Below are positions 1-36,278 of a stretch of DNA of 36,278 nt, piece by piece. Numbering within the stretch: the stretch's first letter is position 1; each line of letters opens with the position of its first letter. The DNA is taken from NCBI GenBank assembly GCA_947451425.1, contig CANGAC010000008.1:1-36278 (forward strand), written 5' to 3'. The DNA comes from Bacteriovoracaceae bacterium (GTDB lineage: Bacteria > Bdellovibrionota > Bacteriovoracia > Bacteriovoracales > Bacteriovoracaceae). The notes under the pieces are model-generated. The model searched no databases. It was given only the letters and a program-made list of their open reading frames with translations, and had not been told where the DNA came from. The position numbers were made by a program, and so were the translations under genes.

Positions 1-672
1 GTAAGGACGGGAAGCTTTCGTCGGTTCATCATTTCTTTTTGAGAGTGCTTTCATGTTCGCAAAGCCTGCGATCGGAGAAGCTGTCACGACGGCTTCTGTT
101 CCACCCGTGATCATGGCGTCCTGACGACCGAGCATAATCTCGGTAGCGGCGACACCGATGGCGTGCGCACTTGAAGCACAGGCCGAAGCTATCGAGAAAT
201 TGATTCCCTTAAAGCCGTAATGAATCGCCATCAGTCCTGGCGCCATATTCGGAATGACGGAAGGAATGAAGAACGGAGACACGCGACGCGGTCCCTTTTC
301 ATGCATGGCTATGATGTTCTGTTCAATGTGCGGAAATCCACCGAGACCCGTTCCGAAAACGATTCCGATTTTTTCCTGCTTGTATCCAGCTTCGAGAATG
401 CCGGATTTGGTGATCGCTTCATCACCTGCGTGAAGAGCGTATTGGTTGAAGAGATCAAAACGATCCTGATCTTTCGGATCCATCAACTTGTCGGAGAGTT
501 TGAAGTTCCGCACGACTCCCGCGAAGTTCACGGCCCAGCCTTCTGTCGACAACCGGTCAATAGTGGAGATACCAGACTTACCGGCCATCGCGTTTTCCCA
601 GATTTCAGGAAGGGAGTTTCCGAGGCCGCAGATTGCGCCAATTCCAGTTACAGCTACACGATTAAGTTTCAT
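1..672 (-). CDS. fabF: 3-oxoacyl-ACP synthase II, 5' part (window edge)
   Basis: This is the N-terminal 224 residues of a beta-ketoacyl-ACP synthase; the gene continues beyond base 1. FabF condenses malonyl-ACP with a growing acyl-ACP in cytoplasmic type II fatty acid elongation. The start (MKLNRVAVTGIGAIC) and the nucleophile region (FSIASACASSAHAIG, Cys165) match the family; E. coli FabF uses Cys163. The two active-site histidines lie outside the window. An AAGGA site sits 7-8 bases before the ATG. It is the last visible gene of the minus-strand fab cluster. It is separated from acpP by a terminator and two further hairpins, so its dose may be set separately from acpP. Confidence 0.95.
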   Translation of the reverse strand, partial: MKLNRVAVTGIGAICGLGNSLPEIWENAMAGKSGISTIDRLSTEGWAVNFAGVVRNFKLSDKLMDPKDQDRFDLFNQYALHAGDEAITKSGILEAGYKQEKIGIVFGTGLGGFPHIEQNIIAMHEKGPRRVSPFFIPSVIPNMAPGLMAIHYGFKGINFSIASACASSAHAIGVAATEIMLGRQDAMITGGTEAVVTASPIAGFANMKALSKRNDEPTKASRPY

Positions 673-685
673 ATTTGTGTCCTTC

Positions 686-747
686 GCCGCTTCCTTGGCA
701 TCCTGCCACCAGCGGCATACCGGTCACGCGCTTCGCGCTTCCTGACC
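686..747 (-). promoter_or_regulatory. Structured leader of fabF (two hairpins)
   Basis: Two potential hairpins lie between the acpP terminator and fabF. The proximal one pairs GCCGC (686-690) with GCGGC (712-716) and, inside it, TGGCA (696-700) with TGCCA (704-708). The distal one pairs GGTCA (722-726) with TGACC (743-747) and CGCG (727-730) with CGCG (734-737). In the minus-strand transcript the proximal stem ends directly beside the fabF Shine-Dalgarno (680-685), so it could affect initiation. The pairing is visible in the sequence; the function is inferred. Confidence 0.4.
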
Positions 748-751
748 ATAA

Positions 752-777
752 ACAAAAAAGGCTCCCCGAAGGGAGCC
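752..777 (-). terminator. Intrinsic terminator after acpP
   Basis: A perfect 7-bp stem, GGCTCCC (760-766) with GGGAGCC (771-777), closes a tetraloop that reads TTCG on the minus strand. It is followed there by a run of T (759-752). This is a textbook Rho-independent terminator placed 10 bases after the acpP stop. It lies upstream of fabF, so fabF would need read-through or its own promoter. Confidence 0.88.
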
Positions 778-787
778 CTGTGAGCGA

Positions 788-1021
788 TTAGTGTGACTTT
801 GATTTCAAGTAGGTGACAACATCACCGATCGACTTGAGGTTTTCTGTTTCATCTTCAGGGATCTCAACGCCGAACTCATCTTCCATCTTCATCATGAGTT
901 CAACCATGTCCAAAGAATCAAGGTTAAGATCGTCTACGAAGCTTGTGTTGAGGCTGATGTTAGCCGAATCCATTTTTGTAGCTTCAGAAACGAGCTTGAT
1001 CACTTTGTCTTGTAATTCCAT
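788..1021 (-). CDS. acpP: Acyl carrier protein
   Basis: A 77-residue acidic protein with the phosphopantetheine attachment motif LNLDSLDMVELMMKMEDEFG; Ser36 is the expected modification site. ACP carries acyl intermediates between the Fab enzymes as thioesters in the cytoplasm. The length and the helix II sequence are typical of the family. A GGAGG site lies upstream of the ATG. The gene follows fabG by 61 bases and is followed by a strong terminator, as expected for a highly expressed short message. Confidence 0.97.
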   Translation of the reverse strand: MELQDKVIKLVSEATKMDSANISLNTSFVDDLNLDSLDMVELMMKMEDEFGVEIPEDETENLKSIGDVVTYLKSKSH

Positions 1022-1082
1022 TTCAATATCCTCCGAGATGAGAAATCATTAACTTAAACTGTAAAAAGTTTCAGTTAAGGTA

Positions 1083-1841
1083 TTAGATGTACAGCCCTCC
1101 GTCAATTTTAATCACCTCTCCGGTGACATAGCTTGACGCACGACTCAGTAAGAAACATGTGAGATTAGATACTTCGTCAGTCGTTCCAAAACGGCCCAAA
1201 GGAATCGCCTTATTATATTCCTCTTTCGCCTTATCCTGGAGGGCATCGGTCATGTCTGTCTGAATGAATCCCGGACAGATCACGTTCGAGCGAAGATTAC
1301 GGGAAGCGAGTTCTTTGGCGACCGATTTCGAGAAGCCAATGAGGCCCGCTTTAGAAGCTGCGTAGGCGGCCTGAGAAGGATTCCCCATGAGACCAACAAT
1401 TGAGCTCATGTGAACGATCGAAACGTCCTGGGCCTTGAGGAAATTTCTCGAAAGTGCCTGAGTGACCATCATTGAACCCTTTAAGTTCGTATCGATGATC
1501 GAAGAAATTTCATCCGGCTTAAGTCTGAGAAGAAGCGTGTCTTTTGAAACGCCGGCGTTGTTCACAAGTCCTGAGATGGGAGCGACCGTTTTTGTGAATT
1601 CATCGATCGCCTTGGTCATCGCTTCGTAGTCAGTCACATCGAACTTGAGCCCCGTCGCTTTTCCGCCGGCCTTCTCGAGTTCTTCCTTGAGCGCCATCGC
1701 CTTGGCTTCATCGCCACGGTAATTGAAAACCACATGCGCACCTTGTGCGGAGAGGGCAAGAGCAATCGATTTTCCGATTCCGCGGGCGGCACCAGTCACG
1801 AGGATGACTTTATCTTTAAGGTCTGAGTAGGTTGCGATCAC
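1083..1841 (-). CDS. fabG: 3-oxoacyl-ACP reductase
   Basis: A short-chain dehydrogenase of 252 residues that reduces beta-ketoacyl-ACP with NADPH. The Rossmann motif TGAARGIG is at residues 16-23 and NNAG at 94-97. The catalytic Ser147, Tyr160 and Lys164 have the family spacing (Y-x3-K). The start is GTG. It overlaps the fabD stop in a GTGA tetranucleotide, with a GGAGG-like site just upstream, so translation is probably coupled to fabD. The fabH-fabD-fabG-acpP order supports the FabG assignment over other SDR enzymes. Confidence 0.95.
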   Translation of the reverse strand: MIATYSDLKDKVILVTGAARGIGKSIALALSAQGAHVVFNYRGDEAKAMALKEELEKAGGKATGLKFDVTDYEAMTKAIDEFTKTVAPISGLVNNAGVSKDTLLLRLKPDEISSIIDTNLKGSMMVTQALSRNFLKAQDVSIVHMSSIVGLMGNPSQAAYAASKAGLIGFSKSVAKELASRNLRSNVICPGFIQTDMTDALQDKAKEEYNKAIPLGRFGTTDEVSNLTCFLLSRASSYVTGEVIKIDGGLYI

Positions 1842-2770
1842 AGGGCCTCCACTTCGGCAAATCCAGTCTCGGTATCGAGGCTGATGACTTTAATGTTCGG
1901 ATTAATTTTCTTGATGAGACCTGCGAGAACTTTCCCCGGGCCGCATTCGATGATGACGGTAGCATCGGCCAGTTTTTGAATGGAATGAGTCCACAACACT
2001 GAACCGCAAACTTGCTTTAAAAGATTCTCGCGGATCGTCTGAGGATTGGTATCAGTTGCGTACTCTTTAGCATCGACGTTCGCGATGTAATTGTAGCGGA
2101 GATTTTTAAAATCAATTTTCTCGAGAACGGGTTTGAGCTTCAATTCTGCCGGCTTCATCAGTGCGCAGTGGAAAGGAGCCGAAACCTGAAGTTCGATCGC
2201 TTTCACTCGATCATTGGTTTTTTCTCCCATGAGACGGATCGCGCGTTCGCACGCAAATTTGTCTCCGGAAATAACGATCTGAGAGGGCTCATTGAAATTG
2301 GCCGGCTGAACTTTCTCATCCGAAGTAGAAGCTGCTTCGCAGGCCTCTTTTACGGTTTCTTCCGTTTGTTTCAGGATCGCGTACATCGTTCCCTTACCGG
2401 CAGGAACAGCTTCCTGCATGTATTTTCCGCGGTAGTGGACGGCACGAACCGCATCTTCAAAATTCATCACACCGGCAGCGGCCAGAGCAGCATACTCGCC
2501 AACGGAGTGGCCAAGAACGCGTTCAATCGTGATGTTTTTATTTTTGAGAAGGCCTTCGAGTTTTTCAAAGAGCATGAGTGAGTGAGCGACGATAGCAGGC
2601 TGAGTATTTTCTGTGAGTTTTAAGTCATCGGCGGGGCCTTCGAGCATCATCTTTTTCAGATCGTAGCCGGTGGCCTTGTTGGCATTGGCAAAATGAGCGT
2701 GGTCGGAAAAAACTTTTCCCATCCCCACATATTGTGTTCCCTGACCAGGGAAGACGACTGTGACTTTCAT
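1838..2770 (-). CDS. fabD: Malonyl-CoA:ACP transacylase
   Basis: A 310-residue acyltransferase that moves malonate from CoA to ACP, supplying the extender unit to FabF and FabH. The N-terminal VFPGQGTQYVGMG, the nucleophile elbow GHSVGEYAAL (Ser89) and the catalytic histidine in SAPFHCALM (His200) are all present. An AGGA site precedes the ATG. The gene lies 9 bases after fabH and overlaps fabG by four bases. Confidence 0.96.
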   Translation of the reverse strand: MKVTVVFPGQGTQYVGMGKVFSDHAHFANANKATGYDLKKMMLEGPADDLKLTENTQPAIVAHSLMLFEKLEGLLKNKNITIERVLGHSVGEYAALAAAGVMNFEDAVRAVHYRGKYMQEAVPAGKGTMYAILKQTEETVKEACEAASTSDEKVQPANFNEPSQIVISGDKFACERAIRLMGEKTNDRVKAIELQVSAPFHCALMKPAELKLKPVLEKIDFKNLRYNYIANVDAKEYATDTNPQTIRENLLKQVCGSVLWTHSIQKLADATVIIECGPGKVLAGLIKKINPNIKVISLDTETGFAEVEAL

Positions 2771-2779
2771 AGATGTCCT

Positions 2780-3781
2780 TTAGTATTTAAGGAAGACGGC
2801 ACCTGCGGTGAGGCCCGCTCCGAAAGCTGCGAGTAGGATATTGTCTCCGCGCTTGATTTTTCCTGCGCGAATCCACTCATCAAGAGCAACCGGCACAGTG
2901 GCGGAAGAGGTGTTGGCGTATTTCTGAACGTTGATCACCACTTTCTCTGTCGGGAAGTTGAATCTTTGTCCGACAGCTTCGATGATCCGGAGGTTCGCCT
3001 GGTGAGGAATGAACCAGTCCACATCATTGATCGTGAGTTCAGCGTCCTTCACGACTTTTTCTGCGTGAGCGGCCATGGTTTTCACGGCGGCCTTGAAAAT
3101 TTCCTGACCGTTCATCGTCATCCACTGATCTTTCGAATCAAGGAGTTCGTGCGTGAGTTTCATGTTCGATCCCCCCGCCCAGAGAGCAAGGTGATCTTTC
3201 TTGGAAGAATCTGAAGAGAGGACAGTGGAATAAATTTTTGAATCTTCGTTCTCAGCTGCGCGGCCGAGGATCGCGACTCCGCAACCATCTCCGAACAGAA
3301 TGCAGGTGTTCCGGTCATCCCAGTTATTAAATGACGAGAGCATTTCTGATCCCACAACCAGGATGTGCTTATACATGCCGGTCTTGATCATCGCGTCCGC
3401 CATCGGCAAGAGATACATCCAGCCGGAACAGGCAGCGTTCACATCGAGAGCAGGGCAGTTATTCGTGATCCCGAGCTTGAACTGAAGCATGGAAGCAGCG
3501 TTGGGCATCGGCTGATCGGCCATCGTGGAAGAAAGAAGGATGCAGTCGATATCATTCGGTGTGAGGTTCGCGGCTTCGAGGGCCTTGAGTGTTGCCCGCG
3601 CGGCCATGCCGGATGGATTTTCGTCTTTCGAAAGATCAGAGATCCGGCGCTCGTGAATGCCCGTGCGCTCGACGATCCACTCGTGAGAAGTGTCGACTCG
3701 TTTAGCGATATCGTAATTGGTGAGAATTTTGTCCGGCATGTAGGAGCCGGTTCCCAGGATTTTCGTATTGAACTGCTTCAT
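2780..3781 (-). CDS. fabH: 3-oxoacyl-ACP synthase III
   Basis: A 333-residue initiating condensing enzyme that joins acetyl-CoA (or another acyl-CoA) to malonyl-ACP. The Cys-His-Asn triad is complete: Cys118 in DVNAACSGW, His260 in IPHQANLRI and Asn290 in KYANTSSATVP. I chose the ATG at 3781 because GAGGATA lies correctly upstream. A longer frame from a TTG would put that ribosome site inside the gene. A terminator hairpin lies 15-42 bases upstream, so expression relative to rpmF may depend on read-through. Confidence 0.95.
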   Translation of the reverse strand: MKQFNTKILGTGSYMPDKILTNYDIAKRVDTSHEWIVERTGIHERRISDLSKDENPSGMAARATLKALEAANLTPNDIDCILLSSTMADQPMPNAASMLQFKLGITNNCPALDVNAACSGWMYLLPMADAMIKTGMYKHILVVGSEMLSSFNNWDDRNTCILFGDGCGVAILGRAAENEDSKIYSTVLSSDSSKKDHLALWAGGSNMKLTHELLDSKDQWMTMNGQEIFKAAVKTMAAHAEKVVKDAELTINDVDWFIPHQANLRIIEAVGQRFNFPTEKVVINVQKYANTSSATVPVALDEWIRAGKIKRGDNILLAAFGAGLTAGAVFLKY

Positions 3782-3795
3782 AAAAAATATCCTCA

Positions 3796-3823
3796 AAATA
3801 AAAAAGCCTTCTTGCGAAGGCTT
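3796..3823 (-). terminator. Intrinsic terminator between rpmF and fabH
   Basis: An 8-bp perfect stem, AAGCCTTC (3804-3811) with GAAGGCTT (3816-3823), closes a loop reading GCAA on the minus strand. A T-rich tract follows directly and runs into the fabH ribosome site. It should reduce transcription from yceD-rpmF into the fab genes. Confidence 0.75.
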
Positions 3824-3847
3824 TCTTAGTAAAAATCTTTTAAGTGA

Positions 3848-4060
3848 TTAAGCCTGAGCGGCGTTGGCGTCAGCCTTAACCTTGATTTCCATGACTTGCT
3901 TACCTTTGTAGTGGCCGCAAGTGGCACATACGTGGTGAGGAAGTTGAGAATCACCGCAGTTCGTGCAGGCCTGTGGAAACTTTCTGTAAAGTTTGTGATG
4001 CTGGCCAGCTCGTCTTAAGCCTTTACGAGAAACGCTGGTTCTTTTCTTAGGTACTGCCAC
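3848..4060 (-). CDS. rpmF: 50S ribosomal protein L32
   Basis: A 70-residue basic protein. It opens with MAVPKKRTS and has a zinc-ribbon pattern, Cys32-x2-Cys35 and Cys45-x2-Cys48, as in zinc-binding L32. It is a component of the large ribosomal subunit. The start is GTG with a GGAGG site five bases upstream. The yceD-rpmF-fab order is a widespread bacterial arrangement linking ribosome and lipid synthesis. Confidence 0.96.
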   Translation of the reverse strand: MAVPKKRTSVSRKGLRRAGQHHKLYRKFPQACTNCGDSQLPHHVCATCGHYKGKQVMEIKVKADANAAQA

Positions 4061-4081
4061 AAATGCCTCCGAATATAGGAT

Positions 4082-4094
4082 CTAATCTTATTAG
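4082..4094. repeat. Small palindrome upstream of rpmF
   Basis: CTAAT (4082-4086) and ATTAG (4090-4094) are separated by CTT in the AT-rich gap before rpmF. It could be a regulator site, but a 5-bp arm in AT-rich DNA can arise by chance. Confidence 0.25.
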
Positions 4095-4124
4095 TTAAAA
4101 AATGAGTTTCTATTTCTAATATAG

Positions 4125-4171
4125 TTGGCTTCTGTTGCCAAGCCTAAAATCCAGAAGTCTTAGGCTTCTGG
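4125..4171. other. Competing hairpins at the yceD 3' end
   Basis: Three pairings overlap here: TTGGC (4125-4129) with GCCAA (4137-4141); AAGCCTAA (4140-4147) with TTAGGCTT (4160-4167); and CCAGAAG (4151-4157) with CTTCTGG (4165-4171). The last two exclude each other. No T-run follows on the minus strand, so this is not a clear terminator. It may be an RNA processing or stability element between yceD and rpmF. Confidence 0.3.
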
Positions 4172-4696
4172 AGTATCTACGCCTTCCAGCTTACTGTCTG
4201 CGTCAAGAATTGGGTAAAGATCGAGGTTCAAAAAGATCTGCTCGTGGATCATTTCCTGGAAATTTACAGTCCTATCGTCATAGAAATAGATCTCATAGAC
4301 CTCGTTTTCGATATAGGTCTCGTCGATATCCTTGAAAAGCTCTGTTTCCGAAAGGGCCTGGTCAATAAAGCAGATCTTGAAGGCGACATCGAGATCCTTT
4401 CTCATGGGCTTCAGGGTCCGGATGCATTCCGTGGCGTAAGTCGCCTCGATATGGCCTTTCACGAGGAGATATTCTCCCAGGTCATTTTTGTTTTTCTTGG
4501 TCATTTCCCCGAAAGCAACGAGGGTTGTTTCCTTCAGATATTCGTCGGGTTTTTTCTCCGTGGCATTCTCATTGAGCTCCACCAGCATCTCGCGCATCCA
4601 GTCCGTATTGTCCTGATCGAACTCAAATTCCAGAGTATTATTATTGGCGAGTTTAATCAGATTAATCTGCGCGCCGATTTTTTCGTGCTTTTGCAT
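4160..4696 (-). CDS. yceD: YceD/DUF177 family protein
   Basis: A 178-residue acidic cytoplasmic protein immediately upstream of rpmF, the conserved position of the DUF177 (YceD) family. The family has been linked to 23S rRNA/large-subunit maturation. The family's C-x-R-C region appears as TECIRTLKPM, with the second cysteine replaced by threonine. The ATG at 4696 is preceded by AAAGG at about six bases. A longer open frame upstream runs antisense through the kinase gene and is not credible. Position carries much of this call; sequence similarity alone is modest. Confidence 0.75.
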   Translation of the reverse strand: MQKHEKIGAQINLIKLANNNTLEFEFDQDNTDWMREMLVELNENATEKKPDEYLKETTLVAFGEMTKKNKNDLGEYLLVKGHIEATYATECIRTLKPMRKDLDVAFKICFIDQALSETELFKDIDETYIENEVYEIYFYDDRTVNFQEMIHEQIFLNLDLYPILDADSKLEGVDTPEA

Positions 4697-4722
4697 AGAA
4701 GACCTTTTGCTTATTTCCCTGT

Positions 4723-4751
4723 TTAATAGGGGAGATTTCACAAACTCACAA
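4723..4751 (-). promoter_or_regulatory. Candidate promoter of the yceD-rpmF-fab cluster
   Basis: On the minus strand, TTGTGA (4751-4746), a 17-base spacer and TATTAA (4728-4723) form a sigma70-like promoter with four of six consensus bases in each box. The distance to the yceD ATG is about 26 bases. It lies in the 63-bp gap to the divergent kinase gene. Confidence 0.4.
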
Positions 4752-4759
4752 GGGCCCTT

Positions 4760-5284
4760 ATGGCTGATTGCGAAAAAATTCTGATCGCGGGCTTCGCGGG
4801 AGCGGGAAAAAGCTCGTTTCTCCGGGAACTGAAGCGTTCCGCCCCGGATAACTGGCGCCGCCTCGATGATCTGGACGACCTGATTTTCCTGAACCACGGA
4901 AAAGGCCGCTCCAGCCTCGCGAACTGTATCGAGGATTGGGGCTGGGAGAAATTCCGCGCCCTCGAGGAGCAGGAACTGGAAAAATGGGTGGAAACTCCCG
5001 GGAAAGGGGTTCTCGCTCTCGGAGGGGGAAGTCTTAATGAAGAGAATTTTGCGGGCCTCTGTGAGAAAGCGCGGATTTTTCTTCTCGAAGTGAACTTTGA
5101 AACGGCCTGGTACCGGGTCTCTCAGGATCAGGAGCGGCCACTGGCGCAGAAAGGTGAGAACTACATGCGGTTTCTCTTTGAGAAAAGACAGAAGGTTTTC
5201 GCCCGAATCCCTTGGAAAATGACGAATTCTGATGAGACGGACCTCAAAGCGCTTGCCCGAGCTTTCTGGCAAGGGATACCATAA
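4760..5284 (+). CDS. aroK: Shikimate kinase-like protein
   Basis: A 174-residue P-loop kinase, the usual length of AroK, which phosphorylates shikimate in the chorismate pathway. The Walker A motif GFAGAGKS is at residues 11-18. An acidic stretch (DLDDLI) follows where AroK binds substrate and magnesium. The arginine of GWEKFRALEEQEL, the LALGGGSL glycine triplet, the RPLA lid arginine and a later FEKRQKVFAR match the AroK landmarks in order. It stands alone, with a divergent operon on its left and a long inverted repeat two bases after its stop. A related small-molecule kinase cannot be excluded. Confidence 0.8.
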   Translation: MADCEKILIAGFAGAGKSSFLRELKRSAPDNWRRLDDLDDLIFLNHGKGRSSLANCIEDWGWEKFRALEEQELEKWVETPGKGVLALGGGSLNEENFAGLCEKARIFLLEVNFETAWYRVSQDQERPLAQKGENYMRFLFEKRQKVFARIPWKMTNSDETDLKALARAFWQGIP

Positions 5285-5286
5285 TT

Positions 5287-5362
5287 AGGTTCCATCACAC
5301 TTTTACTTAAACAAAGCAGCACTCTTGTGAAGCAATGTTTAAGTAAAAGTGTGTTGGAACCT
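5287..5362. repeat. 27-bp near-perfect inverted repeat
   Basis: The arms 5287-5313 and 5336-5362 are reverse complements at 26 of 27 positions; the only mismatch is T5295 against T5354. The loop is 22 bases (5314-5335). The left arm begins two bases after the kinase stop and the right arm is followed by TTTTA. It may work as a terminator or RNase III target, or be a copy of a palindromic repeat family. Only one copy is visible in this window. Confidence 0.9.
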
Positions 5363-5387
5363 TTTATAGGCTTGGAGGCCGATTATT

Positions 5388-6821
5388 ATGCAGACAACTC
5401 AAGGATCAGAGCTCGTCGTTGCCATTCTCATGGATGACCTTTCAGGCGCCAAGGATGTTTCTTCAGCTCTCAGAACCCAGGACATTTTCGCGCATCACTA
5501 CCAATCGCTTGAAGAATTCTGGGGAGCTTCACAGTTAGGTCTTCCGGATCTTCTGATTGTGGATGTGACGAAGATGAGTCAGGGCTCGGTGCAGTTCCGC
5601 AATCACCCGAAAGTGAAAGACGGATCTTTGAAGTACGCATTCTTCTCTAAAGACACGACAAAAATTCTTCTTCAATCAACTCTCGGCATGGAGCCGGTGG
5701 GGTATCTTCACCAGGATATTTCCCTGAACTCTCAGGTGAAATCATTGGTCAGCTCTCTTCGCACAGAAAAAGTGAAGAACGCCGAGATGACCGAGCTTCG
5801 CCAGAAAGTGGAACGAATTCAGAACCGTTCTCAGCGTCTCATCTCTGAGCGCTCAGCCGCGGAAGAATTCATTGCTCACTATGAGTTCATCAGAAACCTG
5901 TGTCTTGAAATTGAAAACGAAGCGACGACGAATGATTTCTCCGCGAGCCTCGTGAACAAACTCGAAAACTGGGATGGGATTACGGGTTATGGTCTGTATG
6001 AACTGAACCAGAGTGGACAAAAATTAGTCGCACCGGAAATTACGAGAAAGAAATTTCATCCGTTCCCGTCGCTCTGGCTTGGCCAGGCGAACACACACGG
6101 AATTGAGCAGTTCGCACAGGACATGGCCCTTCAGGTGGCCAATGACCTCTTTGATATTGAACCGGTTTCGATCCGCGTCCACGGAGCTTCTCACTTACCT
6201 GAGATGCTTCTTTATATTTCCTTCTCGGAAGAGAGAATGGTGAACTTCCCGTGGGACGTTCTTGAGTCATCTTTGTCATCGTCCCTGAGGAAATTAAAAC
6301 TTCAAAGAGACATGCCTCAGTACCAGTCGCAGTTCATGCCGATGTGGGAAGCTCTCGATACGATGGATCGCCTGCAAAAAGACACGATCGATGCTGATCT
6401 CCGGATCATGGCGCTTTCGCTTGTTCCTTTGACCGATGCCGCGAAAAGAAGAACCGGGAACAAGTTTTACTGGTCAGCTTTCTTCAATGATTTTTTCCTC
6501 CAGCTCTCTGGTCGCCTTCAGAAATCAACGAAGCTCTCTCTCATGGGCCCTTGGCACGTGGTCTTCTTCATTCCGAAAGAGAATGTGGAATCTGAATCGC
6601 GCATGCTTCAGGGATTCATGAAGCAGTTTGGCTTCTGGAAATTCTTCGAAGATAACTCTCAGGTCCTGACGGAAGACATGCTTCCGAGCCTGAAACTTCT
6701 TCCGCCTTCTTCTTCGCACTACTTCCGCAGTTTTGAGCGGGAGTTTGAAGAACTCCGGGTGAAAGAAGAAAGTAAGCGCCTCATGAATCAGGTTCGTAAC
6801 GAGAGAAAGCTTTCAGTCTAG
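5388..6821 (+). CDS. Unknown protein with pseudo-receiver-like N-terminus
   Basis: A 477-residue soluble protein I cannot name. Residues 8-120 follow the alternating pattern of a response-regulator receiver. There is an acidic pair, Asp16-Asp17 (AILMDDLSG), a candidate phospho-acceptor Asp59 (LLIVDVTKM) and Ser87 after a hydrophobic strand. The usual lysine is replaced in the GYLHQD segment (105-110), so it may be a pseudo-receiver. Residues of about 122-170 are charged and helical, probably a coiled coil. The remainder (about 170-460) could be a divergent sensory domain. No HTH, HD or GGDEF motif is visible. Its stop TAG directly abuts the alr ATG, so the two are probably co-translated. Confidence 0.85.
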   Translation: MQTTQGSELVVAILMDDLSGAKDVSSALRTQDIFAHHYQSLEEFWGASQLGLPDLLIVDVTKMSQGSVQFRNHPKVKDGSLKYAFFSKDTTKILLQSTLGMEPVGYLHQDISLNSQVKSLVSSLRTEKVKNAEMTELRQKVERIQNRSQRLISERSAAEEFIAHYEFIRNLCLEIENEATTNDFSASLVNKLENWDGITGYGLYELNQSGQKLVAPEITRKKFHPFPSLWLGQANTHGIEQFAQDMALQVANDLFDIEPVSIRVHGASHLPEMLLYISFSEERMVNFPWDVLESSLSSSLRKLKLQRDMPQYQSQFMPMWEALDTMDRLQKDTIDADLRIMALSLVPLTDAAKRRTGNKFYWSAFFNDFFLQLSGRLQKSTKLSLMGPWHVVFFIPKENVESESRMLQGFMKQFGFWKFFEDNSQVLTEDMLPSLKLLPPSSSHYFRSFEREFEELRVKEESKRLMNQVRNERKLSV

Positions 6822-7931
6822 ATGAGGCACTCAAGTTACCTTGAAATCAATCTCAATCTTCTCAGCGAAAACCTGGGGAAAATCCGTGCTCTTTCAGGGA
6901 AAGCGACTGTTCTTCCCATGGTCAAGGCGGACGCGTACGGGAATGGCCTCATTCCTGTCACTCAGCATCTCGTGAAAGAAGAAGGCATAAAGAAAATCGG
7001 CGTCGCCTCTCTTGGGGAAGCGCTGAAACTTGTGAAAGAGTGTCCTTCGCTTGATGTGGAGTACCTGGTTTTTTCAGATACCGAGATTTCTGATCCCAGA
7101 CATCGTTCTGCGTATGTAGATTTCAACATCACGCCGGTCATTCATCAGCCGGAAGACCTGAATCACATGTTGAATGACGAAAGGATGAAAGACGTACCAC
7201 TTGTGGTGAAAGTAAATACGGGGATGAACCGGCTCGGTTTTGCCCTTGCAGAACTTGAAGGAAACCTACCGCGGCTGAAGGCCCGCGGAATACAGCACCT
7301 CATGACTCATTTTGCGTATTCGTATGTTCCGCAGAAAGCAGGGGATAAGACGACCAGGCAGCTTGAGGAATTCGCGAAGGCGAGAAAACTCCTCGCAGAT
7401 GGTGGTGTGAGTGTCGCAGAAACTTCGACCGCTAATTCCGGGGCGATTGAGCAGAAAATCGGCGTGGATGAAACGTATGTGCGGCCGGGACTCATGATGT
7501 ACGGGCCCTATAGTGTTGAACCCAGAGTGTGGGATGGGCATCAGATTTCAAAGTTCGTTACAAAAGTGATCAAGACTTTTCCCGTGAAAAAGGGAACGCC
7601 TGTTGGTTATGGTGTGAATGTCGCTGGCGAAGACGGCTTTGTGGCGGTTCTTCCCGTGGGATATGGAGACGGTATTCCGACTTTTGCCAGTGGCGTGAAG
7701 CTCACCGTAAATGGTTTCCCTTGTACGATCTTTGCCCGCGTGCACATGGACATGACTTTCCTGATTTTTTCCCCGGATGTTGCCGGGAAAATGAAAACCG
7801 GTGACGTCGTGGAAATCTGGAACCATGATAATAGAGTAATAACGGACATTGCGACTCAGATGAAAATGATTCCTTACGCCCTCATGTGCGGGATCACTGG
7901 TCGAATTCCAAGAATTTATAAGATAAAGTAG
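6822..7931 (+). CDS. alr: Alanine racemase
   Basis: A PLP enzyme of 369 residues that interconverts L- and D-alanine for peptidoglycan. The PLP lysine is Lys35 in VLPMVKADAYGNG. The second catalytic base is Tyr263 in PVGYGVN, matching Lys39 and Tyr265 of known Alr. VNTGMNRLGF and RPGLMMYGPY are further family signatures. There is no gap between the upstream stop and this ATG and only a weak GAGA site, so translation is probably coupled. mlaE starts four bases after its stop. Confidence 0.95.
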   Translation: MRHSSYLEINLNLLSENLGKIRALSGKATVLPMVKADAYGNGLIPVTQHLVKEEGIKKIGVASLGEALKLVKECPSLDVEYLVFSDTEISDPRHRSAYVDFNITPVIHQPEDLNHMLNDERMKDVPLVVKVNTGMNRLGFALAELEGNLPRLKARGIQHLMTHFAYSYVPQKAGDKTTRQLEEFAKARKLLADGGVSVAETSTANSGAIEQKIGVDETYVRPGLMMYGPYSVEPRVWDGHQISKFVTKVIKTFPVKKGTPVGYGVNVAGEDGFVAVLPVGYGDGIPTFASGVKLTVNGFPCTIFARVHMDMTFLIFSPDVAGKMKTGDVVEIWNHDNRVITDIATQMKMIPYALMCGITGRIPRIYKIK

Positions 7932-7935
7932 TTTC

Positions 7936-8727
7936 ATGAAGCAAATGGTGATTGATCGCGTGGAAGGTCTGGGGAAGTCGATCCTCGACAGTATCAATGG
8001 ACTCGGAGAGTTCACGAACTTCACGATGAACACGATTTACTGGACGTTCAAGCCGCCTTACCGCTTCGTTCTTCTTTTTGATCAGCTCTATTTCATCGGC
8101 AACAAATCCATCTTTATCATCTTTCTCACCGCGAGTTTTACCGGGGCCGTTTTTGCTTTCCAGATTTATTCAGGCTTCAAGGCGATCAACACAGATTCCT
8201 TTATCGGGCCCATCGTGGCGATTGCTCTGGCAAAAGAACTCGCTCCTGTTCTTTCCGGTCTCGTGGTGGCCGGTCGATGTGGAGCTGCGATGGCTGCACA
8301 GATCGGATCCATGAAAGTCACTGAGCAGATTGATGCCCTGGAAGTGATGGGGATCAATTCGTATCAGTATCTCGCGGTCCCAAGAATTCTTGGAGCGATG
8401 ATTGGTCTTCCGATGCTCTCGGCACTTTTCCTCGCGATTGGGTACTGGGGATCGTGGCTCGTGGGGACAAAAATCCTCGGCATTGATCCCATCATGTACA
8501 CACAGAAAATTTCCGACATCATGAATTTAAGCATGGTCGCCGAGGGCCTCATCAAGGCAACGGTGTTTGGCTATCTCATCGGCATCATCGGTACGTACCA
8601 GGGCTTCACAGTTACTGGTGGTGCTGAAGGTGTTGGTAAGGGCACGAACATGGCCGTGGTGTGGGGGATGATTACCGTCCTCGTTGTCGACTTTTTCCTT
8701 ACGAGTTTTCTCGTGAAGGTACTTTGA
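7936..8727 (+). CDS. mlaE: MlaE-family ABC transporter permease
   Basis: A 263-residue inner-membrane permease of the MlaE/YrbE family, which works with an ATPase and an MCE protein to move phospholipids between the membranes. It has about five hydrophobic segments. The family core PVLSGLVVAGRCGAAMAAQI and the stretch EQIDALEVMGINS are very typical. It overlaps mlaF by one base (TGATG) and lacks its own clear ribosome site. Confidence 0.93.
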   Translation: MKQMVIDRVEGLGKSILDSINGLGEFTNFTMNTIYWTFKPPYRFVLLFDQLYFIGNKSIFIIFLTASFTGAVFAFQIYSGFKAINTDSFIGPIVAIALAKELAPVLSGLVVAGRCGAAMAAQIGSMKVTEQIDALEVMGINSYQYLAVPRILGAMIGLPMLSALFLAIGYWGSWLVGTKILGIDPIMYTQKISDIMNLSMVAEGLIKATVFGYLIGIIGTYQGFTVTGGAEGVGKGTNMAVVWGMITVLVVDFFLTSFLVKVL

Positions 8728-9485
8728 TGGCCGAAAGATACAAAGGCGAATTTTCAGTCGAGTTCGATCACCTGGTGAAAAACTTCGGGACTTCGCCGGT
8801 TCTTCGCGACGTGAGTTTCGGCATTCATACCGGAAAGATCACGACCATCCTTGGATTCTCGGGCGCCGGAAAAACCACGCTCATGAAACATATTCTAGGC
8901 CTCGCCAAACCGACGTCCGGAAGGGTGAGTGTATTAGGCCAGTGTTTGAATGATATGTCGGAGCTTGAACTTCGTGAGTTCCGCCGGAATTTCGGGATGG
9001 TTTTTCAGTACGCGGCCCTATTTGATTTTCTCACGAGCTACGAGAATGTGGCGTTCCCGATGAGAGAGTTCACGAAGATGAACGAAGAAGAAATTAAACA
9101 AAAAGTTATGGGCCTTCTGGATTCCGTCGGCATTTCAAAAGAAGCTGCCTATAGATTACCCTCTGAACTATCCGGAGGGATGAGAAAAAGAGTGGGTCTT
9201 GCCCGCGGTCTCGCCCTCGATCCGCACATCATGCTTTATGATGAGCCGACCTCTGGTCTCGATCCCATCACCACTCATGTGGTTTACGATCTCATGCGGG
9301 ACACTCACCGTGCGAATGAAAAAAACGGATTCACCTCGATCATCATCTCCCACGATATTCATGCCACACTAAAATACTCTGACTACATCGTTTTCATGGA
9401 ACAGGGAAAGGTAGTTGAGCATTTAGATGTGGAAACATTTAAGCGTTCGGAAAATCCCGTCATACGAAGATTCCTTGAGTTATAA
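8727..9485 (+). CDS. mlaF: MlaF-family ABC transporter ATPase
   Basis: A 252-residue ATPase paired with the preceding permease. Walker A GFSGAGKT is at residues 43-50, the Q-loop glutamine at 94 (FQYAALFD), the signature LSGGMRKRVGLARGLA from 148, Walker B at 168-173 (IMLYDEP) and the switch histidine in IIISHD. FQYAALFDFLT is typical of the MlaF branch. The ATG shares one base with the mlaE stop. No MlaB-like STAS protein is encoded nearby. Confidence 0.93.
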   Translation: MAERYKGEFSVEFDHLVKNFGTSPVLRDVSFGIHTGKITTILGFSGAGKTTLMKHILGLAKPTSGRVSVLGQCLNDMSELELREFRRNFGMVFQYAALFDFLTSYENVAFPMREFTKMNEEEIKQKVMGLLDSVGISKEAAYRLPSELSGGMRKRVGLARGLALDPHIMLYDEPTSGLDPITTHVVYDLMRDTHRANEKNGFTSIIISHDIHATLKYSDYIVFMEQGKVVEHLDVETFKRSENPVIRRFLEL

Positions 9486-9552
9486 CCGGAATCGCTTAGA
9501 ATAAATTTAATAACCGATTAGCGTGTTATTGAATTTTGACGGAGTAAAATTC

Positions 9553-10932
9553 TTGAACCCACTTAAAGTAGGATTGCTGACATTGGCGGCGATGGCCAGT
9601 GTAGTGGTGATGTCACTTAAGATCACGTCAAACCAGTCCGGGTTTGGATCTCATGTTGAATACAAAACCATCCTGAAAGATGCCTCAGGCATCTTCGAAA
9701 AAACACCTATCAAAGTGGCCGGTATCAACGCGGGCCGGATCAAGAAAATTGAACTCGTGGGCTCTGAAGCTCTCGTAACTTTTGAGATCCAGGAAAAAGT
9801 TCTCGTCACTCCGAATGCAAAACTAAAAATCAAGAGCGTTGGTCTTCTCGGCGACAAATTCATCGACATGGATCTGGGTGAAGGCGAAGGCCAGAGGCTG
9901 AAAGAGGGCTCTCTCATTTCCACTACCGGTGGCGGTGGCTTCGATGATCTCGCCAAAGATGCGTCCGCCGTCCTGAAAGAAGTGAAAGATATTGCTGTGA
10001 CCATCAAGGAAGCTCTTCGGGATGAGAAAGGCGATAACGTCGTGAAAAAGATCATGGCGAACATCGACGACATCACTTCGAGTCTTAAACGCGTTACGAC
10101 TGGTAACGAAACGAAACTCAATCAGATCGTAGAAGATGTCCGTGCGGTTGCCGAACAGCTCGCGTTTGAAACGGACCGCTATCAGAAAGATTCTCTCATG
10201 GCCGATCTCTCGAAAATCGGGCCGATTCTCGATAAGGCCGACGCTGCCGTGTCTGATATCAAAGTCATCATCGCCGACGTGAAAGACGGTAAAGGTACTG
10301 TCGGTAAACTTCTGCGGGATGATGCAGTCGTCGACCAGGTTTCTCAGACTCTCTCTTCAGTGAACCGCCTGGTTAACCGGATCAATAACATCGAAGCTGA
10401 TATCGGACTTTCAACCGGTGCCAATACCAGAAACGGATCTGATACAAGATTTGATATTGATATTTATCCGGCACCGGAAAGATTCTTCCGTCTTGGTATC
10501 GTCACGAACGACTTCGGTCCTCAGAACGAACGCAAGCAGGAGACCTACACCAGTATCAACAACGGGACAGAAACCAAGAAAAATACCCGGAAGATTAACA
10601 AGGACTCTTTCAAGTTCAACCTTCAGATCGGCCGCCGGATCCAGCGCTACGGACTTCGCGCAGGTCTGATCGAATCTACCGGTGGTGTGGGTTTCGATTA
10701 CTACTTCCCGCAGTGGGGAACGCGTACAGGTGTCGAAATGTTTGATTACCAGAAAGACGCCGGACCGAATGTCCGTCTTTTCTCAGAAGTTAAGCTCTGG
10801 AACGTACTCTTCGCTCGTGTTGCGGGAGAAGATCTCATTTCGAAGAGTGGAAATACAAGTGCAACGATCTCGCTTGGTCTCCGGTTTAATGACCAGGATC
10901 TGGCGGCCCTCATCGGCTTGTTGGCAAGGTGA
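9553..10932 (+). CDS. mlaD: MCE-domain lipid transport protein with barrel-like C-terminus
   Basis: A 459-residue protein with an N-terminal membrane anchor (about residues 4-22) and one MCE domain (about 35-112: GIFEKTPIKVAGINAGRI). A long helical region (about 130-290) follows. The C-terminal portion (about 297-459) is made of short amphipathic strands rich in Gly, Tyr and Phe (FRLGIVTND, SFKFNLQIG, YGLRAGLIES) and resembles an outer-membrane beta-barrel. E. coli MlaD, at about 180 residues, lacks it. I chose the TTG at 9553 because GGAG lies eight bases upstream and it gives a normal anchor. A GTG at 9523 is in frame but has no ribosome site. Confidence 0.88.
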   Translation: MNPLKVGLLTLAAMASVVVMSLKITSNQSGFGSHVEYKTILKDASGIFEKTPIKVAGINAGRIKKIELVGSEALVTFEIQEKVLVTPNAKLKIKSVGLLGDKFIDMDLGEGEGQRLKEGSLISTTGGGGFDDLAKDASAVLKEVKDIAVTIKEALRDEKGDNVVKKIMANIDDITSSLKRVTTGNETKLNQIVEDVRAVAEQLAFETDRYQKDSLMADLSKIGPILDKADAAVSDIKVIIADVKDGKGTVGKLLRDDAVVDQVSQTLSSVNRLVNRINNIEADIGLSTGANTRNGSDTRFDIDIYPAPERFFRLGIVTNDFGPQNERKQETYTSINNGTETKKNTRKINKDSFKFNLQIGRRIQRYGLRAGLIESTGGVGFDYYFPQWGTRTGVEMFDYQKDAGPNVRLFSEVKLWNVLFARVAGEDLISKSGNTSATISLGLRFNDQDLAALIGLLAR

Positions 10933-10934
10933 CC

Positions 10935-11576
10935 ATGAGTAAGAACTGGCTCATCCGGACAAAATCGAATCATATCCTTGGACCTATCTCCAAGGAGAAA
11001 GTGCTGGAGCTTCTCCAGAACGGATCGATTAAGCCTGATGATGAAGTCTGTTCCGGTAATGGTTTCTGGTTCTTTATCCGCGAAGACGACATGGTCGCGC
11101 GTTTTCTTCTGGGCCGCGAACTTCAGACATTCAATCCCATCAGCGAAGCCAAAGATATTCTGACTTCTCCTCCGAAGGCCGGAGTGCAGGAAGAAGATAT
11201 CACCATGGTGAAAGGCCTCAATCTTGATCAGCTGATCAAGGAATCCAAGGGAGAGAAAGAAAAAACTCCTCCCAGCGGAACCTATGTTTCGCAATTGCCG
11301 GTAGCGGAAGTCAAAGCTCCTCCTGCCCCGGAAATAAAAAAAAAAGTTGAAGTAGCAGCACCGACACCCAAGCCGAAAGTCGTCAAGGCGAAATCGCCCA
11401 AGCCACCTCTCAAGAAACAAAATTACCTTCAGTACCTCGCCCTCCTTTGTTTTGCCATTCTCCTGGCCGCACTTTTGTACCGGAAAACGATTTTCCGCTA
11501 CTTCAAAGGTGCTGACATCAGTTTCATTAATTCGGCGCACGCGCAGGAAACAGCTCCGGCAGAAAAAAAAAAGTAA
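10935..11576 (+). CDS. GYF_2-like single-pass membrane protein; 0-frame product
   Basis: A 213-residue protein. Residues 4-50 (WLIRTKSNHILGPISKEKV to NGFWFFIRE) fit a GYF_2-type domain: a tryptophan start, GPIS, then a helix. A Pro/Lys/Ala-rich linker (about 112-162) leads to one transmembrane segment (164-182). The C-terminus ends in a lysine run encoded by A10. The ATG at 10935 follows AAGGTGA at good spacing, just after the mlaD stop. The stop comes directly after an A_AAA_AAG slippery heptamer, and the -1 frame remains open into the next ORF, so this may be the short product of a frameshifted gene. The role is unknown; the position suggests a partner of the MCE system. Confidence 0.85.
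   Translation: MSKNWLIRTKSNHILGPISKEKVLELLQNGSIKPDDEVCSGNGFWFFIREDDMVARFLLGRELQTFNPISEAKDILTSPPKAGVQEEDITMVKGLNLDQLIKESKGEKEKTPPSGTYVSQLPVAEVKAPPAPEIKKKVEVAAPTPKPKVVKAKSPKPPLKKQNYLQYLALLCFAILLAALLYRKTIFRYFKGADISFINSAHAQETAPAEKKK
11563..11573 (+). promoter_or_regulatory. A10-G slippery sequence, candidate -1 frameshift site
   Basis: Ten A residues (11563-11572) followed by G give the heptamer A_AAA_AAG in the 0 frame, identical to the E. coli dnaX site. The next codon is the stop TAA (11574). A weak 4-bp hairpin, GAGC (11579-11582) with GCTC (11587-11590), lies just downstream. An AGGA is 18 bases upstream. Transcriptional slippage adding one A would have the same result. Confidence 0.6.
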
Positions 11577-11653
11577 CGGAGCGCCAGCTCACCATTGGTA
11601 ACGTCACTTTTCAGACGGAAATCAATCTCAGCGGGCTCCGGGTCACCAGTTCC

Positions 11654-12694
11654 ATGTCACCAGACGCGTTCACCTGTGAAGACCTGAAAAGCGATATTAC
11701 CCAGCTCGGGATCATCCTGTATCCAGCTGACCGGCTCAATGAAAAATTCCTGATTAAGATCCGTCAGTGCATTCTGAAGCTACCGGAAGACCATCCGGTA
11801 AAACTCTGGTTAAAAAAAGCAGTGCAGACACTGCCTCTCTCTGCAGCTGAACAGAAAAAATCTGTCTTCATCACGGAGATTCTCACGTCGAAGTTCAATC
11901 TGATTACCGATCTGTCTGTTAAAAACCGGATCATCGAAGTCTTAATCGATGTGCCGGAAAATACCTTTTCAGAAAAACTCATGAAGTCGTATCTGTATCT
12001 CATGATCGGAAACGTCACCCGTTCGGATAATATTCTGCGGAGTATGATGCGGGAAGCTCCGGTCAGAAGCTGGGAAGGCTTCAGTACGACCCCTTCATTT
12101 TATCACCGCATATCACTGGAGAATCATGCGTCGATGATTGCGAAGATGGCCAAGCATCCCTCTGACCGGAAAACCTTCGAATTATTTTCTCTTTATCTCA
12201 AGTCTTTCATGAATGATCCAAAACTTCTCGAAGAGCTTGATGACACTGACATCAATCAGCTCGAGGGAAAACTGAGTCTTCTTTCGGTCGAAAGAATTGC
12301 TCCTGAGCTCGTCCAGTACCTGAGGTTTAAAAATCTCGACGAACAGCACCTGGTAGCAAGACTCAGAAAGGGAACGATTCCCCATCCCACCCAGGCCTAC
12401 TGGTTCTGGTATTTTCTCCCGGTGGATTCCCTGATCTCCGAAGCGTTTCTCCCGGAGCTATCGACCATTGAAGAAAATGATCCGCTCTGGTTTGTCTACC
12501 TGATGGAAAATGAAAAACTCTCTGATTTTTATGCCGGAAAAACCGGTAAAGCTTTTCTTCCGGGCAAGCGCCATCTTCTGCGCGCCCAACTTGAAAAACC
12601 AAAAGTGTTCATGCTCGCCCTCTGGAAACTGATTGAGCTTGGTGATATCGACCAGAAACTTGTTCAGGATACGGCGCGCTTTCTCACGCAATGA
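11654..12694 (+). CDS. Unknown helical protein, probably -1 frame extension of the upstream gene
   Basis: The first ATG in this frame gives 346 residues, but the frame is open back to the A10 run at 11563-11572. No ribosome site precedes this ATG. The 27 intervening codons (GTA at 11573 onward) read like protein. A -1 shift would fuse this part to the GYF_2/membrane protein, giving 586 residues with this part after the transmembrane segment, possibly in the periplasm. It is mostly helical, with two early cysteines (FTCEDL and IRQCILKL) and later segments that could be solenoid-like helices. I recognise no family. Its stop overlaps the next ATG in ATGA. Confidence 0.75.
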   Translation: MSPDAFTCEDLKSDITQLGIILYPADRLNEKFLIKIRQCILKLPEDHPVKLWLKKAVQTLPLSAAEQKKSVFITEILTSKFNLITDLSVKNRIIEVLIDVPENTFSEKLMKSYLYLMIGNVTRSDNILRSMMREAPVRSWEGFSTTPSFYHRISLENHASMIAKMAKHPSDRKTFELFSLYLKSFMNDPKLLEELDDTDINQLEGKLSLLSVERIAPELVQYLRFKNLDEQHLVARLRKGTIPHPTQAYWFWYFLPVDSLISEAFLPELSTIEENDPLWFVYLMENEKLSDFYAGKTGKAFLPGKRHLLRAQLEKPKVFMLALWKLIELGDIDQKLVQDTARFLTQ

Positions 12695-13227
12695 AAGATT
12701 ACCTCCAGCCGGATTTTTACCGCTTCAATGAGGATTCCCTGAAACTCGTGAAGGAAGTACTGAACTCTGGCATAAGGCCGGATTCCCTCCTGGATATGGG
12801 AGCGGGATCCGGAGTGATCGGCTTAGAACTCGCTAAAGTTCTCAGGCCCGGAAGGTTGGACTTCCTTGAACTCCAGACGGAATGGGAACCTTATCTTTCA
12901 GGAAATATCAGAGACTTCCTTCCCAAGGACGTTCAGACAAACGTTTTCTGGAATTCATTTTCTTCATGGGTTCCTGACCGCCAGTATGAACTAATCGTCT
13001 GCAATCCTCCTTACTATCTTCCCGGAAGAGGAATTCTCTCCCCGGACCCGGTTCGGGCGAGATGCAGAAGTTTTGAGGTGGATGACTGGGAGAGCTTATT
13101 ATCGAAATGCCTGTCTGCGCTCACACCAGATGGGATGGCATGGTTCGTATCACCGAAAGAGAATCAGGAATTGATAGAGAAACTCCGGTCAGGAAAAAAC
13201 GATCGACTTCAGTTCGTCTGGATATAA
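12691..13227 (+). CDS. TrmN6-like N6-adenine methyltransferase
   Basis: A 178-residue class I SAM-dependent methyltransferase. The SAM-binding motif DMGAGSG is at residues 35-41 and the catalytic NPPY at 105-108 (LIVCNPPYY), the signature of enzymes that methylate an exocyclic amine. Its size and layout match the tRNA1(Val) A37 N6-methyltransferase (TrmN6/YfiC) group, but the substrate cannot be read from the sequence and HemK-like targets are possible. The start overlaps the previous stop (ATGA). Its 3' end overlaps the convergent dciA gene by 19 bases. Confidence 0.85.
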   Translation: MKDYLQPDFYRFNEDSLKLVKEVLNSGIRPDSLLDMGAGSGVIGLELAKVLRPGRLDFLELQTEWEPYLSGNIRDFLPKDVQTNVFWNSFSSWVPDRQYELIVCNPPYYLPGRGILSPDPVRARCRSFEVDDWESLLSKCLSALTPDGMAWFVSPKENQELIEKLRSGKNDRLQFVWI

Positions 13228-13727
13228 ATCGAAATCATCATCGATCTCAGTTCCGGATCTTCTACTTCCGCGAATAATCTCTCTGCTTCAACTTTCAGAA
13301 GTTTATATTGCGGAGACTGCGGATGCAGTTTTGGTTTTGCGGGCTGAAGCTGGAGGGGAGATTCAACGGCGGTCTTTTCTCTTTCCTTGAAATAATTTTC
13401 CTGGGTTTCAAACGCGAGTTTTTTTATCACGTTCTTCAGTTCCGGAAGGGCCTTGAAGATTTCGCGCTTGATATCTTCGGCGAGATACGAAAGTTCGTGT
13501 GAGTAGGTGGAGTGGGTCGTCACGACGAAAAGAGAGTCGTTTTTAATCTTTAAAGGGGATGTCACTTTGGACATTTTCGGGCCCACGATGGCGGGCCACT
13601 TTTTCAGGAGATCGAGGAAATCGAAAGTCTGGTAGAAAGACTTCATCTCATCCCGCTTCAGGTCATGCTCCTTAAAGCGATCCAAGTCCCTATAATTTAA
13701 TCCACCGAAGCGCAGTTTTTTGAACAT
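13209..13727 (-). CDS. dciA: DciA/DUF721 family protein
   Basis: A 172-residue protein with the DUF721 core in residues of about 35-105: LLKKWPAIVGPKMSKVTSPL, then a strand SLFVVTTHSTYSHELSYLAE and a helical stretch. In bacteria lacking DnaC/DnaI, DciA loads or assists the replicative helicase DnaB; this family role is established, its role here is inferred. The C-terminal 60 residues are a charged linker and a helix. It is divergent from lptE and convergent with the methyltransferase gene. Confidence 0.85.
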   Translation of the reverse strand: MFKKLRFGGLNYRDLDRFKEHDLKRDEMKSFYQTFDFLDLLKKWPAIVGPKMSKVTSPLKIKNDSLFVVTTHSTYSHELSYLAEDIKREIFKALPELKNVIKKLAFETQENYFKEREKTAVESPLQLQPAKPKLHPQSPQYKLLKVEAERLFAEVEDPELRSMMISIYIQTN

Positions 13728-13779
13728 CTTTTCCTGAGTAACCTAGCCTGAGGTCACTTGTCCATGATATACCCAGAGT

Positions 13780-14424
13780 ATGCGAATTCTCCTCTTAATT
13801 TTCCTCCTCGTTGGATGCAGTGGATACCGCTTTACCCAGCAGGAAAATCCTCTTTCCCAATACGGAATTCAGAGCCTTTCTGTTCCGATGTTTTACAATT
13901 ATTCCAATCTTCCCGATGTCTCTGCGGATTTTACCCGTGAAACATATTCTCTGCTCATGGGGTTTTCGGGATTGAAACTCAGAAGTGGTTATCATCCGGA
14001 AACAGATGCGGTCATGATCTGTATCATCAAGTCACCTGAAAAACTGGCGGACACTCTGAAGCGGGGAAGTTCGCGCGTCGCGAACCAGGTTGCACCGAAA
14101 GCCGTTGGAACCGGCCGCGAAAAATTTTATATTCCCGGTACGACCATCATGAATCTTTCGATTCAGGTGATCGTGATTAAGAAGCCTACCGAAGAGGAAC
14201 TCGCCCTCCTGAAATCCGGAATCGGTGACCAGGTGAAACTCACATCCCGTGTGATCTTCAATGAGAACATTCCTCTGAACTCTCAGTACACGCGGGAAAT
14301 TCTCGATGAAAAAGGTGTTCAGGTCGTCGCAACTCAGAACGCCGGGGTTCAGCGGAAAACTCTCGAAGCCCTTTCAAAACAGGCCGCCATTCAAGTCAGA
14401 GACATGATCCTTTATGCTTTCTAA
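13780..14424 (+). CDS. lptE: LPS-assembly lipoprotein LptE
   Basis: A 214-residue lipoprotein. A short signal peptide ends in the lipobox LLVGC with Cys13, followed by SGYRF, matching the GCGYRF start of LptE. The segment IQSLSVPMFYNYSNLPDVSA follows the LptE pattern of a strand, Asn and a downstream helix. LptE plugs the LptD barrel that inserts LPS in the outer membrane. The following holA overlaps by 11 bases, the same lptE-holA pair as in E. coli, which supports both calls. The ribosome site is weak. Confidence 0.82.
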   Translation: MRILLLIFLLVGCSGYRFTQQENPLSQYGIQSLSVPMFYNYSNLPDVSADFTRETYSLLMGFSGLKLRSGYHPETDAVMICIIKSPEKLADTLKRGSSRVANQVAPKAVGTGREKFYIPGTTIMNLSIQVIVIKKPTEEELALLKSGIGDQVKLTSRVIFNENIPLNSQYTREILDEKGVQVVATQNAGVQRKTLEALSKQAAIQVRDMILYAF

Positions 14425-15367
14425 GTGGCAGATCTGGGATTTTTTTGGAGCTGTGAAGAGAGATCATCTTGAATCTTTCGAAGGTGTCCTTGCCGTCTCA
14501 ACGTTTGATCCCGTCTGCCTGAAGATGGTGAAAGACTATCTTCTCCAGGGAGTTTCCTCCCGCAACGTCCTTTATAAAATGGCCGCAGAAGTCAACAAGG
14601 GTTGGATCGAAGAAGAGTTCCAGACTCTAAGTCTCTTCGGAACTCAGGACTGTTTTTTTATCCACCAGGCGCAGGACCTTCCGACGGAACTCATTGAGCA
14701 GATCATTAACTCCGGTGTCACGGGACGGTTTGTTCTTCTGAGTTTTGAGTCTGAATCTCCTGCCTGGAAAAAAATTGTCAAAGAAGGAAAAACGGAAACG
14801 CTACAGGTGGAGCCTCCGAAATTCTGGGAACCCAATAAGCTTCTCGATTTTGTCTGTAACTATCTCCGCCTTCCTCTTAGCTACGAAGCCAAGGGCTGGG
14901 TGCTTGACGCTCTTGAAAGTAATCTCAGCACTCTCTTTAATTCCATGAGCCTCGTGAAACTCAACCACGCTGACGCTAAGGAAGTGGGTGTGCGGGAAGT
15001 TCAGGAACTTCTTCAGGTGGAAAAGCTCGATCAGTTTGCACTGGCCTCACTTTTCTGCCGGAAAAAGCGCCTGGAGTTTTTTCAGAAGCTCATCGAGCTT
15101 CAGGGTGACTTCGACAAGATGAGAGGGCTCTTCATGTTCATGCAGTCGCACCTCATTAAGGTCATGGATCCTGCGTATCTCGCGCAGAAACCACGGCTCA
15201 CGGGCTACGATAAGGATATTCAGAGTACCTCCCGGTTGTGGAAGCCGGAGGAAATTGTAACTGCTCTCAAAGAATTCAATCACTGGGAAATCCTCAGTAA
15301 GAAGAAAGACAGTCTTCTCTGGACGGAACTGAAGGACGCCTATCTTCGCTCACACGTCAGGGTCTGA
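14414..15367 (+). CDS. holA: DNA polymerase III subunit delta
   Basis: A 317-residue protein fitting HolA, the clamp-loader subunit that opens the beta clamp. The N-terminal domain has the expected pattern of a short strand, then TLSLFGTQDCFFIHQAQDLP where HolA has its phenylalanine-rich clamp-opening helix. The helical C-terminal third (from about 190) has the family-like stretch LDQFALASLFCRKKRLEFFQ. It overlaps lptE by 11 bases. HolA is poorly conserved, so synteny carries much weight. Confidence 0.8.
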   Translation: MLSKWQIWDFFGAVKRDHLESFEGVLAVSTFDPVCLKMVKDYLLQGVSSRNVLYKMAAEVNKGWIEEEFQTLSLFGTQDCFFIHQAQDLPTELIEQIINSGVTGRFVLLSFESESPAWKKIVKEGKTETLQVEPPKFWEPNKLLDFVCNYLRLPLSYEAKGWVLDALESNLSTLFNSMSLVKLNHADAKEVGVREVQELLQVEKLDQFALASLFCRKKRLEFFQKLIELQGDFDKMRGLFMFMQSHLIKVMDPAYLAQKPRLTGYDKDIQSTSRLWKPEEIVTALKEFNHWEILSKKKDSLLWTELKDAYLRSHVRV

Positions 15368-15396
15368 CTGTGCTTTTAAGTCTTTAGGCACCAGCT

Positions 15397-15421
15397 GGCC
15401 TGTCTAAACTTTCGACAGGCC
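15397..15421. other. Hairpin in the gap after holA
   Basis: GGCCTGTC (15397-15404) pairs perfectly with GACAGGCC (15414-15421) around a 9-base loop, followed by a second small palindrome, CCGG-N6-CCGG (15421-15434). There is no T-run, so it is not a standard intrinsic terminator. It lies 72 bases before the next start and may shape that leader. Confidence 0.45.
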
Positions 15422-15492
15422 CGGTAAATTCCGGACTTTAACTTTCCTCAACATGCTCTGAAAGCCATAATCGAATGACAAAGAGGTCATTC

Positions 15493-17277
15493 ATGCTTCG
15501 TTATCTGTGTTTGTGTTTTCTGATTTCTGTTCCCGTTCTGGCGCAGGACCAGATGGCCGTGAGAATCAATGAGAAGGGGATTCTCAAGGTCATGCTCATG
15601 GCGCTGAAATACAACACCAATCAGAGAAACGCCCGGACCTTTAACATTCCCTCGAATATCTACAAATTCACTCTGCCGAAAGCGGCCCTCAATTCCAATC
15701 CGATCGTTCCGATTTTAAATGAAGTCAGCGACATCAATCTCAATCGCGATCTGGATTTTTATCTTCAGACGGCAGCCATCAACGTCACCGGGACGGCGAA
15801 TCCTGCGTCTCTCAAAACAGAGATCAGTAACTCCAGTGCTGCCGGTTTCGATTTAAAACTCAGTCTCAGTATCCCGAACGTCACAGCAACGGCTCCCACA
15901 ATGTCCCTGTGTGAAGATAAGGCCCGGGGAACAAAGCGCTGCGGAAATGGACTCAAGGCGACAGTTTCTAATCTTCGCATCAATACCACCGGAAGAGCGG
16001 TCAATCTCTCTACGACACTCAGACTTCGCACGGATAACGGTGTCGCCCGGGTGAAAGTCCTCCGCGTCTCCTCGAACCTTGAAGCCGCAGGTGGACCGGC
16101 ACTCGATATTAACTTCGGAGCTGTCACCATTCCGCCGATCAGTCTCATCGTCGATGGCGTGGAAACTGTTCTCGATACCTCGAAGCTGAGAAGTGAAATC
16201 CTCAAAAGAAAAACTTTCCTCGCCAAAAAACTCATGTCATTTGTTGCGGACTTCATCGCCGATGACCTGGCCGAGATGCTCAACGTCTACCTCGTGCACA
16301 GAAGTGTTGTGACGTCGTGGGAGGTCTATCGCCGGGACAATCCTGTGACCTTCGATGAATATCTTTCCAATCACCACGCGCAGAATACTTATAACCGGAG
16401 ACCTCTGAGTCCTCAGGTCGCGAACTCACCAGGAGCGGCGATCGAAGCGCAGTTTGCGGATATCATCAAGAACGCCCAGGTCCGTGTCTCGTTAAGTAAG
16501 ATCTCCACTCCTCTCGGAAAAGACGTCGAACTCTACGGACAACTCGGACTCATGCTTAACAACCGCATCATGACGGTGAGAAATACCCTGGGGAATTCCA
16601 ACCGCACTCTTCCGGCCCTGGATCTCGGGGGACAGCGGGGATCAGACCTCAATTTTGTCTTCTCGGAACCGCTCATTAACGGTGCGCTTGATCTCGTGAA
16701 CTCTACCGGACTTTACCAGGAACTCTTTGATAAACTCGCGGGTGTTCAGGGTTTCTCCATCCGAAACGTGAAACTTCATTTTACCGGTCACGGAACGGCG
16801 GCCCTCATCGTGAATTCTTCTGTCGATCTCAATAAGCTCAAATCATCGTCGATTGCGGAGTGGCTGAAGAACCTGATCGCGGCATGGCTCGAAAGAAACA
16901 ACAACCGCGCAGTGATTTACTTCCCGATAGAAATCGATGTGACACCTTCGCTCGTTCGTTCTGCCTCGGGTGGGGTAAATCTCAATATGCATCTTGGTTC
17001 ACCCTTTAATGATTCAGGTCTGACGAATACTTTCCACTATCCGACCAACGTTGATCTCATGACAGATATTGTCCGTGACGGAGTTATGAAGAAGCTCAAA
17101 GAAAGTCTCGCGCAGTACGTGAATAAGAGTTACACCCTGGATGTTTCTAAATTCATGAACCAGTCGGGAGTCGTTTTCCAGCCGAATTACATCGGAGTCA
17201 ATCAGGGGGCCTACCTCATGATGAATCTCGATATTGCTGACATTAAATTCAACAGTCTTAACCCGGGTGTTCGATGA
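15493..17277 (+). CDS. Exported protein, possible TULIP/BPI-like lipid binder 1
   Basis: A 594-residue protein with a signal peptide (MLRYLCLCFLISVPVLAQ, cleavage before Asp). The ATG at 15493 is chosen because AAAGAGG lies just upstream; an earlier ATG at 15475 would put that site inside the gene. The mature part starts with VRINEKGILKVMLMALKY and continues as long amphipathic strands, with helices near residues 235-275 (LRSEILKRKTFLAKKLMSFV). That layout resembles BPI-like TULIP barrels, and there seem to be two such halves. Cys140 and Cys150 could form a disulfide. It overlaps the next, similar gene by four bases (ATGA). The family call is a fold guess, not a motif match. Confidence 0.85.
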   Translation: MLRYLCLCFLISVPVLAQDQMAVRINEKGILKVMLMALKYNTNQRNARTFNIPSNIYKFTLPKAALNSNPIVPILNEVSDINLNRDLDFYLQTAAINVTGTANPASLKTEISNSSAAGFDLKLSLSIPNVTATAPTMSLCEDKARGTKRCGNGLKATVSNLRINTTGRAVNLSTTLRLRTDNGVARVKVLRVSSNLEAAGGPALDINFGAVTIPPISLIVDGVETVLDTSKLRSEILKRKTFLAKKLMSFVADFIADDLAEMLNVYLVHRSVVTSWEVYRRDNPVTFDEYLSNHHAQNTYNRRPLSPQVANSPGAAIEAQFADIIKNAQVRVSLSKISTPLGKDVELYGQLGLMLNNRIMTVRNTLGNSNRTLPALDLGGQRGSDLNFVFSEPLINGALDLVNSTGLYQELFDKLAGVQGFSIRNVKLHFTGHGTAALIVNSSVDLNKLKSSSIAEWLKNLIAAWLERNNNRAVIYFPIEIDVTPSLVRSASGGVNLNMHLGSPFNDSGLTNTFHYPTNVDLMTDIVRDGVMKKLKESLAQYVNKSYTLDVSKFMNQSGVVFQPNYIGVNQGAYLMMNLDIADIKFNSLNPGVR

Positions 17278-18941
17278 AGAATTTTTTCCTCATAATTCTG
17301 GCCTTCCTGAGTCTCAGTGTCTTCGCTGAGCCCTTCAAAGCGCCGGATCTCGTGCTGGTCACTAAGCTCGATAAAGACTGGTCTTCTTTTCTTGTTTCAA
17401 AGATCCGTGTTCTCCTGCGGAACTTTCATATTCTTGATCCGTTTAAGTACAGCTATGAAGGCTCCCTCACAGTCAGTGATACGACGGCCGGCACCTATCT
17501 TCCGCCGGCTTCCCGGGAGATCATCCGGGATTTCGGAAATGTCCTGGGTCTGGATTTTTTTAACGCCAAAACGAAGGTCAGTCTTCACGGGTTTAACTAT
17601 GAAGTGAAGGGATTCAAGACGGATCTCAAGGCGATCGATAACTCTACCGGCAACTTCAAAGCAAAGATCAACCTGTCTGCTTCAGAAATCAATATCGAAG
17701 CAGGGAAGATCTCTTTTGACGTGGAAATTCCGACACAGGATGGGCGCTCAACTCCTGTTATCTCGATTGAGATCGTGAAACCCGTCATCCGTGCCCAGAA
17801 CGACAGCCTCGTGAAGCTCATGACCCAGATTCAGATCATTGATTCCGGAACTCAGTTGAATCTCAAAATTGATGAACTGAATCTCGACGAGATGACGACA
17901 AATCTCACGTCGGGAAACATTGATATCAATTACGAGACGATCAATATCCCGCGGATTTCCGTGCGGGTCGGGAACCGGACGATTAACTTCTCTCCGGATA
18001 AGATCCGGGCGTATCTTCGCCGGAATCATGAAGGTATTAAGGGGTTCATTCTCGCGCAGACGTCAAAAGTCCTGAAGCGGGGAGTGTCGGATGCTTACCT
18101 TGCTCTCGTCGAAAAATATAAAGTCGATAAGATGTTCTGGCTTCCGACTCCGTTTATCAGAAGCCAGATAGAAATTTCCCAATTCTCGGGCTTTGCAGCT
18201 TCCAATGATCTCGTGATCAATGCCCTCGGAGATTTCTGCACGATCGCCGGTTATGACAGGTTTAAAGATCAATGTGTCTTAAAGAAAGTCACCAACATCG
18301 CAAACTCTCGCTTAACCACTGCCCTTCACGAGGAGTCGATGCTTCTTCTTCGCGACCGCATGGCCCGCGGTGAAGCGGATATGATGGTGAGTGCTTCTGA
18401 GGATTATCTGAATAAGCTCCTGGCATCGACAATTGATGCCGGACTCTGGAAGGATGCTCTCGATCAGGCCGGTATCAAGCTTGGTCCTAATAATGTCACT
18501 CTTCGGTTAAATAAGGTTGGCGAGACGGGGATGCTCGTTCTCGACGGAATCTACAAGATGAAGCGCCTGGAATCGATCGCAACCGGTGTCCGGGAGATCC
18601 GGTTTCCCCTCGTCCTCAATGTCGGAATCCGCTTTGAAAATCAGAATGACGTTCCCGTTCTCATCATCCGCTCACACAGCGTGGACACCAGCGATGAAAC
18701 GCTTATTAATGGTATTCCGGAACTCGGCATTGATTCTTCGATCAGAAAAGTTTCGCGGTTCCGCAGTAAAGTACTGAAGACGATCCGGGATGCAGTCGCG
18801 GGCCTTCAGGGGAAAGATATTCTTCCTCTGGCCATGGTAGAACTTTCTGGGCTTTCATTAGAAGAAGCGGATTTTCAGTCTGATGGGAAGGGGAGGCTCT
18901 ATGGAACTCTCAAGCTCGAGGATATCAGTGATCCTCAGTAA
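17274..18941 (+). CDS. Exported protein, possible TULIP/BPI-like lipid binder 2
   Basis: A 555-residue exported protein with a signal peptide (MKNFFLIILAFLSLSVFA, cleavage before Glu). It shares the architecture of its upstream neighbour. Amphipathic strands alternate with a helical stretch around 240-285 (DKIRAYLRRNHEGIKGFILA), and a second strand-rich half ends with LYGTLKLEDI. It has a close cysteine pair (DFCTIAG and KDQCVLKK). The two genes overlap by four bases and are probably co-translated, perhaps as partners. I recognise no named family; lipid binding is inferred from shape and context. Its end overlaps the convergent methyltransferase gene by seven bases. Confidence 0.85.
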   Translation: MKNFFLIILAFLSLSVFAEPFKAPDLVLVTKLDKDWSSFLVSKIRVLLRNFHILDPFKYSYEGSLTVSDTTAGTYLPPASREIIRDFGNVLGLDFFNAKTKVSLHGFNYEVKGFKTDLKAIDNSTGNFKAKINLSASEINIEAGKISFDVEIPTQDGRSTPVISIEIVKPVIRAQNDSLVKLMTQIQIIDSGTQLNLKIDELNLDEMTTNLTSGNIDINYETINIPRISVRVGNRTINFSPDKIRAYLRRNHEGIKGFILAQTSKVLKRGVSDAYLALVEKYKVDKMFWLPTPFIRSQIEISQFSGFAASNDLVINALGDFCTIAGYDRFKDQCVLKKVTNIANSRLTTALHEESMLLLRDRMARGEADMMVSASEDYLNKLLASTIDAGLWKDALDQAGIKLGPNNVTLRLNKVGETGMLVLDGIYKMKRLESIATGVREIRFPLVLNVGIRFENQNDVPVLIIRSHSVDTSDETLINGIPELGIDSSIRKVSRFRSKVLKTIRDAVAGLQGKDILPLAMVELSGLSLEEADFQSDGKGRLYGTLKLEDISDPQ

Positions 18942-19762
18942 TAAACCCGGGCACTGGCCTGCATGAAGGAATACATGAAGACCGCGTTTGGATCATTGGC
19001 CACGCGGTCGAGTTCTTCTTTTGCTTTCGTGACGACGTCCTGATCGACATAATTTTCTTTCACGAGCTGGTCTGCTGCTGAAAGCAGAAGCTCAGTCCAG
19101 TAATTAATCGTCTGCTTTCTTTGCACCGGATGACGGTTATCAAAGTGCCACGTTTTAATTTCTGTTTTCACCTGTTGGTAACCCACCTGGGTCAACAGAT
19201 TCCCAAGCTTCGCTCCGATGAAAGGATCTCCCGCATGATCGTACTGATAATCATTAAAGGCCATCCAGTATTTCCACACACACGGTGAGTATGGCTCAAG
19301 GAAAAAAGACGAATTCATGACTTCCGTGATCACGATCTCAGCCCCCGGCCGAAGCACTCGTCTTACTTCTGAGAGGACTTGTGCAGGATTGGGAACGTGC
19401 TCAAGGATCCAGCAAAGAAAGGCGCCATCAAAAGTTCCCGGATCAAACTTGAGATTATCTGCACTCATCTGAAGGCATTCGAAGCGGTCTTTGGCAGAAG
19501 GAATCCCTCCGATGAACTTTTTCGCAGCGTCGAGCTGTTTTTGATTGAGATCGACACCAGTGATGTGGAGCTTCGGGAAACGACGGAGAAGAATTTCCGA
19601 TTGCGCGCCGACGCCGCAACCCACTTCGATGATCTTTTTGAGGCCGGAAAAATTGATGTTCTGGTAAACCGAGTGTTCCGCAAACTCTGCCTGGGTCCGG
19701 AGCCGTGCCTGTTCGGTCTCTGAGAATCCATGGAGGTAAGGGAACTCGGTTTTTTGTGTCAT
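18935..19762 (-). CDS. Class I SAM-dependent methyltransferase
   Basis: A 275-residue methyltransferase. Motif I is IIEVGCGVGAQ (residues 44-54), followed by an acidic residue binding the SAM ribose (HITGVDLNQ). Motif II-III FDGAFLCWILEHVPNP and LRPGAEIVITEV are typical of small-molecule methyltransferases of the Methyltransf_11/25 type. The substrate is unknown. It overlaps the upstream protoporphyrinogen oxidase gene by four bases, so a heme or quinone link is possible but unproven. Confidence 0.88.
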   Translation of the reverse strand: MTQKTEFPYLHGFSETEQARLRTQAEFAEHSVYQNINFSGLKKIIEVGCGVGAQSEILLRRFPKLHITGVDLNQKQLDAAKKFIGGIPSAKDRFECLQMSADNLKFDPGTFDGAFLCWILEHVPNPAQVLSEVRRVLRPGAEIVITEVMNSSFFLEPYSPCVWKYWMAFNDYQYDHAGDPFIGAKLGNLLTQVGYQQVKTEIKTWHFDNRHPVQRKQTINYWTELLLSAADQLVKENYVDQDVVTKAKEELDRVANDPNAVFMYSFMQASARVYY

Positions 19763-21018
19763 GTGGTTTCCGGGTAGTTCTGGGGATCTTTGGCAAAGTT
19801 CTTGGCCGCCGTGATCATTTCTCTTAAGCTGATGCCGGCCGCGTAATTGCCGAAGAGAGCGAGGTGATCTTCTTTCAGGGAGATCTGGTGAAGCTTTTTC
19901 ACGGCCAGGTATCTCTGAAGATCATACAGCGGGAGAGCGCGGTCCCAGTGATTGTTTTCTGTGTGGTCGATGTCTTCTTTTCCGATTTCCGGAAAGAGCT
20001 GGCGAAGGTCACTGATGATGTCTTCTTCCGTGAGCTTCTTTTTACTGATCAACGTATAGGAGAGAAGGTTCTCGTTATTCAGGGGAAAGATCGCCTTGTT
20101 ATTCAGGATACCGAAGGCGTTGAAGCCGGTGTCGTGAGGAATGAGAACGCCGAAAGATTTATTCAACGGACGAATCTCACGCTTCAGAAAAACTGTGACA
20201 CTGGTGAGTTCTGTATAACGGATGCGCGAAAGCTCCCGGGCCATTTCCGGTTTTACCGGAGTCAGCATTTCCGAAGCGCTCATGGCATCGGTACAAACGA
20301 TGGTGTTGTGTTTCAGCTTGAATGGTTCGCGATAATTGAGCTTGATATCATTCTTCATGACGTCGGCCAGGCGATTGATGAGAGTCTGCATCCCGCCTTC
20401 GAAACTTACTGAACCCGAAACTTCCAGCTTTGGCTGGGCCTTCTGGACTTTCAGCATGTGCTTGATGAAATCAAAATATGATTCGTACTGGGCCTTGGTG
20501 CCGACCTGGTCGAAGATGGTCCGGAAATGAAGCTGCTCAGAGGGAGCGGCATAGACGCCTGAGAGCACAGGGGAAATAAACCGGTTCACATTTTCCTGAC
20601 CGAGAAGAGGCCTGAAGAATTCCGAGACGGTGAGTCCATCAGTGATCAGAGGTGGTTTTTTGTAAACGTTCACACCCAGACGCGAGAGGAGACCCATCTG
20701 GAAAGGACGCTTTGGCTTTCCGTTGATCATGAGAAGGCGTTTCAGTTTTTTGGTCGCCGGTACAGGTTCAAGTTTCAGTTCTTTTAAAAGCTCAAGGCCA
20801 TCGGCATTGAGATAAAGGGCATTCGGTCCTTTCTCGATGAAACCGCCATCCACTTTCTTCGTCTGGATTTTTCCGCCGACCTTATTGGCCTTCTCGTAGA
20901 TCGTGACCTTATAGCCTTCGGATTTAAGATAATAACCAAGGATAAGCCCCGAGAAGCCGGCACCCCAGATGGAGACGTTTTTATCAGAGGGATCAATTTT
21001 TCCGATGACTCTTTTCAT
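19759..21018 (-). CDS. hemY: FAD-dependent protoporphyrinogen oxidase
   Basis: A 419-residue flavoprotein. The dinucleotide-binding motif GAGFSG is at residues 19-24 and Glu42 would hold the FAD ribose. KVGGKIQTKKVDGGFIEKGP is the characteristic oxygen-dependent PPO (HemY/PpoX) region. The C-terminal LFGNYAAGISLREMITAA matches the second FAD contact. It would oxidise protoporphyrinogen (or coproporphyrinogen) during heme synthesis, at or near the inner membrane. It starts three bases after grxD ends. Confidence 0.88.
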   Translation of the reverse strand: MKRVIGKIDPSDKNVSIWGAGFSGLILGYYLKSEGYKVTIYEKANKVGGKIQTKKVDGGFIEKGPNALYLNADGLELLKELKLEPVPATKKLKRLLMINGKPKRPFQMGLLSRLGVNVYKKPPLITDGLTVSEFFRPLLGQENVNRFISPVLSGVYAAPSEQLHFRTIFDQVGTKAQYESYFDFIKHMLKVQKAQPKLEVSGSVSFEGGMQTLINRLADVMKNDIKLNYREPFKLKHNTIVCTDAMSASEMLTPVKPEMARELSRIRYTELTSVTVFLKREIRPLNKSFGVLIPHDTGFNAFGILNNKAIFPLNNENLLSYTLISKKKLTEEDIISDLRQLFPEIGKEDIDHTENNHWDRALPLYDLQRYLAVKKLHQISLKEDHLALFGNYAAGISLREMITAAKNFAKDPQNYPETT

Positions 21019-21021
21019 GGA

Positions 21022-21387
21022 TCAGTTATTCTTCAGAAATTCCTGAAGCTCTCCGGATTGATACATTTCAGTCACGATATCATTTCCACCGATGAGTTTT
21101 CCGCCGATGTAAAGTTGCGGATACGTGGGCCAGTTAGAATATTCCTTTAGACCATTTCTGATCTCCGGGTCATTGAGAATGTTGAAAGTCTTGAAAGACA
21201 CTCCCACTTGCTTCAGGATCGCCACGCTATTGGCCGAAAATCCACACATCGGCGCGTCTGCGTTTCCTTTCATGAACAGAACGACTTTGGAACTTTTCAG
21301 GAGATGCTGAATCTGACCCTTGATATCAAGGCTTTTGTCAGCTTCTGAGATTTCTTCCACGGCATTGTTCAGAATATTAAATGGCAT
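21022..21387 (-). CDS. grxD: Monothiol glutaredoxin, Grx4 type
   Basis: A 121-residue protein with the monothiol active site CGFS at 48-51 in NADAPMCGFSANS. The glutathione-binding WPTYPQLYIGGKLIGGNDI is also present. Grx4-type proteins carry a [2Fe-2S] cluster, alone or with BolA, for iron-sulfur delivery and iron sensing. There is an N-terminal extension of about 20 residues relative to E. coli GrxD. It follows bolA by three bases, the classic BolA-Grx pairing. Confidence 0.95.
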   Translation of the reverse strand: MPFNILNNAVEEISEADKSLDIKGQIQHLLKSSKVVLFMKGNADAPMCGFSANSVAILKQVGVSFKTFNILNDPEIRNGLKEYSNWPTYPQLYIGGKLIGGNDIVTEMYQSGELQEFLKNN

Positions 21388-21390
21388 AAA

Positions 21391-21639
21391 TTATCCTTTG
21401 TTCGCTAACTGATATTTTTCTTTCGTATAGGTCTGGAGTTTCACGGCGTGAATTCTATTTTTAAGTTCTTCTTTTAAAAGGTCCATGAGCATCTGGTGCT
21501 GTTCGATCAGAAGTTTTCCCTTGAAGGCATCACTGACGACAGTGATCGCAAGGTGATCGCGGGTTCCCGTCATGTCTTCCACCATCACAGTGGCATCGGG
21601 AATTCCCTTTTTGATAATATCTTCGACGAACTCAAACAT
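21391..21639 (-). CDS. bolA: BolA/IbaG family protein
   Basis: An 82-residue protein with the BolA fold pattern: a helix, then HLAITVVSDAFKGKLLIEQHQ, a helix, and RIHAVKLQTYTKEKY with the conserved C-terminal His64 that ligates the shared cluster with glutaredoxin. Compact and without an N-terminal extension, it resembles the IbaG subgroup. It is located directly upstream of grxD and two bases after the membrane protein gene, in one operon. Confidence 0.93.
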   Translation of the reverse strand: MFEFVEDIIKKGIPDATVMVEDMTGTRDHLAITVVSDAFKGKLLIEQHQMLMDLLKEELKNRIHAVKLQTYTKEKYQLANKG

Positions 21640-21641
21640 AA

Positions 21642-22031
21642 TTACCCTTTAGAGGCGACGGCCAGAAAGCTCGTCGCGAAAGTCAGAACCCGCATGAAGA
21701 AAGTGGTATAGCCAAAAAGGCGGTGCTTATTTCTGATCGCATGTTCGCCTCTCAGAAGTTTTCTTCCGGTATAAATCATGATGCCGTAGAGGAGGACTGT
21801 TGTCACGGCGATGGAGACATGAATATTCAGCATGAGGGGATTACTGAGTGCTTTAGATGCTTTCAGGATGGCCGAGCGGGACAGTTCAATCTGAAGAATT
21901 AAGAGCACATCCCAGATCATCGCCACACTCATAATTCTGATATGACGACTCCGATTTTTTCGGAAATAAATTCCCGTCATCATGATCATCAGAATACAGA
22001 AGGACTGCGCCTGCATCGCTATGGTTTCCAC
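21642..22031 (-). CDS. Small four-helix membrane protein, DUF420-like
   Basis: A 129-residue inner-membrane protein with about four hydrophobic segments. Histidines sit near membrane segments 3 and 4 (MLNIHVSIAVTT and RNKHRLFGYTTF). This pattern resembles DUF420 membrane proteins found near heme and oxidase genes, but the match is weak. The start is GTG, with GAGG five bases upstream. It heads the bolA-grxD-hemY-methyltransferase operon, so a heme or iron role is a reasonable guess. Confidence 0.75.
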   Translation of the reverse strand: METIAMQAQSFCILMIMMTGIYFRKNRSRHIRIMSVAMIWDVLLILQIELSRSAILKASKALSNPLMLNIHVSIAVTTVLLYGIMIYTGRKLLRGEHAIRNKHRLFGYTTFFMRVLTFATSFLAVASKG

Positions 22032-22074
22032 TGTGTCCTCTTTGAATTAAAAAGTTTAATGCAACTTAGCATAA

Positions 22075-22104
22075 TTGACGGAAGTCTGCCTATTCATTTA
22101 TGGT
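22075..22104 (+). promoter_or_regulatory. Candidate promoter of the dinG-like gene
   Basis: TTGACG (22075-22080), an 18-base spacer and TATGGT (22099-22104) match five and four of six consensus positions. The expected transcript start is near 22112, about 30 bases before the ATG. It lies in a 109-bp divergent gap. Confidence 0.45.
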
Positions 22105-22140
22105 AGTTTCTCAGCTTGTCACCTTGCATAAAAGGACTTC

Positions 22141-24999
22141 ATGTCACTCGGATCATGGGCAGTCATTGATATTGAAACAACGGGTGTTTCCCCAGCGAAC
22201 GATGAAATCATTGATGTCGGCTTCCTCCAGTTTGAAGGAACAAAACTTGTACGAAGTTTCTCGTCTCTTGTGCGTTGTCAGAATCAGGTTTCAAGCTTCA
22301 TCACTAAGCTGACAGGTATCACCAACGAACAGCTCGTGCATGCTCCTGCCTGGGCCCAGGTAGAAATCGATGTCGTTTCCCTTGAAGGTCATGCCCTTCT
22401 TGCCCACAACGCAAATTTTGAAAAAAGTTTTCTCGAGAGATATTTCGATCGTCTTCCGAAGACGGGTGCCCGCGAATCTTATCAGGATTCGATGTTCTAT
22501 CTGTCGCTTCTCTTCCCGGAAAGTTCAACGCTCAATCTTGAACACTTCATCAACCTCCTCGGCATCGCCGAGAAGGAAGAACATAGAGGTCTCGCGGATT
22601 CGCGTGATCTTCTGAAGACCCTTTTGCTCGCGACCTATCTCACGCATAAAGACCGTGAATTCCGCATGAAGCTCTCCGAAGTCATGATGAGCATGCCGGA
22701 TGAGTTCTGGTACAAGAATTTCTTTTCCCTCAAAGTGGAAGAACTTTTTGAAATCGCCCAGGCGATGGATTTCCCACTCGAGGACGCGTTCGATCGTTAC
22801 ATGACTGTGGCGAAAAAAAATCTCCTCCAGGAGCCACCGAAGAACCTTGGCTTCGGAAAAGATTTCTCGGGCCAGAATATCCAGAATATTCTCCGGGATG
22901 AAAAAAAGATCCAGACGGTTTTCCCACACTACCGGCACCGGGCCGCTCAGGAAGCACTATCTCTTCGTGTAGGGCAGGCCTTTAAGAATCGCGTTCACGC
23001 TTTGATTCAGGCGCCGACCGGCACCGGGAAAACCATGGGGTATCTCCTTCCGGCGCTCCTTTACGCCACCAATGAGAAAGAGACGATACTGATGGCGACG
23101 GGGACGAAAACGCTTCAGGATCAGGCGCTCGTCAAAGACGTGCCACAGATGCTGAAGCTTTTGAATCTCCAGGACAGTGCCAAGGTCGTGAAGCTCGTGG
23201 GAAGTAACAACCACCTGTGCGAGTTTCTCTTCCGCGAAAACGAAGATGAACCGGTGTTCTTAAATCCCTTTGGTGAGACTTTTGCCAAGGCGTATTTCGA
23301 AATGCTTTTCTTTTATAACTCGCGGGTTCCCTATGAGAAGAAACTCACGCGTGAGCAGATCCCCTATATTTTAAAGAAACTGACACCCGAACTCGCGGAA
23401 AAAGAAAGTAACCTCGCGGTCGATTACCGCGCGTGCGCGGGCCAGAATTGTCCTCTGTCAAAAGAGTGCTCTTACATCCAGGGACTTCGTGAAGCTCAGG
23501 ACGCAAAACTCATCGTCGGAAACCACGCGCTGATGCTCAACTGGCCACGAAGCATTCCGCGGCCGCAGTTTGTCGTCGTGGACGAGGCCCATCGCCTTGA
23601 GCACGAAGCGACGTCGGCCTATACAATTGAAGTGGCCCACAACCAACTCGAGTCTTTCCTGAAGAATTTCCCGCAGGGGATGGGGTCTCTCATTTACCTT
23701 CTGGGATCGATGGAAGATGAGTTCGCGGTGGACGCCACCATCCAGCGTGTCCGCGAAGAAACTCAGTTCAACCTCAAAATGGTTCGTGATCACTTCGACA
23801 CGCTTCCTGATGTGATGGAAAATTTCTTCAAGAAACTTCCCAATTACAGCCCCGCCTATTCCAATGAACTTCCGTTCCCGAAAAAAGGGGAACTTAAGGA
23901 CTCGCTGGCCGCGGGGATTTATAATTCCTGCGAGAGCCTCTCGTATATTTTCGCCAACCTCTATCAGCTCTACATGCCTTACGTTTCCCGCTGGGAGAAT
24001 AAAGATTTCCGGAATGAGCCTCAGAAACTTAAAGCGTGGGCGGTGTTTGAGCAGAACTTCGGCGCTCTCGAAAGATTAACGACGGCCTTCAAGCATTTCA
24101 TCGATCAGCCGCCTGAATGGTGCACGATCATCGAGTACACAGAAAGTAATGGCTACTCGCTCGCTTCAAGCCCCGTGGATGTGGGACGCAGGATTCATGA
24201 TGAGCTTCTCATGATGAGTGCCTCGGTCATTTTCACGTCGGCGACCCTCGGAAACGCTTCCGGCGATTCCGGAGTTCAGGGCGTGGAGTGGATGACGGGC
24301 TACACGTATCTCGCTCCTGAAAAACGTTTCAAGTCGGGTCTCTACCTTGAGGCCGTGTATGATTATAAGAACAACTCGAAAGTCTATCTTTGCCCGGACA
24401 CCCGGAACATTTCCGATCCGCAGTTCGTGCCGGAACTTCTCGCGGAAGTAAATCCCGTGATCAAGGCACTCGGTGGACGGACACTTCTTCTCTTTTCCTC
24501 GCGGCTTCGGTTTGAAAAAGCCGTTGAGATTATGCTCAGGGAATTTGAAGGAAAAATCCCGGTCTTTGTCCAGGGACTTGGAAAGAATGTCGTTGAGGAA
24601 TTCAAGCGCGAAGAGAGTGCCATCCTTCTCGGAATGGAAAGTTTCGGCGAAGGCATCGATATTCCCGGGGAGAAACTCCAGTTCATTGTCGTGGATAAGA
24701 TCCCTGACGTTCGCCAGGACCTCGTCATCCAGAAACGCAGAGACTTCTTCGAGTTTAAATTCGGAAACGAGTTTAACGATTACTTCCTCGCTCACAGGAC
24801 GCGCTCACTTCACCAGAAGTTCGGAAGACTCCTTCGCTCTGAAGCTGATCACGGGGCGATTCTTCTCGTGGATAACAGAGTGAAGAAATGGAAAGGCGGC
24901 ACACTCCGGACCTTCCAGAAACTCATGGAGCCGTATCAGATCGTCTCAGTGCCGCTCAAAGATGCGTGCACATCGATCCGCGAGTATTTCAAAGTCTAA
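22141..24999 (+). CDS. dinG: Exonuclease-DinG fusion helicase
   Basis: A 952-residue protein. Residues 1-170 form a DEDD 3'-5' exonuclease like the polymerase III epsilon subunit, with Asp10 and Glu12 in VIDIETTG. The rest is an XPD/DinG superfamily 2 helicase. Walker A APTGTGKT is at 291-298 and the DEAH box at 481-484. Four cysteines, Cys360 and Cys432-x4-Cys437-x5-Cys443, have the spacing of the E. coli DinG [4Fe-4S] cluster. It likely unwinds DNA at damage or R-loops and trims 3' ends. AAGGA precedes the ATG. The end overlaps the convergent hydrolase gene by four bases. Confidence 0.92.
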   Translation: MSLGSWAVIDIETTGVSPANDEIIDVGFLQFEGTKLVRSFSSLVRCQNQVSSFITKLTGITNEQLVHAPAWAQVEIDVVSLEGHALLAHNANFEKSFLERYFDRLPKTGARESYQDSMFYLSLLFPESSTLNLEHFINLLGIAEKEEHRGLADSRDLLKTLLLATYLTHKDREFRMKLSEVMMSMPDEFWYKNFFSLKVEELFEIAQAMDFPLEDAFDRYMTVAKKNLLQEPPKNLGFGKDFSGQNIQNILRDEKKIQTVFPHYRHRAAQEALSLRVGQAFKNRVHALIQAPTGTGKTMGYLLPALLYATNEKETILMATGTKTLQDQALVKDVPQMLKLLNLQDSAKVVKLVGSNNHLCEFLFRENEDEPVFLNPFGETFAKAYFEMLFFYNSRVPYEKKLTREQIPYILKKLTPELAEKESNLAVDYRACAGQNCPLSKECSYIQGLREAQDAKLIVGNHALMLNWPRSIPRPQFVVVDEAHRLEHEATSAYTIEVAHNQLESFLKNFPQGMGSLIYLLGSMEDEFAVDATIQRVREETQFNLKMVRDHFDTLPDVMENFFKKLPNYSPAYSNELPFPKKGELKDSLAAGIYNSCESLSYIFANLYQLYMPYVSRWENKDFRNEPQKLKAWAVFEQNFGALERLTTAFKHFIDQPPEWCTIIEYTESNGYSLASSPVDVGRRIHDELLMMSASVIFTSATLGNASGDSGVQGVEWMTGYTYLAPEKRFKSGLYLEAVYDYKNNSKVYLCPDTRNISDPQFVPELLAEVNPVIKALGGRTLLLFSSRLRFEKAVEIMLREFEGKIPVFVQGLGKNVVEEFKREESAILLGMESFGEGIDIPGEKLQFIVVDKIPDVRQDLVIQKRRDFFEFKFGNEFNDYFLAHRTRSLHQKFGRLLRSEADHGAILLVDNRVKKWKGGTLRTFQKLMEPYQIVSVPLKDACTSIREYFKV

Positions 25000-25718
25000 A
25001 GATTCAGGAAAAACTGAAACCCGTTCTCAAAGGCAGTCCGGCGACTGTCAGGTGTGAGTCCGTGACCTTCACCCGTGATGGTGATGAGCTCGTGATGAGA
25101 ACCGAGTTGCAGTGCCTGGGAGTAGGGGACAATCGTATCCGCGGTGCCGTGAATGGTGAGGATCGGCGGAAGACTTTCACCCAGATATTTGACGGGACTC
25201 GCTTCATTCCACTTTGAAGAATCTTTTCCAAACGTCAGAACAATCAGATCCTGAAGATCAGGGGATGTTTCATAGAGAAGACTGAGATTCGTTGGTCCAT
25301 AGAGATTGAGTATCCCCGAAATATTTTCATCCTGCATCCCTGCCATGAGAGCAAGATGAGCACCCGCTGATTCTCCTGCGAGAAAGATCTTTCCGATGGA
25401 AGAGTCTTTTCTCGCCCAGGCGATCGCTGCGAGAACATCTTCCAGTTGAGCGGGCCAGGGATGATTCACGGAGAGGCGATAGTTGATAGCGAGGGAAATA
25501 AAATCTTTTGCGACAGCCGCCAGAAGAATTTCATGAAAACCGTCTTTTGATCCGTAGGCCCAGCCTCCGCCGTGAAGGAAAATAATGGCAGATTTTTTCC
25601 CGGGTCTATCCGGCGAATACATATCAAGTTTCTGCTCACCGGAGTAGGTGATGTCTTTTCTGATCACGACGGCACCCGCTGAAAAGGAGAAGGCGAGGAT
25701 AAGGAGGAATGCTTTCAT
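24996..25718 (-). CDS. Exported alpha/beta hydrolase, esterase/lipase type
   Basis: A 240-residue enzyme. The ATG at 25718 gives a signal peptide (MKAFLLILAFSFSAGA), so it is probably periplasmic. The oxyanion motif HGGGW is at 49-53, the nucleophile Ser117 in GESAG, the acid Asp194 in HGTADTIVP and His219 in GEGHG: a complete triad of the BD-FAE/hormone-sensitive-lipase-like group, which cleaves short acyl or aryl esters. The true substrate is unknown. The start overlaps the PAP2 stop (ATGA). Confidence 0.9.
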   Translation of the reverse strand: MKAFLLILAFSFSAGAVVIRKDITYSGEQKLDMYSPDRPGKKSAIIFLHGGGWAYGSKDGFHEILLAAVAKDFISLAINYRLSVNHPWPAQLEDVLAAIAWARKDSSIGKIFLAGESAGAHLALMAGMQDENISGILNLYGPTNLSLLYETSPDLQDLIVLTFGKDSSKWNEASPVKYLGESLPPILTIHGTADTIVPYSQALQLGSHHELITITGEGHGLTPDSRRTAFENGFQFFLNL

Positions 25719-26239
25719 GCGAATTGAAATACCACGACCGCCGCAAAAAGTCCTACGAGGATTCCCGCCAGGATGTCGGTCAGATAGTGCACGCCGAGAT
25801 ACATCCGTGAGAAGGAAACGATGGCCGCCCAGACGCCGATCCATCGCGCTTCGGAAAACTGCAAAAACAAAAGAATAAAGAAAAAAGAAAAGGTGGAACC
25901 TGAATGTGAGGAAGGAAAACTTAAACGCGGATCTTCCCGTACCAGTGGCACGATTCCTTTGCCACAGGTCTCCGGCCGCCCTCGTAAAACTTTTCTTTTC
26001 ACGATGCCATTGACCGCCCAGACGATGAGGGGAGCAAAGAGAGCTTTTAAAACGTAAGGATTAAAGATGGTGTGAAAATAATTGGCGACATTCATGACCA
26101 CCGAAATGAAGATCCAGAATTTCCCTTTTCCGGTCCACGTGAAAAGAATCATGATCCAGGTCAGGGGTCTTATCCGGAATTTCTGAATGGTAAGAAGAAT
26201 GTTTTCATCAAGGGACTGAAGCTTCGGCGGAAAGTTCAT
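25715..26239 (-). CDS. PAP2-family membrane phosphatase
   Basis: A 174-residue inner-membrane protein with about five hydrophobic segments and the three PAP2 motifs: KRKVLRGRP (81-89), FPSSHSG (from 108, His112) and SRMYLGVHYLTD (144-155, with His151 as nucleophile). Such enzymes dephosphorylate phosphatidic acid, undecaprenyl pyrophosphate or phosphatidylglycerophosphate; the substrate cannot be chosen from the sequence. It overlaps its upstream gene by one base (TGATG) and the hydrolase by four. Confidence 0.92.
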   Translation of the reverse strand: MNFPPKLQSLDENILLTIQKFRIRPLTWIMILFTWTGKGKFWIFISVVMNVANYFHTIFNPYVLKALFAPLIVWAVNGIVKRKVLRGRPETCGKGIVPLVREDPRLSFPSSHSGSTFSFFFILLFLQFSEARWIGVWAAIVSFSRMYLGVHYLTDILAGILVGLFAAVVVFQFA

Positions 26240-26940
26240 CAGAAATTCTTTTTCAAATTCTGCACCCGGATTTCCCGGTCACCCTGGATCATCTGGAAGG
26301 GAATCCCGAAATGCTTGCTCACATAAAAACTCACCGGCTGCTCGATATCAGCATTGGTCGAATCATTCTGATAAACCAGAAGCTGGGAAGCTGAGAGACT
26401 CGCATCTCCGAGCTTGAAATCTTCCATGTCTTTCATCTTCCACTCAGCATAGATGATTTTTTCGTTCGGCGGAGTCTGGTAACTCCAGTCATTACCCGAA
26501 CTGATAAGCGCCACCGGTGTTCTTCCTGTCGCGTCGAATTTTTTAGAAAGAGTGAAGAGGCACGAAGTCGAAAAGGCCGGGCCCACTAAATAATGGCGAC
26601 TCGACATTGGCCGATGGAATTCTTGTTGCGCCGTAGCAGTCTGGAAAGTGTAATGAAGCTGCCCTGCATGGTGATCGCACTTAAAATTTTCTAACGAGTA
26701 ATTGTTCCCGATGGATTTCTCAATTCTGACATGGAGAGGCAGAAACTGAGCATTCAACTCATAGAGGACATTGATTTTTAAAAACTCACCTGTATCAATC
26801 CGGGAAAGCACCTCGGCGATCACCTGATAGTTCTGCTTGTCCAGTTGCTGGATGAGTTTAAAGTTCTCCTGGGAATAGTTCACGCCTTTCTCAAAGTAGA
26901 AGTAGGAGCCTTCAAGAAGGATGTTAACGTTCAATGCCAT
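26239..26940 (-). CDS. Unknown protein in the PAP2-hydrolase operon
   Basis: About 233 residues with no signal peptide and no motif I recognise. The composition suggests a beta-rich domain: residues of about 10-60 resemble paired strands, FYVSKHFGIPFQMI lies near the C-terminus, and one histidine pair occurs (KCDHHAGQLHY). The start is uncertain. The ATG at 26940 is very close to an AAGGA, while a TTG at 26934 has ideal seven-base spacing. It is the first gene of the operon and overlaps the PAP2 gene by one base, so it may act on the same lipid substrate. Confidence 0.7.
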   Translation of the reverse strand: MALNVNILLEGSYFYFEKGVNYSQENFKLIQQLDKQNYQVIAEVLSRIDTGEFLKINVLYELNAQFLPLHVRIEKSIGNNYSLENFKCDHHAGQLHYTFQTATAQQEFHRPMSSRHYLVGPAFSTSCLFTLSKKFDATGRTPVALISSGNDWSYQTPPNEKIIYAEWKMKDMEDFKLGDASLSASQLLVYQNDSTNADIEQPVSFYVSKHFGIPFQMIQGDREIRVQNLKKNF

Positions 26941-27020
26941 TTCCTTCAGAGTAGAAGATTTCCTGACGTTCGACAAAAACAAAAATAACCGTGTTTGATA
27001 GTTCAAACCTTAAGACTTAT

Positions 27021-27049
27021 TTGAGTTTATAGAGTGCGGGTGTTACATT
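27021..27049 (+). promoter_or_regulatory. Candidate promoter of the nuo operon
   Basis: TTGAGT (27021-27026), a 17-base spacer and TACATT (27044-27049) are preceded by an extended -10 TG (27041-27042). The predicted start near 27056 leaves a 26-base leader before nuoA. Confidence 0.5.
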
Positions 27050-27081
27050 CAACCCATTAAAAATTCATCCATAAGGTGCTT

Positions 27082-27471
27082 ATGAATCTTCCTATTGAAG
27101 GGTCATTGGATTACTTAGCCATTCTTATCCTGATGCTCATTTCTCTGGTCATCGCTTCGGTGATTTTAGTTCTGAACAAAATCATGGGACGTGTCCCTAA
27201 TGAAGTGACAAAGAAAAAATACGACACTTACGAGTGTGGTGTGGAGTACGAGGGCGATGCTCACCAACAGTTTTCCGTTCGCTATTATCTCGTCGGGATC
27301 ATCTTCCTGATCTTCGACGTGGAAGTTGTGTTCATGTATCCGTGGACCATTGTTTATCAAACTTATCTGAAGTCCGGGCCCCTGATCCTTGCGGAAATGG
27401 GACTCTTCTTCGTGCTTCTTCTCGGGGGATATTTCTATCTCCGTCTGAGAGGGGCCTTGAGCTGGGACTAA
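27082..27471 (+). CDS. nuoA: NADH-quinone oxidoreductase subunit A
   Basis: A 129-residue membrane subunit of complex I with three transmembrane helices. The loop [16 protein letters not shown] is the conserved NuoA quinone-site loop, and [15 protein letters not shown] is the typical helix 2. The ATG at 27082 is chosen because AAGG sits five bases upstream; a GTG two codons earlier overlaps that site. It is the first gene of the nuo operon. Confidence 0.96.
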
Positions 27472-27481
27472 GGGGAAATTT

Positions 27482-28105
27482 ATGTCTAAAGACGGTAGTT
27501 CATTTTTTTATCCGACTCTTCTTTCTGAGGCCGCCAAATGGGCCCAGAAAAATTCTCTGTGGCCGATGCCTTTTGGTACCTCGTGCTGCGGGATCGAGAT
27601 GATGTCGACACTCTCATCCACTTACGATCTCTCGCGCTTCGGTGCCGAGGTTGTGCGCTTCTCTCCAAGACAGGCGGACATGCTGATCGTGGCAGGGACC
27701 ATCACCACGAAAATGGCGCCGGTTCTTCGCACGATTTACGATCAGATGCTCGAGCCGAAATGGGTCATTGCCATGGGGGCCTGTTCTTCTTCCGGCGGGA
27801 TCTTCGATACGTATTCCGTTCTTCAGGGCATTGATGAAATCATGCCGGTCGACGTCTACGTTCCTGGTTGTCCACCGATTCCGGAAGGACTCATCTACGC
27901 GATCATGCACCTCCAGAATAAAATTGATAAAGGCATGGACAGAAAACCAGCTGAGCGTCCGACTTCAGAAGACGCGATGAACGCCATGACTTACAGAAAA
28001 TCCATCGCTGACATCAAAGCGGACTTCACGATCACTCAGGACTACGTGAAACAGAACCAGTCGCTTCTTGATTCACTGAAGACAAAAGAGGAGATCAAGA
28101 AATGA
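27482..28105 (+). CDS. nuoB: NADH-quinone oxidoreductase subunit B
   Basis: A 207-residue peripheral subunit that binds cluster N2, the last iron-sulfur centre before quinone. The ligands are Cys35 and Cys36 ([10 protein letters not shown]), Cys101 (GACSSSGG) and Cys130 ([10 protein letters not shown]). The C-terminal 50 residues after the core are charged and variable. The stop overlaps the nuoC start (ATGA). Confidence 0.96.
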
Positions 28106-28707
28106 GCACAGCTCCTTACCTGACTGAGCAAGGCAAAGTTGCCGGGCGCCTCATGGAAAAATACGCCAAGGACAGACGGCTCGAAGCCGATCGTTTGAAC
28201 GAACCAGTTCTTTGGGCCCGCGACTCAAAAGACGCGAAGATCCTCGTGAAGTCCTTCATGATGGATGATCATTTTAAAATTGATTTTCTCTCTGATGTCA
28301 CGGCTTACGATAACCAGGATGGAGAAGACGGCGAGAAGAGATTCATTCTCGTGTATCAACTCTATTCACTGGAAAAACATATCCGCATCCGTATCAAGGC
28401 GCCGGTTGATCTTAATGAATCAGCTGAGACCATCACGGATATTATTCCTGCGGCCAACTGGCTTGAGCGCGAGATTTTTGATCTCTACGGCATTAACTTC
28501 AACGGCCATCCGAACATGAGAAGAATCATGATGGATGAGCGCTTCGAAGGTCATCCGCTCCGGAAAGAGTATCCGATCAAGCAGCGTATGGGTTTCAACG
28601 ACAACGTTCATTTCCACCTCGGTGGTCACGCCCTCCACGTTGACAACACACTTCTGGAAGACGGGTCTCCTGCTAACACCCAGGCGTTACCGGAAGGGGA
28701 AAAGTAA
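28102..28707 (+). CDS. nuoC: NADH-quinone oxidoreductase subunit C
   Basis: A 201-residue 30-kDa-type subunit of the hydrophilic arm. The signature [19 protein letters not shown] and the following [10 protein letters not shown] are diagnostic. It is separate from nuoD, unlike the fused nuoCD of E. coli. Its start overlaps nuoB by four bases and nuoD follows after one base. Confidence 0.95.
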
Positions 28708-28708
28708 G

Positions 28709-29917
28709 ATGACAACACCTAAACCAAATGTTCATACGCTTCAGGATTTTTATAACCCGAACGTTCTGATTAACCTCGGACCTTCTCACCCGGCGATGCA
28801 CGGAACCCTCCGGGTTATGTGTCGTGTGAACGGGGAGACGATTGAAGATGCGGCCTGCGAGATTGGCTACCTTCACCGCGGAATTGAAAAACTCGGCGAG
28901 ACGAAAACGTATCACCAGTGGATGGTTTACACTGACCGCTTAAACTACTGTTCCGCTCTCAACAACAACATCGCTTACGCGATGGCGGTTGAGAACCTCA
29001 TGAACATCACTCCGACCGAGCGTTGCCAGTGGATCCGCGTGATCTGCATGGAACTTGCCCGGATCATCGATCACATTATCTGTGTCGCAATCAACGCTCT
29101 CGACTTAGGGGCCATGACAGTATTCTGGCTTCTCTATCACTGGCGCGAAGAAGCTTACACGATGATTGAATCCATGTGCGGAATGCGCCTCACGACGACG
29201 TACGCGCGTATCGGTGGCATGAGCTATGATCTTCCGGATAATCTCCTCGAGCGCCTCTGGAAATTCTGCGAAGAAATGCCAAGAGCTCTCGATGAAGTCG
29301 AAGGCCTTCTTACTTCCAACAGAATCTGGATTGACCGCACGAAAGGTGTGGGAATCATCACAAAAGAAGACGCGCTCAAGTATGCCGTGACTGGTCCGAC
29401 TCTGAGATCCGCTGGTATTGACCACGATCTTCGCCGGGACCGTCCTTATTATACCTATCCGGAACTCGATTTCGATGTCGTAGTGGGAAACAACGGTGAC
29501 GTTTACGACCGCTACCTCATCCGCCTTGAAGAAATGAGACAGTCGATCCGCATTCTCAAACAGTGTCACGACAAGATTCCGATGGGCCCACTGTGGGTGA
29601 AAGACAAGCGCGTGAACATTCCGGAGAAGATGGACGTCTATACGAAGATGGAAGTTCTTATCCATCACTTCAAGATCTTCATGGAAGGGATTGATGTGCC
29701 ACCGGGAGAGGGCTACTCGTGTGTCGAAGGTCCTAACGGAGAACTTGGATTCTACATCGTCAGCCGTGGCGGACCAAAGGCGTGGAGAATGAGAGTGAAA
29801 TCTCCTTCGTTCATGCTCTTCCAGGCTTTTGAACAATCGGTGAAAGGCGGAAAAATTCCGGATGCAGTTGCGCACCTTGGGTCAGTGAATATTATTGCCG
29901 GCGAATTAGATCGCTAG
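28709..29917 (+). CDS. nuoD: NADH-quinone oxidoreductase subunit D
   Basis: A 402-residue 49-kDa-type subunit that forms the quinone-binding site with NuoB. NLGPSHPAMHGTLR near residue 20, the GYLHRGIEKL motif, and the C-terminal VAHLGSVNIIAGELDR are family signatures. The ATG at 28709 follows the nuoC stop by one base; a longer upstream frame overlaps nuoC and is not credible. Confidence 0.96.
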   Translation: MTTPKPNVHTLQDFYNPNVLINLGPSHPAMHGTLRVMCRVNGETIEDAACEIGYLHRGIEKLGETKTYHQWMVYTDRLNYCSALNNNIAYAMAVENLMNITPTERCQWIRVICMELARIIDHIICVAINALDLGAMTVFWLLYHWREEAYTMIESMCGMRLTTTYARIGGMSYDLPDNLLERLWKFCEEMPRALDEVEGLLTSNRIWIDRTKGVGIITKEDALKYAVTGPTLRSAGIDHDLRRDRPYYTYPELDFDVVVGNNGDVYDRYLIRLEEMRQSIRILKQCHDKIPMGPLWVKDKRVNIPEKMDVYTKMEVLIHHFKIFMEGIDVPPGEGYSCVEGPNGELGFYIVSRGGPKAWRMRVKSPSFMLFQAFEQSVKGGKIPDAVAHLGSVNIIAGELDR

Positions 29918-29928
29918 GAGAAAGAAAT

Positions 29929-30453
29929 ATGTTATCTGAACAGATTAAAACAATGATCAATGGGCTGAGACCTCATTTTCCCACTGAACAAGCACTCCTT
30001 ATTCCGCTTCTGAATGAGATTCAGAATGAGCACGGCTGGGTATCTCTGGAATCGATGAAGGCAGCGGGAGAGTTCTTAAACCTCCCTTTGTCTAAAGTCA
30101 GAGAAGTCGCAAGCTTTTACACAATGTACAAGCTTCGCCCACAGGGGAAAGTTGACGTACAGATCTGTACGAACATTTCCTGCTGGTTAAACGGCGCAGA
30201 TAAACTCATGGCCTGTGCTTCGAAGAAACTCGGAATCCATGCCGGTCAAACCACTTCGGATGGAAAGTTCACTCTGAATCAGGTTGAGTGCCTTGCCTCT
30301 TGTGGAACTGCTCCGATGCTCACGATGAATGAAGATTACTATGAAAACCTGGATGAGAACTCACTGATTAAACTTCTCGACCAGGCCAGTGCTGATCTTG
30401 ATGCAAAAAAAGTTGTAGGAAAAAGCACTCGTAAAGAGGGAGTTTGGCCATGA
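29929..30453 (+). CDS. nuoE: NADH-quinone oxidoreductase subunit E
   Basis: A 174-residue thioredoxin-like subunit that binds the [2Fe-2S] cluster N1a. The ligands Cys80-x4-Cys85 (CTNISC) and Cys121-x3-Cys125 (CLASC) are all present. It works with NuoF and NuoG in the NADH-oxidising module. The stop overlaps the nuoF start region. Confidence 0.95.
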   Translation: MLSEQIKTMINGLRPHFPTEQALLIPLLNEIQNEHGWVSLESMKAAGEFLNLPLSKVREVASFYTMYKLRPQGKVDVQICTNISCWLNGADKLMACASKKLGIHAGQTTSDGKFTLNQVECLASCGTAPMLTMNEDYYENLDENSLIKLLDQASADLDAKKVVGKSTRKEGVWP

Positions 30454-31790
30454 TGTACAACAACGAACATTTTGAACCAGTCATCACTCCCAATGTGGAT
30501 AAGCCAGGCTGTGAAACTTTAGATTTCTACCTGAAGAACGAAAATGGTTACAAAGGTCTTGAGAAAGCTCTCAAGATGAAGGCCGCAGACGTCATTGAAG
30601 AAGTGAAGAAATCAAACCTTCGCGGTCGCGGCGGTGCGGGCTTCCCGACGGGAATGAAGTGGTCTTTCATGCCTGCCAATCCGGTCGACGCGAACGGAAA
30701 TCCTAAGCCGAAGTATCTCGTGTGTAATGCCGATGAAGGGGAGCCGGGGACTTTTAAAGACCGTCTCATTTTCACAAAAACTCCGCACCGGATGATTGAA
30801 GGCATGATCATCGCCGGACATGCCATTGGTTCCGCCAAAGGCTTCGTTTACATCCGCGGTGAGTGGTTCAAAGAAGCTCGTTTGATGAAAAAGGCCATCG
30901 ATGATGCTTACGCGAAAGGCTTCCTTGGAAAGAACATTCTGGGGTCAGGATTTAATTTTGATCTCGTTCTTTACATGGGTGCCGGCGCCTACATTTGTGG
31001 TGAAGAAACTGCTCTTTTAAATTCGCTCGAAGGCAAGCGTGGCGAACCTCGTCTGAAACCTCCATTTCCAGCGCAAGTCGGAGCTTTCGGGATGCCTTCA
31101 TGCGTGAACAACGTTGAAACTTTTGCTGCCGTTCCGTACATCATCGATCGCGGATGGGAAAAATACGCAAAAATGGGAATTGAACGTGCCGGCGGTACCC
31201 GGATGATCGGAGTTTCCGGTCACGTGAATAAGCCAGGTGTTTATGAGCTTCCGATGACCCTCACCATCAACGAGATCATTGAGATCGCGGGTGGCGTGAA
31301 GGGCGGAAAACTGAAAGCAGTCATTCCGGGAGGAGCTTCGGCTCCGATGCTTCGGGCAGATGAGTGCGGATGTAAAACCGATTACGATTCCCTCGCAAAA
31401 GCGGGAACGATGGCGGGCTCCGGTGGACTCATCGTCATGAACGATACCGTGAACATCGTCGAAGCCACTTATACTCTTCTCAAATTCTACGAGCACGAAT
31501 CGTGCGGTCAGTGCTCGCAGTGTCGCGAAGGTTCCCACTGGCTTGCAAGAATGTTTAAACGCATTCTCGATGGCGGCGGAACTCAGGACGATCTCGATTA
31601 CGTTAGTCACATCTGTTCAAATATGGCGGGACAAACAATCTGTGCGTTTGCCGATGCTGTGACTGGTCCTGCTCTTTCTTCCGTCCGTAAGTTCAGATCA
31701 GAGTTCGAAGAACTCATCGTGAACGGGGGACTCAAGGGTCTCGGAAGAACGGAATCCATCTCGCACAGAACTGAAGGTGCCCATGTCTAA
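30450..31790 (+). CDS. nuoF: NADH-quinone oxidoreductase subunit F
   Basis: A 446-residue NADH-binding 51-kDa-type subunit. The FMN/NADH motif GRGGAGFPTG is at residues 59-68, GAGAYICGEETALLNSLEG is the second nucleotide site, and N3 cluster ligands are Cys352, Cys355, Cys358 and Cys398. It is the entry point of electrons from NADH. The ATG at 30450 has GAGGGAG seven bases upstream and overlaps the nuoE stop; a second ATG follows directly. Confidence 0.96.
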   Translation: MMYNNEHFEPVITPNVDKPGCETLDFYLKNENGYKGLEKALKMKAADVIEEVKKSNLRGRGGAGFPTGMKWSFMPANPVDANGNPKPKYLVCNADEGEPGTFKDRLIFTKTPHRMIEGMIIAGHAIGSAKGFVYIRGEWFKEARLMKKAIDDAYAKGFLGKNILGSGFNFDLVLYMGAGAYICGEETALLNSLEGKRGEPRLKPPFPAQVGAFGMPSCVNNVETFAAVPYIIDRGWEKYAKMGIERAGGTRMIGVSGHVNKPGVYELPMTLTINEIIEIAGGVKGGKLKAVIPGGASAPMLRADECGCKTDYDSLAKAGTMAGSGGLIVMNDTVNIVEATYTLLKFYEHESCGQCSQCREGSHWLARMFKRILDGGGTQDDLDYVSHICSNMAGQTICAFADAVTGPALSSVRKFRSEFEELIVNGGLKGLGRTESISHRTEGAHV

Positions 31791-33327
31791 TACAGAATAC
31801 CTCGTAAAAAAATCCAAAGTGGATCTGAACTACGCTTCTGATAAGAAGCCGGTTCACTCTGATACGTCTCCGGACGCAAAACCCCTTCCGAAAGTCACGA
31901 TTGACGGAAAGGCGTATGAGTTCAAACCGGGTGACACGATCATGCAGGTAGCGGAACGCTACAAAGTGCACGAAGAGATTCCGCGCTACTGCTATCACCC
32001 GTCAATGCCGATCGCCGGGACTTGCCGGATGTGTACGGTAGAAGTGGAGAAAGCTCCGAAGCTCATGACGTCTTGTTCAACTCCTGCTGCTGACGGCATG
32101 GTTGTTCATACACGTTCAGAAAAAGTCATGAAGTCCCGCACGGGAGTCATGGACTTCCTTCTCACAAACCATCCGCTTGATTGTCCGGTTTGCGACAAGG
32201 CGGGTGAGTGCTCACTTCAGGATTACAATTTCGAGTACGGTCCTTCGAAGTCAAACTTCAAGGAAGAGAAGCGCGTTTACGAAGAAGCCACGACGAAAGC
32301 TCTCTCAGATAAAATCACTCTTAACATGAACCGCTGTGTTCACTGTGAGCGCTGTGTACGCTTCACAGATGATGTGACAAAAACCAATGACCTCGTGATG
32401 GTGAACCGCGGCTGGCACAAAGAGCTTGAGGCCACTGATCCTGAAAAGGGTCTCACGAATGATTACCAAGGGTGTCTCACGGACTTCTGTCCGGTGGGAG
32501 CTCTGACGATGAACGATTTCCGCTTCCAGAAGCGCGCCTGGTTCCTCGATAAGAAAGCTTCTGTCTGTGACCGCTGCTCGAAGGGTTGTAACATCGAAGT
32601 CCATTCTGACCAGAACATCGTTTACAGATATGTACCGATTCACAATGAAATGGTGAACGGTCACTGGATGTGTGACGAAGGCCGCGTGTCTTATAATGAT
32701 CTCATGGATCCGATGCGTGTGATTGCTCCGCTCCTGAAGCATGACGGACAACTTCACGCGACTTCCTACGAAACAGTTCTCTCTGAGATGATTGCCCATG
32801 TGAATGGTGCGGGCTCAGTGGACCTTATCGTCGGAACTGATTCCACTCGTGAAGAAGCAAACTTACTGAAAGAAAAAGTGCCGGGTCTTCTCGGTCGCAC
32901 CGTAAAAGTTTCTTATTACAATGGAACTCACGGCGTTCAGACTTCGAAAGATGACAAGGCCCTCGATCATCTTCTCCGGAAGCTTGATCACACGGCGAAT
33001 ACCCGTGGTGTGGAAGACGAAGGGATTTCGGTTCTCGCTAACGGAGAGTCGAACGCAGACGTCGTGATTTACTTCCGTAACGGCCGGGCGGCAGTTCCGA
33101 AATTTAAATCAGGGGCGAAAGTCATTCTCTGGGGTGTGTGGAACTTAAATGAAGTGAAGAGCATTCCAGGTGTTGTCGGAATCATCCCGGGTCTTTCGAC
33201 CGTGGAGAAATCCGGTTCTTATAAGAACGTCGATGGAATCGTTCAAAAATTCCACCCGGCGATCCAGCACAAGGGAACAGCTGTTGCTGCTCATGATGTC
33301 GTTAATCTTCTCGCGAGGATGAAATAA
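31783..33327 (+). CDS. nuoG: NADH-quinone oxidoreductase subunit G, compact form
   Basis: A 514-residue 75-kDa-type subunit, much shorter than the roughly 900 of E. coli. All cluster ligands are visible: [2Fe-2S] Cys70, 81, 84, 98; N5 His130, Cys134, 137, 143; N4 Cys185, 188, 191, 236; and the optional N7 site Cys262, 265, 269, 297. The molybdopterin-like domain after residue 300 is strongly reduced. There is a 35-residue N-terminal extension. The ATG at 31783 follows AAGGTG and overlaps nuoF by eight bases. The stop overlaps the nuoH start, so the short length is not an edge effect. Confidence 0.94.
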   Translation: MSNTEYLVKKSKVDLNYASDKKPVHSDTSPDAKPLPKVTIDGKAYEFKPGDTIMQVAERYKVHEEIPRYCYHPSMPIAGTCRMCTVEVEKAPKLMTSCSTPAADGMVVHTRSEKVMKSRTGVMDFLLTNHPLDCPVCDKAGECSLQDYNFEYGPSKSNFKEEKRVYEEATTKALSDKITLNMNRCVHCERCVRFTDDVTKTNDLVMVNRGWHKELEATDPEKGLTNDYQGCLTDFCPVGALTMNDFRFQKRAWFLDKKASVCDRCSKGCNIEVHSDQNIVYRYVPIHNEMVNGHWMCDEGRVSYNDLMDPMRVIAPLLKHDGQLHATSYETVLSEMIAHVNGAGSVDLIVGTDSTREEANLLKEKVPGLLGRTVKVSYYNGTHGVQTSKDDKALDHLLRKLDHTANTRGVEDEGISVLANGESNADVVIYFRNGRAAVPKFKSGAKVILWGVWNLNEVKSIPGVVGIIPGLSTVEKSGSYKNVDGIVQKFHPAIQHKGTAVAAHDVVNLLARMK

Positions 33328-34403
33328 TGGACTTCGAAACAATTTTTCCCTTCGCCCAATTAGCGGCGAAGATTGCCTTCGTGGTGGGACTCGCTCTCGG
33401 AGTGGTTCCTATCATGGTGTGGTTTGAGCGCCGGGGTGCTGCGTGGATGCAGGGTCGGGTAGGACCTAACCGTGTCGGGCCATTTGGTCTTCTTCAGCCT
33501 CTCGCGGACGTGATCAAATTCTTCCACAAGGAAGACTTCACACCGAGAAACGCCAATAAGTTTTACTACTACCTCGCACCGATGATGGCGCTCATTGCTC
33601 CTCTTTGTGCGATGTCGGTCATTCCTTTCGGCTCACACATCGTGGTCGAAGGAAAAACGGTCGTTCTTCAGATCGCTGAGATGGATGCCGGAGTTCTCTT
33701 CATCCTCGCCTTTGCGGGTCTTGAAGTTTATCCGATCATTCTCGCGGGATGGGCGTCGCGGAACAAGTACTCCGTTCTCGGGGCACTTCGCGGATCTTCG
33801 CAGATCGTTTCTTACGAAATCTCCATGGGTCTCTCGCTTCTATCCATGCTCATTGTCTATGGTTCTGTGAATCCACATGACATGGTGGCCTGGCAGTCTG
33901 AAAACTGGTGGGGCTTTCTCATGAATCCATTCGGAGCACTCGTGTTCTGGATTTCGATCTTCGCAGAAACAAACCGCCTTCCATTCGATTTACCAGAAGG
34001 GGAATCAGAACTCGTGGCCGGTTATCACCTTGAGTACGGAGCGATGAAATTCGCGCTCTTTTTCATGGCGGAATACGTCGCGATGATCATGGCTTCGGCC
34101 CTTATCTCGACACTCTTTTTCGGTGGCTACGGCATTCTTCCGGGCATGCAGATGCTCATCGATATGATTGTGAATCACTTCGGTTTCAGTGCAGTAGGAG
34201 CTCAGAACACTCTGGCCGCGTTCCAGGTTCTGTCTCTTGTTTCGAAAGTTGCCTTCTTTATGTTCATGTTCGTGTGGGTTCGCTGGACGCTTCCAAGATT
34301 CCGTTTCGATCAGCTGATGGATCTCGGTTGGAAAATCCTCTTCCCGCTTTCGTTAATTAACCTGGTAGTAGTGACACTCGCTGTTTACTACTTCAATTCA
34401 TAG
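33327..34403 (+). CDS. nuoH: NADH-quinone oxidoreductase subunit H
   Basis: A 358-residue membrane subunit with about eight transmembrane helices that joins the peripheral and membrane arms and lines the quinone chamber. Signatures include WFERRGAAWMQGRVGPNRVG, ETNRLPFDLPEGESELVAG and the acidic loop residues after it. The ATG shares one base with the nuoG stop (TAATG). Confidence 0.97.
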   Translation: MDFETIFPFAQLAAKIAFVVGLALGVVPIMVWFERRGAAWMQGRVGPNRVGPFGLLQPLADVIKFFHKEDFTPRNANKFYYYLAPMMALIAPLCAMSVIPFGSHIVVEGKTVVLQIAEMDAGVLFILAFAGLEVYPIILAGWASRNKYSVLGALRGSSQIVSYEISMGLSLLSMLIVYGSVNPHDMVAWQSENWWGFLMNPFGALVFWISIFAETNRLPFDLPEGESELVAGYHLEYGAMKFALFFMAEYVAMIMASALISTLFFGGYGILPGMQMLIDMIVNHFGFSAVGAQNTLAAFQVLSLVSKVAFFMFMFVWVRWTLPRFRFDQLMDLGWKILFPLSLINLVVVTLAVYYFNS

Positions 34404-34412
34404 GAGGACTTG

Positions 34413-34937
34413 ATGGCAACCATTAACGTCTCCAAGAAATACACGGCCCGGGAAAAAGCTTATATCCCGGCCATCCTCATCGGGATGAAGATCACGATGA
34501 AGCGCTTTATCCAGGGATTTCTTTTCCGGAAGCATGACACGATCATGTACCCGGAGCAGAGAAGAAAATATTCTGACCGCTTCAGAGGCGCCCACTTTAT
34601 TTCCGTCGACTCTAACAAGACAGAGAACTGTACGGCGTGCTTCCTGTGCGAAACGATCTGTCCGGCCGAGTGTATCCACATCGTGGCCGACGAAAGAGAA
34701 GACGAACAGAATCCGTATGGCGTGAAGAAAGAGAAGAAGCCTGTGAGCTTTGACATCGATCTTCTTCGCTGCTGCTTCTGTGGTTTCTGCGAAGAAGCCT
34801 GTCCGAAAGACGCCATCAAGATGAGTGGGAATTATGAAATGGCCACCTCTTCACGCGAAGAGGCCATTGTGGATCTCGATCAGTTAAAGCGCCCGATGAA
34901 TGGCCGCCATGAACTGAATGAGGGGAAGAAGAAATGA
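34413..34937 (+). CDS. nuoI: NADH-quinone oxidoreductase subunit I
   Basis: A 174-residue ferredoxin-like subunit carrying the [4Fe-4S] clusters N6a and N6b. The two ligand sets are Cys73, 76, 79, 83 and Cys120, 123, 126, 130, each also followed by proline. An amphipathic N-terminal helix docks on the membrane arm. The ATG at 34413 is chosen because GGAGG lies five bases upstream. The stop overlaps nuoJ (ATGA). Confidence 0.96.
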   Translation: MATINVSKKYTAREKAYIPAILIGMKITMKRFIQGFLFRKHDTIMYPEQRRKYSDRFRGAHFISVDSNKTENCTACFLCETICPAECIHIVADEREDEQNPYGVKKEKKPVSFDIDLLRCCFCGFCEEACPKDAIKMSGNYEMATSSREEAIVDLDQLKRPMNGRHELNEGKKK

Positions 34938-35455
34938 GCCCGGTACTAGTCATTCTCGCAGCGATCTCTGCGATTCTTGCGATCACGATGTTATTTGCCA
35001 AAAATCCGATTACTTCAGCGATGTGCCTTCTCGGTGTTCTCATCATGACGGCCGGGATGTACGGCATGATCGGTGAGCACCTGGTAGCAACGATTCAGCT
35101 CGTGGTTTACGCCGGTGCCATCATGGTTCTCTTTATCTTCTCCATCATGCTTCTGAACCTCAATACGGAAGAGACGGATTATAAAGACAAACCCATGGTT
35201 TTCGCCGGAGCACTCGCTCTTGGTGTGGCCGCGTTTGCCGGGATCGGGACCGCCATCTGGAATCACTTCCAGGCCGGTGAAGTTGTGACGAAAGGTCAGT
35301 TCAGTGCTGAGGTGGTGAAAAACCTCGGGGGAAATACCAAGGTTCTTTCTCACTCTCTCTTTACCCAATATTTTGTTTCTTTCGAAGTCATCTCGTTGGC
35401 CCTGCTCGTTGCAGTCGTCGGCGCAGTTGTTCTTGCGAAGAGAAAGTTTGATTAA
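34934..35455 (+). CDS. nuoJ: NADH-quinone oxidoreductase subunit J
   Basis: A 173-residue membrane subunit with about five transmembrane helices. VATIQLVVYAGAIMVLFIFS is the conserved NuoJ helix 3, important for the active-deactive change and proton path. Its start overlaps nuoI by four bases; nuoK follows after nine bases. Confidence 0.95.
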   Translation: MSPVLVILAAISAILAITMLFAKNPITSAMCLLGVLIMTAGMYGMIGEHLVATIQLVVYAGAIMVLFIFSIMLLNLNTEETDYKDKPMVFAGALALGVAAFAGIGTAIWNHFQAGEVVTKGQFSAEVVKNLGGNTKVLSHSLFTQYFVSFEVISLALLVAVVGAVVLAKRKFD

Positions 35456-35464
35456 GGTATCACC

Positions 35465-35767
35465 ATGACAAACGAAATCCTGCTTCAACTTCTTGCTGCT
35501 TTCCTCTTCACGATGGGAATGCTGGTTGTTCTCATGAGAAGAGACACCATCATGATCCTCATGGGGATCGAGCTTCTCCTGAACGCCGCGAATCTTTCGA
35601 TGGTTGCTTTTTCTAAGGCCAACCACATGATCGATGGCCAGCTTCAGGTTTTCTTCGTGATCACCATTGCCGCTGCAGAATCCGCGATCGGTCTTTCGAT
35701 CCTCGTGAACCTGTACCGGAACTTTGGTTCTATTAAAACGCAAAGTGCGACTACCCTTAAAGGATAA
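35465..35767 (+). CDS. nuoK: NADH-quinone oxidoreductase subunit K
   Basis: A 100-residue membrane subunit with three helices, homologous to MrpC. The two buried glutamates of the proton channel are present in GIELLLNAANL and AAAESAIGL. The length is exactly typical. It sits between nuoJ and nuoL as in most nuo operons. Confidence 0.96.
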   Translation: MTNEILLQLLAAFLFTMGMLVVLMRRDTIMILMGIELLLNAANLSMVAFSKANHMIDGQLQVFFVITIAAAESAIGLSILVNLYRNFGSIKTQSATTLKG

Positions 35768-35772
35768 GACCT

Positions 35773-36278
35773 GTGGATACGATCAACTCTATTCTTCCGC
35801 TGCTTATTTTACTCTCACCACTCGTTGGATTCTTTATCAATGGTGTGGTCCTTCCTCTGAAGTATAAAGGATTCGCGAAAACCGGACCTGATACAGCGGG
35901 TGGGATTGCGACCATGTTCATTGCCGCAAGTTTCGTGATGGGGCTTCTGGCCTTCTCAAAACTTCATGGAGAAAATCCGGCCGTCGTGAACTACGCTTAC
36001 CAGTGGTTTGACTTCGGCGGTCTCAAGGTCGCTTTTGAACTCAGGATCGATAAGCTCTCGGGAATTCTTGTTCTTATCATTTCCGGGATCGGGACTCTCA
36101 TTCACCTTTACTCAACTTCGTACATGCACGATGAAGAATGTGTCGGGAGATACTTCTCTTACTTAAATCTTTTCTGCTTCAACATGCTTCTTCTCGTGAT
36201 GGGTGCCAACCTTCCGCTCCTCTTCTTCGGATGGGAAGGAGTGGGACTGTGTTCGTACCTCCTGATCGGTTTCTGGTA
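35773..36278 (+). CDS. nuoL: NADH-quinone oxidoreductase subunit L, 5' part (window edge)
   Basis: The first 168 codons of the large antiporter-like proton-pumping subunit; the gene continues beyond the right edge. After two hydrophobic helices, the sequence FELRIDKLSGILVLIISGIG and HDEECVGRYFSYLNLF, then FFGWEGVGLCSYLLIGFW, match NuoL, including the conserved glutamate of helix 5. The start is GTG, with AGGA eight bases upstream and five bases after the nuoK stop. Confidence 0.94.
   Translation, partial: MDTINSILPLLILLSPLVGFFINGVVLPLKYKGFAKTGPDTAGGIATMFIAASFVMGLLAFSKLHGENPAVVNYAYQWFDFGGLKVAFELRIDKLSGILVLIISGIGTLIHLYSTSYMHDEECVGRYFSYLNLFCFNMLLLVMGANLPLLFFGWEGVGLCSYLLIGFW

Follow-up and report, generated by a model that had tools for sequence, protein, structure and literature searches.

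The question raised by this locus is whether two reading frames that meet at a run of ten A encode two proteins, or whether they form one gene whose short and long products arise by slippage. The window is the whole stretch of 36,278 nt that was analysed, from a bacterium of a clade that includes predators of Gram-negative bacteria, and the features discussed here are collected in the table. The first frame starts at ATG 10935, 2 nt after the end of the mlaD stop codon, and encodes, in order, an N-terminal GYF-like domain, a Pro/Lys-rich disordered linker, one membrane helix, the motif A-x-A-Q, KKK and the stop. Its junction run (site 2) reads GAA AAA AAA AAG TAA in this frame, with a G and then TAA at 11574-11576, and the heptamer A_AAA_AAG occupies 11567-11573, correctly in register. 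From the run onward the -1 frame stays open until a stop at 12692-12694, and the joined product, whose junction would read AEKKK/VTER, would have 213 + 373 = 586 aa. A preliminary description, made from the letters alone, had given the same A10, stop, open -1 frame, heptamer and product length, all of which were right. It missed a conserved A-run 227 nt upstream (site 1).

Table. Features of the window around the two A-runs
Feature	Coordinates	Strand	Description
ORF1 (M form)	10935..11576	+	213 aa; PF14237 (GYF_2) at 15.6 bits on the N-domain, below the gathering cutoff of 25.8; invariant N-terminal residues; GYF fold matches
Site 1, upstream A10	11336..11345	+	Between GYF-like domain and membrane helix; conserved in genus
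Site 2, junction A10, where slippage is proposed to join ORF1 and the C-terminal ORF	11563..11572	+	
C-terminal extension, -1 frame	11573..12694	+	Stop after 373 aa; an alpha-helical solenoid follows a short beta element
mlaE, mlaF and mlaD homologues, upstream	7936..10932	+	MlaD domain (1.3e-13); synteny
Small methyltransferase gene, downstream	12691..13227	+	MTS domain; synteny; 4-nt overlap with the long-form stop

Relatives, in which the preliminary description had proposed to compare run length and frame, give a clear picture. A homologue of the downstream protein is present in 25 of 26 genomes of the genus and in a small number of the family's other genera, and a scan of named genomes placed the group in Bacteriovoracaceae/Halobacteriovoraceae. 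In the 30 loci first examined (genus and nearest genera), the junction always has A9 to A12, mostly A10, with the -1 phase in 21 loci, a fused frame in 8 and the +1 phase in one (L011, A11). Using N-domain and C-domain profiles, we tallied 61 two-domain loci, which are related and so not independent, and nearly all of which come from MAGs; it turned out that the junction run has at least 7 A in 57 and at least 9 A in 55, with A10 as the mode, while the C-domain is in the -1 phase in 45 loci, in frame (fused) in 11 and in the +1 phase in one. Thus 45 of 46 broken genes are in the -1 phase, as L003 and L012 are. In the -1-phase genes the run always has at least 9 A (9-14), and the zero-frame stop lies a median of 2 codons past it; the later shifted-frame stop at the junction lies at the 30th percentile compared with other positions. 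Since the genomes are mostly MAGs, phases seen in a single locus (L011, L024, L014) may be assembly errors.

The run itself is under selection. A protein tree of the genus and the nearest genera forces at least three to four changes between the fused and the -1 state while the run mostly stays at A10, which points to selection on the run, and so does L007 (62% GC), which uses AAG and never AAA for its 28 Lys codons outside the run, yet keeps A10. The junction run persists throughout the whole bacterial family and beyond it. Such runs are also rare. In pattern searches, A10 matches only 11 times in the whole 3.29-Mb assembly (both strands), and two of the matches, 227 nt apart, are in this gene; in a relative assembled as one contig (G025, 4.15 Mb) no more than five runs reach 10 A, and two of them, including the longest (A11), are in this gene. 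That runs so rare in the genome are paired in one gene argues for more than chance. Another, unrelated gene, for a secreted protein (307-aa segment), also carries an in-frame A10 (L113:1190-2110 on C172 of the same genome; L130). In its nearest relative (G018) the frame breaks close to an A8 at the equivalent position. Its other relatives, taken as a control and judged by their longest run, showed no run of at least 10 A.

Protein conservation is seen in both frames: residues of the N-part are invariant, and the C-domain could be aligned in 29 genomes (29 rows), where it is conserved from the run onward. The first ATG of the second frame (11654) lies 27 codons downstream of the run and lacks a Shine-Dalgarno sequence, as noted before. 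These 27 codons had been said to read as protein, and the alignment bears this out, as does the model of the C-domain (pLDDT 88.6), whose first beta strands (residues 8-31) are coded between the run and this ATG or just across it. Around ATG 11654 the genomes share no conserved start codon, and five genomes have none at all in the first 60 codons. Because conservation begins at the run, the beta element precedes the ATG and no start is conserved, an independent gene starting at 11654, which had been named as a refuting case, is effectively excluded by the relatives.

To summarise the proposed mechanism, RNA polymerase would sometimes add (or drop) an A at site 2, yielding mRNAs in more than one frame. 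The unslipped message of this species would give a predicted M form, i.e. the GYF-like domain with the membrane helix, terminating just past the run, while a message with one extra A would give a predicted L form of M plus an extracytoplasmic helical domain of about 373 aa. In fused relatives these roles would be reversed. Comparison of homologous sequences lends strong support to slippage as the source of a short and a long product from one gene, and we consider it probable that the slippage is programmed and transcriptional. The conserved runs, the frames, the nearby stops and the coding right up to the run are observed. The polymerase as the slipping machine, the product ratios, the topology and a role tied to the adjacent MCE/Mla genes are what we infer.

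Site 1 may add a further product. In most loci of the genus it is A9-A13 and lies at about -216 to -242 nt relative to the junction; family-wide it has A9 or more in 31 of 61 loci, and many distant lineages have it in weaker form or not at all. The frame is unbroken through it in 52 of 57 loci, and breaks there were found in L014, L024, L062, L071, L100 and L171. In two of these, the distant L024 and L071, the frame breaks by +1 at site 1 (A11 and A12, respectively) and by -1 at site 2; their long form would thus need two slips. In the window, the shifted frames stop after site 1 at TGA 11348 and TAG 11353. For 26 genomes of the genus, the distance from site 1 to the later of the two shifted-frame stops has a mean percentile of 0.09 when the other positions in each gene's own linker serve as reference. 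Such nearby stops in either shifted frame suggest that slippage at site 1 serves to end translation: within the genus a slip either way would stop it at once and release a predicted soluble S form of about 138 aa, with the GYF-like domain only. With the second conserved run, up to three products would be expected. More tentatively, two serial poly-A sites may divide the transcript family-wide among a soluble, a membrane-anchored and a full-length form, with the polymerase setting the ratios, and thereby tune a GYF-like membrane adaptor for MCE lipid transport in Bacteriovorax-type bacteria, a reading to which we give slightly less than even credence.

Which machine slips could be judged from the surroundings of the run. 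Transcriptional slippage is recognised by a homopolymer of about 9 or more A/T at the frame transition that is conserved in homologues, and the run described above has this form in 55 of 61 loci. For -1 frameshifting of the dnaX type, the A_AAA_AAG register (AAG) is found in only 2 of the 45 -1-phase genes, so that the heptamer of the window is incidental; neither an upstream Shine-Dalgarno sequence nor a stem-loop is conserved, and the mean z of a downstream hairpin is -0.18 in 30 genomes. With the heptamer not conserved and stimulators lacking, transcriptional slippage is favoured over ribosomal frameshifting. The preliminary description had proposed one gene with ribosomal or transcriptional slippage at a dnaX-type heptamer; its one-gene claim gains from the comparison, which among its two mechanisms favours the polymerase, while the heptamer does not hold as a conserved element.

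The main rival is that ribosomes slide by -1 on the AAA/AAG Lys codons and make the L form so, with no appreciable slippage of the polymerase. The phase bias among the broken genes (45:1 for -1 against +1) and the perfect A_AAA_AAG of the window would fit it, and ribosomes are described as sliding on poly-A without stimulators (PMC4363877). However, a run of 6-7 A would be enough for them, whereas every -1 gene has at least 9, and besides the rare register and the missing Shine-Dalgarno sequence and hairpin, the stops after site 1 are close in both shifted frames, not just in -1, and one relative needs +1. The characterised precedents of the same layout (tssM1, Thermus dnaX) are transcriptional, which was counted for the polymerase. 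Altogether we regard ribosomal sliding as unlikely, though of real weight.

Two other explanations place the change in the DNA or in the data. Replication slippage could toggle the run and switch the L form on and off, since a long homopolymer sits at the frame junction and each of the three phases is seen at least once. But the length is mostly A10 and the phase changes without it, the +1 phase is nearly absent, the phase is mostly -1 while the length ranges from 9 to 14, and L005 and L006, about 97% alike, have identical runs; a contingency locus would differ in length between close relatives and shift its phase with it, which the between-genome comparison does not show. Such phase variation is very improbable. 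Still less probable, to a degree that we disregard it, is that a single intact, fused gene had its homopolymer misread in sequencing or assembly. The genome is indeed a MAG of 328 contigs and fused relatives exist, but the same -1 phase recurs in 45 loci from mostly independent assemblies, usually with A10, including the record of Bacteriovorax sp. BSW11_IV (L092, NZ_AUNE01000028, itself A10). This error, which had been named as the main alternative, is therefore rejected and effectively excluded by the relatives. Relatives with a fused frame and no A-run, which had been expected to speak for an error, are limited to a few distant lineages, and most fused relatives keep A10.

Programmed transcriptional slippage is thus the preferred reading, and some lineages indicate how far it extends. 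L103, L164, L165 and L168 are distant, have a single fused frame without a long junction run and represent natural L-only forms; slippage is therefore not universal. In L080, L083, L087, L088, L089 and L094 the gene ends directly after the membrane helix, and neither a C-domain nor a run of at least 9 A near the end was found. These lineages retain the GYF-like domain and the membrane helix, which suggests that the M form works alone. Taken together, the lineages that lost the C-domain and those that are fused without a long run argue that the short form and the long one would each have a use.

For the N-domain, Foldseek matched the GYF fold in 7ruq_A with probability 1.00 and a TM-score of 0.63 by target (E-value 0.73, whole-length query), a likeness of fold only. 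In the model of the natural fused relative L004 (pLDDT 83), a GYF-like domain is followed by a disordered linker, a single membrane helix and then a helical C-domain, in agreement with the earlier proposal that the long form places a helical domain beyond the membrane segment (predicted). A fold search with the C-domain gave no match at E<0.001 and only weak helical-repeat proteins. The A-x-A-Q just before the junction run (window 11530-11560) is nearly invariant in relatives and resembles a signal peptidase I site, though about 20 residues past the membrane helix; if it is one, cleavage would free the C-domain. The order mlaE-mlaF-mlaD-gene-methyltransferase-dciA is kept in most loci examined, while a few, such as L066, L083 and L087, have no mla genes nearby.

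To our knowledge, clear programmed transcriptional slippage in ordinary bacterial genes is limited to few cases (dnaX, tssM, some secretion genes), usually in one or two species. In Citrobacter rodentium, tssM1 has an A11 and undergoes transcriptional frameshifting with an added A, and its Yersinia counterpart has the opposite phase (PMC4256274). Like tssM1 and tssM3 of Yersinia pseudotuberculosis, our gene has the poly-A shortly before a stop and no frameshift stimulators; as in tssM1, an extra A restores a C-terminal extracytoplasmic domain (here predicted), and a relative is fused and slips (here would slip) to the short form (PMC4256274). Unlike it, those are an unrelated protein in two genes with a single run (PMC4256274), whereas here the run is family-wide and accompanied by a second run that has stops shortly after it in either shifted frame. 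Thermus thermophilus dnaX slips transcriptionally at A9 (PMC1088944), and a dnaX with 10 A is also known (PMC3711429). The likeness lies in the A9-A10 and in short and long forms, which polymerase slippage gives there (PMC1088944, PMC3711429); in contrast, dnaX is a different gene with a single site, in fused phase in Thermus. In partial searches of the literature, where an earlier mention elsewhere is possible, we found no report on transcriptional slippage in Bacteriovorax or on programmed frameshifting in Halobacteriovorax, and the sole match for Bdellovibrio was a soil virology paper. The accessible parts of the large GeneTack survey and of a 2016 review mention neither Bacteriovorax nor Bdellovibrio.

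In conclusion, a run is retained across a bacterial family in a gene adjoining lipid-transport genes, which annotation pipelines would split in two or call a pseudogene. Naturally occurring variants, namely fused genes with or without the run, -1 genes with it and genes that have lost the C-domain, open its function and evolution to tests. Bd0075 of Bdellovibrio bacteriovorus, a GYF-TM-TPR protein essential for predation, likewise has a cytoplasmic GYF-like domain, a membrane helix and an extracytoplasmic helical-repeat region, a likeness of layout only; it differs in its 965 aa and two extracytoplasmic domains, and no slippage was reported for it (PMC12034629). A Bdellovibrio protein of similar layout is thus needed for predation.
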